Assembly (NCBI RefSeq): GCF_004346685.1
Contig: NZ_SMCO01000017.1
Location: forward strand, 1 to 64,000
DNA: 64,000 nucleotides
Direction: 5' to 3'
Source of the DNA: Sulfurirhabdus autotrophica
Lineage (GTDB): Bacteria > Pseudomonadota > Gammaproteobacteria > Burkholderiales > SMCO01
A program made the position numbers and the translations under genes. The notes beneath the pieces were generated by a model. It saw only the letters and a list, made by a program, of their open reading frames with translations, was not told where the DNA came from and made no database searches. Shown piece by piece: positions 1-64,000 of this stretch; within the stretch, counting starts at the first letter, position 1, and each line of letters begins with the position of its first letter.

Positions 1-86
1 GTGCCCCTCAAGACTTACTGCACTTTTTTTGATAGTTCGTGCTTTTACACAATACCGTCAAATTTGATACAAAGGAATAATACAAG

Positions 87-112
87 GTTGGGCTGAAGAA
101 ATGAAGCCCAAC
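87..112. repeat. REP-like inverted repeat (TTGGGCT class)
   Basis: A perfect 8-bp inverted repeat, GTTGGGCT at 87-94 and AGCCCAAC at 105-112, with a 10-base loop. It closely resembles the widespread extragenic palindromes of the form GTTGGGCTgagcgaagcgaAGCCCAAC that recur between genes in many proteobacteria. It lies downstream of the secreted-protein gene that ends at 230 on the minus strand, so it could also act as an mRNA 3'-end hairpin, though no clear T-run follows. No other copy was found by eye in this window. Confidence 0.55.
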
Positions 113-229
113 GTAAACACAGTCGTAATATGTGAGGTCGTAATGCAAACAGGGTCAATTGTTTGGTTTATATGCCCAACTAAACGAACAGGTAAATTTA
201 TTCTGCCCACAGTGATATTCGTACAACAC

Positions 230-1000
230 TTAGTATGGCTTAGTGACCATCAAGTTAATTGGCACTTCAATTATGGCGAGATCATTATATGTAGCAACCT
301 CAATTTTTCCAGGAATAATTGGTGAGTTAAATCGCCATTGTGATTCAACTACAGTTCCTTCTGTTCCGCCCCGTCTTGAATAGCCGCCACGTTCCCCCAC
401 TATAATGGTGCCATCAGTCTTAATGATTTTAATTGTGGCAACTCTTGTTAGCCTGTCATCACCACTCAAAGTCATGGAATCGGACTCAATTTTGGAAATG
501 AGAATATTTCCAAGACCGACATCAATTCCCTTACCTACCTTTGGTTGAAAAGCGGCGCTGTTTCGTTTAATGGCGCTTGCAACGGGTAGTTTTATGAAAC
601 CTTTAAATAGCACCCCTGAAACAAAGCTATCCGGTAAGCGAGAGACAGAAATTGAGACTAGGGTTTTCTTACCGTCTTCACTGATTTTTCGAAAGCTTGA
701 TGTGCTCGCAGTACCCAAAGACACTTGGGTCTTGTTAGGTAAAATTGCAAACGCACTCACTTTTGAGTCGTCACCGAAAGTGGGAATATCTGCTATTAGC
801 CGATTTTCGAAAATAATGACGGCATGGGTTTCAACTTTTTCTTGCGCTCCAAAAGCACCCATTGGAATGAGATTTTTTTCTCTTCCTGGGGGTGCCTCAA
901 GGAATAAGGCCCCAATCTGCTTTACTGATACAGAAGGGCTATCAGCAACCACTGGCCCATTTAGAAAAAATACCAACAACGTAAATAAGCTGGCTTTCAT
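230..1000 (-). CDS. Secreted protein of unknown function
   Basis: A 256-residue protein that I do not recognise. The first 19 or so residues (MKASLFTLLVFFLNGPVVA) look like a Sec signal peptide, so the protein is probably periplasmic or extracellular. The rest alternates short hydrophobic strands with glycine- and serine-rich turns, suggesting a mostly beta fold. The segment around residues 190-215 is basic and glycine-rich. No cysteine pair, lipobox or catalytic motif is obvious. The ATG has an AAGGA-type ribosome binding site about 6 bases upstream. It stands alone, downstream of the ABC exporter on the same strand with a 140-base gap. Coding status is well supported by the signal peptide and length; function is unknown. 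Confidence 0.7.
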   Translation of the reverse strand: MKASLFTLLVFFLNGPVVADSPSVSVKQIGALFLEAPPGREKNLIPMGAFGAQEKVETHAVIIFENRLIADIPTFGDDSKVSAFAILPNKTQVSLGTASTSSFRKISEDGKKTLVSISVSRLPDSFVSGVLFKGFIKLPVASAIKRNSAAFQPKVGKGIDVGLGNILISKIESDSMTLSGDDRLTRVATIKIIKTDGTIIVGERGGYSRRGGTEGTVVESQWRFNSPIIPGKIEVATYNDLAIIEVPINLMVTKPY

Positions 1001-1139
1001 AGATATCCTTGATCTAACGTTAAGTTCTAGTAAAAAACGCTTTTAATCCTATTTCTTGGCACAGTTTTGACCTAAATGCCAGCCTGCTCATATCTTTTCA
1101 GCACCTCAATGCCCAATTCATTTTTTTCCTTCAGACCAT

Positions 1140-2942
1140 TCAAGAAGCATACAACGGTTTTTTTATTTCTTCTTCCTGCTGCTGCAATGCCCACATCTGC
1201 GCATAGGTTTCCCCCTTATCCAGCAGTTCTCTGTGTGTGCCACGCTCGATAATCCGGCCATGATCCATCACCAGTATTTGATTGGCATCCACCACCGTTG
1301 AAAGACGGTGCGCGATCACCAGCGTGGTTCTGTTTTGTGCAATGAGCTTCAGTTCGGCCTGAATTGCTTTTTCCGATTTTGAATCCAGCGCGGAAGTGGC
1401 TTCATCAAATATCAGGATAGGCGGATTTTTGAGAATGGTTCGCGCAATGGCCACGCGTTGTTTCTCTCCCCCTGAAAGTTTTAGCCCACGTTCGCCTACG
1501 ATGGTTTCATATTTATCCGGCAAGGTTTCTATAAACCCATGGATATGCGCATATTTTGCCGCCTGATAAATTTCTTCTTCGGTGGCATCAGGGCGACCAT
1601 AAGCAATGTTGTAATAAATGCTGTCATTGAACAACACCGTATCCTGAGGGACGATACCGATAGAGGCGCGCATGCTTTTTTGCGTGACATCGCGAATATC
1701 CTGGCCATCAATCATGACCTTTCCCTGATTCACGTCATAAAAACGGAACAGCAAACGAGACAAGGTCGATTTACCTGCGCCGCTTGACCCCACTACCGCA
1801 ACAGTATGCCCGGGAGGAATATCAAAACTGACATCAAACAGAATCTGGCGGTTGGCATCGTAACCAAAACTCACGTGATCGAAACGCACTGCACTATTTT
1901 TAACCACTAACTCCGGCGCATTCGGCTTGTCTGACACTTCGGTATTCACTTCCAGCAAAGTGAACATTTTTTCCATATCGGCAAGAGAATGCCGTATCTC
2001 CCGATAGATGAATCCCAAAAAATGCAGCGGTATATATAACTGCAGCATGTAAGCATTCACCAACACCAGATCACCCAGGGTCATGGTGCCTTTTACCACA
2101 CCATTCCCGGCCAGCATCATCAGGACTGTAACCCCGATGGCAATAATCACACTTTGCCCTGTGTTCAGCGCAGCCAGGGAAGTCTGATTTTTTACCGCTG
2201 CGGTTTCCCACACTTTAAGATTGTCATCGTAGCGGCGCGCTTCATATTCTTCATTACCAAAATACTTAACGGTTTCATAATTCAGCAAGCTATCGATGGC
2301 TCGGGTATTTGCCTTGGAATCCATGTCATTCATGGTGCGCCGGAAAATCATGCGCCATTCGGTAATGACCAGAGTGAAAGCGATGTAGACAATCAGGCTG
2401 ACAAAAATCACCACCGAAAACATGATGTCGTATTTTTTCAGCAAAATGCCTGCAACCAGCGCAATCTCTATGAGTGTGGGCAAGATATTGAACAACATGA
2501 AATTCAGCAAAAAGCTGATCCCGCGTGTACCCCGTTCAATATCACGGGATACCCCACCTGTCTGACGCTCAAGATGGAAGCGCAGAGCCAGTTGATGCAA
2601 ATGACCAAACACTTTCAATGCCACTCGCCGGATAGCGCGTTGCGTTACCTTGGCAAAAACCGCATCTCTTAATTCCCCAAAAGCCGTGCTGGCAAACCGC
2701 ATTGCACCATAACCCAGTAACAATGCGACTGGCAGTACCAAAACGGTTTGAGGATGATTCAGCGAATCTACCACTTCTTTTAAAAACAGGGGTACGGTCA
2801 CATTGGCGACTTTAGCTGCAACCAGAAGCACCAATGCCAGTACAACCCGCCCTTTGAATTCCAGCAAATACGGGAATAGTGAGCGGATGGTTTTCCAGTC
2901 ATTTCGGTTTTTAGGGGGTGGCCCGGAATGTTTAACTCGCAT
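1140..2942 (-). CDS. ABC transporter, Atm1/heavy-metal-tolerance type, fused permease-ATPase
   Basis: A 600-residue half-transporter with an N-terminal six-helix membrane domain (about residues 25-320) and a C-terminal nucleotide-binding domain. Walker A (GSSGAGKST) is near residue 387, the LSGGEKQR signature near 490, Walker B (ILIFDEATSALD) near 514 and the switch histidine (IAHRLSTV) near 543. The organisation and length match the ABCB-type Atm1/HMT1 family of homodimeric inner-membrane exporters, which move glutathione-linked sulfur or metal compounds in characterised members. Substrate specificity cannot be read from the sequence. The start has an AGAAG ribosome binding site. It is divergent from the SIMPL gene, and nothing links the two functionally. 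Confidence 0.9.
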   Translation of the reverse strand: MRVKHSGPPPKNRNDWKTIRSLFPYLLEFKGRVVLALVLLVAAKVANVTVPLFLKEVVDSLNHPQTVLVLPVALLLGYGAMRFASTAFGELRDAVFAKVTQRAIRRVALKVFGHLHQLALRFHLERQTGGVSRDIERGTRGISFLLNFMLFNILPTLIEIALVAGILLKKYDIMFSVVIFVSLIVYIAFTLVITEWRMIFRRTMNDMDSKANTRAIDSLLNYETVKYFGNEEYEARRYDDNLKVWETAAVKNQTSLAALNTGQSVIIAIGVTVLMMLAGNGVVKGTMTLGDLVLVNAYMLQLYIPLHFLGFIYREIRHSLADMEKMFTLLEVNTEVSDKPNAPELVVKNSAVRFDHVSFGYDANRQILFDVSFDIPPGHTVAVVGSSGAGKSTLSRLLFRFYDVNQGKVMIDGQDIRDVTQKSMRASIGIVPQDTVLFNDSIYYNIAYGRPDATEEEIYQAAKYAHIHGFIETLPDKYETIVGERGLKLSGGEKQRVAIARTILKNPPILIFDEATSALDSKSEKAIQAELKLIAQNRTTLVIAHRLSTVVDANQILVMDHGRIIERGTHRELLDKGETYAQMWALQQQEEEIKKPLYAS

Positions 2943-3070
2943 AGATCTTCTTTAAACGCTTATTTAGTTTTGTGAGATTATCGGCTATATTGAAGCTGAG
3001 CACTACCTTTGCTGCAGATATTCGTGCCCGGATTAAATGTAACCTCCCCTCAAAAACCCGGATTCAACTG

Positions 3071-3757
3071 ATGAAAAAATTATACGTACTGGCTTGTCTT
3101 TTATTTTCCCCAGCCCTGTTTGCAGCTACCCCTGCTGAAACACTCTTCAATGTAGTGAACTTTCAGGCTCAGGCAAGCAGGGAAGTTTCCAATGATATCG
3201 TCAATGCTGTATTAACGATTGAAATGACCGACAACGATCCAAAAAAATTAGCGAATTCTGTTAACGAAGCGATGGGGCGAGCGCTAAAAATTGCGCAAAC
3301 CTACAAATCCGTCAAACTCAGATCAGGCGATTATCAGACTTACCCGGTATATGATAAGAACAAACTGATCCAATGGCGTGCCAGAAACGAACTCAAATTA
3401 GAAAGTACCAATACCGAAGATGTCACCACTCTGATTGGTAAACTGCAGGACAGCATGCAGCTTTCCCGGATGACCTTCTCGGTCTCTCCCGAAGCAAGAC
3501 GGAAAATTGAAAACGAGCTGATCACAGAGGCTATCACTGCATTTAAACAGCGCGCGATGTTAATCAGCACCAGTTTCAATGCGAAAACTTACAAAATCAA
3601 AGAATGTAACATCAGCAGCGGGGAAAGCACCTTTCGCCCGGAAATGGCCGTACGCAGCCTGTCGGCTTCGATGCATGAGGCATCTGTCTCTCCTGCTGTA
3701 GAACCCGGTACAAGCACGCTGACAATTAACGCTGCGGGTTCGATTGTGATCGAGTAA
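3071..3757 (+). CDS. SIMPL (DUF541) domain periplasmic protein
   Basis: A 228-residue protein beginning with a signal peptide (MKKLYVLACLLFSPALFAA), which is why this ATG was chosen over an in-frame upstream one at 2972. The body fits the SIMPL/DUF541 family (E. coli YggE relatives). It has an early segment (FQAQASREVSNDIVNAVLTIEM), a central LRSGDYQTYPVY-like stretch and a C-terminal strand region ending TLTINAAGSIVIE. Family members are periplasmic or outer-membrane-associated and have been linked to oxidative-stress tolerance, but the biochemical role is unclear. It converges on the DUF1614 gene with only 26 bases between stops. Confidence 0.8.
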   Translation: MKKLYVLACLLFSPALFAATPAETLFNVVNFQAQASREVSNDIVNAVLTIEMTDNDPKKLANSVNEAMGRALKIAQTYKSVKLRSGDYQTYPVYDKNKLIQWRARNELKLESTNTEDVTTLIGKLQDSMQLSRMTFSVSPEARRKIENELITEAITAFKQRAMLISTSFNAKTYKIKECNISSGESTFRPEMAVRSLSASMHEASVSPAVEPGTSTLTINAAGSIVIE

Positions 3758-3783
3758 ACCCTCTGCTCCATATCAAGAAAAGC

Positions 3784-4446
3784 TCAGGTCAGGAGTACCG
3801 CCACGATTCCCGTCAAAAATATTCCATCAAACGTACCCGCGCCACCTATTGATGCAACAGGGGTTCCCATTTTTTTTATTTCTTTTAAACGCAGCAAATC
3901 AGCCCCAATTAATACCCCCATGGTTCCAGCAATATAGGCCAAGGGGGCACTTTGATCTGCGCTTAATGCCACCGCTAGAAACGCAGCGGTTACCGGTGCA
4001 ACAAAAATCGGCATGCCAATACCTATCCCAGGCAGTGGTCTGCTGAATAAGTAACTGATCGCCGTCACACCAGCAGTAGCAATAATAAGCGGATATAAGC
4101 TGATGGGATTGTGCACCAACAGGTACCCGGAAAACATCATGGGAACCAAACCGCCGCCTACATTCAAAACCACCACGGTTTTGCCTTCATACACCCTATT
4201 GGCCTGTCTGAATAATTGTCGAAACTGCTTGAGTAACAGCTCCGGGTTAACCGCTTCGTTCTTCACTGTTAAAAGAGGTAAATTAACAAAGCTGCCCAGC
4301 AGGGTAACCATAAATAATAAATACGCTGAGTGCGATGACAGGCCCAGCTTATCAAAGGCAATAGTGATTATGTTCAGCTGAACAAAAGTAACCAGAAAGG
4401 CCAGCAGCGCAAATAACAATATCATTCTAGGCGGTAACTTTGGCAT
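3784..4446 (-). CDS. DUF1614 family integral membrane protein
   Basis: A 220-residue, strongly hydrophobic protein with about seven predicted membrane segments. The C-terminal half carries glycine-rich motifs typical of DUF1614 proteins: an IGADLLRL block followed by VASIGGAGTFDGIFLTG. Function in this family is not established. The gene is monocistronic as far as can be seen, and the upstream region (4447-4653) is shared with the divergent small cysteine-rich gene. Family assignment rests on remembered motifs. Confidence 0.75.
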   Translation of the reverse strand: MPKLPPRMILLFALLAFLVTFVQLNIITIAFDKLGLSSHSAYLLFMVTLLGSFVNLPLLTVKNEAVNPELLLKQFRQLFRQANRVYEGKTVVVLNVGGGLVPMMFSGYLLVHNPISLYPLIIATAGVTAISYLFSRPLPGIGIGMPIFVAPVTAAFLAVALSADQSAPLAYIAGTMGVLIGADLLRLKEIKKMGTPVASIGGAGTFDGIFLTGIVAVLLT

Positions 4447-4653
4447 AGCTAATCCACCTGACCAGCATTTTCAGGAATATAAACCCGAAACAAAAATCCG
4501 CATGATAACTGACGGAAATTGCAATGATTGAATGACGCGAAATTTATCATTACGAGAAATCACCCCGCGAGTAAAAAGTAAAATTCCTACCCCAAAAAAC
4601 TGGCACGCGAATTGCTCTACCTTTTGGTATCAGAAACTGAAAGGAATTGCTCA

Positions 4654-4872
4654 ATGACTTATACCGTAGATCATTTTTTTGCTGCAACCCGTGACGTACT
4701 CGTGCAAATACAGGCATGCGAAAACACCAACTATCCTATATGCAAAGACCATCGAAAGCTCTACCGCCTTCCGACATCACTGGATTTGCGTGAATTAGAC
4801 TGTGATATCCAGCCATGTCGCGCTACCTGCCCTTTCAATTTGATGGAAGTTGAAACAGGGATGGTTTGCTGA
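4654..4872 (+). CDS. Small cysteine-rich protein, unknown
   Basis: A 72-residue protein starting MTYTVDHFF. An AAAGGAA ribosome binding site 7 bases upstream supports this ATG over one 42 bases earlier. Six cysteines sit at residues 22, 30, 50, 55, 59 and 72. The spacings C-x7-C and C-x4-C-x3-C suggest metal binding or disulfides. No signal peptide is visible, so it is probably cytoplasmic. I do not recognise the family. It is followed by a long non-coding stretch and seems to be transcribed alone. A chance open frame is possible, but the good ribosome binding site and patterned cysteines argue for a real gene. Confidence 0.55.
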   Translation: MTYTVDHFFAATRDVLVQIQACENTNYPICKDHRKLYRLPTSLDLRELDCDIQPCRATCPFNLMEVETGMVC

Positions 4873-4964
4873 CACTTTAAAATGGTATCAGTTAGCGAAC
4901 ATTCTTAACCCAGTTTCAACAAAAATTCGGTAACACACTGTCAAATAGCAATATTTAATTCTCT

Positions 4965-4983
4965 CCACAAATTCTGTGGATAA
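4965..4983 (-). promoter_or_regulatory. Consensus DnaA box within an inverted repeat
   Basis: TTATCCACA, the consensus DnaA box, is read on the minus strand at 4975-4983. Its TGTGGA core is mirrored by TCCACA just upstream, giving a 6-bp inverted repeat with a 5-base spacer. A weaker relative (TGTGAACAA) follows at 4987-4995. An AT-rich tract starts about 50 bases away. One perfect box is expected by chance every few hundred kb, so function is uncertain. Confidence 0.35.
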
Positions 4984-5632
4984 CTCTGTGAACAACACAT
5001 TAATACTACTGTAACCTGATTGTAAGAAATAGGTTTTTTTCAAGTTGCCCATTATTTAACCAAATAAAATATACTTTTAAATCATATAGATATAAAAAAT
5101 ACCAACAATACAGCATCTATTTAACCAAAGTCATTTTAAACGGCTTTTAGACGGTGCATAACAAACCGCTTACCCCACCCCCTGTACTGTCAGAAAATTG
5201 CCACCACTGAGGCAATTTCAACACAGCAATATAATCATTTTGCTTCAATTCAACCTTTTCACAGTAGCTACCACTTTTATATCCAGCGCACTTTTCCTGG
5301 CATGGAATTTGCATATTCAAAGATATACCCAAAATATCTTCAGGACTAAACGGCGATGCTATTCAAGTTATCTGACAGATTTACGTTGCAGTTCAAACAT
5401 GGTAAGACAGCTTTTAGTTTTTTTAGTGCTAAAACTAATCGCTTAGCCCTTTACAGCCTGACTTTCTTGCATCTGGAAGTGAACCTTCACAAGCAGCGTC
5501 AATGGCTTTTGGATTAGTGTGCTCATTCCTGTCTGAACATCAATTTTATTGAGGGAGTCATATAGTGCGCATATTGCTTCATTCAAAGTGAATTATGTTG
5601 CAGGACAATGGACCTGATCATACCAATAACCG

Positions 5633-5666
5633 AAAAAAAAGAGACCTAAACTACAGATCTCTTTTT
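5633..5666 (-). terminator. Rho-independent terminator of the DsrE-like gene
   Basis: Inverted repeat AAAAAGAGA / TCTCTTTTT (5636-5644 with 5658-5666). On the minus strand the stem is followed by a run of T. It lies about 100 bases past the stop of the DsrE-like gene. The stem is A/T-rich and therefore moderate in strength. Confidence 0.55.
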
Positions 5667-5766
5667 CTCACTCATCACCTAATAAATTAGTGTGCTGAAA
5701 AACTCAAACGCCAATCACACCACATTGCCAGACAATGCATGACTGCTTCTGTTCAATACTTTTTAA

Positions 5767-6252
5767 TTATGGACGAATGTAAGCATAGCCTTCGCGCTGC
5801 TTCTTCATCAGTTCAACAACACCGGCAGGAACGTAGCCAATTGTAGGCAACATATCATCTTTGGTCAGCTTCTGACCTTTCATGGTATTTTCACAAGCAA
5901 CTACTTTAACGCCAGATGCCAGCGCCTCATCAATACGGCTTGCTACAGGTGAGTCTATTTTAAGCATACTAATGCCAGGACCATAAACGACAATTTCAAG
6001 CTCTGCTTTCGCGCCCAGTTCTTGTCGTACATTTTTCGCATTGTTAAGCGCAAGATTCCAGTTTTTTGGATCGGCTTCACTCACCTGAAAAACCACCTTA
6101 TCAACGGAAGCTGGAGCAGGAGCTTCAACTTTAGCTTCTGCCTTTGCTTTGCTTTTACTGGATGCAACCGCTTGCCCAGCAAAAAAAGACATTGAAAGAA
6201 ACACAGCCATTAAAGTTGCGAAGAAAAAGTTTAAACGGTTCATTTGTGTCAT
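5767..6252 (-). CDS. Secreted DsrE-like protein
   Basis: A 161-residue protein. The start at 6252 is set by a GGAGG ribosome binding site 8 bases upstream; an in-frame start 105 bases further up would overlap the promoter. Residues 1-30 form a signal peptide ending A-V-A, and residues 31-49 are a Lys/Ala/Pro-rich linker. Residues 50-161 are a DsrE/DsrF-like alpha/beta domain with motifs GPGISML (91-97), a conserved cysteine in VACENT (Cys120) and a C-terminal GYVPAGV...REGYAYI. DsrE-type proteins elsewhere bind or relay sulfur through a cysteine, but this export-directed subgroup has no assigned reaction. The domain is clearly paralogous to the C-terminal domain of the anti-sigma factor encoded by the facing operon, and the two share a matching ECF-type promoter. 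Confidence 0.85.
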   Translation of the reverse strand: MTQMNRLNFFFATLMAVFLSMSFFAGQAVASSKSKAKAEAKVEAPAPASVDKVVFQVSEADPKNWNLALNNAKNVRQELGAKAELEIVVYGPGISMLKIDSPVASRIDEALASGVKVVACENTMKGQKLTKDDMLPTIGYVPAGVVELMKKQREGYAYIRP

Positions 6253-6309
6253 ATTTAAAACCTCCAATATAGTTATGTTGTATTTGTGATATTTTGTACC
6301 ACTACTTAC

Positions 6310-6339
6310 TAAGACGTAATACTGCTCTACTTTATTCCA
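6310..6339 (-). promoter_or_regulatory. Putative ECF-sigma promoter driving the DsrE-like gene
   Basis: On the minus strand, TGGAATAAA (6339-6331), a 13-base spacer, and ACGTCTTA (6317-6310). The GGAA-type -35 and CGTC-type -10 are hallmarks of ECF sigma promoters. The same elements with identical spacing occur in front of the sigma-factor gene. The start codon lies about 55 bases downstream. Known: ECF factors usually autoregulate. Inferred: the sigma factor next door uses this site. Confidence 0.75.
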
Positions 6340-6373
6340 TTTATTTTTTAATTTCAAAATATATTTTATTTAA

Positions 6374-6403
6374 TGGAATAAATCAGTAGGTTAGTACGTC
6401 TAA
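6374..6403 (+). promoter_or_regulatory. Putative autoregulatory ECF-sigma promoter
   Basis: TGGAATAAA (6374-6382), a 13-base spacer, and ACGTCTAA (6396-6403), 44 bases before the sigma-factor start codon. It is a near copy, in the opposite orientation, of the element at 6310-6339. Outside the two hexamer-like blocks the sequences differ, so this is not simply a duplicated segment. Confidence 0.75.
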
Positions 6404-6447
6404 TTTAATACCGATACTTCTTTAATTTATTTCCACTTCAACATGCG

Positions 6448-7008
6448 ATGAAAATTCTTTCTCTCTTCAGCCGTTCCAAAGCTTTCAACAATCAATTGGA
6501 AGCAAGCCGAACACGACTGTATCGCGTCGCATACGCATGGAGTCACGATCCGATGCTGGCTGATGACATCGTACAGGAAACATTAGCCAAGGCACTCAAA
6601 AATGCCGGAAAATTACGCGACATGGCGCAATTAAATGCCTGGCTTTTCAGCATTATGACGAATTGCTGGCGTGATCATTTCCGCCAGTTGAGGGAAACTG
6701 ACAATATTGAAGATATTGAAGACTTTCAATGCAGCCATGAAACCACCCCCGAGCATATAAGCAGCCAGACGCAAACTGTGACACGCGTGCGTGCTGCCGT
6801 CGAAAAACTCCCGCTGGGGCAGCGTCAAGTATTAACGCTGGTGGATTTAGAAGAGTTTTCCTATGTAGAAGTAGCTGCCATTCTGGACATACCCATTGGT
6901 ACCGTCATGAGCCGCCTATGCAGGGCGCGTAAATCCCTGAAAGCGCACTTGCAAGAGCTTGCTCCGCTTCAACCTGAGCAAGCCAACAAAATCCGGAGAA
7001 TTAAATGA
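6448..7008 (+). CDS. ECF-family RNA polymerase sigma factor
   Basis: A 186-residue extracytoplasmic-function sigma factor. Region 2 spans about residues 20-85 (LYRVAYAWSHDPMLADDIVQ, then AWLFSIMTNCWRD). Region 4 spans about 112-165, with a helix-turn-helix (EEFSYVEVAAILDIPIGTVM) and MSRLCRARKSL. Region 3 is missing, as expected for the class. The stop overlaps the start of the anti-sigma gene (ATGA, 7005-7008), the usual coupling of such pairs. It probably recruits RNA polymerase to the two divergent GGAATAAA/CGTCT promoters just upstream and to others elsewhere. No strong ribosome binding site precedes the ATG. Confidence 0.93.
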   Translation: MKILSLFSRSKAFNNQLEASRTRLYRVAYAWSHDPMLADDIVQETLAKALKNAGKLRDMAQLNAWLFSIMTNCWRDHFRQLRETDNIEDIEDFQCSHETTPEHISSQTQTVTRVRAAVEKLPLGQRQVLTLVDLEEFSYVEVAAILDIPIGTVMSRLCRARKSLKAHLQELAPLQPEQANKIRRIK

Positions 7009-7736
7009 AGCCCATTCAACCCATTTCAGATGAATTCCTGAATGCTTTTGTGGATGATCAACTGGAGTCTGAAGAAAAAGGTCAAGCATTTGACCTGATC
7101 GAACAAGACCCTCTTCTGAAAGAGCGGGCATGCGATCTTCGCGGCTTAAAAGAGGTGATGCAGCATGCCTACCAGGACCCACCTTCAGTCAGGAGAGCAC
7201 CCGCAAAAGGCGTCCCTTCATGGCCCCCGTTTTTCCAAGTTCTGGCTGCTGGCCTGCTGCTATTCATAGGTGGCACATCGGGCTGGCTTACCCACGCCTG
7301 GACGAGCCCAGACAGCGATCGCACCATGATTAACATGCTTCAGGCAACCCAGCGTAATAATCCCGGGATGGAGCCTAAAAAAATTATTGTTCACGTTGGC
7401 ACCTCCAATCCAGTCAGATTGAAAACAGCATTGGATGAAACAGAAAATTTACTGAACTCGTATCGTCAGAACAATCAGGAACTCGAAGTTGAAATAGTAG
7501 CAAACGGCAGAGGAATAAATTTGCTCCGCAGCAGCACATCTCCTTATAGCCTGCGCATTGCACAATTGCAGGAAAAATACCCTAATCTGGCACTTGTGGC
7601 ATGCCAGCAAACGTTGAACAAACTTGAAGAAAGCGGTGTAAGGGTAAAGCTCTTGCCGCACACTGGCATTGCGCCATCAGCTGTCGATCAAATCACTAAA
7701 CGCGTACAACAGGGATGGGACTACATAAAGGTATAG
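7005..7736 (+). CDS. Membrane anti-sigma factor with periplasmic DsrE-like domain
   Basis: A 243-residue protein. Residues 1-70 resemble the cytoplasmic sigma-binding domain of anti-sigma factors (DEFLNAFVDDQLESEEK, acidic helices). The zinc HxxxCxxC motif is absent. Residues 76-95 are a single membrane segment, and residues 125-243 are a DsrE-like domain predicted to lie in the periplasm. That domain matches the secreted neighbour at several points: NGRGINLL (167-174), VACQQT with Cys200, LPHTGIAPSAV (217-227) and QGWDYIKV at the end. Cotranscribed and overlapping with the sigma gene. Inferred role: it holds the sigma factor at the membrane until the periplasmic domain senses a signal. Known anti-sigma factors have varied sensor domains; I am not aware of this combination being described. 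Confidence 0.8.
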   Translation: MKPIQPISDEFLNAFVDDQLESEEKGQAFDLIEQDPLLKERACDLRGLKEVMQHAYQDPPSVRRAPAKGVPSWPPFFQVLAAGLLLFIGGTSGWLTHAWTSPDSDRTMINMLQATQRNNPGMEPKKIIVHVGTSNPVRLKTALDETENLLNSYRQNNQELEVEIVANGRGINLLRSSTSPYSLRIAQLQEKYPNLALVACQQTLNKLEESGVRVKLLPHTGIAPSAVDQITKRVQQGWDYIKV

Positions 7737-7752
7737 CGTTAGATCAATCAAG

Positions 7753-7783
7753 CAAAAAATACAGGCGAGAAAGTCCGAGCCTG
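7753..7783 (-). terminator. Rho-independent terminator
   Basis: Read on the minus strand, CAGGC / GCCTG (7779-7783 with 7762-7766) followed by TATTTTTT. It lies 22 bases past the stop of the unknown acidic protein at 7805-8320 and fits as its terminator. Confidence 0.6.
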
Positions 7784-7804
7784 CTTGTATGCTGCTTCCT
7801 TCGA

Positions 7805-8320
7805 TTACTCTGCGTATAACCAACCGAACATTTCATTCAGATCATCGTGCAATTCATCAATTTCTTCATCGCAAATTACAAAGCCGTCTGAATGACGGAA
7901 TAATTCTTCACATTCTTCTGGTTTAAAATTAACGGCCATCATTTCCAGCCCGTTTTCGTAAAAATAGGGGCTGTATAGTTCAAATGACTCTTCGACTGAG
8001 TCATGCCACAAATACTGGTTAATCATATTAGCCGCCGCTTGCTCTACTTGGCCAAATAACTCCCCATCCATAGTCACGTTGCTTTCGCCTGATGATGTCT
8101 GAGAACCTTTTGCGTCGACAAATTTACCATCCTGGAGGTGCCACTCAGCAATCAACCCATCGCTGATGCGCTTGACCCCATCTTTCACTTCCCAGATGAA
8201 CTGTGTATCCGTTGCATCAATAAAGTAACCATAAACATGCCCCTCCCGAACCGGAAACCAGATGGTTGCGTTCCAGAATTCACTTCCTTCATGTTTAATA
8301 CAGAGATGTTGTTCAATCAT
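7805..8320 (-). CDS. Acidic hypothetical protein
   Basis: A 171-residue soluble protein that I do not recognise, starting MIEQHLCIKHEG. The upstream in-frame TTG at 8356 is rejected because it falls inside the tRNA-Leu terminator stem. The protein is rich in Glu and Asp, especially at the C terminus (CDEEIDELHDDLNEMFG), with several Trp and Tyr residues. No signal peptide or membrane segment is seen. It lies downstream of the tRNA genes on the same strand but is separated from them by a strong terminator, so it has its own promoter. A hairpin terminator follows it. Confidence 0.7.
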   Translation of the reverse strand: MIEQHLCIKHEGSEFWNATIWFPVREGHVYGYFIDATDTQFIWEVKDGVKRISDGLIAEWHLQDGKFVDAKGSQTSSGESNVTMDGELFGQVEQAAANMINQYLWHDSVEESFELYSPYFYENGLEMMAVNFKPEECEELFRHSDGFVICDEEIDELHDDLNEMFGWLYAE

Positions 8321-8350
8321 GGCACTATTTCTCGAAAATATAACCGCTAA

Positions 8351-8386
8351 AAACAAAAGAGGTTAGCTGTAAAGCTAACCTCTTTA
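8351..8386 (-). terminator. Terminator of the rpoD-tRNA transcription unit
   Basis: Strong inverted repeat AGAGGTTAGCT / AGCTAACCTCT with a short loop. On the minus strand it is followed by TTTTGTTTTT. It begins a few bases after the encoded CCA end of tRNA-Leu. Confidence 0.85.
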
Positions 8387-8391
8387 TTATT

Positions 8392-8476
<85 letters not shown>

Positions 8477-8539
8477 AATACAACCCAGGATCAACCTGGT
8501 AAGTCTCAAAAGCCTCAGGTTTTACCTGACGCCCTATTA

Positions 8540-8616
8540 TGGTGGGCCCGCACGGACTTGAACCGTGGACCAAAGGATTATGAGTCCTCTGCTCTAACCA
8601 ACTGAGCTACGGGCCC
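8540..8616 (-). tRNA. tRNA with CAU anticodon, probably tRNA-Ile2
   Basis: A 77-base tRNA on the minus strand, starting GGGCCCGTAGCTCAGTTGG and ending CGGGCCCACCA. Its anticodon loop is CTCATAA (CAU). The variable and T-arm sequences (CCTTTGGTC, GGTTCAAGTCC) resemble tRNA-Ile2 (CAU modified to lysidine-AU) rather than elongator tRNA-Met. The position next to rpoD parallels ileX downstream of rpoD in E. coli. Which amino acid it carries depends on TilS recognition and cannot be proven here. Confidence 0.9.
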
Positions 8617-8660
8617 AAACTTGAATCTAGCCCTGAGGCCAGGCCAGTATTAGACTTGGA

Positions 8661-10598
8661 TTACGTTTCCGTGTCAAGAAAGCTTTTCAGCCTTTCTGAA
8701 CGAGAAGGGTGACGTAACTTACGCAATGCCTTAGCTTCGATTTGACGAATACGCTCGCGGGTGACATCAAACTGCTTGCCTACTTCTTCCAGCGTGTGAT
8801 CCGTGTTCATCTCGATACCAAAACGCATACGCAATACTTTTGCTTCACGCGGCGTCAGTGAATCCAGCACATCCTTGGTTGCATCCTGAAGGCTGGCATA
8901 TACAGCCGCTTCAATCGGAGCCAAGGTAGCTGAGTCTTCGATAAAGTCTCCCAGATGAGAGTCTTCATCGTCACCAATCGGTGTTTCCATCGAAATTGGT
9001 TCTTTGGAAATCTTGAGGATTTTACGAATTTTTTCCTCAGGCATTTCCATTTTTTCTGCCAGTTCGGCTGGATCAGGCTCTAATCCTGTTTCCTGCAAGA
9101 TCTGGCGTGAGATGCGATTCATCTTGTTGATGGTTTCGATCATGTGCACCGGAATCCGGATGGTTCTTGCCTGATCTGCAATAGAGCGGGTAATAGCCTG
9201 ACGAATCCACCATGTTGCATAGGTAGAAAATTTGTAGCCCCGACGGTATTCAAATTTATCTACCGCTTTCATCAGACCAATATTACCTTCCTGAATCAAA
9301 TCCAGGAACTGCAAGCCACGATTGGTATATTTTTTGGCAATCGATATCACCAGACGCAAGTTAGCTTCAATCATCTCGCGTTTTGCGCGTCGTGCTTTTG
9401 CTTCGCCGGTAGACATCTGACGATTGATTTCTTTCAGGTCCTTGATCGGGATCCCGACATGCTCGCGCAGCTCAACCAGCTTTTGCTGTTGTTCAACAAT
9501 CGCTGGCTCGTAGCGCAGCAATGCTTCAGCATAAGGTTTCTTGGCCTTGGCTTCATTCGGCAGCCAGTCAAGATTTTCTTCGTTACCCGGAAATACTTTG
9601 ATGAAATGTTTGCGCGGCATGCCTGCCTTATTTACGCACATTTCCATAATTTCGCGTTCACGCGTACGGACATTTTCGACCAATGAACGAAGGCTGTCGC
9701 ATAATTTTTCAACTTGTTTTGCTGAAAAACGTATCCCCAGCAATTCATTTGAAATCTGCTCCTGAAACGCGAGGTATTCTTTACTATGCGGGCCTTTCTT
9801 AGGCAGCACTTTAATCAAACCGGCAAATGCTGTGCTGATCACGTTAAAACGCTCCATCGCGTCTACTTTCAGCTGAGCAAGATTGGCTGCTGCTGCAGCG
9901 GCGCCTTCTTCTTCCTCATCACCATCATCGTCTTCGTTTTCTTCTTCGTCGGTTTCTTCAACAGACGTCTCAGCGACGCCTACGATTATTTCATCTTCAC
10001 CACTATGGGTCATCAAACCATCAACCAGCTCATCAATGCGCATTTCATCGCGCTCAACTTGCTGCACCAGGCTTAAAATTTCAAGAATAGTCGTCGGACA
10101 CGCTGAAATAGCCTGAATCATGTGCTTCAGGCCATCTTCAATACGTTTGGCAATTTCGATTTCGCCTTCGCGGGTCAACAACTCAACCGAGCCCATTTCA
10201 CGCATATACATACGTACAGGGTCTGTCGTACGACCGAAATCCGAATCTACAGTACTAAGGGCTGCTTCGGCTTCTTCCACAACATCTTCATCTGTTACCG
10301 AAGGTGCCGCGTCCGACATCAACAATGCTTCTGCATCCGGGGCTTCATCGTAGACTGAAATACCCATATCATTGATCATGCTGATGATCCCTTCAATTTG
10401 CTCAGCATCGAGCATATCGTCAGGCAGATGATCATTGATTTCGGCGTAGGTCAGATAACTACGTTCCTTACCCAGCACAATCAGGTTTTTTAAGCGCATG
10501 CGCCGTTCTTCGGCATCCGTAGGCTTAACTTCTGATTTATCATTTTGTGAGTTGGCCGCTTGCGCAAGCGCACTCGACTGTGTTTTTTCCGTCGCCAT
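8661..10598 (-). CDS. rpoD: RNA polymerase primary sigma factor RpoD (sigma-70)
   Basis: 645 residues, the normal size for a beta/gammaproteobacterial sigma-70. Region 1.1 is at the N terminus ([20 protein letters not shown]). An acidic Glu/Asp-rich stretch at about 215-235, followed by alanines, belongs to the non-conserved region. Region 2 contains [17 protein letters not shown] (about 455-470). Region 4 near the C terminus holds [20 protein letters not shown] and ends [17 protein letters not shown]. It directs RNA polymerase to housekeeping promoters. It follows dnaG on the same strand with a 117-base gap and is followed by two tRNAs and a terminator. Confidence 0.98.
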
Positions 10599-10715
10599 TA
10601 CCTAATTCTCGCTAGCATTTTTTGCGTTGAAAAATCGAACAATTATACATGAATTTCAAACCATTGCATATCTATTAGCAATAGCTTATTTTATGCCGCG
10701 TCCGGGGCAATCAAC

Positions 10716-12509
10716 CTACAAAGTCAGCCGCTGAGCTAACTCCTGAAACTCCCGTTTTTCTTCTGAACTCAATCCTTGTGAACTTGCTTTCACCCGTAGG
10801 ACATCTAATCTCTTATTACGTTCCATTGTCCGCAACTGGGTCATACCATCACTGAATTCCGCCTTGAGCTCATCCACGTCAAAACTCCCCTGATCCAGCA
10901 CTTCTCCCGCAATTTCCCCCAGCAATGACGCATAAGTGCCGCTACGAAATTGCTCCATCACAGCGGCCGTAGAATTAACATGAGGGCTGCTCTGCAAAAT
11001 TTCAAGCAGCATGACGAGCGCGGCCATCTCACCTTGATCGCTTACTGGCAATTTACCCTGGACCTCTACGGCAAGTTGCGGCTGAAACAACAACATCTGC
11101 AACATGCGCCTGGGCAATGAAGGCGCTTTTCTGCGAAGTTTTTGTGGCTGTGCAACTGAAGCGCGTCGGTGCGCATTACTACCCATCGAGGCGCTTTGCT
11201 GCTGTGGTGCTGACGTTTTCGAATCTGATTTAACCTGAAACACTTCTTCCAGCTCTGCCTGAGAAATCCCCGCAAGCTCAGCAAGGCGTTTGCGTAACAT
11301 CAGCCCAAAAACAGGCGCTCTGATTTGCCCTTGTAATGGTCGCGCCAGCTCCAATAGCTTCGCTCGCCCTTCCTGGGTTTGCATATCCACTTTTGCAACC
11401 AGTTCGCGCAATAAAAAAGCAGAGAGCGGCAAGGCTTCCTGTTGCAAGAGTTTCTCAAAACCATCTTTACCTGCCTGCCTGATGTAACTGTCAGGATCTT
11501 CACCCTGCTGTAAAAATAAAAAACTGAGATCTTTACCATCCACTATCAATCCCAGGCTATTTTCCAGCGCACGCCAGGCTGCACGACGACCTGCATCATC
11601 CCCATCGAAACAAAACATGACGCTATCACTTTGTCGCAGGAGCTTTTGAACGTGCATCGGCGTAGTCGCGGTACCAAGCGTTGCTACGGCATACTCCACA
11701 CCATGCTGCGCCAATGCCACCACATCCATATAACCCTCGACAACCAGCACCCGACCTGCATCACGGATTGCCTTGCGCGCCTGAGGAAGTCCATATAGTT
11801 CCAGCCCTTTCTCAAACAAAGGTGTTTCAGGCGAATTAAGATATTTCGGCTCACCCTGGCCTAGCACGCGACCACCAAAACCGATGACCATGCCACGCTG
11901 ATTCTGAATCGGAAACATGATGCGATCACGAAATCGGTCGTAACGCTTCCCTTCTTCTGACTCTATAACCAGCCCACACTGCACCAATGGCTTTGCGTTG
12001 TAATCCTGAAATACCGAGGTAAGATTTTGCCAGCCACCTGGCGCATACCCAATGCCAAACCTTGCAGCAATCTCACCAGACAACCCCCGCTTTTTCAGGT
12101 AATCGATGGCTGTTTCAGACTGTTTGAGTTGACTGCGATAATATTGCGTCGCCTGCCGCATGATCTCGAACAAATCTTCAGTTTCAGGCTGAACCTTCTT
12201 ACTGAAATTGTCATCCTTTTCATCCGGGACCGGCATACCCACATTGCCAGCCAGCTCCTTAACCGCCTCAATAAATCCCAACCCGGCGTATTCCATTACG
12301 AAACTAATGGCCGTTCCGTGGGCACCACAGCCAAAGCAATGATAAAACTGCTTACTGGGGCTGACGGTAAAAGAAGGGGTTTTTTCTCCATGAAATGGAC
12401 AGCAGGCAGCGAAGTTCGCTCCCGCTTTCTTGAGCGGGATATAACTTTCTACCACGTCGACAATATCAACGCGATTCAACAAATCCTGAATGAAAGATTG
12501 CGGAATCAT
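10716..12509 (-). CDS. dnaG: DNA primase DnaG
   Basis: 597 residues. The N-terminal CHC2-type zinc domain has CCPFHGEKTPSF and YHCFGCGAHG (about 37-65). The catalytic core follows, with a TOPRIM motif VVEGYMDVVALAQHG (about 255-270) and a DGDDAGRRAA block that carries metal-binding acids. The C-terminal region is the DnaB-interacting helicase-binding domain and is more variable. It synthesises RNA primers for lagging-strand replication. It is placed between yqeY and rpoD, as in the classical macromolecular-synthesis operon. Confidence 0.97.
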   Translation of the reverse strand: MIPQSFIQDLLNRVDIVDVVESYIPLKKAGANFAACCPFHGEKTPSFTVSPSKQFYHCFGCGAHGTAISFVMEYAGLGFIEAVKELAGNVGMPVPDEKDDNFSKKVQPETEDLFEIMRQATQYYRSQLKQSETAIDYLKKRGLSGEIAARFGIGYAPGGWQNLTSVFQDYNAKPLVQCGLVIESEEGKRYDRFRDRIMFPIQNQRGMVIGFGGRVLGQGEPKYLNSPETPLFEKGLELYGLPQARKAIRDAGRVLVVEGYMDVVALAQHGVEYAVATLGTATTPMHVQKLLRQSDSVMFCFDGDDAGRRAAWRALENSLGLIVDGKDLSFLFLQQGEDPDSYIRQAGKDGFEKLLQQEALPLSAFLLRELVAKVDMQTQEGRAKLLELARPLQGQIRAPVFGLMLRKRLAELAGISQAELEEVFQVKSDSKTSAPQQQSASMGSNAHRRASVAQPQKLRRKAPSLPRRMLQMLLFQPQLAVEVQGKLPVSDQGEMAALVMLLEILQSSPHVNSTAAVMEQFRSGTYASLLGEIAGEVLDQGSFDVDELKAEFSDGMTQLRTMERNKRLDVLRVKASSQGLSSEEKREFQELAQRLTL

Positions 12510-12583
12510 TGTTTTTTGAAGTTCAGATCAAACCCCGCATATGCCACCAGTAAGACGCAAAAATTCTTGCCCAGCACAAAAAA

Positions 12584-13027
12584 TCAACTTAATTTTGCCT
12601 TTACGAGTGCAGATACTTTTGCCGCATCTGCCCGCCCGGTAATTTGCGGCTTCAAAATTGCCATGACCTTACCCATGTCTTTCATGCCTGCAGCACCACT
12701 TGCTTCAACGGCCTGATCCAGTAAAGCTGCCACTTCAGCATCGGTTAACGGCTGAGGCAAATAGGTTTGAAGTACAGTAATTTCCAGCTTTTCAACATCA
12801 GCTAAATCCTGTCGGTTTGCCGCCTCATATTGAGAAAGGGAATCTCGGCGCTGCTTCAGCATTTTTTCTATTACGGTCAAAATCTGCTCATCATCCAGTT
12901 CTATCCGTTCATCGACTTCACGTTGCTTGATTGCAGCCAACAGCATACGAATAGCCGAAAGACGGGAAACATCTTTGGCTCGCATCGCAGTTTTCATATC
13001 TTCGGTAATCTGTTGTTTTAAGCTCAT
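12584..13027 (-). CDS. yqeY: GatB/YqeY domain protein
   Basis: 147 residues, starting MSLKQQITEDMKTAMRAKDV, matching the YqeY family throughout. Motifs include RLSAIRMLLAAIKQREVDER and a C-terminal helical bundle with MKDMGKVMAILKPQITGRAD. The domain resembles the tail of GatB and is thought to bind tRNA or act in amidation-related quality control, but its role is not settled. It sits upstream of dnaG by 74 bases; together with rpsU it normally forms the rpsU-yqeY-dnaG-rpoD block. Here rpsU is 2.6 kb away. Confidence 0.93.
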   Translation of the reverse strand: MSLKQQITEDMKTAMRAKDVSRLSAIRMLLAAIKQREVDERIELDDEQILTVIEKMLKQRRDSLSQYEAANRQDLADVEKLEITVLQTYLPQPLTDAEVAALLDQAVEASGAAGMKDMGKVMAILKPQITGRADAAKVSALVKAKLS

Positions 13028-13074
13028 GCATCCTACCTATCAAATAAAATATTAGAATTTTTCATCACTACGCA

Positions 13075-13103
13075 CCCGAAATTTCACAAAATCCCGAAAT
13101 TTC
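13075..13103. repeat. Tandem 11-bp direct repeat, operator-like
   Basis: CCCGAAATTTC occurs at 13075-13085 and again at 13093-13103, an 18-base period. Each copy contains the palindrome GAAATTTC. The pair lies 48-76 bases before the yqeY start codon (minus) and about 150 bases before the diguanylate cyclase (plus), a fitting place for a regulator-binding site. Confidence 0.4.
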
Positions 13104-13254
13104 GTAATATTATAAACCACCCTGTTTTTTCGTGTGCATTTCCACCATACTGTATAAAATTGGAAATACACTTCTTAAATTAGCGCACCATAATAAAAAT
13201 CTTATTTTCTGATGAAGCTGCGCATAAACAATTTATCTGAAACTCATCTTACAA

Positions 13255-14538
13255 ATGAGTAAAAATTTCAGTTTCGGTCTCCGGGGAAAACTGGTGGTCA
13301 TTGTGGTGACCGGCATTGTCATCGGCTTCACCATCATTGGTGTTTTCAGACTGAATCAGGCCAAACAGAAAATCATCCTGGAAATGAATCGTTCTGGGAA
13401 TGAACGCGTGACACTCATTGCGGAAGCCTTCTCTAATCTGATCATTGGTTATGATTACAGCAATATGGAGTCGCTTTCAGAACGTATTGCCAAACAAGAT
13501 GACGTTCTGCAGATTGACGTTCGCAACAAGGCTGGAAAAATCATGGTCAGCCGCATAAGCGATGACTATACGCCATCGAGTTCAAAAGATTTACTTTTTA
13601 AATCGGTAATTCAGTTTGGGGGCGAACCGGCAGGAAGCGTAGAACTTAAAATTTCCCTTAAGCGCCTTGAGACCACCATCCACGAAACTTACACCAACAT
13701 CATTCTGGAACAGGTTTTTTTCGCCATTTTCCTCAGCATTCTCATCTTTGTTGTCACTTCCCGAGTTATCGTCAAACCCATTGGCCATTTTCGGGATCTG
13801 ATGAATACCATTCTAAACAACCCCAGTGAATCCTCGCATCAAAAACTGGTGATCAAAAATAAAGATGAAATTGGTGATTTAGCGCTCATTTTTAACAGTA
13901 TGAATAACCAGGTTCATGAATATCAACAACGCCTGAAAGATAAATACAATCTGGCAGACTCTGCATTGGTAGCGACCAATGAGCAACTCAAAATCCGTAC
14001 AGCCGATCTGGAAAAAGCATTAAGGCTGGTAGAGCAACTGGCCATTACGGACAGTCTGACAAACTTGCCAAACCGACGGCACTTTGATGATTACCTTGCC
14101 ACCACTTTCTCCCGTGCCGTTCGCTTTAAAGAGCCGCTCTGCATGATTCTGCTTGATATTGATCACTTTAAGCAAATTAATGACACACACGGCCATGCCG
14201 CAGGAGATTATGTATTGAAAGAGCTTGGCAAGCTATTTAAATCCAGAATACGGGAAACAGATGTGTGCGCCCGCTTGGGTGGCGATGAGTTTGCAATACT
14301 GCTTTACCGTGCAAAAATTGATGATGCAATGAACTGGTCGCAGCTTCTCTTGCGCATCATCCGCGAGCATGCTTTCACAGAAGCTGGAATTACACTCACC
14401 GTCACACTCAGTATTGGCATTGCACAGATAACTGCCGATAACCATAGCATTGAGGCACTTTATAATGCTACGGACAATGCGCTTTATGAAGCAAAAAGAC
14501 GGGGACGAAATCAGGCAGTCATTTATCCTTTCGAGTAG
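13255..14538 (+). CDS. Membrane diguanylate cyclase (GGDEF)
   Basis: 427 residues. A membrane segment at about 12-32, an extracytoplasmic sensor region of about 115 residues, and a second membrane segment at about 150-168 are followed by a HAMP-like linker and coiled coil to about residue 265. A C-terminal GGDEF domain starts at ITDSLTNLPNRRHFD. The active site GGDEF is intact near residue 342. An RxxD product-inhibition site (RETD) lies just before it, so the enzyme should make cyclic di-GMP with feedback control. There is no EAL domain. It probably forms an operon with the PhnD-like gene 73 bases downstream. The pair sits between rpsU and yqeY on the opposite strand. Confidence 0.93.
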   Translation: MSKNFSFGLRGKLVVIVVTGIVIGFTIIGVFRLNQAKQKIILEMNRSGNERVTLIAEAFSNLIIGYDYSNMESLSERIAKQDDVLQIDVRNKAGKIMVSRISDDYTPSSSKDLLFKSVIQFGGEPAGSVELKISLKRLETTIHETYTNIILEQVFFAIFLSILIFVVTSRVIVKPIGHFRDLMNTILNNPSESSHQKLVIKNKDEIGDLALIFNSMNNQVHEYQQRLKDKYNLADSALVATNEQLKIRTADLEKALRLVEQLAITDSLTNLPNRRHFDDYLATTFSRAVRFKEPLCMILLDIDHFKQINDTHGHAAGDYVLKELGKLFKSRIRETDVCARLGGDEFAILLYRAKIDDAMNWSQLLLRIIREHAFTEAGITLTVTLSIGIAQITADNHSIEALYNATDNALYEAKRRGRNQAVIYPFE

Positions 14539-14611
14539 TAGCTTTGACAACTGGCTACCCTCGCGCTAGTCTAGCAGCTGATCAATATCACAATGTAGCG
14601 AAGGACACCCC

Positions 14612-15469
14612 ATGCAAAAATACGATTGGTTGCGCTTTATTGTCAGTTTTTTCGCCTGCTTCTCTATAACCAGCATAACCATCCCGGCGCATGCCGCCGA
14701 AAACGCACCGCCCGAGTTATATCTGGGCTCGGTTGCCATGGATGTCCCCGCTGAAATGGTCAGACGCATGACCCCTTTAGCAAAATACCTCAGCATGCAA
14801 ACCGGCTACAATATTTTATTTCGCGCATCCCCAAACCTCGCCTCAGCAGTTGAAGATATTGGCATGGGTCACACCCAGATGGCCTACCTCACACCAGTCG
14901 CTTATATCGAGGCACATGACAAATACGGTGCAGTGCCGCTTGTTAGTCCCCTTACCCGGGGCAAATCCACATTCAATCTGGTCATTGCAGTCCGGAAAAA
15001 CAGCCCAATTAAATCCATGAGCGATTTGCGAGGGAAAAAATTTGCATTCGGCGACAAAAATGCTTTACTTCAACCAGCGGTCGTCGTGAGAACCGGAATA
15101 AAATTAGAAGACTTTGCTTCGTATGATTATCTGAAGCATTACGATAACATTGCCAAAGCCGTGTTAAATGGCGATTTTGATGCGGGCATTCTAAAAGACA
15201 CAGTCGCTGAAAAATTTGAACCACTGGGTTTGCGCATCATTCATATTTCGCCACCTCTTGCTTCCTACCTTTTTGCAGTCAGCAACAAGATTTCACCTGA
15301 TGCCATAACCAAAATCAAAAGCGCAATGCTTGCATTGAATACCGACACGCCTGACAACAAGGCAGTACTCCGCGCGCTTGACCAAGGGTATGACGGATTC
15401 ACATTGGTGGAAGATCAGGACTACAACGTGATTAGAAAATTAATTGCACCATTTAAAGACAAAAAATAG
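14612..15469 (+). CDS. PhnD-like periplasmic substrate-binding protein
   Basis: 285 residues with a signal peptide at 1-28. It is followed by a PhnD/SsuA-type type 2 periplasmic binding fold: LYLGSVAMDVPAEMVRRMTP, then an AYLTPVAYIEA motif and a DLRGKKFAFGDKNA motif. An AAGGAC ribosome binding site precedes the ATG. Family members bind phosphonate, phosphite or phosphate for ABC uptake. No permease or ATPase gene is nearby; instead the gene follows a diguanylate cyclase with an extracytoplasmic sensor region. It may therefore present a ligand to that sensor, which is inference. The ligand cannot be told from the sequence. Confidence 0.85.
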   Translation: MQKYDWLRFIVSFFACFSITSITIPAHAAENAPPELYLGSVAMDVPAEMVRRMTPLAKYLSMQTGYNILFRASPNLASAVEDIGMGHTQMAYLTPVAYIEAHDKYGAVPLVSPLTRGKSTFNLVIAVRKNSPIKSMSDLRGKKFAFGDKNALLQPAVVVRTGIKLEDFASYDYLKHYDNIAKAVLNGDFDAGILKDTVAEKFEPLGLRIIHISPPLASYLFAVSNKISPDAITKIKSAMLALNTDTPDNKAVLRALDQGYDGFTLVEDQDYNVIRKLIAPFKDKK

Positions 15470-15516
15470 CTATCAACATCCAAAATCACTCGACGAATTA
15501 AATAGACTTTAATGCA

Positions 15517-15548
15517 AAACGGCCTGCCTAATTAAAGGCAAGCCGTTT
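15517..15548. terminator. Hairpin between convergent genes
   Basis: AAACGGC (15517-15523) pairs with GCCGTTT (15542-15548), with an inner GCCT/AGGC pairing. It lies between the PhnD-like gene (plus) and rpsU (minus). A short T-run follows only on the minus strand, so it most likely ends rpsU transcription. Confidence 0.45.
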
Positions 15549-15641
15549 ACAGAATTTCTTCATTTCTTGCTAACACATCACATGCGTATCACTACACATG
15601 AAAGAATCGGCTTGAAATTGTTACCTGCCAGAGAACTTTAC

Positions 15642-15854
15642 TTAGTAAAGCTTGGTTGGCAACATTTGGCTGCGAATGCGCTTGTAATGGCGCTTTACTG
15701 CAGCGGCTAGCTTGCGCTTGCGCTCAGCTGTTGGTTTTTCGTAAAACTCACGAGCGCGTAATTCGGTTAACAAGCCTGTCTTTTCAACAGAACGCTTGAA
15801 ACGCCTCATCGCCACTTCAAATGGTTCGTTTTCTTTAACTCGTACATGTGACAT
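15642..15854 (-). CDS. rpsU: 30S ribosomal protein S21
   Basis: 70 residues, highly basic, matching S21 from end to end: [21 protein letters not shown] at the start, then the [15 protein letters not shown] block and the C-terminal RRSQ-like basic tail. S21 is a late-assembling small-subunit protein needed for initiation at natural mRNAs. In many proteobacteria it heads the rpsU-dnaG-rpoD operon. Here it has its own strong promoter and is separated from yqeY by two genes on the other strand. Confidence 0.97.
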
Positions 15855-15893
15855 CGAGGCTCAACCCTTTTATCGAATTCGGAAAAAACAAGG

Positions 15894-15921
15894 ATTATAT
15901 CAACAAAATTCCCTTTTTCAA
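15894..15921 (-). promoter_or_regulatory. Sigma-70 promoter of rpsU
   Basis: On the minus strand, TTGAAA (15921-15916), 16 bases, then a perfect TATAAT (15899-15894). The predicted start of transcription is about 33 bases before the rpsU ATG. Confidence 0.75.
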
Positions 15922-16026
15922 AGCACTGATGCACTTTATTTTCTAAACCCCCTGCATTATTCCTCTCAGTCATTTGTGATTTTCAACAAACCCGATAAGA
16001 TGTCAGTTTTTTGAATTCAATAAACT

Positions 16027-17055
16027 ATGCTGGTACTTGGAATAGAATCTTCCTGCGATGAAACCGGTATCGCGCTTTATGATACGGAGCTTGGCTTGTT
16101 ATCCCATGCAATCTATTCTCAGGTCGCCATGCATGCAGAATACGGTGGCGTGGTTCCCGAACTGGCCTCTCGCGACCATATTCGTCGTGTTTTACCTTTA
16201 ACTCAGCAAATTCTTGATGAATCAAGAAAAACGCTTAAAGATCTGGACGCTATTGCCTATACTAAAGGGCCGGGGTTGGCTGGTGCCCTTCTGGTTGGCG
16301 CGAGCATTGGTTGCGCGCTGGCATTTACATTAAAAATTCCCACCTTGGGCGTACACCACCTGGAGGGCCATCTTCTTTCCCCCTTAATTTCTGACACCCC
16401 CCCGGTTTTTCCTTTTGTCGCCCTGCTGGTATCTGGAGGCCACACCCAATTAATGCAGGTTTCTGGCGTTGGGCAATACGAATTGCTGGGTGAAACGATG
16501 GATGACGCTGCAGGTGAAGCTTTTGACAAAACAGCAAAGCTACTTGGATTAGGCTATCCCGGTGGCCCTGCACTTTCTGAAATAGCGCATAAAGGCCAGC
16601 CAAAGCGCTTTAAACTGCCGCGCCCCATGCTGCACAGCGGCGATCTGAATTTTAGCTTCAGTGGCTTGAAAACTGCCGTATTGACCTTGGTAAATAAACA
16701 GACGCTCGATGACCAGACCAAAGCAGATATTGCACTCGCTTTCCAGGAAGCAATGGTGGAGGTATTGATCACCAAATCAATGGGCGCAATGGAAAAAACC
16801 GGCCTTACTCAGCTTGTAGTGGCTGGGGGTGTAGGCGCTAACAGCCAATTACGCGAACAACTCACGCGGAATACCCAGAAAAAAGGCGTAACCGTATTTT
16901 ATCCAAAACTTGAGTTTTGCACCGACAATGGTGCAATGATTGCTTATGCTGGTGCCATGCGGTTAAAGCACTCACCTGCTGGCGAGTCCTGTTTTACAGT
17001 AAAACCACGCTGGGACATGGAAATGCTGACCACCCCCGAGAGCGATAAAGTATAA
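16027..17055 (+). CDS. tsaD: tRNA N6-threonylcarbamoyladenosine transferase TsaD
   Basis: 342 residues. It starts [19 protein letters not shown] and carries the iron-binding [10 protein letters not shown] motif near residue 111, followed by a glycine-rich [10 protein letters not shown] and the [10 protein letters not shown] motif near the C terminus (about residue 300). TsaD transfers the threonylcarbamoyl group to A37 of tRNAs that read ANN codons, working with TsaB and TsaE. It is divergent from rpsU, a conserved arrangement in many proteobacteria. Confidence 0.97.
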
Positions 17056-17095
17056 TCTGTATGAGGTGATTCGCGTATGTGGCTAGGTTTAAATA

Positions 17096-17887
17096 CTACT
17101 CTCCCCGCAATAATCTCACCCAATGGGCTATGGTGTCGCTCCCACTGAATCGTGCTAACTGTTCTGGAAAAAACAACAGCCCGAACATCAGCAGTAGAAA
17201 GAACATCAACATCAAATGCGAAAAAATACTTTCTGGGCGCAACACTCCCCAGTACCGCATACTGAGATAAACGAGATCTTTTTTATGCTCTGACATTCGC
17301 GTGTAGCGTTGCACCAGTTTGACTAGCATATAAACGCTATACCCACCCGCCAGAGAAGCAAACACTACACGGAAGATTCCAAACAGATTTAATGATCCTT
17401 GCGCATAACGCTGGTACATCAAGGACATCACACCTACCACGACAGAAGCCGATACAGCAATCAGCACATTGGCAATCAGTCTGCGTCGCTCACGTGCCAA
17501 ATCCTGCTGCCGCTGGACAAAAAAATCATCCACTTCTTTTTTGAGATATTCGACTTTTGTTTGAACCAGAGAGGTGATCTCTTCTTTCATGACGTGAATA
17601 CGAGCGTCAATCGTCACGCTCAGCTTATCAGCCGCGTAATCTACCAGTTCTTTCACATCGGACTTGGTAAAACTGCGTTGATTGTGGAGTTCTGTTGAAA
17701 TTTTATCCAGTTTGGCATCAACTTCACGACTCGCCCCCAGAACAACATCCTTAAGCTCACCACTAGCGCCTGTAATCCCTTCGCGCACTACCTGGCTCAG
17801 CTTATCACCAGCACGTTCTATTGCCGATTCGGAAGTCTGCTGAAGACTTTCCCGGGCGTAATCCATCTCATCTTTAAACCACACCAT
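17096..17887 (-). CDS. Coiled-coil membrane protein, unknown
   Basis: 263 residues, unrecognised. The ATG at 17887 is preferred, with GGAGG 5 bases upstream; an in-frame GTG six bases earlier lies inside that site. Residues 1-135 are charged and helical with heptad-like spacing (amphipathic helices rich in Glu, Lys, Ser). Membrane segments follow at about 142-162, 170-195 and 225-250, so the long N-terminal part is probably cytoplasmic. No enzyme motif is seen. It lies convergent to tsaD and 29 bases after the stop-proximal end of nothing else; plsY is its nearest same-strand gene upstream on the chromosome map (17930-18559). Confidence 0.7.
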   Translation of the reverse strand: MVWFKDEMDYARESLQQTSESAIERAGDKLSQVVREGITGASGELKDVVLGASREVDAKLDKISTELHNQRSFTKSDVKELVDYAADKLSVTIDARIHVMKEEITSLVQTKVEYLKKEVDDFFVQRQQDLARERRRLIANVLIAVSASVVVGVMSLMYQRYAQGSLNLFGIFRVVFASLAGGYSVYMLVKLVQRYTRMSEHKKDLVYLSMRYWGVLRPESIFSHLMLMFFLLLMFGLLFFPEQLARFSGSDTIAHWVRLLRGE

Positions 17888-17929
17888 GTTCACCTCCGAA
17901 CATGAAATTAACCCATCCCCGCCGATTTA

Positions 17930-18559
17930 TTACTCCGGCGGCATGTCTCCAGGCCTGTCTGCACATTTCCCGATACCACTTTCTTTACCCGCCAGTAAGT
18001 TTTTGATATTACTTTGATGCCGCCAGAATAGTAATAGTGACAAAATCAACACAGTGCCAGTGTAAACAGAAAAACCAAACAGGGTCAGTGCAAATAGCGG
18101 TGCAAGACCAGCCGCTATCAAAGCAGAAAGCGAGGACGTACGCCACATATACGTGGCAAGCAACCAAGTACCAAACACGCCGAATCCCATCCAGGGATTT
18201 AACGCCAGCAAGATTCCTAATGCTGTCGCCACGCCTTTACCACCATAAAAGCTGAAAAACACCGGGTAAATATGGCCAATAAAAACGGCCAGCGCAACGG
18301 AGGCAATGGCATAATCACCGTATCCATAAATGGATGAAAAATGTTGCGCCAAAACAACCGCCACCCAGCCTTTAGCAGCATCACCAAACAAGGTTAATGC
18401 TGCTGCCAGCTTTTTACCAGTGCGCAATACATTGGTTGCACCGGGATTTTTCGAACCAAAACTTCTCGGATCAGGCAGACCAAACAGCTTACTGGTAATG
18501 ATGGCAAATGAAAGAGAACCAATCAAATAGGCCAAAAAGGGCAAAACTATCGTCGTCAT
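17930..18559 (-). CDS. plsY: Acyl-phosphate glycerol-3-phosphate acyltransferase PlsY
   Basis: 209 residues from the start chosen at MTTIVLPFLAYLIGSLSFAI, which matches the usual PlsY N terminus; in-frame ATGs at 18571 and 18610 are less likely. It has five hydrophobic segments. Conserved family motifs are SFAIITSK, RSFGSKNPGATNVLRTG (glycerol-3-phosphate binding) and FYGGKGVATALG. PlsY makes lysophosphatidic acid from acyl-phosphate at the inner membrane, the first committed step in phospholipid synthesis. It is divergent from folB, with about 78 bases between starts. Confidence 0.95.
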   Translation of the reverse strand: MTTIVLPFLAYLIGSLSFAIITSKLFGLPDPRSFGSKNPGATNVLRTGKKLAAALTLFGDAAKGWVAVVLAQHFSSIYGYGDYAIASVALAVFIGHIYPVFFSFYGGKGVATALGILLALNPWMGFGVFGTWLLATYMWRTSSLSALIAAGLAPLFALTLFGFSVYTGTVLILSLLLFWRHQSNIKNLLAGKESGIGKCADRPGDMPPE

Positions 18560-18636
18560 ATTAAATATCATACAATGGCTGTTTTTTGATTTTAAGGCTA
18601 AATGCCACAACTGCAGGGCTGCAACTAACTACACTC

Positions 18637-18993
18637 ATGGATATACTTTTCTTACGTGAATTCAAACTTGATACCATTATCGGCATCTATGACTGGGAGC
18701 GCAAAATACCGCAAACCATTCAACTCGATGTGGAAATTGGCTTACCCAACTCCCGCGCCTGCGAAACCGACAATGTGGAGGATACCATAGACTATGCAAA
18801 AATCGTTGCTCGAATTCAGGAAACGCTAGCGGCCAAGCCATTTTCACTGGTAGAAGCATTAGCCGAACATGTCGCACAATTAATCATAAATGAATTTGGT
18901 TCGCCCTGGGTAAAAGTCTCGGTTGCCAAACTGGGGCTGATCCGCGGAATCAAGCAATTAGGTGTAGTTGTTGAACGAGGCTCTAAAGGTTGA
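18637..18993 (+). CDS. folB: Dihydroneopterin aldolase FolB
   Basis: 118 residues starting MDILFLREFKLDTIIGIYDWER, the expected FolB N terminus; an ATG 51 bases upstream is rejected. The conserved glutamate (near residue 23) and the catalytic lysine in VSVAKLG (about residue 101) are present. It cleaves dihydroneopterin to 6-hydroxymethyl-dihydropterin in folate synthesis. Its TGA stop overlaps the TTG start of the TSUP transporter gene. The plsY/folB divergent arrangement is common in proteobacteria. Confidence 0.95.
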   Translation: MDILFLREFKLDTIIGIYDWERKIPQTIQLDVEIGLPNSRACETDNVEDTIDYAKIVARIQETLAAKPFSLVEALAEHVAQLIINEFGSPWVKVSVAKLGLIRGIKQLGVVVERGSKG

Positions 18994-19745
18994 ACTGGGA
19001 AACCCTGGCACCGGCTTTTGTGATTATTTTTACCGCTTACTTCATTCGCGGCATTACCGGATTCGGGTCAGGCTTAATTGCAGTCCCATTACTTGCACAC
19101 CTTTTTCCTTTGCAATTTGTTGTCCCATTTGTTTTAGTTCTGGATTTTATTGGTTCCGTTGTGCTCAGTACAGGCACGCGTAACCAAGCCTCATGGCATG
19201 AACTGAAAATACTGCTGCCCGTTGGCCTTATCGGCGTAGTGCTGGGTGTAAGTCTGCTCATCAGCCTCCCCAAGGAACCATTACTTGGTGGATTAGGGTT
19301 GTTTGTACTGGCATTCGGCATCCGCAACGTCTTGAATATACACGGCAGCAAGATTATTTCACGCTGGTGGGGTATTCCAGCCGGGTTAACTGGCGGCACT
19401 GTCAGCGCTTTATTTGGTACCGGCGGCCCACCTTACGTTATTTATTTATCCCATCGATTACAAGATAAATCCGTTATGCGCGCAACTACTTCAGTCTTGT
19501 TTATGATTGAAGGCGGCGCAAGAGTTGTGGCTTTTATGATTGCAGGACTTTTTCTGCAGACCAACATTGCCTTGGCCATTCTCAGCGCCATTCCGGTTAT
19601 GGCGATCGGGCTCTATCTTGGGAACAAAACGCATATCGGTATCTCTCAACAGCAAATCCTCAAACTCATCGGCCTGCTACTTGTCGTGAGCGGTTCATCG
19701 CTGCTTTGGAAGGCATGGATATTACATATTCACCCTCTGGGATGA
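18990..19745 (+). CDS. TSUP (TauE/SafE) family membrane transporter
   Basis: 251 residues, about eight membrane segments, with the paired glycine-rich motifs of the TSUP family (RGITGFGSGLIAVPLL near the N terminus and VSALFGTGGPPYVIYL in the second half). The start is TTG at 18990, overlapping the folB stop as TTGA, which suggests translational coupling. Family members export or import sulfite, sulfoacetate and related organic anions; substrate here is unknown. The 3' end overlaps xerD on the other strand by 16 bases. Confidence 0.88.
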   Translation: MNWETLAPAFVIIFTAYFIRGITGFGSGLIAVPLLAHLFPLQFVVPFVLVLDFIGSVVLSTGTRNQASWHELKILLPVGLIGVVLGVSLLISLPKEPLLGGLGLFVLAFGIRNVLNIHGSKIISRWWGIPAGLTGGTVSALFGTGGPPYVIYLSHRLQDKSVMRATTSVLFMIEGGARVVAFMIAGLFLQTNIALAILSAIPVMAIGLYLGNKTHIGISQQQILKLIGLLLVVSGSSLLWKAWILHIHPLG

Positions 19746-20629
19746 TGGGCAGCATGCAACAACTTCAATCTTTCCCGAGCCACATGGGTGTAAATCTGCG
19801 TAGTCGAAATGTCGGAATGCCCCAGTAACATCTGCACTACGCGCAAATCTGCACCATGATTCAAGAGATGCGTTGCAAATGCATGTCGCAGCGTATGAGG
19901 AGAAACCGTCTCGTGCAGTCCGGCTTGGGCAACATAACGCTTGATCAGATACCAAAAAGCCTGTCGCGTCATTGACTCTCCACGTTGCGTCAGAAAAAGC
20001 GCATCGTGCAGCTTGCCACTTAACAATCCAGGCCGCGCTTCCTGTGCAAAACGACGGATCCAGTCCAGTGCCTCTTCGCCTAATGGCACCAGCCTTTCCT
20101 TATTTCCCTTTCCCGATATACGCACAACCCCCATATCCAGAGATACTTCGGAAATTTTCAACGCAACCAGTTCTGAAACCCGCAATCCAGTAGCATAAAG
20201 CGTTTCAAGCATGGTTCTGTCCCGCAAACCGAGCGCTGTATTAACATCAGGAGCATTCAGCAAAGCTTCAACATCTGTCTCGGTCAAGCTTCTAGGCAGC
20301 AGTCGCACCATTTTGGGCGACTCAATCTGCAAACTGGGATCTACACTGATTTTACCCTGACGCAACTGATATTGATAAAACCGTTTAACACTCGAAAGTA
20401 CACGACTAGTGCTACTTGGACGTGCTTTAAGACTCACTTTATATGATAAATAATCCAGCAAATCAAAATGCTCTACATCCAGCAACGTTTTATTGCGCTC
20501 TTGCGCCAACCAGATAGTCAATTGACGTAAATCACGACGATAACTTTCCAATGTGTTGCGCGAAAGTCCATCTTCCAGCCACAACGCATCACAAAACTCG
20601 TCTAGCAAACCGTCACTGGATACCTTCAT
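19730..20629 (-). CDS. xerD: Tyrosine recombinase XerD
   Basis: 299 residues with an N-terminal SAM-like core-binding domain (about 8-90) and a C-terminal catalytic domain. Catalytic residues are intact: Arg in ATGLRVSE (about 150), Lys in SGKGNKER (about 175), HTLRHAFATH (about 245), LLGHSDISTTQIYTHV with the histidine and the nucleophilic tyrosine (about 276). XerD resolves chromosome dimers at dif with XerC, controlled by FtsK. It overlaps ogt upstream by 17 bases, so the two are cotranscribed. It is the housekeeping enzyme rather than a phage integrase, judging by length and sequence. Confidence 0.95.
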   Translation of the reverse strand: MKVSSDGLLDEFCDALWLEDGLSRNTLESYRRDLRQLTIWLAQERNKTLLDVEHFDLLDYLSYKVSLKARPSSTSRVLSSVKRFYQYQLRQGKISVDPSLQIESPKMVRLLPRSLTETDVEALLNAPDVNTALGLRDRTMLETLYATGLRVSELVALKISEVSLDMGVVRISGKGNKERLVPLGEEALDWIRRFAQEARPGLLSGKLHDALFLTQRGESMTRQAFWYLIKRYVAQAGLHETVSPHTLRHAFATHLLNHGADLRVVQMLLGHSDISTTQIYTHVARERLKLLHAAHHPRG

Positions 20630-21083
20630 GCCTCAATAGCCATTTTTTAATCTGAAGCGGGTCACCACCGCTATGACTCATGAACCCACCCAAGCCATTT
20701 TTAGCAAGCACCCGATGACAAGGGATAATAATGGGAACTGGATTTGCTCCACACGCCTGCCCCACCGCACGAGGGCTCGAGTGCAAAGTTTTAGCCAGTT
20801 CGCCATAGTGCAATACACTGCCACTCGGAATATTTTTCAAACTCTCCCACACTTTCATCCGATGGGGCGTGGCGTTCCTGAGAGACATGGGCAAATTAAA
20901 GCAATACCCTGCATCCTGCAGATAAATCGCAATTTGCTCACAAGCTGCCGTTGAAACTTCGTCCTGTGGTGCTAACGGCAATGTATTGAGTGGCAAAAAA
21001 TCAATGCCAACCAATGTATTTTCTTCCGTTAAGATACCTAGTACGGAAAAAGGAGTAACAAATTTTGCCTGATATGTCTTCAT
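20613..21083 (-). CDS. ogt: Methylated-DNA--protein-cysteine methyltransferase
   Basis: 156 residues with the suicidal alkyl-acceptor motif PCHRV near residue 122, the helix-turn-helix segment (VLHYGELAKTLHSSPRAVGQA) with its arginine finger, and the GLGGF-like strand afterwards. It removes O6-alkyl groups from guanine in DNA in a single turnover. There is no Ada regulatory domain, so it is the Ogt type. The stop lies within xerD. Confidence 0.92.
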   Translation of the reverse strand: MKTYQAKFVTPFSVLGILTEENTLVGIDFLPLNTLPLAPQDEVSTAACEQIAIYLQDAGYCFNLPMSLRNATPHRMKVWESLKNIPSGSVLHYGELAKTLHSSPRAVGQACGANPVPIIIPCHRVLAKNGLGGFMSHSGGDPLQIKKWLLRHEGIQ

Positions 21084-21122
21084 CTTAAATGCACCTCAGT
21101 CAGGTTAGCAGATAAAAACGAC

Positions 21123-21152
21123 AAAGGGCGCAAGGTTAACCTTGCGCCCTTT
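21123..21152 (-). terminator. Terminator of the rpsP-rimM-trmD-rplS operon
   Basis: A 30-base perfect palindrome, AAAGGGCGCAAGGTT mirrored exactly. On the minus strand it is followed by TTTGTCGTTTTT. It lies 19 bases after the rplS stop and is the strongest hairpin terminator in the window. Confidence 0.88.
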
Positions 21153-21170
21153 AGCCCTACAGCAATAAAC

Positions 21171-21548
21171 TTATACTGCTGTTTTAACTTTACGTGCTGG
21201 CAGTTTCTCTTTAATACGCGCAGACTTACCTGAACGATCACGCAGGTAATACAGTTTAGCACGTCGCACATCACCGCGGCGCTTCACTTCAATACTGGCG
21301 ATCAACGGTGAATAGGTCTGGAAAGTACGTTCCACGCCTTCGCCTGAAGAGATTTTACGAACGATGAAAGAGGAATTCAAACCACGGTTGCGTTTTCCGA
21401 TTACCACACCTTCATAGGCCTGGAGACGTTTACGCTCACCTTCCACTACATTTACGCTCACAATCACGGTATCACCAGGGGCGAATTCCGGAATAGTTTT
21501 ACCCAAACGAGCAATTTCTTCTTGCTCTAGTTGTTGAATTAAATTCAT
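21171..21548 (-). CDS. rplS: 50S ribosomal protein L19
   Basis: 125 residues: [20 protein letters not shown] at the start, then [20 protein letters not shown] and the [26 protein letters not shown] block that defines L19. An AAGGAG ribosome binding site precedes the ATG. L19 lies at the 30S-50S interface. It is the last gene of the rpsP-rimM-trmD-rplS operon, 17 bases after trmD. Confidence 0.98.
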
Positions 21549-21565
21549 TTAAAACTCCTTATCAT

Positions 21566-22345
21566 TTACTTATCGGCATCCTGTTCCTGCTTATGATCCG
21601 CCTGAAATGCGGCCAGCAGCCCGGATTCCTCTTTTGTTAACTGACGGGCTGCCAATAAATCCGGTCGCCTTAGCCAGGTCCTGCCCAACGCTTGTTTCAA
21701 ACGCCATTTTTTTATGTGAGCATGATTACCAGACATTAACACTTCCGGTACCGGCTCACCTTGATAAATCTCCGGACGCGTATAGTGCGGATAATCCAGC
21801 AATCCATTTACAAAGGAATCCTGTTCCGCCGAATCCGCATCACCTAAAACACCAGGCAATTGTCTGACAATCGCATCAATTACGACCATTGCCGCCAATT
21901 CACCACCTGACAAGACATAATCTCCGATAGAGATTTCATCATCCACCTGACGCCTAACAAGTCGTTCATCAACGCCTTCGTAACGCCCTGCCAGAAAAAT
22001 TAAACCCGATTGAGACACCAACTCCATTACAACTGCATGAGTTAAGTGTCGGCCTTGCGGTGACATATAAATCACTTTCGGCTTTTCTACACCATTTGCA
22101 AGCTGCCGCTGTTTAGCTGCTTGCACCGCCTTTTCCATGGGATCTGCCAGCATCACCATACCTGGACCGCCACCATAAGGCCTGTCATCAATTGTTCGGT
22201 AATTATCATCAGTAAAATCACGAGGATTCCACAAATGTAACTGGTAGCGGCCCTCTTCCCCGGCGCGGCGCGTAATCCCGAATTGAGATATCGCTTCGAA
22301 CATCGGAGGGAAAAGCGTTACAACGTCAAATTGCTTAACATCCAC
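21566..22345 (-). CDS. trmD: tRNA (guanine-N1)-methyltransferase TrmD
   Basis: 259 residues, standard length. The trefoil-knot SAM-binding segments are visible: YGGGPGMVM near residue 60, the [11 protein letters not shown] and GRYEGVDER motifs (about 85-120) and [20 protein letters not shown] (about 132-150). TrmD methylates G37 of tRNAs with a G36, preventing frameshifting. It is 4 bases downstream of rimM. Confidence 0.97.
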
Positions 22346-22349
22346 TGCA

Positions 22350-22838
22350 CTAATAGTCCGCAGCCCAGTCTACCTTAATCAGATCTTTGGCCAGATCGAC
22401 TTCCAGAATAACCGACTTCACAAACGGAATAAGACGTTCGCGGTCACCTTTTACCACCAGCACATCACTGGCTCCGGTTTCCAGCAACTCACTGACCTGA
22501 CCTAATATGTCACCTTGAACATTGACTACACTGCGCCCGATCAGATCGGACCAGTAATATTCATTTTCTTCAGCTTCAGGTAACTGTGCTCTAGGCAATG
22601 CGATCTGACTACCTTGCAAAATTTCAGATGCTTCACGGCTCGCGCATCCTTCCAGACTGGCTACCAGCCCTTTGCTATGAACGTCCGCTTCAAGAACTGT
22701 ATATTCACGCCAGTTTCCCTCTTTTCCCAACCACCATACCGGGTAATCAAGAAGAGAATCCAGCGTTTCAGTATAAGGTTTAACCTTTATCCAACCACGC
22801 ACGCCGAATGGGGCCGTTACATGCCCCATCACAACCAT
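22350..22838 (-). CDS. rimM: Ribosome maturation factor RimM
   Basis: 162 residues from the ATG at 22838 ([18 protein letters not shown]). An in-frame GTG at 22868 would overlap rpsP by 26 bases and has no clear ribosome binding site, so the start is uncertain between the two. The N-terminal RimM domain is followed by a PRC-barrel with [16 protein letters not shown]. It assists 16S rRNA processing and 30S head assembly, binding S19. It lies between rpsP and trmD in the conserved order. Confidence 0.93.
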
Positions 22839-22842
22839 GCTA

Positions 22843-23097
22843 TCAGGCAGCTGCTTTTGCACCAACACGTTTAACCAGTTTGGCTACCGCATCGGAAAGC
22901 TGAGCACCCTGACCTTGCCAATGAGTAAGACGATCCATATTAATACGCAGACCTTCAATGCCTTCTTTAGCCAGCGGGTTATAAAATCCTACACGTTCAA
23001 TAAATCTTCCGTCACGACGATTACGGGAATCTGCCACAACCAAATTGTAGAACGGACGGTTCTTGGCGCCGCCACGCGCAAGTCTAATCACTACCAT
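22843..23097 (-). CDS. rpsP: 30S ribosomal protein S16
   Basis: 84 residues starting [20 protein letters not shown], the invariant S16 N terminus; an ATG 27 bases upstream in frame is rejected on that basis. Basic, and conserved through [19 protein letters not shown]. It is the first gene of the four-gene operon, and its promoter presumably lies in 23098-23236. The C-terminal alanine-rich tail is typical. Confidence 0.96.
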
Positions 23098-23236
23098 AGC
23101 TTTGCCTACCCTGAAAAGAGTCAATAAAAAGACAGCGATTTTAAGCTATTTTTGCCACGCTTGGCAAGGCCTGTTTTACCTATCCACTTAAAGAAAAACG
23201 ATGACTTGGCATAAACAGTGTGTTCAGACGCACATT

Positions 23237-24586
23237 TTACCGCATGCCCGGTAGCATTCCCTTCATACCACGCATCATTTTGCTCATTCCACCTTTGGAC
23301 ATCATCTTCATCATTTTTTGGGTTTGTCCAAATTGATTCAATAATCGATTGATTTCCTGCACCTGCACTCCTGCACCTGCCGCTATACGGCGTTTACGCG
23401 AAGCTTTGAGTATAAGCGGGTGCTGACGTTCTGCAGGGGTCATGGAATTGATAATCCCTTCAATACGGTTAATCGCCTTATCGTCTACTTGCGCCCCCAT
23501 GGCGGCCTGCCCCAATTGTGCAGGCAATTTATCCATGAATGCGCTCATCCCACCCATTTTTTTCATTTGCAGCAACTGCTGCTTGAAATCTTCCAAATCA
23601 AAATCTTTGCCTGACTTGAGCTTTTTCGCCAGTTTTTGAGCTTCTTCCTGATCAACACCGCGCTGCGCTTCTTCAATTAATGAAAGCACATCACCCATAC
23701 CTAGAATACGGGAAGCCATACGCTCCGGGTGAAATGCTTCCAGGCCAGTCAGCTTTTCCCCTACACCAGCAAACTTGATTGGCTTACCCGTTATATGACG
23801 CACCGATAACGCTGCACCACCTCTGGAGTCTCCATCCAGTTTGGTAAGCACTACGCCCGTTAAAGGCAACGCTTCAGAGAATGCTTTCGCTGTGTTGACG
23901 GCATCCTGCCCCTGCATGGCATCCACCACAAATAACGTCTCAATTGGCTTCAGTGACGCATGCAATGCTTTTATTTCGTCCATCATGGCCTGATCAATCG
24001 CCAAACGACCAGCTGTATCCACAATCAATACATCATGAAAATGCTTGCGGGCATAGTCATGCGCATTTCTTGCAATATCGATCGGCAATTGCCCAACTTC
24101 AGAAGGGAAAAAATCCACCCCCAGCTGTCCTGCCAAAGTTTTTAGCTGTTCTATAGCTGCCGGCCTGTATACGTCACAACTGACCAACAATACTTTTTTC
24201 TTGTTTTGCTCAAGCAATAGCTTGGCTAACTTACCCGATGTAGTAGTTTTACCTGCGCCTTGCAAACCCGCCATTAAAATGACTGCTGGTGGTGTCGTAT
24301 TCAAATCCAGAGCATCATTGTGCTCACCCATGAGTCGAGTTAATTCCTGGTGAACAATTCCAATGATTGCCTGGCCGGGAGTCAAACTGGACAAAACATC
24401 CTGCCCCATTGCCCGCTCTTTGACATGAGAAATAAATTCTTTCACCACAGGCAATGCGACGTCCGCCTCCAGCAAGGCCATGCGTACTTCTCTAAGCGCA
24501 TCCTGAACGTTGCTTTCCGTCAGGCGCGACTGCCCGCGTAATGATTTAATGACACCTGAAAGTCGGTTTGTAAGATTATCAAACAT
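23237..24586 (-). CDS. ffh: Signal recognition particle protein Ffh
   Basis: 449 residues. It has an N-terminal helical bundle, a GTPase domain with GLQGAGKTTT (near 108), DTAGRLA, TKLDGDSRGGAAL, and a C-terminal methionine-rich M domain ending KMMSKGGMSKMMRGMKGM. It binds 4.5S RNA and signal sequences and delivers ribosomes to FtsY. The gene is divergent from the YpjD-like gene, an arrangement shared with E. coli. Confidence 0.98.
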   Translation of the reverse strand: MFDNLTNRLSGVIKSLRGQSRLTESNVQDALREVRMALLEADVALPVVKEFISHVKERAMGQDVLSSLTPGQAIIGIVHQELTRLMGEHNDALDLNTTPPAVILMAGLQGAGKTTTSGKLAKLLLEQNKKKVLLVSCDVYRPAAIEQLKTLAGQLGVDFFPSEVGQLPIDIARNAHDYARKHFHDVLIVDTAGRLAIDQAMMDEIKALHASLKPIETLFVVDAMQGQDAVNTAKAFSEALPLTGVVLTKLDGDSRGGAALSVRHITGKPIKFAGVGEKLTGLEAFHPERMASRILGMGDVLSLIEEAQRGVDQEEAQKLAKKLKSGKDFDLEDFKQQLLQMKKMGGMSAFMDKLPAQLGQAAMGAQVDDKAINRIEGIINSMTPAERQHPLILKASRKRRIAAGAGVQVQEINRLLNQFGQTQKMMKMMSKGGMSKMMRGMKGMLPGMR

Positions 24587-24662
24587 AATGCTGAGATTCC
24601 TGAGTAATGCCTTCTCGTTTGAGATAGTGTAGACTTATGAGAAACACATAGTTTACATCAGA

Positions 24663-25478
24663 ATGATTCAAACTTTACCGTCCATCGTCACATCCTTATT
24701 GTATGCTGCGCTAGGCTTGCACTTTTGGCGCACGCACTGGCACGCAAAAAAACAACCACCTGAAAAATCAGCCTGGGAAAAGTGGGCGCTTCTATCTCCT
24801 TTAGTCGTTCACGCTACACTGGTATATCAATCCCTATTTGGGGGCAGTGATTTCAATATGGGCGTAAGCAATGCTGTATCAACCATGGCATTTCTGACTG
24901 TTCTTATTTATTGGTTAGCCAGTTTCAGCTATAAGTTTGAAGGTTTACAGGCCTTGGTTCTTCCGATTGCAGCAATCTGTGTGTTGTTGCCAGCGGTATT
25001 CCCAGAGAACCATCCCATTCCTTATGCCAATTTCCCGGCCTTTCGCTTTCACTTGCTCATCTCGATGGTTGCCTACAGTCTTTTCACGATTGCGGCACTT
25101 CATGCAACGCTGATGACTTTGATAGAACGCCAGTTACATCATGGCTCTCTTCCGTTCATGCTTGCCAATATGCCTCCGCTGCTCACTATGGAAACGCTGC
25201 TTTTCAGGATTATTTTCATTGGCTTTATTTTACTGACACTCTCGCTGGGAAGCGGCATGCTTTTCTCTGATGAACTATTTGGTAAACCCATGCCGTTTAA
25301 CCATAAAACCATTTTTGCAATTATTTCCTGGGGTATTTTTGCTGCACTGCTCAGCGGCAGAAAAATCTATGGGTGGCGCGGTCGCATTGCTGTACGCTGG
25401 ACAATCAGTGGATTTGCCATGTTATTTTTAGCTTATTTCGGTAGCAAATTTGTTTTGGAAGTGATATTGCACCGTTAA
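24663..25478 (+). CDS. YpjD-like cytochrome c assembly family membrane protein
   Basis: 271 residues with about eight membrane helices, matching the CcsA/CcmC-related cytochrome c assembly family (E. coli YpjD). Two histidines in membrane context (HATLVYQS near 57, FRFHLLISMVAYSLF near 122) could be heme ligands by analogy with CcsA. The tryptophan-rich heme-handling signature is not obvious, so a true role in cytochrome maturation is unproven. The order ffh / ypjD / corB-like matches E. coli. Confidence 0.85.
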   Translation: MIQTLPSIVTSLLYAALGLHFWRTHWHAKKQPPEKSAWEKWALLSPLVVHATLVYQSLFGGSDFNMGVSNAVSTMAFLTVLIYWLASFSYKFEGLQALVLPIAAICVLLPAVFPENHPIPYANFPAFRFHLLISMVAYSLFTIAALHATLMTLIERQLHHGSLPFMLANMPPLLTMETLLFRIIFIGFILLTLSLGSGMLFSDELFGKPMPFNHKTIFAIISWGIFAALLSGRKIYGWRGRIAVRWTISGFAMLFLAYFGSKFVLEVILHR

Positions 25479-25585
25479 AACACCGTCACAATACCTAATA
25501 CTTGTTTTCACGAAAAACATGACTTGCGAAATTGGTACCACCCACACTAGAATTCAACCTTCTAGTTACTTAAGGTATTTTCTCC

Positions 25586-26863
25586 TTGGATGAAATTCCT
25601 GTAAGCGTGTTGCTTGGCGCGCTCGTAGTTTTACTGCTTCTTTCTGCATTCTTTTCAACTTCTGAAACCAGCATGATGGCCCTCAACCGCTATCGGTTGA
25701 AACGCCTGGTACAACAAGGCCATCGCGGTGCCATCATTACTGCAAAGCTGCTTGCAAAAACTGACAAACTGCTAGGCGTCATTTTATTAGGCAACAATCT
25801 GATTAATGCCGCAGCTGCCGCGCTCGTTACGGTTATCAGTTTCCGATTATTTGGTCAGGGTGAATTTGCCCTAACCATGGGGACACTTGCCATTACATTT
25901 GCCATTCTCGTGTTCAGCGAAGTTACACCTAAAGTACTGGGCGCAGCATTCCCCGAAAAAATTGCCTTACCTGCAAGCTACGTACTATCCCCTTTACTTA
26001 AGCTAGCCTATCCCATTGTATGGTTTATCAATTTGTTTGTTCGCGCTCTGCTCTGGTTAATGCGTCTAAAGCCAGAGCAGAGCGCAGGTGAACATCATTT
26101 AGGCATGGAAGAACTTCGTACCATGGTATTGGAAGCCGGACATTTTGTTCCCCAAAAACACAAAAGTATTTTGCTTAATTTATTCGAGCTGGAAAACATC
26201 ACCGTGGATGATGTCATGATTCCACGTAACCATATTGAAGCCATTAACATCGAAGCACCCACTTCCGTTCTAATAGAACAGCTATCCACCAGTCATCACA
26301 CGCGCGTACTCGTCTATCAGAATGAGTTAGATAACATCATCGGCATCATTCATGTACGTCGAGTCCTGCATCAGGCACAGGGGGGCGAACTGGACGTCAC
26401 ACTACTTCGCGAAATCCTGCGCGAGCCCTATTTTATTCCAGCCGGCACCCCCCTATTTTCTCAACTTCAGCACTTTCAGGAAAATCAGGAACGCATGGGT
26501 CTGGTTGTCGACGAATATGGTGAAATAATGGGTTTAGTGACGCTTGAAGATATTTTAGAAGAAATCGTCGGGGAATTTACCACCCACGCGCCCTCCCAAA
26601 CGGGCCTTTATCGCAAACAGGAAGATGGCAGTTGGATGGTAGAAGGCAGCAGCATGCTGCGCGACCTGAACCGAAAACTTCAGCTCAAGCTTCCACTTGA
26701 CGGTCCAAAAACCCTAAATGGCCTGATTCTCGAGCATTTGGAGGATATTCCTGAAGCGGGAACCAGTCTTAAAATTGCCGACCATACTATCGAAATAGTG
26801 CAAACCCACGACCGGGTTGTTAAGGTGGTTCGTATCTTTCCACCCGCCCCAGAGAAACAATAG
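25586..26863 (+). CDS. CNNM/CorB-type membrane protein (DUF21-CBS-CorC_HlyC)
   Basis: 425 residues. A DUF21 membrane domain (about 5-185, with STSETSMMALNRYRL near the start) is followed by paired CBS domains (about 205-325) and a C-terminal CorC_HlyC domain (about 340-420). The start is TTG; an ATG four bases later is out of frame. The CNNM/CorB family is linked to magnesium (and cobalt) efflux. Its position after the YpjD-like gene parallels E. coli yfjD (corB). A weak terminator hairpin follows. Confidence 0.9.
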   Translation: MDEIPVSVLLGALVVLLLLSAFFSTSETSMMALNRYRLKRLVQQGHRGAIITAKLLAKTDKLLGVILLGNNLINAAAAALVTVISFRLFGQGEFALTMGTLAITFAILVFSEVTPKVLGAAFPEKIALPASYVLSPLLKLAYPIVWFINLFVRALLWLMRLKPEQSAGEHHLGMEELRTMVLEAGHFVPQKHKSILLNLFELENITVDDVMIPRNHIEAINIEAPTSVLIEQLSTSHHTRVLVYQNELDNIIGIIHVRRVLHQAQGGELDVTLLREILREPYFIPAGTPLFSQLQHFQENQERMGLVVDEYGEIMGLVTLEDILEEIVGEFTTHAPSQTGLYRKQEDGSWMVEGSSMLRDLNRKLQLKLPLDGPKTLNGLILEHLEDIPEAGTSLKIADHTIEIVQTHDRVVKVVRIFPPAPEKQ

Positions 26864-26892
26864 CGTGCCTACAGGCTTTACAAAACAAATTG

Positions 26893-26918
26893 ACAAGTGC
26901 ATCATTTACTTGTTTTTT
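26893..26918 (+). terminator. Weak terminator before pilB
   Basis: ACAAGT (26893-26898) pairs with ACTTGT (26908-26913), followed by TTTTT. The stem has only two G-C pairs, so termination may be partial. It sits between the CorB-like gene and pilB. Confidence 0.4.
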
Positions 26919-26941
26919 AGATTCATCCACTTGGAAAAATA

Positions 26942-28666
26942 ATGGCAGCTGTATCAAGTTCAAGTAATTTAAGTGGTCTTGCTTACGCGCTAGTGCAACA
27001 TGGCCGTTTACCCAATGCTGATGCCGAAGCCATCCAAAGCCAGGCAAACACAGAGAAAAACAGCTTTGTCGCACAACTCGTTCAAAGCAAAAAACTCAAC
27101 GCTTATGAGATAGCCGAATTCGCTTCGCTAACTTTTGGTTTCCCGTTGATGGACCTTAATGCTATTGACCAGGATCATTTGCTTAAGGGATTGCTCGACG
27201 CCGCATTGATTCAGAAACGCCAGGTGTTGCCATTACAACAACGTGGCACAAAGCTTTATCTTGCCATTTCAGACCCCACTAATTTACAGGCCCTTGATGA
27301 CGTCAAATTTCAAACCGGACTGACGGTAGAACCCGTTATTGTCGAAAACGACAAATTAAGCAAATTGGTTGAAAGATTCGTCGAATCTTCCGACACCAGC
27401 ATGAAAGACCTGGTGGCAGAAGACTTTGATGATCTGGATTTTGTTGACGAAGAGGCTGTAAACAAACAGACTGAAGCTGCGAGCGGTGAGGTTGATGATG
27501 CTCCGGTAGTCAAGTACCTTCAAAAAATACTGCTGGATGCCATCAATGCAGGTGCATCCGATATCCACTTTGAGCCTTTCGAGAAATATTACCGCATACG
27601 CTACCGGATGGATGGTGTGTTATACGAACATGCGCAACCCCCTTTGGCAATCAAAGAAAAAATTTCCTCTCGGATCAAAGTGATTTCCAAGATGGATATC
27701 TCGGAAAAGCGGGTGCCGCAAGATGGACGTATGAAACTGGTGCTTTCAAAGAACCGCGCGATTGATTTTCGCGTAAGCACTTTACCAACCTTGTTTGGTG
27801 AAAAAATTGTAATGCGTATTTTGGATCCATCCAGTGCAAAATTAGGTATTGATGCGCTGGGTTATGAACCCGACCAAAAAGAAATGCTGATGAATGCGAT
27901 TCAGCGCCCTTATGGAATGGTACTTGTAACGGGACCAACAGGAAGCGGAAAAACCGTTTCACTTTATACGTGTCTGAATATTTTGAATCAACCTGACAGA
28001 AATATTTCTACAGCAGAAGATCCGGCCGAAATTAACTTGCCCGGAATCAACCAGGTCAATGTCAACGACAAGGCTGGACTGACTTTTTCCGCAGCGCTTA
28101 AAGCCTTCTTGCGGCAAGATCCAGACATTATCATGGTGGGTGAGATTCGCGACATAGAAACCGCAGAGATTTCCATCAAGGCAGCACAAACCGGTCATAT
28201 GGTGATGTCTACACTGCATACCAACGATGCGCCTAGCACATTAACCCGACTCATGAATATGGGGGTTGCACCATTTAACATCGCCTCTTCCGTTATTCTG
28301 ATTACGGCACAACGACTGGCACGTAAACTGTGTAGCTGCAAACAACCTGCCGACATTCCCCGTGAAGCGCTATTACGGGCAGGTTTTACGGAAGAAGACC
28401 TGGATGGTTCATGGACTCTGTATGCTCACAAACCGGATGGCTGTGAACTCTGCAAAGGGACTGGATACAAAGGCCGGGTTGGTATATACCAAGTGATGCC
28501 AATCACAGATGAAATCAGCCGCATTATTATGAAAAACGGCACGGCCATCGATATTGCTGATCAAGCTAAAATTGAGGGGGTGCGCGACCTCCGCCAATCC
28601 GGTTTACTCAAAGTAAAAGCAGGCCTTACTTCTCTCGAAGAAGTTGAAGCCGTTACCAACGAATAA
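26942..28666 (+). CDS. pilB: Type IV pilus assembly ATPase PilB
   Basis: 574 residues. The N-terminal MshEN/T2SSE_N region (about 40-150) is followed by the secretion-ATPase core: Walker A GPTGSGKT at 331-338, the Asp box, a Walker B with DPDIIMVGEIRD (about 392-403) and the His box (HTNDAPST). A tetracysteine zinc motif is split as CSCKQ (about 464) and CELCKG (about 500). It powers pilus extension at the inner membrane. pilC follows 10 bases later. Confidence 0.97.
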   Translation: MAAVSSSSNLSGLAYALVQHGRLPNADAEAIQSQANTEKNSFVAQLVQSKKLNAYEIAEFASLTFGFPLMDLNAIDQDHLLKGLLDAALIQKRQVLPLQQRGTKLYLAISDPTNLQALDDVKFQTGLTVEPVIVENDKLSKLVERFVESSDTSMKDLVAEDFDDLDFVDEEAVNKQTEAASGEVDDAPVVKYLQKILLDAINAGASDIHFEPFEKYYRIRYRMDGVLYEHAQPPLAIKEKISSRIKVISKMDISEKRVPQDGRMKLVLSKNRAIDFRVSTLPTLFGEKIVMRILDPSSAKLGIDALGYEPDQKEMLMNAIQRPYGMVLVTGPTGSGKTVSLYTCLNILNQPDRNISTAEDPAEINLPGINQVNVNDKAGLTFSAALKAFLRQDPDIIMVGEIRDIETAEISIKAAQTGHMVMSTLHTNDAPSTLTRLMNMGVAPFNIASSVILITAQRLARKLCSCKQPADIPREALLRAGFTEEDLDGSWTLYAHKPDGCELCKGTGYKGRVGIYQVMPITDEISRIIMKNGTAIDIADQAKIEGVRDLRQSGLLKVKAGLTSLEEVEAVTNE

Positions 28667-28676
28667 GGAAGCATCC

Positions 28677-29900
28677 ATGGCAACAGCCGCAAAAAAAACA
28701 GCCACGAAAGAATTTCCATTTACCTGGGAAGGCGTGGACAAAAAAGGCAAAAAGGTCAAAGGGGATATGATCGCCGCGGGTGAAGCCGTTGTCAAAGTCA
28801 ATCTGCGTAGACAGGGTGTCACTGTTCTCAAAGTAAAAAAACAAAGTGCTTTGGGTAAAGGCAAGAAAATCACAGAAAAGGATATTGCATTATTCACCCG
28901 GCAATTAGCAACAATGATGAAAGCCGGAGTTCCTTTGCTACAAGCTTTTGATATTGTTGCCAAGGGCCATAGCAATCCTGCCGTTCAAAAACTTTTGCTC
29001 GACATCAAAGCGGATGTAGAAACAGGCAGCAGCTTGACTCAAGCGTTCGGTAAACACCCCCTTTACTTTGATGCCCTCTATTGCAACTTGGTGAATGCAG
29101 GTGAGCAGGCTGGTATTTTAGATACGGTTCTTGAGCGATTAGCCACCTACAGCGAGAAAATTCTCGCGATAAAAGGGAAAATCAAGTCAGCCATGTTTTA
29201 CCCGATTTCTATCGTTGTAGTGGCATTTGTGATCACTGCTGTAATTATGCTATTTGTAATTCCTGCTTTCAAAGAGCTATTTACAGGTTTTGGCGCCGAT
29301 CTACCTGCACCCACTTTGGTTGTGATGGCAATTTCTGATTTCTTTATTGCCTACTGGTGGGCTATTTTTGGCAGTATAGGAGGTGGATTGTGGTTCTTCT
29401 TCTACACTTGGAAGCGCTCCAAAAAGATGCAACATACAATGGACCGATTACTTCTTAAACTTCCCATTTTTGGAACGCTTCTTGAAAAATCGGCTATTGC
29501 ACGATGGACCAGAACGCTGTCCACCATGTTTGCGGCTGGCGTTCCCCTAGTTGAAGCTTTAGATTCAGTTGCGGGTGCAGCTGGTAATGTTATCTATTAT
29601 GACGCTACTAAAAAAATTCAAGGCGAGGTTAGCACTGGCACGAATTTAACCAACGCGATGCAAAACACCAATCTATTTCCCAACATGGTATTACAAATGG
29701 TTGCTATTGGAGAGGAATCTGGTGCTTTGGATGGCATGTTAGGTAAAGTTGCTGATTTTTACGAAGCTGAAGTGGATGACATGGTAGATGCTTTGAGCAG
29801 CCTGATGGAGCCAATCATTATGGTTGTATTAGGCACATTGATTGGTGGTCTTGTGATTGCCATGTATATGCCTATTTTCAAGATGGGACAGGTTGTTTAA
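28677..29900 (+). CDS. pilC: Type IV pilus inner-membrane platform protein PilC
   Basis: 407 residues from the ATG at 28677, preceded by AAGGAAG; an earlier in-frame ATG at 28644 lies inside pilB. Two T2SSF domains are present (about 75-200 and 280-400), with membrane helices after each and the FTRQLATMMKAGVPLLQAF signature. It forms the platform that PilB acts on. It ends with a helix and KMGQVV, as usual. Confidence 0.97.
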   Translation: MATAAKKTATKEFPFTWEGVDKKGKKVKGDMIAAGEAVVKVNLRRQGVTVLKVKKQSALGKGKKITEKDIALFTRQLATMMKAGVPLLQAFDIVAKGHSNPAVQKLLLDIKADVETGSSLTQAFGKHPLYFDALYCNLVNAGEQAGILDTVLERLATYSEKILAIKGKIKSAMFYPISIVVVAFVITAVIMLFVIPAFKELFTGFGADLPAPTLVVMAISDFFIAYWWAIFGSIGGGLWFFFYTWKRSKKMQHTMDRLLLKLPIFGTLLEKSAIARWTRTLSTMFAAGVPLVEALDSVAGAAGNVIYYDATKKIQGEVSTGTNLTNAMQNTNLFPNMVLQMVAIGEESGALDGMLGKVADFYEAEVDDMVDALSSLMEPIIMVVLGTLIGGLVIAMYMPIFKMGQVV

Positions 29901-29947
29901 GGAAACATTAGCATCACGTTATCTTCATATTTAGCGAAAGATTTACA

Positions 29948-29978
29948 AGGGAATTGCGTTTACCCACTGCAATTCCCT
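29948..29978. other. Hairpin in the pilC-pilD gap
   Basis: A perfect 10-bp inverted repeat, AGGGAATTGC / GCAATTCCCT (29948-29957 with 29969-29978), loop of 11. No T-run follows on the plus strand. It could stabilise the pilC mRNA end or attenuate read-through into pilD. The rest of the 210-base gap shows nothing. Confidence 0.5.
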
Positions 29979-30110
29979 GCTAAACCCCACAGCCAGCTTA
30001 ATTACAACAAGATTATAGCCAAGTCTGTGATTACGGTTGCAGACACAAACATTTCAGCTATTCATTCTAAAAATCAGCTATCAATCAACTTAAATATTCA
30101 TTGTTAAAAC

Positions 30111-30971
30111 ATGCCCTTTCTAGAATTCCTCCAATCATCTCCATCCGCTTTCATCCTTTTGTGCATCATTCTAGGCCTGATGGTTGGCAGTTTTCTGAAT
30201 GTTGTTATCTACCGACTACCCTTGATGATGCAACGGGATTGGAAAGCACAATGTGCCGATCTAAAAGGGGAAGTTCTACCTGCTCTCCCCCCTTTGACGT
30301 TATCCATACCAAGATCAGCTTGCCCATCCTGCGGGCATAAAATCACGGCAGCAGAAAATATTCCGCTTTTGAGTTATTTTTTTCTGCGAGGAAAGTGCTC
30401 TCAGTGCCATGCGCCCATCGGAATACGTTATCCTGTAGTCGAACTCATTACTGGCTTATTGTCCGGAATAATGGCTTGGCATTTTGGATTTAGTGCTGCA
30501 GGAGTAGCTGCAATAGTTTTTACCTGGGTCTTAATAGCGCTTACCTTCATTGACTTTGACACCCAATTGCTGCCCGACAGCATCACCCTCCCCATGATTT
30601 GGGCAGGTTTATTACTCAACCTATGGAATATCTACGTTCCGCTTTCTGCTGCGGTTATTGGTGCCGTTGCAGGTTACCTATCTTTGTGGTCTGTTTATTG
30701 GCTATTCAAACTGGCAACTGGCAAAGAAGGCATGGGATTCGGTGATTTCAAACTCCTAGCGCTCATAGGTGCCTGGCTCGGATGGCAGATGCTACCCCTG
30801 GTTATCCTGCTTTCCTCCGTAGTAGGCGCTGTAGTGGGCATCAGCCTGATACTCTTCACAAAGCATGGCCGTAACATTCCTATCCCCTTCGGACCATACC
30901 TCGCCGGTGGTGGCTTGATCGCCATGCTCTGGGGCCATGATCTGACCCAACTATATTTAGGTACCCTCTAA
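30111..30971 (+). CDS. pilD: Type IV prepilin peptidase / N-methyltransferase PilD
   Basis: 286 residues, strongly hydrophobic. The N-terminal methyltransferase domain has two CxxC pairs (CPSCGHK near 73 and CSQCHAPIG near 94). The aspartyl protease residues lie in IDFDTQLLPD (about 146) and GFGDFKLLALIGAWLG (about 211, the GxGD motif). It cleaves prepilin and pseudopilin leader peptides and methylates the new N terminus. No pilin gene lies beside it. Confidence 0.97.
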   Translation: MPFLEFLQSSPSAFILLCIILGLMVGSFLNVVIYRLPLMMQRDWKAQCADLKGEVLPALPPLTLSIPRSACPSCGHKITAAENIPLLSYFFLRGKCSQCHAPIGIRYPVVELITGLLSGIMAWHFGFSAAGVAAIVFTWVLIALTFIDFDTQLLPDSITLPMIWAGLLLNLWNIYVPLSAAVIGAVAGYLSLWSVYWLFKLATGKEGMGFGDFKLLALIGAWLGWQMLPLVILLSSVVGAVVGISLILFTKHGRNIPIPFGPYLAGGGLIAMLWGHDLTQLYLGTL

Positions 30972-30978
30972 ATTCTGC

Positions 30979-31578
30979 ATGGTTTATACAGTCGGTCTGA
31001 CAGGTGGCATTGGCTGCGGCAAAAGTAGCGCAGCCCGATTATTTGCCTCCCTGGGCGCGGCGGTGATCGACACAGATGAAATCGCACATCAACTGACAGC
31101 CCTCGGCCAACCAGCGCTTGCATCCATTTCAGCTGCCTTCGGAAATCAATATTTTCATTCAGATGGCAACCTTGACCGCGCTCGAATGCGGCAGCTTATA
31201 TTTTCTGATCAGACAGCGAAGATCAAACTGGAAAATATTCTTCACCCGCTAATCAAACAACAAGCAATGAATGCACTTAGTGAGTGCACCGCCCCTTACG
31301 CTCTGATTGTTGTGCCCCTGCTTCTGGAAACAGGCAATTATGATGAACTGATCCAGCGCAAATTGCTTGTTGACTGCACGGAAGAACAACAAATATCGAG
31401 AACAATGGCGCGTAGTAAGTTGACTGTCCAAGAGGTCCAAGCCATCATGGCTACTCAAATCCCCCGGAACGAACGCTTAGCCTTGGCAGATGACATCATC
31501 ACGAACACCGGTGAGTTTAGCAGCATGCAAACGCAGGTCTTACAATTACACGAAACCTATCTTCAAGCCACAAAATAA
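30979..31578 (+). CDS. coaE: Dephospho-CoA kinase
   Basis: 199 residues. The P-loop GLTGGIGCGKS is at 6-16, followed by VIDTDEIAHQL and the PLLLETGNYDELIQ segment typical of CoaE. It performs the last step of coenzyme A synthesis. It starts 8 bases after pilD, in the conserved pilD-coaE-zapD-yacG order. Confidence 0.96.
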   Translation: MVYTVGLTGGIGCGKSSAARLFASLGAAVIDTDEIAHQLTALGQPALASISAAFGNQYFHSDGNLDRARMRQLIFSDQTAKIKLENILHPLIKQQAMNALSECTAPYALIVVPLLLETGNYDELIQRKLLVDCTEEQQISRTMARSKLTVQEVQAIMATQIPRNERLALADDIITNTGEFSSMQTQVLQLHETYLQATK

Positions 31579-31749
31579 AGCTGGCAACTAGTACATATCA
31601 ACCAGCAGTTTTCCATTAATAATCATTCTGTTTTAGAACAAACATGATTTTATTTGTCAAATAGCGTTGAATCCGTCAGAATTGGCGTATTCATGATGAA
31701 TTTATTCATCTGCCTGCTTATGATAGAACTTTGCCCGCCAAAATAAACT

Positions 31750-32508
31750 GTGATTAGCTACGAATATCCACTCAATGAACGAATTCGCACCTTGCTTCGG
31801 CTTGAGAATTTGTATGAAAAAGTTCATTACTTTTATGCCAAAAATGATGGGGCTGAGCACCATGTCGCATTGCTTGTGCTATTTGAAATTCTCGAAGTTG
31901 CCAGCCGTGCAGATTTAAAATCTGATTTACTACAAGAATTAGACAGACAAAAACACATTCTGGAAGCGCTGAGAAACAACCCTGCAATTGCTGAGGACGC
32001 GTTGGAAGACGTGCTACAGAACATTGAAAGAACCAGCGCCAACCTGCTTAAAGTAGCAGGGAAAGTCGGGCATCATATGCGTGAAAATGAATGGTTGATG
32101 AGCATCAAGCAACGTTCAGGTATACCAGGCGGCGTATGTGAATTTGACCTGCCTTCCTACCATTTCTGGTTAAATCTGCCTCCTGAAAACCGGAAACAGG
32201 ATCTTGCCGAATGGTTAGAACCATTTTTGCCTATTTACGACGGATTAAGTATCGTGCTCCGACTTTTGCGTGACAGTGGCAAATCAAGTAGCTATATTGC
32301 GCTTCAAGGTATATTCCAGCAAATGCTGGCAGGCAGCAAACTGGCGCAAATGCTGCGAATTACACTTCCGCATGATATACCCTGTATTCCAGAAATTAGC
32401 GCCAACAAATACGCTTTGAACATTCGTTTTACCACGCCTGACGTAGATCAACGACCTAAAGTATGCGAAATGGACATTGACTTCAAACTCACCTTTTGCA
32501 ACCTTTGA
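31750..32508 (+). CDS. zapD: Cell division protein ZapD
   Basis: 252 residues starting MISYEYPLNERIRTLLRLENL, the ZapD/DUF1342 signature, with a GTG start. All-helical N-terminal half, then a beta-rich region with RQDLAEWLEPF. ZapD crosslinks FtsZ filaments and promotes Z-ring formation. A 170-base gap follows coaE, so it may have its own promoter, but none stands out. yacG follows 12 bases later. Confidence 0.95.
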   Translation: MISYEYPLNERIRTLLRLENLYEKVHYFYAKNDGAEHHVALLVLFEILEVASRADLKSDLLQELDRQKHILEALRNNPAIAEDALEDVLQNIERTSANLLKVAGKVGHHMRENEWLMSIKQRSGIPGGVCEFDLPSYHFWLNLPPENRKQDLAEWLEPFLPIYDGLSIVLRLLRDSGKSSSYIALQGIFQQMLAGSKLAQMLRITLPHDIPCIPEISANKYALNIRFTTPDVDQRPKVCEMDIDFKLTFCNL

Positions 32509-32520
32509 TTACATTCAGAC

Positions 32521-32718
32521 ATGTCATCCCATACGAAAACAGTCACTTCATGCCCTGTTTGCAAAAAAACCCTTATATGGAGCACTGAAAATCCATACCG
32601 CCCTTTTTGCTCAGAAAGATGTAAGGCTATTGACCTCGGGAATTGGGCAAACGAAGATTACCGCATCCCTGTTGAAGAACCTAACGAACTCAAAGATACC
32701 CCTTATGATGACGAATAA
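32521..32718 (+). CDS. yacG: DNA gyrase inhibitor YacG
   Basis: 65 residues with a zinc knuckle: [10 protein letters not shown], then [24 protein letters not shown]. The four cysteines and the GxWxxEDYRIP segment are diagnostic. YacG binds GyrB and inhibits gyrase. Its 3' end overlaps the probable start of the copper chaperone gene. Confidence 0.94.
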
Positions 32719-33181
32719 CTTTTCAACCTTCTTGCAACCATTTCATTCTCATCGCTTCTTTAAAGCAGCGATGCTTTGCACATTATTATTTTCTGGAAGC
32801 AACGCACTGGCTAAAAGTGACAACCTTACCGTCAGTAAGGCATGGGTTCGCGCTACAGTTCCAGGGCAGGAAGTAAGTGGCGCTTTTATGGACCTGACCA
32901 GCAAAACCAATGCTCGACTCATTAAGGCTGAGAGTCCAGTTGCAGAGATCGTGGAAATTCACAGCATGTCTATGCAGAATGGCGTAATGAACATGCGCGA
33001 AATCAAGGAACTGGATTTACCTGCTGGCAAAACCATCCAGTTAGCACCCGGAGGTTTTCATATCATGCTAATCAACCTGTCCAAGCAGCTAAAAGCGGGA
33101 GACTCTATCCCAATTAAGCTAACAATCAAGGAGGCAGGTAACACTGATTCCGTGATCAGCATTGACGCCAAGGTAAAGTGA
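32705..33181 (+). CDS. PCu(A)C-type periplasmic copper chaperone
   Basis: 158 residues from the ATG at 32705 (a second ATG follows directly). A signal-anchor or signal peptide ends near ALAKSDN, followed by a copper-binding domain. The conserved H-x-M cluster is present: EIHSMSM...MNMRE, then [10 protein letters not shown], giving the His/Met ligands of the family. Such proteins deliver Cu(I) to the CuA/CuB sites of cytochrome oxidase. The start overlaps the yacG 3' end by 14 bases and lacks a clear ribosome binding site. It converges on the YtkA-like gene. Confidence 0.88.
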
Positions 33182-33222
33182 CGTTGACCTGAGCTAGTCC
33201 AGCCAAGTTAAAACATTTAACT

Positions 33223-33654
33223 TCAAGTTGAAAATGGAATAAACACCATTCGCTGATCTAGTTCCAAAATCAGCATCCAGTCACGTCGGCCAGCAACGCA
33301 AACAGGCAGTATTACCTTGGCCTCCCACGCATTTTTCTGTACTTGCTTTAGCCGGTATTTGGTTGGCCCCATTTCCATCCCTTCCATCTTAAAATCAGCA
33401 TACACTGACTGCATTTCTGACGCTGTCATGGTTATCATAAAAGGCTTTAGCGCACTAGGGGGCTCAGAGAATTTAACGACCAAATTTTGGCCATTCAGCA
33501 CGATCTTGCATCCCTGAAGCAAATCAGTACATTTTTCCAATTTTGATTTTGTCTGGGGAGGCGTTTGCAGAAATTGGTAGAACATCAATCCAGCCAGGGC
33601 AGCCATCATGATTGCAACCGATAGTGTTTTCACCCTGCCTGCACCTGCTTTCAT
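33223..33654 (-). CDS. Membrane-anchored YtkA/FixH-like small protein
   Basis: 143 residues with one N-terminal membrane segment (about 9-28) and a C-terminal beta domain with a methionine-rich turn (DFKMEGMEMGPTKYRL) and LPVCVAGRRDW near the end. The pattern resembles YtkA/FixH-like domains, which are sometimes linked to copper or to oxidase assembly; this assignment is tentative. The start codon overlaps the Nudix-ThiE stop by one base (TAATG), so it is the last gene of a three-gene operon. The facing gene is a copper chaperone. Confidence 0.65.
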   Translation of the reverse strand: MKAGAGRVKTLSVAIMMAALAGLMFYQFLQTPPQTKSKLEKCTDLLQGCKIVLNGQNLVVKFSEPPSALKPFMITMTASEMQSVYADFKMEGMEMGPTKYRLKQVQKNAWEAKVILPVCVAGRRDWMLILELDQRMVFIPFST

Positions 33655-34607
33655 TAATCACTGTCCTTCCATACACTACGCAACATTGCTATACCATGAG
33701 CACCATAGTGCCAGGCAGTGACCAAATCAGCTGGCTCCAAACCACCTAATGCATAAACAGGCATAGGAAGATCCTTAATGACCTCACCAAAAGTTGCCCA
33801 TCCTAAAACCGGATTATCTGGATGACTAAGCGTAGGCAAAACTGGCCCGAATAATACATAATCCAGATTCAACGCTGCTGCACGTTCCAACTCTTCTTGA
33901 TTATGGCAGGAAGCACCGATTAAACCGACATCCGGCCTCACTTCAACTTGCATCAACTGCTGAGAAGTCAGATGAACCCCATCTGCCCCCACCTTTGCTG
34001 CAAGTGCCACATCACTATTGACCACCACCTTAGCGCCATAAGTTTTGCCAAGCGAAACCACGTCTGCCGCAAAACTGGCAAGCTCATCGGCAGTCATTTG
34101 TTTTTCACGTACCTGCACGATTTTCAAGCCGGATTTTAACGCTGATTCCAAACGTACCAGAAAGCCCTCTTTACCCAACTCAGCAGCATTGCTGATTCCG
34201 TAGACTACAGGGAGAGAGAGGGCCTGCAACACAGGTCCGTTGGCTGGCAATAACGGGGCAACATTCACTGCATCGCTATACAGCCAGGAGAATGCCTGAT
34301 TTTCGTGGGGATAGGGTTCACCCTGCCACTGTGTTACACGGTAAAAATGTAATTTAACCAGCGCATGTGGGTAGGAAAAAATTTGCGTTATCCAGGGATA
34401 GGCATGCGTAACCTGTATCCCCAGTTCTTCCTGAATTTCTCGCACCAGCGCTTCGTAGACGCTTTCACCCAGCTCAACTTTTCCTCCAGGGAATTCCCAA
34501 TAACCCGCATAAGGTTTTCCTTCCGGTCGCTGGGCAAGCAGAAACTTTCCATCTTCATACACAATGACAGCAACGGCAACATCGACCAACTTTCTCTTCT
34601 CACTCAT
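33654..34607 (-). CDS. Nudix hydrolase (MutT-type) fused to a ThiE-like domain
   Basis: 317 residues from the ATG at 34607, which overlaps the upstream gene's stop as ATGA; an in-frame start at 34697 is rejected. The N-terminal half has an intact Nudix box (GGKVELGESVYEALVREIQE then EELGI) as in 8-oxo-dGTP pyrophosphatases. The C-terminal half (about 140-317) resembles thiamine-phosphate synthase (QVREKQ, VVVNSDVALAAKVGADGVHL, YVLFGPVLPT, YALGGL). This fusion is common in beta/gammaproteobacteria. Whether the ThiE half is active is unclear. Confidence 0.9.
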   Translation of the reverse strand: MSEKRKLVDVAVAVIVYEDGKFLLAQRPEGKPYAGYWEFPGGKVELGESVYEALVREIQEELGIQVTHAYPWITQIFSYPHALVKLHFYRVTQWQGEPYPHENQAFSWLYSDAVNVAPLLPANGPVLQALSLPVVYGISNAAELGKEGFLVRLESALKSGLKIVQVREKQMTADELASFAADVVSLGKTYGAKVVVNSDVALAAKVGADGVHLTSQQLMQVEVRPDVGLIGASCHNQEELERAAALNLDYVLFGPVLPTLSHPDNPVLGWATFGEVIKDLPMPVYALGGLEPADLVTAWHYGAHGIAMLRSVWKDSD

Positions 34608-35479
34608 GAACGCCCGGTGATTTGTTGCTGCCCTGCCCAGTCTCGTGCAAATTGCCAAGCCACCCGACCACTGCGCGATCCACGTGTAAGCGCCCACTGC
34701 AGCGCAGCCCTATGTAACATATCGATGTTTTTCGAATCTGCTTGAAGATAAGCCACCCAGTAATCTACTATTTTCAGATATTCATCTTGCGTAAAAGGAT
34801 AGAATGACACCCATAAACCAAAGCGCTCTGACAAGGAGATTTTTTCCTCTACCGCCTCTCCGGGATGAATTTCCGATCCCACGTGCCGTGCAACTAAATT
34901 CTCCTCCATATACTCCGGCATCAGATGGCGGCGATTGGAAGTCGCATAAATCAATACATTCTCTGATGTTGCGGCAATAGAGCCATCCAGCACAACTTTT
35001 AATGCTTTATAACCAGGCTCTTCTGCCTCAAAAGACAGATCATCACAAAAAATCAGAAATCGCTCAGAGCGATTACAAATCTGTTCCACAATTTCAGGCA
35101 GATCAATCAAATCATGCTTTTCAACTTCAATCAACCTTAATCCCTTAGTTGCAAATTTATTGAGCACTGCTTTGACCAAGGAAGATTTACCTGTTCCATG
35201 CGCACCGGTCAGCAAAACATTATTTGCCGGCAATCTCTGCACAAATTGACGAGTATTGCGTTCAATCAGTTTTTTCTGATCATCGATATCCTGCAAATCC
35301 TTGAGAAAAATCCGATGGGGCTGGCTAACGGGCTGAATAAACCCTACCCCATTTCGCTTACGCCAGCGAAATGCAATAGATGCGGCCCAGTCCGTCTCGC
35401 CAGGTAAATGGGGCATACATTGCTCCAGGCGGGTAAGCAGAGATTCTGCTTTGGCTATCAAATTTACAAAATCAGTCAT
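34604..35479 (-). CDS. DUF815 family AAA ATPase
   Basis: 291 residues. Walker A is GAHGTGKSS near residue 94, Walker B is FLIFCDDLSF near 143, and the ATSNRRHLMPEYM segment follows, all characteristic of DUF815 ATPases. The function of the family is unknown. It heads the overlapping three-gene operon with the Nudix-ThiE fusion and the YtkA-like gene. Confidence 0.85.
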   Translation of the reverse strand: MTDFVNLIAKAESLLTRLEQCMPHLPGETDWAASIAFRWRKRNGVGFIQPVSQPHRIFLKDLQDIDDQKKLIERNTRQFVQRLPANNVLLTGAHGTGKSSLVKAVLNKFATKGLRLIEVEKHDLIDLPEIVEQICNRSERFLIFCDDLSFEAEEPGYKALKVVLDGSIAATSENVLIYATSNRRHLMPEYMEENLVARHVGSEIHPGEAVEEKISLSERFGLWVSFYPFTQDEYLKIVDYWVAYLQADSKNIDMLHRAALQWALTRGSRSGRVAWQFARDWAGQQQITGRS

Positions 35480-35502
35480 TCAGTCAAATTATCAGGGAGT
35501 TT

Positions 35503-35527
35503 AAAAACTTATTATTTAAACAATAAG
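35503..35527 (-). terminator. Weak terminator after argJ
   Basis: On the minus strand, CTTATT / AATAAG (35527-35522 with 35514-35509) followed by TTTTT, 38 bases after the argJ stop. The stem is A/T-rich, so the call is tentative. Confidence 0.35.
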
Positions 35528-35564
35528 CAGCTTCATGGAACGCGAGAGCAACCTTACGCCGGGC

Positions 35565-36794
35565 CTAGCTCCGATATTCCGCATTGATTTTTACATAGTC
35601 ATAAGAAAAATCGCATGTCCATACGGTAGTTTCTGCTGATCCTCTGTTGAGCACCACTCGAATAGTTATTTCATCCTGTTTCATAATTCTTTGTCCATCG
35701 GCTTCCTGGTAACTCAGCGCGCGACCGCCATTCTCCACAACCAGCACATCTCCCAGATAAAGCGAAATGCGATTAACATCTAGATCAGCAATACCCGCAT
35801 AACCGATAGCAGCCAGTATTCGCCCCAGATTAGGATCAGAAGCAAAAAATGCCGTTTTGACCAGTGGTGAGTGAGCAATCGCATACGCTACCTTCGTGCA
35901 TTCCGCCTCGTTATGCCCACTTTCGATATTGATCGTCATGAATTTAGTTGCCCCCTCCCCATCGCGCACAATCGCCTGGGCAAGAAAAGTAGCCACGTCT
36001 GTTACCGCAGCCTGAAGCGCAATGAATTCATGACTTCCCGGATCCGTAATCTCTGGCATTTCAGCCGCGCCAGAGGCGATTAAAATCAACGAGTCATTGG
36101 TCGAAGTATCCCCATCGACGGTTATACGATTAAAAGAACGTTTTACCGCATGGTGCAACATGGTTTCCAACATTGCCTTGCTAACGACTGCATCTGTTGC
36201 GATATAGCCTAACATTGTCGCCATATTGGGGTGAATCATCCCAGAGCCCTTGGCAATACCTGTAATCGTAATCGCAACGCCGTTCAACTGGATCTGTTTT
36301 GAAATCGCTTTGGGTAAAATATCTGTAGTCATTATTGCCTGCGCTGCATTGAACCAATTATCTTCGCGCAAATCGGCAACACTTGCTGGCAAACCCGCTA
36401 CAATTTTTTCAATCGGCAGCGGTTCCATAATGACACCCGTTGAAAAAGGTAAAACCTGCGTTGACTCACAACCCAGCAATTTTGCCACTTCGTCGCAAGT
36501 GCGCTTCGTTCTCGCCAGCCCTTCTTCGCCAGTTCCTGCATTCGCATTTCCTGTATTCACCACTAAAGCTTTAACAGGTAATTTTGAGTGTAAGTGCTCA
36601 CGTGATACCAGCACAGGCGCAGCGCAAAAGCGGTTCTGAGTAAAGACCCCTGCTATTTTTGCTTGATCACTCACAGTAATCAACAATAAATCCTTGCGAT
36701 TCGGTTTTTTGATACTGGCTTCTGCAACTCCCAAAGACACCCCTTTAACAGGTGCGAGTTGTTCTGATTTAAGAGGTTCGAGATTAACTGGCAT
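35565..36794 (-). CDS. argJ: Glutamate N-acetyltransferase / amino-acid acetyltransferase ArgJ
   Basis: 409 residues. The self-cleavage motif [14 protein letters not shown], with the nucleophilic threonine near residue 191, is intact, so the precursor should split into alpha and beta chains. Other family motifs: FCAAPV near 37, NTGNANAGTG near 80. It recycles the acetyl group in arginine synthesis and may also make N-acetylglutamate. It stands alone, separated from secA by a strong terminator. Confidence 0.97.
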
Positions 36795-36893
36795 ATATAT
36801 TCCGATAGAGATTTTTCAAATACGATCAATCTATTTTAAACCAAAACTGGCTATGTAGTTTAACCGCTAAAAAACGGAGTGAAAGTGCGCAAT

Positions 36894-36923
36894 AAAAAAG
36901 CGGGAATAAATTCCCGCTTTTTT
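36894..36923 (-). terminator. Terminator of secA
   Basis: AAAAAAGCGGGAA / TTCCCGCTTTTTT with a four-base loop. It has T-runs on both strands, and on the minus strand it lies 48 bases past the secA stop. Strong. Confidence 0.88.
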
Positions 36924-36970
36924 ATAATGACGCTTTAAAATTCTTGATCAGCGAATTTCAACTCACCCCA

Positions 36971-39682
36971 TTAATTTAATTTCCCATGACACTGTTTATA
37001 TTTTTTGCCAGAGCCACAAGGGCAAGGATCATTTCGCCCTACCTTGTCTCCCTCGCGAACAACCGTTTGCTGTGAAACTTCTGCCTCATCGGTACCAGCC
37101 AAAGCATCTTCATAGTCTGCATGGTGATATTGCACATTTTCAAGCTCGCTAGGTTCCACCGCCTCGACATCTTCTTCACTACGAACCTGAACAGTCATTA
37201 CCAGCTTGGTTACTTCATACTTGATTGTTTCAAGCATACTTGAGAACAACTCAAACGCTTCACGCTTATATTCCTGCTTTGGATTCTTCTGCGCGTAACC
37301 ACGCAAATGTATCCCCTGACGCAAATGATCCAATGCCGCCAAATGCTCGCGCCAATGATTATCCAAGCCCTGCAGCATGACAGCACGTTCAAAATGATGC
37401 ATGACTTCAGGACCGACTTTCTCCAGTTTTGCCTGATATTGGGTATGGGCAGCCTCAATGATACGCTGGCGCAATCCTTCTTCGTTTAAACTGGATTCTT
37501 TGTCCAGCCAATCCTGCAAGGGTAATTGCAACTGAAATTCTGAAGCGAGCACTTTTTCCAGATCAGCCACTTCCCACTCTTCTTCCATACTATGTGGAAC
37601 AATGTGTTGACTGATCAGATCGAGAATAACGTTTTCACGCATATCGCGAATTGTTTCGGAGATATCCTGTACTTCCAGCAGTTCATTGCGCTGCTGATAA
37701 ATTACACGACGCTGATCATTGGAAACATCATCGTATTCCAGTAATTGCTTACGCATATCAAAGTTACGTGCTTCAACTTTTCGCTGTGCATTTTCAATCG
37801 CACGGGTTACCCACGGATGTTCAATTGCTTCACCCTCAGGCATTTTCAGGCGATCCATAATGGATGCCACGCGATCAGAAGCAAATATTCTGAGCAATGG
37901 ATCTTCTAGCGACAAATAGAACCGACTGGATCCCTGATCACCCTGTCTACCAGCCCGACCGCGCAACTGGTTATCAACACGACGAGACTCGTGCCGCTCA
38001 GTTCCAATAATGTGCAGCCCACCTAATTCCAACACCTGGTCATGAATCTTTTTCCATTCATCCTTGATCATTTTTACTGCGCTATCTTTTTGCTCTGCTG
38101 ATAGCTTTTCATCTTCACGGACTTTTTCCAAATCAGCTTCGATACTACCACCCAGTACAATGTCCGTACCACGACCGGCCATATTTGTTGCAATAGTGAT
38201 CATTTTAGGACGGCCAGCCTGGGCGACAATTTCAGCTTCCCTTGCGTGCTGTTTCGCATTAAGCACCTGGTGAGGAATTTTTTCTTTATTCAGCAATGAA
38301 GAAAGATATTCGTTTGTTTCAATGGATGTTGTACCAACCAACACTGGCTGCCCACTTGTGTAGCAAGCTTTAATATCGTTAATGACTGCCTGGTATTTCT
38401 CTCCGGTGGTACGGTAAACCTGATCCATTCGATCTTCCCGCACCATAGGGCGATGCGTTGGAATAACTACCGTTTCCAAGCCATAGATTTGCTGGAATTC
38501 ATACGCTTCGGTATCTGCCGTACCAGTCATACCGGATAATTTCTCGTACATACGGAAATAATTCTGGAATGTGATGGAAGCGAGCGTCTGGTTTTCCTTA
38601 AGGATTGCCACTCCTTCCTTAGCTTCCACAGCCTGATGCAAACCATCAGACCAACGTCGCCCGGACATTAAACGACCGGAAAACTCATCCACAATAACTA
38701 CTTCACCTTCCTGCACCACGTAGTGTTGATTAAGGTGATACAGTGAATGTGCACGTAATGCCGCGTAAACATGATGCATCAGGTTGATGTTAGCTGCATC
38801 GTATAAGCTGCTGCCTGGCAGAAGTAACCCTGCTTCCACAAGCAAATCTTCAGCATGTTCATGCCCTTCTTCTGTCAGCAGAACCTGATGCGCTTTTTCA
38901 TCTACACTGTAATCACCCGGACCATCTTCAGCTTCTTGTTTGACTAGCTTGGGCGCTAATTTATTGACACTGATATAAAGATCAATATTGTCATCCGCCT
39001 GTCCTGAAATAATCAACGGCGTACGTGCTTCATCAATCAGAATAGAGTCCACCTCGTCGATGATGCCGTAATGCAAACTGCGTTGCACACGTTCAGAGGG
39101 CTGGAACACCATATTGTCACGCAGGTAATCAAAACCAAATTCGTTATTGGTACCGTAGGTAATGTCTGCAGCATAGGCTTGCTGTTTTTCTTCGTGAGAC
39201 ATTTGAGAAAGATTGACACCGACGGAAAGCCCAAGAAAGTTATGAACACGCCCCATCCAGCCCGCATCCCGTTTCGCGAGATAATCATTCACGGTTACCA
39301 CATGCACACCTTTGCCAGTGATGGCATTCAGGTACGCAGGCAATGTTGACACCAGCGTTTTACCTTCACCGGTACGCATTTCAGCAATTTTTCCGTAATG
39401 GAGCACCATGCCACCAATCATCTGCACATCGTAGTGGCGCATTGATAGCACTCGACTACTTGCCTCTCTCACCACAGCAAAAGCTTCGGGCAGTAGCGCA
39501 TCAAGCGCTTCGCCGTTTTGATAACGCTGTTTGAATACATCTGTTTTCGCTCGCAACTCATCGTCTGTGAGTTTCGCTATTTCCGGCTCCAGCGCGTTAA
39601 TGACGCGAACCTTTTGCATGTATTGCTTGACCAGCCGCTCATTGCGACTACCGAAAACTTTTTTAAGCAGATTGGATAACAT
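36971..39682 (-). CDS. secA: Protein translocase ATPase SecA
   Basis: 903 residues, full length. Walker A region [17 protein letters not shown] is near 103-119, [15 protein letters not shown] near 208-222, the second nucleotide-binding fold includes [14 protein letters not shown] (about 500), and the C-terminal zinc-binding tail ends [17 protein letters not shown]. It drives preproteins through SecYEG. No secM is seen; the upstream gene is an M23 peptidase. Confidence 0.98.
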
Positions 39683-39712
39683 GTATCTTCTTGATATTTA
39701 TCTTATAAAATT

Positions 39713-39763
39713 ATGAGGCGCCAGGCTTCAAGTGTTTATAACACCAAAAACCTCACGCCTCAT
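39713..39763. other. Imperfect long inverted repeat upstream of secA
   Basis: ATGAGGCG (39713-39720) mirrors CGCCTCAT (39756-39763), with an inner GTGTT / AACAC pair (about 39732-39744). It lies between the M23 peptidase and secA. It may terminate the peptidase transcript or form a secA leader structure; neither is certain. Confidence 0.35.
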
Positions 39764-39808
39764 GCACACACCGGACCTTTCAGTCACCTGAGGTGAGTCT
39801 ACAATTCC

Positions 39809-40723
39809 CTAATTCGCTGCCTGCAAAAACCGAGCCGGGTTTTGCGCCACACCTTTAAAACGTACTTCAAAATGCAAATGCGGGCCGGTTGAGCGCCCAG
39901 TGCTGCCTACTTTGGCAATCTGCTGGCCTTTCAACACAACATCACCCAACTTAACCAACCGTTGGGAAGCATGTGCATAGCGACTTACCAAACCATTCCC
40001 GTGGTCAATCTCGACCATATTACCATAGTCATGATGATAATCCGAGTAGACCACAATCCCTGCGGCTGCGGCCTTTATCGGGGCGCCAGTCTCAGCAGAA
40101 AAATCAATGCCTTCATGCATTGATTTTTTGCCCGTAAATGGATCGATACGAAATCCAAAATCCGATGAATGCCATTCAGTCGCAACAGGCGCTGCAGAAG
40201 GAAGCCTGATTTCCTTCTGATATTCTTTGGACAGCAGAGCATCCAAAACAGCCAAACGGTCAGATCGATCCACTATTTTCGAGGATAATTGTTGCAATTG
40301 ATCACTTACTTCAGCTGGCGACAAGTCGCCCAGCGTTTGCGATGGAATGGCCCCACCTTGCCCGGGGGATTGCTGAAAGTTAAATTCCTGAGGCTTTAAA
40401 CCGGCGGTTTTAGAAAGCCTTTCACCCAAAGCATCCAAACGAAACATCTGCGCCTGCATCTTTCCTACCCGAACTGCCAGCGAACTCAAATCATCTTTAA
40501 AATACGCAGCTTTATTTGGCTGTGGCATTGAAATGGGAAAGAATGATTGCAAGAATGGACTTTTGATATCCACAGCAATATGCAAAGAAAAATAATATAA
40601 TGAAGTTGCAAGCAATACAGGGAACACTAAAAATAGTGATGCCGCAGCAAGTGTGACTTGCGCCTTGTTCAACTGTATTGTTCGACTTTTTCCTAATGAA
40701 TTGGAAACAAGAATAATATTCAT
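39809..40723 (-). CDS. M23 family metallopeptidase
   Basis: 304 residues. An N-terminal membrane anchor lies at about 22-50, followed by a helical/coiled region and a C-terminal LytM/M23 domain (about 195-300). The zinc site is complete: HEGIDFSAETG with the first His and Asp, and HLHFEV at the end. It probably acts on peptidoglycan crosslinks, or as an activator if catalysis is restrained. AGGTGGGG lies just ahead of the ATG. It is divergent from the DciA-like gene with only 31 bases between starts. Confidence 0.93.
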   Translation of the reverse strand: MNIILVSNSLGKSRTIQLNKAQVTLAAASLFLVFPVLLATSLYYFSLHIAVDIKSPFLQSFFPISMPQPNKAAYFKDDLSSLAVRVGKMQAQMFRLDALGERLSKTAGLKPQEFNFQQSPGQGGAIPSQTLGDLSPAEVSDQLQQLSSKIVDRSDRLAVLDALLSKEYQKEIRLPSAAPVATEWHSSDFGFRIDPFTGKKSMHEGIDFSAETGAPIKAAAAGIVVYSDYHHDYGNMVEIDHGNGLVSRYAHASQRLVKLGDVVLKGQQIAKVGSTGRSTGPHLHFEVRFKGVAQNPARFLQAAN

Positions 40724-40754
40724 TGCCCCACCTTATCCTTATATAGTGCACTTT

Positions 40755-41195
40755 ATGTCCGCCAATAAATTGAATAGTTATCTGCATGCATCACCCATTC
40801 TTGACAGCCTGGCTATCAAAGCGCAACGTCTTCTGGATCTGCAAAAAGTTTTCAATCACCTCGCGCCGCAGTCTCTTGTTAATTATTCCAGCATTGCCTC
40901 TTTTGAGAACAACATACTGGTTGTTTATACTGTTAACGGCGCAATTGCGGCAAAACTCAAACAACAAATTCCGTCTGTTCTAGCCAAATTTCATAAACGG
41001 GGGTTTGAGATTACTTCAATTCGAGTAGAAGTGCAAGCCCACCCTCGGAGCACGAATCTTAATAAAATGAAAGAGATAGAACTCAGCCCTGGTGCAACCC
41101 AAAGCCTGGAAACACTTGCAGAAAGCTTGAGTGAATCTCCGCTTAAATTGGCCCTGCTGACAATGTTACAACGGCATACAGTGAAGAAAAGTTAA
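40755..41195 (+). CDS. DciA-like (DUF721) protein
   Basis: 146 residues from the ATG at 40755; an ATG about 100 bases upstream lies inside the divergent M23 gene and is rejected. It shows the DUF721/DciA pattern, with a helical start and a KH-like core (SLVNYSSIASFENNILVVYTVNGAIAAKLKQQIPSVLAKF). DciA is the ancestral helicase-operator that loads DnaB in bacteria lacking DnaC. The lpxC-DciA-M23-secA order is typical of Betaproteobacteria. Confidence 0.85.
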   Translation: MSANKLNSYLHASPILDSLAIKAQRLLDLQKVFNHLAPQSLVNYSSIASFENNILVVYTVNGAIAAKLKQQIPSVLAKFHKRGFEITSIRVEVQAHPRSTNLNKMKEIELSPGATQSLETLAESLSESPLKLALLTMLQRHTVKKS

Positions 41196-41201
41196 ATATA
41201 T

Positions 41202-41384
41202 TTAAATCAGGACCAGTCTTTCGAGGATGAAGAGCGCAGCAAAAATCAGCAAAAAAACTATTGTAAATCTGAATATTTGCCAAGCAAATTGAAGATACCG
41301 TTTATCGCGAGAGAAGAAATATACGACGATTGAAGCGCCAATCGCTATTAAGGCTAGAAGTACAAGCAATCGTAAAACGATCAC
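41202..41384 (-). CDS. Small two-helix membrane protein, unknown
   Basis: 60 residues with a GTG start. Two hydrophobic segments (about 4-24 and 36-58) are separated by a short basic loop (FSRDKRYLQFAWQ). I do not recognise a named family. It lies just downstream of lpxC on the same strand, 40 bases after its stop, and converges on the DciA-like gene. A hydrophobic spurious ORF is possible, but the helix-loop-helix pattern suggests a real membrane protein. Confidence 0.5.
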   Translation of the reverse strand: MIVLRLLVLLALIAIGASIVVYFFSRDKRYLQFAWQIFRFTIVFLLIFAALFILERLVLI

Positions 41385-41424
41385 ATTTGCCCCATTTTAA
41401 TAATCAATGGCTTAGTGATGTAAA

Positions 41425-42339
41425 TCAGGCAGCCTGTTTTTGTAGCTTGACGAATGCAACAGGTGCAGACTCCGCATTATCAAAAGAAACATATTCCCAG
41501 GCATCAGCTTCTGACAGCAAACAACGCAACAAACGGTTGTTAAGTGCATGTCCCGATTTATATCCTGTAAAGGCACCAACCAGCGGGTGTCCAAGCAGAT
41601 ATAAATCACCAATTGCGTCTAACACTTTATGCTTCACAAATTCATCTTCATAGCGCAAACCATCACTATTCAGAATACGGAACTCATCCATTACAATGGC
41701 GTTATCCAGACTACCACCTAATGCCAGCCCCTGGGAGCGCAGCATTTCTACATCCTGCATAAAACCAAAGGTTCTGGCACGGCTGACTTCTTTGATATAG
41801 GAAGTAGTGGCAAAATCCACTGTCAGCGACTGACTGGAACTATCCAGTACCGGATGACTGAAATCAATGGTAAAGCTCACTTTGAAGCCATCATACGGCT
41901 CAAAGCGCACCCATTTATCCCCTTCCATTACTTGCACTGTTTTTTTGATGCGAATGAATTTTTTGGGAGCAGTCTGCTCTTCGATGCCGGCTGATTGCAG
42001 CAAAAACACAAAAGGACCGGCACTGCCATCCATTATTGGCACTTCAGCCGATGTCAGATCGATATACACATTATCAATCCCCAACCCGGCAAGTGCTGAC
42101 ATCAGATGTTCAACTGTTGATACTTTGACTTCTCCATTTTCCAATGTTGAGGAAAGACGGGTATCGCCAACATGGTGAGGGGCAGCTTTTATTTCAACCG
42201 GTTCCGGCAGATCAATGCGACGAAAAACAATCCCTGTGTTGATGGCAGCCGGACGCAGGGTTAGGTATACCTTTTCCCCGGTATGCAGTCCCACGCCCGT
42301 GGCACGAATAATGTTCTTCAATGTGCGCTGTTTGATCAT
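41425..42339 (-). CDS. lpxC: UDP-3-O-acyl-N-acetylglucosamine deacetylase LpxC
   Basis: 304 residues. Zinc-ligand and catalytic motifs are present: [11 protein letters not shown] (His near 78), [16 protein letters not shown] (about 235-250), and [12 protein letters not shown] with the general acid/base histidine near 264. It catalyses the committed step of lipid A synthesis. It follows ftsZ by 170 bases on the same strand, as in most beta/gammaproteobacteria, but with its own likely promoter. Confidence 0.97.
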
Positions 42340-42509
42340 GCGCGTTTTCCCTAAACTATTAGTCCTTCATTTTAAATTGAAAATCCCTGTGCAGCAAGAT
42401 TTCAATTCCTTGCCGATTATACATTTACAACAACACCGACTTATTTGTTGCAAAAATGTAACACCTGGATTTTCACTTAAATTTTTGGATTCCCAGTTTA
42501 GTCAGGTCA

Positions 42510-43670
42510 TTAATCCGCTTGTTTGCGAAGAAATGCCGGTATATCCAGCAGCTCCACCCCTGATTGTTTCATGGCTTCGATCGTGGCATCGCGACGGCGA
42601 CGCATTACCGCTGGCTGATCCAAAGTTGCATAGTCCACTTGGGAGTCAACTTGCAGCGGTGCGTTATCTGTACCCGTTCTGATCACCATCAACGGCTTGT
42701 TCTGCTGACGATTTAAAGGACTTCCCAAGCCGGTTGCCACCATGGTCACGCGCAGATCATCTCCCATGCTTTCATCGATTACGGTTCCTACGATTACGGT
42801 TGCATCTTCAGCAGTGAATCCCTTAATGGTATTCATCACATCATGCACTTCTTTCATTTTCATGCTCATGCTCGCGGTGATATTGACCAGCACACCACGC
42901 GCACCTGAAAGATTAATGTCTTCCAACAACGGGCTTGCAACGGCTTTTTCTGCCGCGATTACTGCGCGATCCACGCCTGAAGCAGACGCTGAACCCATCA
43001 TGGCCATTCCCATTTCTGACATGACTGTTTTCACGTCTGCAAAATCCACGTTGACCAGACCAGGGCAGTTAATCACTTCTGCAATACCTGAAACTGCACC
43101 ATGCAGCACATCATTTGCAGCTTTAAAGGCATCCAGCATGCTGACATCGTCGCCCAACACTTGCATCAGTTTGTCATTTGGAATCACGATGAGCGAATCT
43201 ACATGTTTGCTTAGCGCTTCAATACCTTCTTGCGCGATTCGCTGACGTTTCCCTTCGAATCCAAAAGGCTTGGTGACGACGGCTACGGTCAGAATACCCA
43301 TTTCCTTGGCCACTTCAGCTACAATCGGTGCTGCGCCTGTACCTGTTCCACCACCCATACCCGCAGTAATGAACAGCATGTCTGCGCCTTCAATCAGCTC
43401 TGCAATACGCTCACGATCTTCAAGCGCTGCTTCTCGGCCTATCTCCGGATTTGCTCCTGCACCCAGGCCTTTTGTGACATTCGAACCTAATTGCAGAACC
43501 GTTTTTGCCTGATTACGTTTAACTGCCTGAGCATCGGTATTGGCGCAAATGAATTCCACACCCTGCACGCCATAGTTGATCATGTGGTCGACTGCGTTAC
43601 CACCACAACCACCTACTCCGATTACTTTGATCACAGCTTCCTGAGTTTGTGTGTCCATTAATTCAAACAT
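42510..43670 (-). CDS. ftsZ: Cell division GTPase FtsZ
   Basis: 386 residues. The tubulin signature [10 protein letters not shown] is near 106. The T7 synergy loop ([11 protein letters not shown]) is near 205. The conserved C-terminal peptide that binds FtsA and ZipA is [14 protein letters not shown]. It polymerises into the Z-ring. It is the last cell-division gene of the dcw block, 101 bases after ftsA. Confidence 0.98.
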
Positions 43671-43771
43671 TGTTGCCTCCTAATTATCGCGCCAAAATGA
43701 AATTTATCTTCAACCCACTACTTAAATATTTCCCCACCTGCCTGATACTTTCACTACCCTTTACTTCTTTT

Positions 43772-45010
43772 TTAAAAATTTCCCTGGAACCAGTTTTTCA
43801 TTCTTTCCAGCACATGTTTAAATGATGTACTTTGCATTTTTACCAATTGATGCCGCTGATGTTGATCCAGCCCTGCGAGCAACAAACCCACACCGGTTGA
43901 ATATCGCGGATTTCGAACCACTTCTGCCAACCCGCCTTCATACGTGGGTTTACCCAATCTGACCGGCATATGAAATACTTCTTCACCCAGCTCTACCATG
44001 CCGGACATTCCTGCGCATCCTCCCGTGATCACGATGCCGGAAGACAGCAAATCTTCAAACCCGCTTCGCCGTAATTCCGCCTGCACCAGCGAATAAAGTT
44101 CCTCTACTCTTGGTTCAATTACTTCAGCCAATGTTTGCCGCGACAACTGACGGGCACCCCTCTCACCTACACCAGGCACTTCCAGCATTTCATGCGGGTC
44201 AGCCAATTGACGCAAGGCACATCCATAGGTGCGTTTGATATCTTCTGCATCCTTGGTCGGGGTACGTAACGCCATGGCGATATCGCTGGTAACCTGATCT
44301 CCCGCTATGGGTATGACCGCTGTGTGGCGTATGGCGCCATCGATAAATACGGCGATGTCGGTTGTTCCACCGCCAATGTCTACCAAACAGACACCCAAAT
44401 CCTTTTCATCTTCCGAGAGGACTGCCAGTGCCGATGCCAGCGGCTGCAAGATCAAATCAGTGACATCTAACCCGCATCGGCGCACACACTTAACAATATT
44501 CTGCGCTGCTGAAACAGCACCGGTAACAATATGGACTTTGACTTCCAGCCTGACGCCGCTCATGCCAATTGGCTCGCGTACATCTTCCTGCCCATCGATG
44601 ATGAATTCCTGTGTAAGGATATGCAGGATTTGCTGATCCATCGGGATATTGACCGCTCTTGCAGTTTCAATCACGCGATCAACATCTGCTTGCGTCACTT
44701 CCTTGTCTTTAATTGCAACCATACCGTGGGAGTTAAACCCCTTGATATGGCTACCGGCGATCCCGGTATACACTTCCCGTATCTTGCAATCCGCCATTAA
44801 TTCAGCTTCTTCAAGCGCACGTTGTATGGCGCTCACTGTTGATTCAATGTTTACCACGACACCTTTTTTCAGGCCGCGCGAGGGATGGTTACCCATGCCG
44901 ATGATTTCCATGCGGCCTTCCGGTAACACTTCTGCGACGATTGCGACTATCTTGGATGTACCGATATCCAGTCCCACAATCAGATTTTTTTGTTCCTTAA
45001 TCTTGCTCAT
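43772..45010 (-). CDS. ftsA: Cell division protein FtsA
   Basis: 412 residues from the ATG at 45010, preceded by AAGGGGAA; an in-frame TTG 33 bases upstream is rejected. Actin-fold motifs are DIGTSKIVAIVAEV (about 15-28) and the DIGGGTTDIAVF phosphate-binding loop (about 205-216). A C-terminal amphipathic membrane-targeting helix is present (FKHVLERMKNWFQGNF). It tethers FtsZ to the membrane. Confidence 0.97.
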   Translation of the reverse strand: MSKIKEQKNLIVGLDIGTSKIVAIVAEVLPEGRMEIIGMGNHPSRGLKKGVVVNIESTVSAIQRALEEAELMADCKIREVYTGIAGSHIKGFNSHGMVAIKDKEVTQADVDRVIETARAVNIPMDQQILHILTQEFIIDGQEDVREPIGMSGVRLEVKVHIVTGAVSAAQNIVKCVRRCGLDVTDLILQPLASALAVLSEDEKDLGVCLVDIGGGTTDIAVFIDGAIRHTAVIPIAGDQVTSDIAMALRTPTKDAEDIKRTYGCALRQLADPHEMLEVPGVGERGARQLSRQTLAEVIEPRVEELYSLVQAELRRSGFEDLLSSGIVITGGCAGMSGMVELGEEVFHMPVRLGKPTYEGGLAEVVRNPRYSTGVGLLLAGLDQHQRHQLVKMQSTSFKHVLERMKNWFQGNF

Positions 45011-45043
45011 CCTGCTTTTCCCCTTGTCCGGTATGTATGCCAA

Positions 45044-45787
45044 CTATGCTGGCTTGGCATTACTTGCCGGCTCCTTGCCTCTCAATTGTTGTTGCGGCAC
45101 CCGAACTGCAAATCCATTCGGATAACGTAAATCTACGTACTGTATTTTCCTTTGAAGCGTGCCCAGCGTCCTGTCATATACAGAGATAAACTTTGTCAGA
45201 CGGGTTGCTACCTGGTCACGTCCTAGTTCTACCACCATGCCGTTATCCAGTTTCAACTGCCAGGCTCGGCGTGGGGACAATATCACCTGTGATGGCGCCA
45301 GCTTAAGCACAACCAATTGTTGCTTGAAGCGCATGTAGTTCTCGGCCACTTCTTTTTCACTGCCTGGCTGCCCTACAAACTCAGGCAGACTGATGTCACT
45401 CGAAGCAGCCTGAAACAGTTCACCCTTGGTATTCACCAGCGCCATATTCCCCCAGCGGGCCATTGCGACGTGTTCTTCCAGTGACACTTCCAGTCCATCC
45501 GGCCAGCGACGACGCATACTGACATTACGCACCCAGGGTAGCTTCTCGAATGCGCCTCTCGCTTTCTTCAAGTCCAGCGTAAAAAAATTTCCTTTTAGTT
45601 GCTGGTCCACAATGTATTTAACCTGCTCTCTTGTCACGTATTTCAATTCCCCATTCACCGTGATGTCACGTAATGGAAACACCGGGAGATGCACTACCAT
45701 AAACAGTATTGCGTACAACACCAGAATCGCTGACACTGCATAAAACAGGTTTGCAATCCATAGCAATAGTTGTGGCTTATCCCACAT
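45044..45787 (-). CDS. ftsQ: Cell division protein FtsQ
   Basis: 247 residues, bitopic: a membrane segment at about 13-33, a POTRA domain (about 38-110) with [12 protein letters not shown], and a beta domain after it. FtsQ recruits FtsB and FtsL to the divisome. It overlaps ddlB by 11 bases and is followed by ftsA after 33 bases. Confidence 0.95.
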
Positions 45788-46688
45788 TGGCCAATTCCAG
45801 AATCTGAATTACCAGTTCATCAAATGCGATGTTCTTCCCACGAGCCGCCATCGGTACCAGACTGTGATCAGTCATTCCGGGAGAGGTATTGATTTCAAGG
45901 AAATAAGCCACCCCACTCTTATCAATCATCACATCAGCACGTCCCCACCCACGGCAACCTATTACCTGAAATGCTTTGAGCGCCTGGGCCTGAATGGCCT
46001 TTTCCTGCTCTTCCGGCAACCCGCAAGGGCATAAGTAACGGGTATCATCCAGCAAATATTTCGCTTCGTAATCGTAAAAAGTACGCGGAGTTTCCAGTCG
46101 AATCAGTGGCAGGGGCTCCTCACCCAAAATTGCTGCAGTATATTCACTGCCTTCGATGAATTGTTCCGCCAGCACCAGCGCATCGAATTTCACTGCCAGC
46201 TGATACGCTTTTTCCAGTTCAGCAACTGAATTAACTTTGCTCATGCCGATGCTAGAGCCTTCCCGGGCAGGTTTCACAAAAATGGGGAACCCCAGTTTTT
46301 CAGCCACCTGTTCATAATTGGTATGCTCGTCCAGCAATGCATATTCTGGTGTTGAAATTCCTGCTGACAGCCACAACAATTTGGTGCGCCATTTATCCAT
46401 TGCCAATGCAGATGCCATGACACCGCTTCCGGTGTAAGGTATACCCATTAATTCAAGTGCACCCTGCATGGTGCCATCTTCACCATATCGACCATGCAGT
46501 GCGATAAACACGCGATCGAACTTCTCTTCAAATAATTCATCCAGATTTCTCTTACCTGTATCAAAAGCATGAGCATTCACTCCCCGGCTCTTTAACGCAG
46601 CGAGTACCGCATTTCCACTTTTCAGGGAAACTTCTCTTTCTGCTGACAGCCCTCCCAGGAGCACGCCCACTTTCCCGAAATCCTTCAC
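45777..46688 (-). CDS. ddlB: D-alanine--D-alanine ligase
   Basis: 303 residues with the ATP-grasp fold: [17 protein letters not shown] at the start, [28 protein letters not shown], and the C-terminal metal-binding [15 protein letters not shown]. It makes the D-Ala-D-Ala dipeptide used by MurF. The start overlaps the murB stop (ATGA). Confidence 0.97.
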
Positions 46689-47701
46689 TTGATACTTTCT
46701 CCAACAATTCTGACTTCTCTTACGAGTTGAATCCCATGTTTGGCATTCACTGCTTCTTGCACTTTATCTATCAGCATTTCTATATCTGTTGCTGTGGCGG
46801 AACCTGTATTGACGATAAAGTTGGCATGCTTGGTCGATACCATTGCCCCGCCAATCGCAACACCTTTTAAACCTGTGTCTTCTATCAATCTTGCTGCATA
46901 ATCCCCTTCCGGATTACGGAACACCGAGCCCGCATTGGGCATATTAAGCGGCTGACTGGCAATGCGCTTTTGCAGCAGGGATTTGATTTTCGCCAGTGAT
47001 GCTTCGCCATCCCCTTTAGGCAATTTGAACCATGCCCCTACATACCATTCTCTTGCCAGAGGTACGTTATCTCCTGACATTTTCTGCAACACATGACGGT
47101 AGCTAATTTCATAGTCTGCCGGCATCCTTTTATGAAGTTCGCCATTTCGATTCAATGTCAGAACTTTTGCAACCACTTCCCAGGTTTCAGCCCCATAGCA
47201 TCCTGCATTCATTGCCAGTGCGCCGCCCACTGTTCCGGGTATTCCGGCCAGAAACTCTGCCCCGACTAAATTGTGCCTTGCTGCATATCGCGCAACTTTT
47301 GGGCTTGCTACACCTGCTTCGGCATATACCAGATCGATATTTTCACCAAGTGTGGTTGCAAAACCGTTTTTGCGTTGTTCAATACAAATTCGTTTCAGTG
47401 CGCCATGCACTAATATGACCGTACCGCGCAACCCGCCATCCCGCACCAGCAAATTACTGCCAAGCCCTACCATGTGTACGGCTTCATCCTTAGGTAAATT
47501 GCGTAGAAAAGTGGATAGGTCAGCCAAGTCAGCCGGAATATACACCTGGTCTGCTACCCCGCCTGCACGCCAGCTAGTATGCTTTTGCATCGGCTCATTT
47601 TGTCTAAGCTCCCCGCGTAATCCACTGGGTTCAACATTAAAATAGGCTGGCGAGACACCGCCGCATGATCGTCCATGATTAACTTCTTCACTTCGTCTCA
47701 T
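46685..47701 (-). CDS. murB: UDP-N-acetylenolpyruvoylglucosamine reductase MurB
   Basis: 338 residues. The FAD-binding domain has [12 protein letters not shown] and [18 protein letters not shown]; the substrate domain has SYRHVL and the catalytic-serine segment [13 protein letters not shown], consistent with the shorter MurB type. The N-terminal extension (about 35 residues) before the FAD domain is retained because the start overlaps the murC stop as ATGA. It reduces the enolpyruvyl group to UDP-MurNAc. Confidence 0.95.
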
Positions 47702-49095
47702 AGCTCCCCCTTTTCTAACAGGCCAGGCACCTGGCCGATCGAACCGGCTCCCATGGTGAGCACAATATCGCCGTCTTGCGCGATATCGCGAATCACCTGG
47801 GGTAATTCCGCTACATTTTCGACAAATATCGGCTCAAGCTTGCCACCCACACGTATGGCTCTTGTCAGGGCACGACCATCTGCTGCCACGATAGGGGCTT
47901 CCCCTGCGGCATAAACTTCTGCCAGCAACAACACATCTACGGTGGCAAGCACTTTGACAAAATCTTCAAACACATCGCGAGTACGGGTATATCGATGCGG
48001 CTGGAATGCCAGAACCAGACGTTTTTCCGGGAAAGCCCCCCGTACAGCAGCAATGGTTGCCTGCATTTCAGTAGGGTGGTGACCATAGTCATCAATCAAT
48101 GTAAAACTACCGCCTTTGGCTATAGGCACTTCACCATAACGCTGGAACCGTCTGCCAACACCTGTGAAATCTGCCAGTGCTTTAACAATGGCTTCATCTG
48201 GCGCCCCGACTTCCATCCCGACTGCAATTGCAGCCAAAGCATTTTGCACATTGTGTATGCCGGGTAAATTAAGGGTGATTTCTAAATCAGGGTATTTATC
48301 CCCCATAGCCCTTTCAACCCGAAATTGCATTTGTCCGCCACAATGCCGCAGATCCACAGCACGCAGCTGCGCCCCTTCTGAAATGCCGTAAGTCATGATC
48401 GGCTTCGTAATACGGGGCATGATTTCACGTACATTTGCGTCATCCACACACAATACGGCCATCCCGTAAAATGGAAGATGCTGAATGAAATCGACGAAAG
48501 CTTGTTTCAACTTGCCGAAATCATGCTCATAGGTTTCCATATGATCCGCATCAATATTGGTGATGACTGCCAGCACAGGCTGCAGGTACAGAAATGACGC
48601 ATCGGATTCATCTGCTTCCGCTACCAGAAATTCTCCGCTGCCCAATTTGGCATTTGCGCCCGCGCTGTTCAGCCGACCACCTATGACAAATGTCGGATCC
48701 ATGCCCGCCTCTGCCAGCACACTTGCTACCAGACTGGTCGTGGTGGTTTTACCGTGTGTGCCTGCTACGGCGATCCCCTGCCGCAGTCTCATCAATTCAG
48801 CCAGCATGAGTGCACGCGGAACAACCGGCACATTTTGCCCACGGGCAGCGATAACCTCGGGGTTATCCTCTTTCACTGCTGTCGAAACCACTACGGCGTC
48901 AGCATTCACAATATTGTTACTGGCATGCCCCAAATGCAGCGTTGCACCCAGTTTCTTTAGACGCTGGGTAGCTGCATTTTCAGATAGATCTGAGCCGCTT
49001 ACCTGAAAGCCGAGGTTTAACAATACCTCGGCAATTCCGCTCATCCCTGATCCGCCAATTCCAACGAAATGGACGTGTTTAACTTTATGCCGCAT
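47698..49095 (-). CDS. murC: UDP-N-acetylmuramate--L-alanine ligase MurC
   Basis: 465 residues from the ATG at 49095 ([20 protein letters not shown]); an in-frame ATG 33 bases earlier is less like the family. The P-loop GTHGKTTT is near 112, followed by the Mur-ligase motifs DEYGHHP-type ([10 protein letters not shown] near 336). It adds L-alanine to UDP-MurNAc. It overlaps murG by 11 bases. Confidence 0.97.
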
Positions 49096-50200
49096 TGGCC
49101 AGCTCCCTGCACATATCTGCAACTTCATTTGTGGCTTCTGGCTTCGCCAGCTTGCGCGCCGCCACCGCCATTTTCACAAGGTTTTCCCTATCCAGATTTA
49201 GCAGCAACTCATGAATTTTTTCTGCAGTCAGTTCTTTTTGTGGTATCAGAATTGCTGCATGGTTATCGCTTAAAAACCGCGCATTGTCTGTTTGATGATC
49301 ATCTACTGCATAGGGATAAGGCACGAGCACGCTACCTAAACCAGCGGCTGTTAACTCTGATACCGTTAATGCACCTGCCCTGCATATCACCACATCGCAC
49401 CATGCATATAAGCTTGCTATATCATCAATAAAAGTTTTCACCTCTGCTGAAACACCTGCTGCAACGTAGTTCGCTTCGAGTGAATCCATATGTTTTGCGC
49501 CTGCCTGATGCACAATTTCAGGCCGTTTTTCTTCTGGCATTAACGCGACTGCTTTTGGCACAACATCATTTAATGCCGTTGCACCGAGGCTACCGCCAAC
49601 TACTAATAATCTTAATTTTCCAGTGCGCCCTTCAAATCGTTTTACCGGTTCGGTTATTTCTGCAATCTCTTTACGTACTGGATTGCCACACCAGATTGTT
49701 TCCGGTCTGGCGCACAACAATGGTTTATCTACCTTCCCTTTGAATGCGCCCGGAAACGCCACCATCACTTTATCTGCCAGACAGGCCAACACCCGGTTTG
49801 TCAGCCCAGCGATAGAGTTTTGCTCATGAATCACCAATGGTTTAGCAAGCAGCACAGCCATCATGCCACCAGGAAAGGCTGTATAGCCGCCCATCCCCAA
49901 CACCACGTCCGGTCTTTGCTTAAAAATCACAGCTGCGCTCTGATAAAAAGCGATCAGTATTTGAAATGGTAAAACCATCCACCGCACCAGCCCGTTGCCT
50001 CTCACGCCAGAAAATTTTAACCAGGCCATTTCATAGCCTCTCTGGGGAACCAATTTTGCTTCCATCCCTGATTTTGTACCCAGCCAAATCACTTTCCAGC
50101 CTTCTTCTCGCAGATTGTCGGCCACTGCCAAGGCCGGAAATACATGCCCACCGGTACCGCCAGCCATTACCAGAATTGTTCGGTGTTTCGTTGAGGTCAT
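49085..50200 (-). CDS. murG: UDP-GlcNAc:lipid I N-acetylglucosaminyltransferase MurG
   Basis: 371 residues, GT-B fold. The [14 protein letters not shown] loop is near 14-27, and the [11 protein letters not shown] and [15 protein letters not shown] motifs of the UDP-GlcNAc-binding half are present. It converts lipid I to lipid II at the inner face of the membrane. The start overlaps the ftsW stop (ATGA). Confidence 0.97.
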
Positions 50201-51357
50201 ACTGCATACCCCTTCATCATTTGACGGTTTTCCCAGTCAATTCTCATGAGCACGGCAATGGCTATGCAATTTGCTGCAATTCCACTTCCGCCGAAACTGA
50301 GCAGCGGAAGCGTAAGCCCTTTGGTTGGCAACAATCCCATGTTGACGCCCATATTGATAATGGATTGCACGCCAAGCCATACACCTACGCCTTGAGCTGC
50401 CAGCGCAGAGAAAGGACGCTCAAGAATATTTGATTGCCTTCCAATTGCGAATGCCCGATAAACTATCCAGAAGAACATGCCAATCACAATCGTCACACCT
50501 ACAAAACCCAGTTCTTCAGCAATCACAGCCAGTAAAAAATCCGTATGTGCTTCAGGCAAATAGAAAAGCTTCTCTACGCTTGCGCCTAACCCCACCCCAA
50601 ACCATTCCCCCCGCCCAAACGCGATCAAGGCATGGCTTAACTGATACCCCTTTCCAAATGGATCCGCCCATGGGTCCATAAACCCGACAACACGTTGCAT
50701 TCGGTAAGGCGAACTCCAGATCAACAGCAGGAATCCGACGAACAGCATGCCAATCAAGCCTACAAACTGCTTTAAATTAATGCCTCCTAAAAACAGAATG
50801 GACATAGCAATTGATATAATGACTGCAAATGCGCCAAAATCCGGCTCACGCAATAACAACCATCCAATCACCAGCATCACAATCAGCATGGGCAAAAAGC
50901 CTTTAATAAAACTTTCCATGTGGGCTGCTTTACGCACCGTATAGTCAGCTGCATACATGACGGCAAACAACTTCATGAATTCTGATGGTTGCAGGTTGAT
51001 CACAAATAATGAAAGCCAGCGCTGACTTCCATTCACTTCGCGTCCAACTCCCGGAATGAGTACCGCAACCAACAACACGGCACCCATGATAAAAAGATAG
51101 GGGGCAGATTGTTGCCATATACGCATCGGAACCTGAAACGCCATTAACCCAAAAACAATGCTTACCACCAAAAATATGGCATGACGAACCAAAAAATAAC
51201 TGTACTGATAGTTAGTGTGTCGATCAGCCTCAGCTATCGCAATAGAAGCCGAGTACACCATTACCAGACCGAAACCCAGCAACATAATAGTGAGCCAGAG
51301 CAATATGGCATCGTATTCTGGCAACACCCTGCTTTTATTTGCCCCTACGTAGCTCAT
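50197..51357 (-). CDS. ftsW: Peptidoglycan glycosyltransferase FtsW (SEDS family)
   Basis: 386 residues with about ten membrane helices. SEDS signatures include [25 protein letters not shown] and the [21 protein letters not shown] segment. It polymerises glycan strands at the septum with FtsI. It lies between murD and murG, overlapping both by four bases. Confidence 0.96.
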
Positions 51358-52757
51358 TGCTGGGCCCCGTTCAAGCTGATTTCACTTTTCAATTCCTTGG
51401 CTGCACGGACAAATTCCTGGGCCCGGTGTTCATAATTTCGGAACATATCGAAACTCGCGCACGCCGGAGACAGCATTACTGCGTCACCGGCCTTTGCCTG
51501 CATAAAGCCCAAACGCACTGCCTCGTCCATATTTTCAGCGCGCAATACCGGCACACCACAGCCGGTAATGGCTGATTTAATTTTGTCTCCATCCCGGCCA
51601 ATCAAAACTACTGCCCGCGCATGATTCGCAACTGCCGCTTTTAGCGGACTGAAATCCTGACCTTTTCCATCTCCACCTGCAACCAGGACTACTTTTTCAG
51701 TCATGCCGTTTAGTGCTGCTTCTGTCGCACCAACATTGGTTCCTTTGGAATCATCATAAAAATTGACGCTGCCGATTTCCAGCACCCATTCCACTCGATG
51801 CGGCAATCCTTTAAATCCTTTCAATCCTTGAATCAACAATTCAAACGACAAACCAATTGATCTGCATAAAGCCAATGCGGCTAATGCATTAACCGCATTG
51901 TGCAAACCAGCAACTGGCAGTTCCGTGACTGGCATTAGCGCTTGATCACCTTGCGCCAGCCACATGCTTCCTTCCTTTTTTTTCAGGCCATATTCATCTT
52001 CACTATGCGGCTCGCCCACACCAAATGTTTTAACTGTTCGATCAGGTACCTTCATTGCCTTGCAATAGTTATCTTCCCGATTCAAAATTTGCACACCCGA
52101 ACCTTGAAATATTTTCGCTTTTGAATCTGCGTAATGCTGCATGCCTGTATACCGATCCAAATGATCTTCACTGACATTCAATACAGCAGCTGCATCAGCA
52201 TTGAGTGTCGATGTGGTTTCCAGTTGAAAACTGGACAACTCCAGTACATACACATCCGGCTCTGCTTTGCCTTGCTGCGCATTGTTTTCCACCTCAAGTA
52301 ACGCATCCAATACTGGTAGGCCGATATTCCCTGCCATGACTGTATTCAATCCGGCTTTTTTACACATCGCACCCACCATAGAGGTAACGGTGCTTTTTCC
52401 ATTTGAACCGGTAATGGCAATTATTTTGCTGGCTGTTCGATTGACTGCCTGAGCAAACAATTCCACATCCCCTACTACCGGTATACCGCCAGAATGCGCT
52501 TGAACAATCATGGGTTCGCTTACTGCTACGCCAGGGCTGCTTACTATCAGATCAATATTCTGGAAAGAGGCATCTTTAAAACTACCTGTATCCAGCTGAA
52601 CATCCGGAAATTCTTTCTGAAGAAGCCCAGCGTGAGGTGGCGCTACGCGACTGTCTGCCACACGCACGTCTGCCCCCTTGCGCTTCAACCAGCGCACTGC
52701 AGATAGCCCTGTATCACCCAGACCTAACACCAGCACTCTTTTGTTTTCCAGATGCAT
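51354..52757 (-). CDS. murD: UDP-N-acetylmuramoyl-L-alanine--D-glutamate ligase MurD
   Basis: 467 residues. N-terminal [17 protein letters not shown] binds UDP-MurNAc-L-Ala; the P-loop [11 protein letters not shown] is near 119; the [14 protein letters not shown] motif is near 328. It adds D-glutamate to the stem peptide. It starts 6 bases after mraY ends. Confidence 0.97.
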
Positions 52758-52763
52758 TCCGTT

Positions 52764-53852
52764 TTATCTCAACTTCAACGTTGACAAACCAAACAGTACA
52801 AGCAACATTGTTATAATCCAGAACCGCACGACCACTTGCGTTTCCTTCCAGCCTTTTAATTCATAGTGATGATGTAGCGGTGCCATACGGAATATCCGTT
52901 TCCCCGTCAGTTTGAATGACGCTACTTGCAACATCACAGAGAGGGTTTCTACAACAAATACCCCGCCCATAATGAACAGCACAATTTCCTGACGGACAAT
53001 CACTGCTACCGCGCCTAATGCAGCGCCCAGCGCCAGTGCGCCGACATCGCCCATGAACACTTCGGCTGGATAGGCGTTGAACCATAAAAACCCCAGCCCT
53101 GCTCCAGCCATTGCCGCACAAAACACAGCTAACTCGCTTGCACCCGGTATATGGGGAATACCTAGGTAGTGTGAAAAAACAAAGTGCCCGGTGACATACG
53201 CAAATATGGCCAGTGCGCTAGCTACCATCACGGTTGGCAGAATGGCCAGACCATCCAGCCCATCTGTCAGATTCACCGCATTGCTGGTGCCCACAATCAC
53301 AAAGTAGGTCAACACCATAAATCCGACCGCACCCAAAGGAATCGAAACTGTTTTAAAGAACGGCACGATCAATTCTGTTTGTGCCGGCAATGACGTACCG
53401 CTATAAGCCAGGTATGCTGCCACACCTATACCGATAACCGATTGCCAGAAATACTTCACCTTGGCGGACAATCCCTTTGGATTGCGATAAACCACCTTGC
53501 GATAATCATCTACCCACCCAATAGCGCCGAACCCTAAGGTCGTTGCAAGCACAACCCAGATATACGGATTGGACAGATCTGCCCACAGCAGAGTTGTGAT
53601 GCCAATTGCCACTATAATTAGCGCCCCGCCCATGGTTGGTGTACCGGCTTTACTTAAATGGGTTTGTGGTCCGTCAGTCCGAACTGATTGACCTATTTTA
53701 TAAGCTGTCAATTTGCGAATCATGGCAGGACCGACCATGAATGAAATCGCAAGTGCCGTCATGGTTGCCAGCATGGCACGCAAGGTGATGTAGTTGAACA
53801 CGTTAAATGCTCTGATGTCGTGCCCCAGCCACTGAAACAATGCTAATAACAT
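52764..53852 (-). CDS. mraY: Phospho-N-acetylmuramoyl-pentapeptide transferase MraY
   Basis: 362 residues, about ten membrane helices. Catalytic and binding motifs are present: GWVDDYRKV (DD near 118), [10 protein letters not shown] (about 195) and HHHYELKGW near the C terminus. It makes lipid I from UDP-MurNAc-pentapeptide and undecaprenyl phosphate. It is separated from murF by 67 bases. Confidence 0.97.
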
Positions 53853-53919
53853 GCTTTCCCCGCCTTAAACTCACAACACTCCGCTTGAGTGTCTTTTAGA
53901 GGGAGCATTCCTTTAACTT

Positions 53920-55293
53920 TCACGCTTCACTCCTGATTTCAAAACTCTTCACTACGCGCTCCATTTGCATAAATCGCGACCCTTTGACCAGCACCGTGAC
54001 ATCAGGAGCCAGATAGTTTTCAAGATCAGCCAGCAATTCCTGGATTCTTTCAAAATGCCAGGCACCTACCCCGAATCCTTCAACGGTAAACCGACTCAAG
54101 TCACCCAACGCCAATAGCACATCAATTCCGGCCTGCTTCGCCTGCATACCAAGCTGCTTATGAAACGCTTCCGCTCCCGGTCCTAATTCACCCATATCGC
54201 CAAGCACTAATACTTTTTTTCCCAGCGCTGCCGCCAGTACAGAAATAGCTGCTTTTACTGAATCCGGATTAGCGTTATAACTATCATCAATTAAAGTTGC
54301 ACCATGCAAACAGGCCTTTCTTTGCAAACGCCCTTTCACCCCCGAAAACTTGCCCAATCCTGCTGCAATTATTTCGTTTGGAATATGAATAGCCAATGCC
54401 ACTGCGGATGCTGCAAGGGCATTACGCACGTTATGCATCCCTGGCACTTTCAACACCACTTGCATTTCACCCTGAGGATTTTGAATCGTTATTACGCTTT
54501 CAAATACGCCCAACTTATAACCAGCCGTCACCTTGGCACTGCTTTCTACACCGAAATCAATAACAGTGCGATCACCAATCAGTTCTCGCCAAAGTGGTGC
54601 ATACACATCATCTGCATTAATGATTGCTACACCATCCTGCTTTAACCCCTCAAAAATCTCACCTTTAGCTCGCGCAACCTCTTCTACTGTTTTCAGTCCC
54701 GCCAAATGCGCAGCATGCGCATTATTAATCATTGCTACGTCCGGCCTTGCCAATCGGCTTAAATAGGCAATTTCTCCCGCATGATTCATGCCCATTTCTA
54801 TTACCGCATAACGATGATTTGATCTCAAACTCAGCAATGTCAGCGGCATTCCTATATCGTTATTCAAGTTCCCTTGCGTTGCCAGCACTGCTTCGTTTTT
54901 ATTCGTTGATGCAGCACATGCCTCTCGTAATATAGCTGCCAGCATTTCCTTCACTGTGGTTTTCCCATTGCTGCCTGTCACAGCCAATATGGGTGTCTCA
55001 AACTGATCGCGCCAAAATGCTGCAAGACGCCCCAATCCTATGCGTGTATCCTGCACAATCAATGCGGGCATAGCATCTGATATTCGATGATCTACCATAA
55101 CCGCAGCTGCCCCATCTGCAATGGCCTGCGCCGCAAATGCATGACCATCAAACTTTTCACCCCGCAGAGCCACAAACAAATCACCCGCCTCAATTGCGCG
55201 ACTGTCAGTAGTTACTCTATTAAAAGTAACATCTGAACCAACTACTTCCGCATTGATGGCTTCAGCAACAGCGCTGAGATTCGTCATACTCAT
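53920..55293 (-). CDS. murF: UDP-MurNAc-tripeptide--D-alanyl-D-alanine ligase MurF
   Basis: 457 residues. The P-loop GSNGKTTVKEML is near 110, with MGMNHAGEIAYL (about 165) and DDSYNANPDSV (about 335) following, both MurF-specific. AGGAAA lies 7 bases before the ATG. It completes the UDP-MurNAc-pentapeptide. It follows murE after 9 bases. Confidence 0.97.
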   Translation of the reverse strand: MSMTNLSAVAEAINAEVVGSDVTFNRVTTDSRAIEAGDLFVALRGEKFDGHAFAAQAIADGAAAVMVDHRISDAMPALIVQDTRIGLGRLAAFWRDQFETPILAVTGSNGKTTVKEMLAAILREACAASTNKNEAVLATQGNLNNDIGMPLTLLSLRSNHRYAVIEMGMNHAGEIAYLSRLARPDVAMINNAHAAHLAGLKTVEEVARAKGEIFEGLKQDGVAIINADDVYAPLWRELIGDRTVIDFGVESSAKVTAGYKLGVFESVITIQNPQGEMQVVLKVPGMHNVRNALAASAVALAIHIPNEIIAAGLGKFSGVKGRLQRKACLHGATLIDDSYNANPDSVKAAISVLAAALGKKVLVLGDMGELGPGAEAFHKQLGMQAKQAGIDVLLALGDLSRFTVEGFGVGAWHFERIQELLADLENYLAPDVTVLVKGSRFMQMERVVKSFEIRSEA

Positions 55294-55302
55294 TTATATT
55301 TC

Positions 55303-56790
55303 CTAGTGCAGTTCATTCTGCAACACTCGATTAGCTACTTCTACATCACTGAACGGCAGTTTTACGCCTTTAATTTCCTGATATTCTTCATGCCCTTTTC
55401 CAGCAATCAGCACCACATCCCCCGCTTCAGCTTCCTTGATTGCCCGCATGATTGCCATGGTCCGATCTTCTTCAATCAGATAATTGGCATTTGCCACTTT
55501 AACAATTTCTTCGATAATTCCGCGTGCATTTTCCTTGCGCGGATTATCACTGGTAACAATGACCCAATCCGCCAGACGGGTTGCAATTTCGCCCATTAAT
55601 GGGCGTTTGCCTTTATCCCGATCACCGCCACATCCAAATACACAAATCAGCTTTCCTTGTTGGCTAACCGATGCTGCCAATAATTCCTTCAGCGTAAGCA
55701 ATACCTTTTCCAGGGCATCCGGGGTATGCGCATAATCCACAATGACCAGCGGTTTATCACCTCCACCTACGCGCTGCATTCTGCCAGATGCAGGCAGAAC
55801 GCTTGACACTTCTCCCAGCGCAACCTCTAAATCCATTCCACTTACCAGTAGCGTACTTAAAACGCCAAGCAAATTACTGGCATTAAAAGCGCCCAACATC
55901 TGGCTTTTTATTTGCCCACTTCCCCAGGGAGTATGCACATCCAGCATCAGGCCATCTTGATCCAGCCTGAGATTGCTGCCTGACACGTCACCTCGCCCAA
56001 CACCGTACCCGACAACATTCACCTGTTTTTTATCCAGGGTATTTGCCAGCTTTACCCCGAACGGGTCGTCCATGTTGAGCACGGCAGACTTTAAGCCTTT
56101 CCATGTAAACAAACGGGCTTTTACCTGTGCATAGGTTTCCATGTCTCCGTGATAATCCAGATGATCACGAGAAAGATTGGTCAGCAATGCCACATCAAAA
56201 GCCACCCCATTTACTCGTCCTTGATGCAATCCATGGGATGACACCTCCATCGCTACGCATTGGGCGCCTTCATCATGGAAGCCTTTCATCATATTTTGCA
56301 GACTGACCGGATCCGGGGTTGTATTGGTTGCAGGCGACAATTCACCATAAAACCCGTTTCCGAGGGTGCCAATCACGGCAGTTTTTCTTCCCTGAGCACT
56401 CAAACATTTTGCCAACCAGTTAGCGCAGGAAGTTTTACCGTTTGTTCCTGTCACGCCAATCACCCATAATTTTGATGAGGGATCGCCATATACCTTGCTT
56501 GCTATTACTCCTGCGGCATCTCGCAGTGCAGGAACACCCAAATTGGGAACTGACCAGTCAGCCCGTTCAAATCCATCGCTTTCCCATATCACTGCGTTTG
56601 CACCATTAGCAATCGCTTGGTCAATATGTTTTCTTCCATCGCCTTGCTCGCCGGGAAAAGCCAGGAACGTATCCCCTGGTTTCACTACCCTACTGTCTGA
56701 GACCACATTGTTTATCACTACACCTAACTGTGACAACAAGGCGTCATCCATCTGTTCTGCAATTTCGTAACCCTGAACGGAGGCTGGCAT
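55303..56790 (-). CDS. murE: UDP-MurNAc-L-Ala-D-Glu--meso-diaminopimelate ligase MurE
   Basis: 495 residues from the ATG at 56790, placed 7 bases after GGAGG. An ATG six bases earlier overlaps the ftsI stop (ATGA) but is only one base from that site. The P-loop is GVTGTNGKTSCAN (near 113). The DNPR motif near 415 (TSDNPRKENARG) selects meso-diaminopimelate, so the peptidoglycan is the usual Gram-negative type. Confidence 0.96.
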   Translation of the reverse strand: MPASVQGYEIAEQMDDALLSQLGVVINNVVSDSRVVKPGDTFLAFPGEQGDGRKHIDQAIANGANAVIWESDGFERADWSVPNLGVPALRDAAGVIASKVYGDPSSKLWVIGVTGTNGKTSCANWLAKCLSAQGRKTAVIGTLGNGFYGELSPATNTTPDPVSLQNMMKGFHDEGAQCVAMEVSSHGLHQGRVNGVAFDVALLTNLSRDHLDYHGDMETYAQVKARLFTWKGLKSAVLNMDDPFGVKLANTLDKKQVNVVGYGVGRGDVSGSNLRLDQDGLMLDVHTPWGSGQIKSQMLGAFNASNLLGVLSTLLVSGMDLEVALGEVSSVLPASGRMQRVGGGDKPLVIVDYAHTPDALEKVLLTLKELLAASVSQQGKLICVFGCGGDRDKGKRPLMGEIATRLADWVIVTSDNPRKENARGIIEEIVKVANANYLIEEDRTMAIMRAIKEAEAGDVVLIAGKGHEEYQEIKGVKLPFSDVEVANRVLQNELH

Positions 56791-56792
56791 TG

Positions 56793-58529
56793 TCATACCT
56801 CCTCCTTTATTTCAGGCGCATTTTCGGGAGGGATCACAATATTATTGGTTGGCGCATCGGGCGGAATGCTTAGCATACGCAATGCACCGGACATAACCTT
56901 ACTGAATACGGGAGCAGCGACCATACCGCCGTAATATGTGCCCGCGCTGGGTTCATCAATCATTACCGCAACGATCAAACTTGGATTACTGGCCGGTGCC
57001 ATTCCGATAAACGATGAAACATATTTATCCGCTGCGTATTTCCCTGATGCGTCTATTTTGTGCGCAGTACCAGTTTTACCTGCAACACGGTATCCCATGA
57101 TTTGCGCACGCGGAGCGGTTCCACCTGGCTGCACGACCAGCTCAAGCATTTGTCGAACAGCCAGTGCAGTTGCAGGTGAAATTTCTTGTTTTCCTACTGC
57201 GGGCGCTTCCAGCTTTACGAAGGAAAGCGGCTTAATCTCACCCCCATCTGCAAAAATGGTATATGCCTTTGCTAATTGCAACAGGCTCACTGAGATGCCA
57301 TGTCCATAGGCCATCGTTGCCTGCTCAATGGGACGCCAGGTTTTGTAGGGCCGCAATTTACCGCTTGCTTCCCCAGGGAATCCAGAATGCGGTGCAGTTC
57401 CGAACCCAACATTATTCAACATTCCCCATAAAGCATCAGGTGCTAGTGACAGTGCAATTTTAGCCGCCCCCACATTGCTGGATTTTTGTATGATCTGAGC
57501 CACCGTCATCACACCGCCAGGATGAGAATCATGAATTGTTGCAGGTCCGATAGAGTAATGCCCCGTACCGGTATCAATCTTGCTATCCGGTTTTACCAAC
57601 CCTGCGTCCAAAGCTTCAGCAATTGTGAAAGGCTTGAGGGTTGAGCCGGGTTCAAAGGTATCTGTAATCGCGCGATTGCGAGTTCGCCCACCTGCCAGTT
57701 TCGTCCGATTATTTGGGTTATAGGAGGGCATGTTGGCCATTGCCAGTATTTCACCAGTTTTCGCGTCCAGCACCACAATGGCACCTGCCTTGGCTTTATT
57801 CTCTTCAACTGCCTCTTTTAATTCACGGAATGCCAAATACTGAATTTTGCGATCGATACTTAATGCAAGCGTCTTACCTTCTTGTGGAACGCGTATACTT
57901 TCCACGTCTTCAATAATATGTCCCAACCGATCCTTAATGACCCTTCTGCTCCCTGCTTTACCAGCCAGCCAGTCCTGATAGGAAAGCTCAAGACCTTCCT
58001 GACCGTTGTCGTCTACACCCGTAAATCCCAGTACATGCGACATCACATCACCAGCCGGATAGTAGCGGCGATATTCACGCTGCAAGAAAACACCTGGAAT
58101 ATTTAGCTGCACGACCTTAGCTGCCTGCTCTGGGGGTAACTGCCGTTTCAAATAGACAAACTCTCTATTCTTATCTGACAATTTCCCCTTGAGTTCGCGA
58201 TCATCCATATCAAGCAACTTAGCCAGTTGCTTGAATTTACCGGATTCCAGTTCTATATCTTGCGGACTGGCTGACACAGACTCTACCGGTGTACTGATTG
58301 CCAATGGTTCGCCCAGACGATCTGTAATCATGCCTCTATGCGCAGTCAGTTCCATTACCCTGCTGTAGCGCGCGTCTCCTTTCTGCCTGAGAAAATCATT
58401 GTGCAGCCCCTGCAAATATAAATCGCGGCCGACCAGACCCAAAAACCACAGAAAAATGACACCCAATAGCAATTGCGAACGCCATGCAGACAAACGCAAA
58501 GTCAAAAGTGAGCTGGCCGGGTAGCTCAT
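56793..58529 (-). CDS. ftsI: Septum peptidoglycan transpeptidase FtsI (PBP3)
   Basis: 578 residues. A membrane anchor is at about 18-38, followed by the pedestal domain with RGMITDRLGEPLAISTP. The transpeptidase motifs are STLKPF (active serine near 298), SSN (near 352) and KTGT (near 492). It crosslinks septal peptidoglycan together with FtsW. It overlaps ftsL (ATGA) and, at the other end, murE. Confidence 0.97.
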   Translation of the reverse strand: MSYPASSLLTLRLSAWRSQLLLGVIFLWFLGLVGRDLYLQGLHNDFLRQKGDARYSRVMELTAHRGMITDRLGEPLAISTPVESVSASPQDIELESGKFKQLAKLLDMDDRELKGKLSDKNREFVYLKRQLPPEQAAKVVQLNIPGVFLQREYRRYYPAGDVMSHVLGFTGVDDNGQEGLELSYQDWLAGKAGSRRVIKDRLGHIIEDVESIRVPQEGKTLALSIDRKIQYLAFRELKEAVEENKAKAGAIVVLDAKTGEILAMANMPSYNPNNRTKLAGGRTRNRAITDTFEPGSTLKPFTIAEALDAGLVKPDSKIDTGTGHYSIGPATIHDSHPGGVMTVAQIIQKSSNVGAAKIALSLAPDALWGMLNNVGFGTAPHSGFPGEASGKLRPYKTWRPIEQATMAYGHGISVSLLQLAKAYTIFADGGEIKPLSFVKLEAPAVGKQEISPATALAVRQMLELVVQPGGTAPRAQIMGYRVAGKTGTAHKIDASGKYAADKYVSSFIGMAPASNPSLIVAVMIDEPSAGTYYGGMVAAPVFSKVMSGALRMLSIPPDAPTNNIVIPPENAPEIKEEV

Positions 58530-58837
58530 TTATCTACTCCCGAACCAGATGAGGCGTTTATTTTTGGCAAGTCCGTTTCAGGCGCAACAACTTGAATGCG
58601 CGTTGCCTCTGGCACGCGCATCTGGAGATACTTTGTCGCTATTTTTTCAATTCGAGAATGCATTGCCCACGTACTTTGCTCCAGTTGCAACTGACCCCAT
58701 TCCACTTCCAACTGCTTGGACGTTTCAACTTCCTGCTGCAATTCAATAAACGCTTTACGCTGCTTGTGCTGCGATGTCACCACACCCAGCGAACAGACAA
58801 TCAGCACCAGCACCAACATCAAATTCAGCTTAATCAC
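58526..58837 (-). CDS. ftsL: Cell division protein FtsL
   Basis: 103 residues. A membrane segment at about 3-21 is followed by a periplasmic coiled coil (residues 25-75, rich in Gln/Glu/Leu). The [12 protein letters not shown] ending resembles FtsL tails. It forms the FtsQLB complex. It overlaps rsmH and ftsI by four bases each. Confidence 0.92.
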
Positions 58838-59769
58838 AATTCACCAGCTTTTTCAGCCACACGCATCACAGCACTTCTAGATCGCGGGTTTTCAGCCACT
58901 TCAGCATCGCTTGCTCGGATCACCTTACCCACCAACCGCAAAACGGGCACAGGCAACTCTTTAGCGCGGATCGGCAGACGCGATGGCAAGGTATCCGGGT
59001 TGGACACCTCACGCGTAAACCGCTTGACGATCCTGTCCTCAAGGGAATGAAAGCTGATCACCACCAGGCGCCCGCCAGGCGCCAGCACGCTCACACATTG
59101 AGGCAGTACTAGCGACAACTCCTCAAGTTCCTGATTGAGGTAAATCCGTAAAGCCTGAAAGGTGCGCGTCGCCGGGTCTTGATTTGGCTCGCGCGTCCTG
59201 ACGGCTTTTGCCACGATCTCGGCAAGCTGTCGAGTGGTAGCAATAATCCCCCCCTCTCTAGCCGTAACAATCGCTCTTGCAACCTGTTTAGCAAACCGCT
59301 CTTCACCATAATTTTTTATTACCTCCCCTATTTCTTTTTCATCTGCTGTTGTCAGCCATTCCGATGCTGTCTGCCCGCGAGTCACATCCATGCGCATGTC
59401 GAGCGGACCATCAAATCGAAAACTGAACCCTCTAGCAGCCTCATCCAGTTGCGGCGACGAAACCCCCAAATCCAGCAATACCCCATTAACCTGAGCAACC
59501 CCAAGCCCGTTTAACACTTCCTGCAACTTTGCAAAACCACTATGCACAATCTGAAACCGCGAATCCTTTATTTTCCCTGCTTCCTGCAATGCCGCAGGAT
59601 CTTTATCCAGCGCAATCAGCCTGCCATGCTGACCGAGCTTTTCCAGAATCAGGCGACTATGCCCTCCTCGCCCAAACGTGCCATCCACGTAAACACCATC
59701 AGGTTGCACATTTAGCGAATCAACAGCCTCATACAGCAAAACCGTTTTGTGAACAAAATCATCGCTCAC
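58834..59769 (-). CDS. rsmH: 16S rRNA (cytosine-1402-N4)-methyltransferase RsmH
   Basis: 311 residues, starting with GTG at 59769 ([17 protein letters not shown]...). That GTG overlaps the mraZ TGA stop as GTGA, which fixes the start; the long open frame extending to 59856 has no other support. SAM-binding motif [16 protein letters not shown] and the [19 protein letters not shown] block are intact. It methylates C1402 in the ribosomal P site, with RsmI. Confidence 0.96.
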
Positions 59770-60209
59770 AGCGAAAAGTTTTCCAGCGCAGCAGGAAGTC
59801 CATTTTCCGGAGCCAACGCGCGCTCCATCTGACTCCGCCACCCTTCCATACTCCATAATTCAAAGTGCCCGCCCTGCCCAACCAGCATGGCCTGCTTTTC
59901 CAGTCCCGCCAATTCACGTAGAACAGGTGAAACCAGCAGACGACCAGAAGCATCCAGCGGCATTTCTTCCGCATGACCTAACAACAAACGTTTCCAGGAA
60001 CTTGCCACAGGATCAAAGCTGGGCAATGAATTAATTTTTTGCTCGATGGGCTCCCACGCTGCAAACGGATATAACAATATGCAACGATGCGGATGCGCGG
60101 TCATCACCAGGCTGCCACCCGACTGCCCCAGCAAGGCGTCACGATGCTTGGCTGGCACAACAAGCCGACCTTTTGCATCGAGATTCAAAGCTGTAGCACC
60201 TCGGAACAT
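59766..60209 (-). CDS. mraZ: Transcriptional regulator MraZ
   Basis: 147 residues with two SpoVT/AbrB-like halves: [22 protein letters not shown] and [18 protein letters not shown]. An AAAGGAG ribosome binding site precedes the ATG. MraZ binds GTGG(G)-type repeats in front of the dcw operon and represses it. Four such repeats lie 34-68 bases upstream. It is the first gene of the cluster. Confidence 0.97.
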
Positions 60210-60242
60210 GACACTCCTTTACGATTAATTTAGCAGGAATTC

Positions 60243-60277
60243 CCCACAATTTCCCACTTCTCACCACTTATTGCCAC
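60243..60277 (-). promoter_or_regulatory. MraZ operator: four GTGG boxes at 10-bp period
   Basis: On the minus strand GTGGC, GTGGT, GTGGG and GTGGG occur at 60273-60277, 60263-60267, 60253-60257 and 60243-60247. The period is exactly 10 bases, so the boxes lie on one face of the helix. This matches the known MraZ box pattern (TGGGN repeats with five-base spacers), and the position just before mraZ fits autoregulation. Confidence 0.82.
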
Positions 60278-60284
60278 TATAGAT

Positions 60285-60325
60285 AAAAAAACCACCTTGG
60301 TCAAGGTGGTTTTAGCCTTTTTTAG
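60285..60325. terminator. Bidirectional terminator upstream of mraZ
   Basis: AAAACCACCTTG / CAAGGTGGTTTT with a two-base loop (about 60287-60312). T-runs flank it on both strands. On the minus strand it would stop transcription from the rnpB side before the dcw operon. Confidence 0.8.
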
Positions 60326-60509
60326 TTTCGGGACAATGACTTAGCTTAATAAATAGCAATATTTAATTTATGCGCTTTAAATTAATAAGATAGCGCAAAC
60401 TCCGAAAGTGATACATTAGGAATGTAAGGTGTAATTGAGTATGACGGGGCGCAATTTAAACGCGTTGAAGAAGGAAATTCGGAAATAACTTTAGTGAAAT
60501 GAAGAAAAA

Positions 60510-60859
60510 GAAGCTGGCCGATAAGCCGGGTTTTGTCGTGGACAGTCATTCCTCTAGGCGCACGGTTACCCGTACGCTCAAGCAACCTACCCGGGAACAG
60601 CGCGAGCCACGCCTAATGTTCCCCTATTTGGTCTTGCTCCGGATGGGGTTTACCCTGCCACTCCCGTTACCGGAAGCGCGGTGAGCTCTTACCTCACCAT
60701 TTCAACCTTACCTGATCCGCTTACGCGGCCATCGGCGGTATATTTTCTGTGGCACTTTCCATGGTCTCACGACCTCCGGCCATTAACCGGCATCCTGCTC
60801 TACGGAGCCCGGACTTTCCTCTCCGTGGTTGCCCACGCAGCGACTGCCTAGCCAGCTTC
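60510..60859 (-). ncRNA. rnpB: RNase P RNA component (M1 RNA)
   Basis: Read on the minus strand, it begins GAAGCTGGCTAGGCAGTCGC at 60859. It contains the hallmark GGAGAGGAAAGTCCGGGCTC, GGTAAGGTTGAAATGG, CCGGAGCAAGACCAAATAGG and GGTAGGTTGCTTGAG segments and ends CCGGCTTATCGGCCAGCTTC near 60510. This is the bacterial type A RNase P RNA, which removes tRNA 5' leaders. A -10-like TATCAT lies at 60871-60866, just before the 5' end; no clear -35 is seen. Confidence 0.96.
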
Positions 60860-60967
60860 ATACGCATGATAACACTTAACCTGTCCGATCATCTTGACAA
60901 GAAAAGAAAATCTACTAAGCTTCAAGCAAGCAGCACCCCAAAATCAATAGTCCGAGCGACTCACCCT

Positions 60968-61007
60968 TCCGCTTTGTGCGGACTTTCTGGCCACGTTCTC
61001 AGGCCAG
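60968..61007. other. Two adjacent hairpins upstream of the DUF1269 gene
   Basis: TCCGC/GCGGA (60968-60972, 60978-60982) is followed by CTGGCC/GGCCAG (60987-60992, 61002-61007). Both are perfect stems within 40 bases. They lie between rnpB and the DUF1269 gene and could be a structured leader, a small RNA or a processing site. No T-run follows on either strand. Confidence 0.4.
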
Positions 61008-61066
61008 CTTAATCCTCTCACATTTCACGGCATTATTAGTGCGTTTATCAGTACAAGGAGATCGAA

Positions 61067-61579
61067 ATGCGACGCAGACTTTATTTCATGCTCCCGGATG
61101 TGCGAAATACCCGGCAAATGGTTAATGACCTGTTGCTGGCTCGCATTGAAGATCAACATATTCATGTTCTAGCCAAAGATGGAGTACCACTTGAAGGATT
61201 ACACGAAGCTTCCATCCTGCAAAAGACAGATATTGCTCATGGCGCTGAGACCGGACTGGCAGTGGGTGGTGCAATCGGCATTTTCGCTGGATTAGCTGCC
61301 ATTCTTTTTCCGCCAGCAGGCGTTTCTCTGGAACTGGTGACCATCTTGATTGCTGCTCTGATCGGCGCAGCTTTTGGCGCATGGGTATCCAGCATGATAG
61401 CCAGCGGCATCCCTAACTCGCGGCTGAAAACCTTTGAGCAGGGGATTGCTCAGGGCCGCATCCTCATGATGGTGGATGTCCCCATTAGCAGAGTAGACGA
61501 AATCCGCAAACTGATTGCGAGCGTCCATCCGGAAGCTTCTCCTGGTGGAATGGAACCGACCATACCTGCGTTCCCATGA
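61067..61579 (+). CDS. DUF1269 family protein
   Basis: 170 residues with an AAGGAG ribosome binding site. N-terminal region with RRRLYFMLPDVRNTRQMVND, then a central pair of glycine-zipper hydrophobic segments (GLAVGGAIGIFAGLAAIL and ALIGAAFGAWVSSMIASG), and a C-terminal MMVDVPISRVDEIRKLI segment. This resembles DUF1269 proteins, whose role is unknown; they are thought to be membrane-associated. It stands alone. Confidence 0.75.
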   Translation: MRRRLYFMLPDVRNTRQMVNDLLLARIEDQHIHVLAKDGVPLEGLHEASILQKTDIAHGAETGLAVGGAIGIFAGLAAILFPPAGVSLELVTILIAALIGAAFGAWVSSMIASGIPNSRLKTFEQGIAQGRILMMVDVPISRVDEIRKLIASVHPEASPGGMEPTIPAFP

Positions 61580-61628
61580 ACCGAGTGTTGTTTATTCGTA
61601 TTAAAAGCAGCAATGGGAAACTGGCTAA

Positions 61629-62660
61629 TTACGCCAGCTTCCAGGCAACGTGCTCACCTGCGCGTAACGGAACAATTTTATCGTCTCCAAACGGAAGTTC
61701 TGCAGGAACAACCCATGCTGTCTTTTCAAGGGTAATGGTGTCTGAATTGCGAGGTAACCTGTAAAAATCAGCACCATAAAAACTGGCAAAGGCTTCCAGT
61801 TTGTCTAACGCTTTTGCAGCCTCAAATACTTCTGCATACAGTTCAATAGCCGCATGGGAAGTATAAATTCCAGCGCATCCACAGGCCGATTCCTTTGCGG
61901 AACGCGCATGGGGTGCGCTGTCAGTACCCAGGAAAAACTTAGGGTTACCACTGGTTGCAGCAGCAATCAGCGCCCACCGATGCTCTTCTCGCTTGAGCAC
62001 CGGCAAACAATACATATGCGGCCGAATACCGCCTGCAAACATGGCATTCCGACTGTACAACAAATGATGCGCCGTAATGGTCGCAGCAACATTACCAGGC
62101 GCCGCTTTCACAAAATCAACAGCCTGTTTGGTTGTAATATGTTCAAACACCACACGTAATCGGGGATATTTCTCAAGCAAGGGTACTAAATGACGCGCTA
62201 TAAAGACCTGCTCCCGATCAAACACATCTACGAGTGGGTTGGTCACTTCTCCGTGCACCAATAGAGGAAGATCAAGCTCCTCCATTGCAGATAGTGCAGC
62301 AGCGCAATTGGCCAGATCGGTTACGCCAGAATCAGAATTTGTTGTTGCCCCGGCAGGATATAACTTCACACCATGCACCCACCCACTCGCTTTGGCCTTA
62401 GCAATCTCCTCAGCCGTAGTATTATCGGTAAGATACAACGTCATCAACGGCTCGAAGCACACACCATCAGGTAGCGCATTCAGAATGCGCTGACGATAGG
62501 CAACGGCCATCTCAGTGGTTGTCACAGGCGGTTTCAAATTCGGCATGATGATTGCGCGACCAAATCGATGAGCAGTGTCTGCAACAACGGCTTGCATCGC
62601 AACATCATCACGCAAATGCAAATGCCAATCATCAGGGCGGGTCAGCGAAATTTTTGTCAT
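61629..62660 (-). CDS. pyrC: Dihydroorotase PyrC (type II)
   Basis: 343 residues, the length of the E. coli-like class. Metal-binding [10 protein letters not shown] is at 10-19, with a VHGE motif (about 140), [11 protein letters not shown] (about 180) and the [16 protein letters not shown] motif (about 250) carrying the catalytic aspartate. It cyclises carbamoyl-aspartate in pyrimidine synthesis. It is convergent with the DUF1269 gene. Confidence 0.96.
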
Positions 62661-62710
62661 CAGAAAGACTCACATGCAATAAATAATTTGAGTTTGATTG
62701 AATTAGACAT

Positions 62711-63598
62711 TTATTTTCCAGGTGTCGCTTTACCATACCAATATTCAGACATTTTAGGATCAGCCTTCACCCCAATCAGCCCCTTCTCGTAGATATGCCC
62801 CAGACTTTTCATGGCTAACACGTGACCATTGCTGGCAGCCTTATTGAACCAGGCAAGCGCTTTTGCATTATCCTGCTTTACACCATAAGAACCTGATTCA
62901 TAGCGCATGGCTATCTGATATTGCGCTTCAACATCACCATCTTCTGCCAGTTTCTGTAAGTTTGGCATGCGTTTATAAAAGGTTTCTTCAATCTGAAATC
63001 CTACATTTTCCAGAAAGTGCAGCGCCTTTATTGCATCTTGATACCCTTGTCCCGCTGATTTAGCCAATAGATTACCGCCTAAGGTTTCATTTCGCACAAC
63101 GCCATAACCCATTCGGTACATGCTACCCAATAAGTATTGCGCCTCACTATTTCCCTCAAAGGCGGCACGACTCAACCATTTTTCTGCTTTTTCATTATTC
63201 TGGGCTACGCCCTCACCGTATAAATACATTTTCCCCAAACTGAGCTGCGCCAAAACATTCCCTCTATTTGCAGCCTTCTCACGCCAATCAGCCGCCACCT
63301 TAAGGTTTTTTGTTACGCCTCTGCCTTGTGCATAATAATCACCAATCGTTTTCTGCGCGTAAGCATTACCTTGCTCTGCCGCTAATTCAAACCAATGCGC
63401 CGCCATTTTGTCATTTTTTGCATATCCATCGGCACCATCTTGATAGATAACCGCCAAGAGAACCTGAGCCCCCTCACTTCCACGTTCAGCCGCATTTGAA
63501 ATCATGGTCGCTTCTTCCTTGCTCGTTGCAAAAGCAACATTCGTTACCATTACGACCCATAACAACAGAAACGCACCCACAAGAGACTTTTTCATCAT
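62711..63598 (-). CDS. Secreted Sel1-repeat protein
   Basis: 295 residues. The start is placed at 63598, with GGA 5 bases upstream; neighbouring in-frame ATGs at 63604 and 63595 are possible. A signal peptide ends near VAFA, followed by about six Sel1-like repeats (A-x-x-G-x-x-x-A-x-x-x-L-G-x-x-Y pattern, for example NRGNVLAQLSLGKMYLYGEG). Such helical solenoids mediate protein-protein contact, often in envelope processes. No partner is suggested by the neighbours. Confidence 0.88.
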   Translation of the reverse strand: MMKKSLVGAFLLLWVVMVTNVAFATSKEEATMISNAAERGSEGAQVLLAVIYQDGADGYAKNDKMAAHWFELAAEQGNAYAQKTIGDYYAQGRGVTKNLKVAADWREKAANRGNVLAQLSLGKMYLYGEGVAQNNEKAEKWLSRAAFEGNSEAQYLLGSMYRMGYGVVRNETLGGNLLAKSAGQGYQDAIKALHFLENVGFQIEETFYKRMPNLQKLAEDGDVEAQYQIAMRYESGSYGVKQDNAKALAWFNKAASNGHVLAMKSLGHIYEKGLIGVKADPKMSEYWYGKATPGK

Positions 63599-63737
63599 GC
63601 ACATCCGGCAAATTTAAACGAAATAGTATAGCGCAAACATTCAATACCTATATCAGAACCAGATCACACCGCCCAATGTTGGACAAATTAGGTTATACTA
63701 ATACTCGCATTATTAATCAATTTCACGGAGCAATATC

Positions 63738-64000
63738 GTGGTCGATAGCACCTTAGGGGCTTCCTGGTACAGTATATTTTTCAACGATCTATTCAGTTTC
63801 ATCACCACTATTGTTTTATTATTGATCTACCATCTATATTTACGACGCAAAGTTCGAAAAGATCCCACTTATACGATTCAGGCCGTGAATATCATTGCGC
63901 GTACCGCCTGGGTGGAAACATTAATGGCGCCCGGCAAACCTGATGTGATAGCGATTCAGACTTTGCGCAACTCTACAATGGCGGCGACCTTTCTTGCTTC
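63738..64000 (+). CDS. DUF599 family membrane protein (partial)
   Basis: The first 87 codons of a gene that runs off the window. The GTG start has ACGGAG 7 bases upstream. The protein begins MVDSTLGASWYSIFF, has a membrane segment (residues 15-33), and contains the family-like AIQTLRNSTMAATFLAS motif at 71-87. DUF599 proteins have no established function. Confidence 0.75.
   Translation, partial: MVDSTLGASWYSIFFNDLFSFITTIVLLLIYHLYLRRKVRKDPTYTIQAVNIIARTAWVETLMAPGKPDVIAIQTLRNSTMAATFLA

Follow-up and report, generated by a model that had tools for sequence, protein, structure and literature searches.

What does a transmembrane anti-sigma factor perceive when its predicted outer domain is a relative of the secreted protein encoded opposite it, and how is that relative tied to the sensor? 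This question is raised by a locus of Sulfurirhabdus autotrophica that lies in a 64,000-nt window of DNA (NZ_SMCO01000017.1, positions 1 to 64,000, forward strand), to which the coordinates below refer. The initial annotation had placed an ECF gene, an anti-sigma gene and a facing DsrE gene here, and all three were found at the positions given. The ECF sigma factor (6448..7008, forward strand, 186 aa) contains both Sigma70 region 2 (Pfam Sigma70_r2, 4.3e-13) and region 4 (Sigma70_r4_2, 2e-16), and the end of its gene is overlapped by the start of the downstream anti-sigma gene (7005..7736, forward strand), whose 243-aa product, recognised by Pfam, BLASTP and profile homology, has one predicted transmembrane helix, as befits an ECF sigma/anti-sigma pair. 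On the reverse strand, the gene of a secreted DsrE-like protein of 161 aa (5767..6252) faces this pair; its ATG at 6252 is preceded by GGAGG, and 195 bases separate its start codon from that of the ECF gene.

The anti-sigma factor and its secreted paralogue

In the anti-sigma factor, an N-terminal anti-sigma domain (residues 1-75; 7005..7229, forward strand), assigned to the ECF26 kind by profile alignment with the protein encoded beside the presumed rpoE6 of S. meliloti pSymA, is followed by a predicted transmembrane helix at about residues 76-98 (7230..7298, forward strand), and a predicted periplasmic DsrE sensor domain (residues 125-243; 7377..7733, forward strand), assigned by BLASTP and profile comparisons. 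The helix, the only hydrophobic segment of the protein, is indicated by hydrophobicity, by a positive-inside pattern and by the pSymA alignment. Among 110 homologues, the hydropathy of this segment reaches 1.6 in 88, and lysine and arginine are more numerous before than after it in 99, equally numerous in six and fewer in five. In the secreted protein, residues 1-30 (reverse strand) are a likely signal peptide, a signal-peptide-like stretch ending in AVA-S as judged by eye. The claim that both DsrE domains lie outside the membrane is thus borne out as a prediction, from the helix and its positive-inside pattern on one side and the signal-peptide-like stretch on the other. Additionally, a hydrophobic stretch ahead of the domain was present in all 88 distinct neighbouring DsrE genes examined (75 loci), as the sequences of exported proteins would have it. 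In the same genome, G000:C7:103742-104047 (L003), a 294-codon open frame, matches only the N-terminal domain and the transmembrane helix (query 4-101) and probably encodes, to judge from its sequence, an anti-sigma factor with a different sensor.

The secreted protein belongs to the DsrE/DsrF-like family (PF02635) by its Pfam score (37.9 bits, above the cut-off of 22.7), by the family cysteine and by its modelled fold, and its profile matches that of the solved DsrE-family protein 1l1s with E 1.5e-30. In structure predictions made from two-row alignments (window and L023 sequences), the core of the secreted protein was usable, and a Foldseek search with this model returned 1l1s as best match (E 2e-8) and a DsrEFH chain as fourth, the match to TusBCD being weak (E 0.024); the model of the anti-sigma factor, with a mean pLDDT of 47 from its two-row alignment, was unusable. 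DsrEFH, TusBCD and MTH1491 (1l1s) have the fold of the modelled secreted protein, and 1l1s also shares the aligned cysteine. However, DsrEFH and TusBCD serve cytoplasmic sulfur relay, whereas a periplasmic location is predicted for the DsrE domains of this locus, of which one is part of an anti-sigma factor.

The paralogy of sensor and secreted protein, proposed by the initial annotation, was confirmed by a single BLASTP comparison (28% identity over 118 columns, E 4e-11) and by a profile-profile comparison of ten main-kind sensors with the secreted DsrE protein (hhalign, E 7.2e-19 over 113 columns), and all the motifs that had been listed as common to the two proteins are present in both. When two sensors from the genus g85 were added to the main-kind profile, the E-value against the secreted DsrE protein fell to 2.4e-31, a gain that reflects their greater closeness to the secreted protein. 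The window's sensor itself scores 20.2 bits against PF02635 (E 7e-4), under the cut-off of 22.7, and one of six other main-kind relatives scanned lies above it (L023, 22.9); its assignment to the DsrE family follows from profile homology, including that of the main-sensor profile with 1l1s (E 6.3e-13), and from the aligned cysteine.

This cysteine gave a stronger result than had been claimed for it, since it is not only shared but the lone cysteine of each DsrE domain: Cys200 in the sensor (codon 7602..7604, forward strand, located through aligned homologues) and Cys120 in the secreted protein (codon 5893-5895, reverse strand). Exactly one cysteine, at the DsrE cysteine position, was found in the last 125 residues of 110/110 sensors, and the neighbouring DsrE proteins have exactly one within their last 118 residues (88/88). 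As a lone thiol is unable to form a disulfide inside the domain, a persulfide, a thiosulfonate, an S-sulfonate or an intermolecular bond would be the more likely modification of Cys200. Formation of a Cys-S-thiosulfonate has been reported for DsrE3A of Metallosphaera (PMC4175335).

Paired promoters and the link to ECF26 and sox genes

The intergenic region holds two divergent copies of one ECF promoter motif, GGAATA-N16-CGTC, predicted from its conservation: one leads into the secreted DsrE gene (6313..6338, reverse strand) and the other into the ECF-anti-sigma operon (6375..6400, forward strand). In 102 main-kind loci, each taken once in the promoter and neighbour counts, 138 copies were found in 45,517 bp upstream of ECF genes versus 21 in 957,363 bp elsewhere, an enrichment of about 138-fold, while a reversed control pattern occurred not at all upstream of ECF genes and once elsewhere. 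Of the 100 anti-sigma genes with enough sequence upstream, 79 had the motif ahead of the ECF gene and 21 did not; 58 had it in the divergent direction and 55 in both. Throughout the window's genome, the strict motif had three matches, two of them at this locus, against four of the reversed control, which is not above background, and with free spacing there were six matches against six of the control; therefore, the evidence for these promoters is their conservation across loci and not their rarity in the genome. The third strict match (G000:C16:36252) was set aside as chance, with no convincing gene behind it. Because the paired divergent motif is conserved over the loci, the secreted DsrE gene is predicted to be within the regulon of the sigma factor, which agrees with the co-regulation that had been suggested for it.

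Both window promoters match the published ECF26 consensus, with GGAAT at –35 and CGTC at –10 (PMC6527743). The ECF26 pairs described in S. meliloti and St. novella (RpoE4, SigE, RpoE1 and RpoE6) are reported to use the same promoter and to have the anti-sigma gene directly downstream. For RpoE4 and SigE, a response to sulfite or to compounds that generate it has been reported (PMC6527743, PMC3511301); however, their reported targets are sorT or sorAB and not DsrE or sox genes. The comparison with ECF26 was made through the promoter and one presumed member, RpoE6 of pSymA, and the pSymA stretch used carries no annotation, so that this identity is presumed: the gene was taken as rpoE6 because it is divergent from a subtilase-type protease gene (by eye), as described in PMC6180224. 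The window's ECF factor is 37% identical to this presumed RpoE6 over 142 columns, and the two anti-sigma factors align over the N-terminal domain and transmembrane helix (residues 2-97; E 2.8e-7 in a restricted profile comparison), with no alignment past residue 97 and no DsrE match in the pSymA protein. Since the N-terminal domain and helix align and the C-terminal part does not, the window's protein appears to be an ECF26-like chassis with a different sensor. The difference in the C-terminal periplasmic domain holds for the single ECF26-type anti-sigma factor compared, and this domain is not known to define ECF26; according to the text available, the C-terminal domains of ECF26-type anti-sigma factors have been likened to that of RsiW (PMC6180224).

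Additionally, several relatives are linked to sulfur oxidation genes. A divergent sox operon begins with a DsrE gene in L025 and L080, soxY is directly divergent in L090, L092 and L094, and the promoter motif is present at all five of these loci; in L028 and L089, sox genes lie downstream of the anti-sigma gene. SoxB and SoxY of L025 and SoxA, X, Y and B of L028 were identified with NCBIfam, and Sox proteins elsewhere were named by BLAST to those of these two loci. Extra SoxY copies were observed upstream of the ECF gene (L028:6616-7516, L089:7240-7710); L028 also has an extra copy of the start of SoxA, its extra copies being 100% identical to those of the operon. At the level of whole genomes within the order, SoxY was found in 48 of the 51 that encode a full-length anti-sigma factor and in 199 of the 348 that do not (Fisher 4e-8, uncorrected for relatedness), and the three exceptions are draft genomes. 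The sox operon of the window's own genome (C20) is unlinked, and the relaxed motif was not found in the 16 kb fetched around it, so the predicted regulon there may be this locus alone. In other bacteria, ECF control of sox genes has been reported in Arcobacter (PMC3445524), which belongs to the Campylobacterota and for which the text available does not contain the word DsrE, and a Hyphomicrobium SoxR repressor responds to sulfane sulfur (PMC10451225).

Distribution and sensor lineages

Of 399 genomes of the order, 51 were counted manually as having a full-length relative of the anti-sigma factor, which in two cases is in two pieces; for the class, the manual count was 66 of 369, and the window's own genome is included in both figures. 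In a phylum sample of 329 genomes, whole-protein matches were confined to three genomes of the order that had been found before, one of them the window's own; a scan of the genome contigs gave one relative only. The DsrE anti-sigma factor was not found in the plasmid searches, where none of 17 records covered 80% of the query. One Azospirillum plasmid encodes a free DsrE-like protein, sensor-like in sequence, directly behind a gene of the site-2 protease family (L240:2721-4378).

The locus set was drawn from all 51 genomes of the order and, the window's genome aside, from 48 of the 65 genomes of the class sample with full-length matches, mostly the best scoring. It comprises 110 anti-sigma genes at 108 loci, and six of these genes are of a second type. 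The expected co-occurrence with ECF factors in related genomes proved complete, an ECF gene being adjacent to the anti-sigma gene in 110/110. In the fetched flanks, a further DsrE gene was found for 77 of the 110, SoxY, A, X or B genes for 17, one or both kinds for 85 and neither for 25. At L190 and L196, two ECF/DsrE-anti-sigma pairs stand in tandem; a DsrE gene comes after them and a further one faces them. A porin-like gene lies beside the DsrE or the anti-sigma gene in the flanks of 55 of the 110, and this recurring porin is possibly the outer-membrane entry for the sensed anion. Examples are L024:2659-4080, L025:5696-7123 and L026:7241-8578, the last being a Porin_O_P.

The second type of anti-sigma factor combines a zf-HC2 N-terminal domain, a transmembrane segment and a DsrE domain, with zf-HC2 and DsrE above the Pfam cut-offs in all four proteins scanned. 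Six full-length matches were obtained in the order sample of 399 (L029 and L219-L223, in genomes G047, G091, G010, G131, G321 and G240). All six have an ECF gene of their own next to them, together with one or more other DsrE genes and, at one locus (L223), sox genes. The second-type ECF factor is 32% identical to that of the window (62 bits), the pSymA ECF factor being closer (37%, 92 bits). No GGAATA-N15/16-CGTC was found at the second-type loci; by eye and simple count, divergent pairs of GGAATAAA-like elements were noted in their intergenic regions, in some cases with a second box resembling CGGTAT.

The relationships of the sensors were examined in trees built after removal of one fragment. 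The first tree left out 37 of 110 rows (10 window-genome paralogues, 12 divergent and 15 near copies) and contained one second-type row; the second was made from 69 chosen rows, including six of the zinc-finger type. In these trees, the second-type sensors fall among a second class of secreted DsrE proteins, and a single clade of all sensors was rejected (AU p 4e-5 with one second-type row, 1.7e-5 with six). A clade of main and zinc-finger sensors was not firmly rejected (AU p 0.026 and 0.106, respectively), nor was one of main and g85 sensors (AU p 0.46). The best trees contain three sensor lineages. Two or more switches between sensor and free protein are required, and the unrooted tree leaves their direction unproven. 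With the secreted DsrE protein of the window, the g85 sensors (L115-L120) share 49-55% identity, and with the window's anti-sigma factor 24-30%. They may represent either a slow lineage or a separate recruitment; given the AU p of 0.46, we do not claim that their domain was swapped in separately from the secreted protein.

A candidate periplasmic sulfur signal

The architecture, the homology, the paired promoters, the conserved linkage and the lone cysteine, all features of sequence, are those from which we infer release of the sigma factor, a sulfur ligand and feedback. It is probable that a periplasmic sulfur species, acting on the lone cysteine directly or via the secreted paralogue, frees the sigma factor. 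The ECF26-type cytoplasmic N-terminal domain of the transmembrane anti-sigma factor would hold the ECF sigma factor until reduced sulfur compounds, such as thiosulfate, sulfite, polysulfide or oxidation intermediates, reach the periplasm, where the sensor cysteine would be modified or a sulfur ligand bound on the DsrE domain. The anti-sigma factor would then let go, and the sigma factor would transcribe its own operon and the divergent secreted DsrE gene; some relatives would add sox operons to these targets, and probably a porin gene. Most likely, the task of the secreted paralogue is to carry or buffer sulfur in the periplasm, and it may also act back on the sensor. Carrier, buffer, competitor and co-receptor are its candidate roles; the initial annotation had suggested heterodimerisation with the sensor or competition for one ligand. 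A more specific proposal, which we put forward only tentatively, is that sulfur from Sox-type chemistry is taken up by the secreted DsrE protein and passed, cysteine to cysteine, to its anti-sigma paralogue, the cell thereby reading the load of its own carrier, in a design that would have arisen at least twice, on two different N-terminal domains.

Alternatively, the secreted DsrE protein could be the true sulfur receptor, whose docking, loaded or unloaded, to the anti-sigma DsrE domain sets sigma release in the manner of DsrEFH/TusBCD oligomers. The solved relatives DsrEFH and TusBCD are indeed hetero-oligomers, the second of them only weakly matched by the model, and other DsrE genes lie near most of the anti-sigma genes, as counted above; however, for eight anti-sigma genes the fetched flank contains sox genes and no DsrE gene, although one may be elsewhere in the genome, and an invariant sensor cysteine would be needless for a mere dock. 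This reading is unlikely. Another, improbable one is that the lone thiol makes the sensor respond to oxidation in general or to metal stress in the periplasm, with the link to sulfur being secondary. Sulfenylation or metal binding is conceivable for a single cysteine located there, and the 25 anti-sigma genes with neither DsrE nor sox neighbours in the fetched flanks would suit such a role, but the DsrE fold, the sox linkage, the co-occurrence with SoxY and the sulfite precedents reported for ECF26 (PMC6527743, PMC3511301) argue for a sulfur signal. That the DsrE domain is a passive, ligand-free periplasmic stalk, with regulated proteolysis triggered by other envelope proteins, is highly improbable, since, even if proteolysis is the textbook signalling route of many anti-sigma factors, the lone cysteine is invariant in 110 proteins, the DsrE motifs are conserved in the aligned sample and two types of anti-sigma factor carry the domain.

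A sensor related to a product of its regulon has a precedent in RsgI anti-sigma factors, whose outer domains also resemble such products (CBM, GH); RsgI is Gram-positive and polysaccharide-sensing, and its domains are unrelated to DsrE. In Clostridium thermocellum, RsgI factors are described as sensing substrates and regulating cellulosome genes (PMC12203970). The initial annotation knew of no previous report of a DsrE-bearing anti-sigma factor, and none was found in the accessible text of the open-access literature; the architecture is real and widely conserved, and it appears to be undescribed so far. To that annotation, the present analysis adds the sox link, the ECF26-type promoter and N-terminal domain, the second type of DsrE anti-sigma factor and the parallel with RsgI.

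A sensor with an invariant cysteine, its secreted paralogue and a defined promoter make sulfur sensing directly testable in this system, which would be the second case, after RsgI, in which a sensor is similar to something that its own regulon encodes. These findings connect signalling by ECF factors with the Sox-type oxidation of sulfur in many genomes within the order and class and suggest a way in which sulfur-oxidising bacteria may sense the sulfur compounds that surround them.
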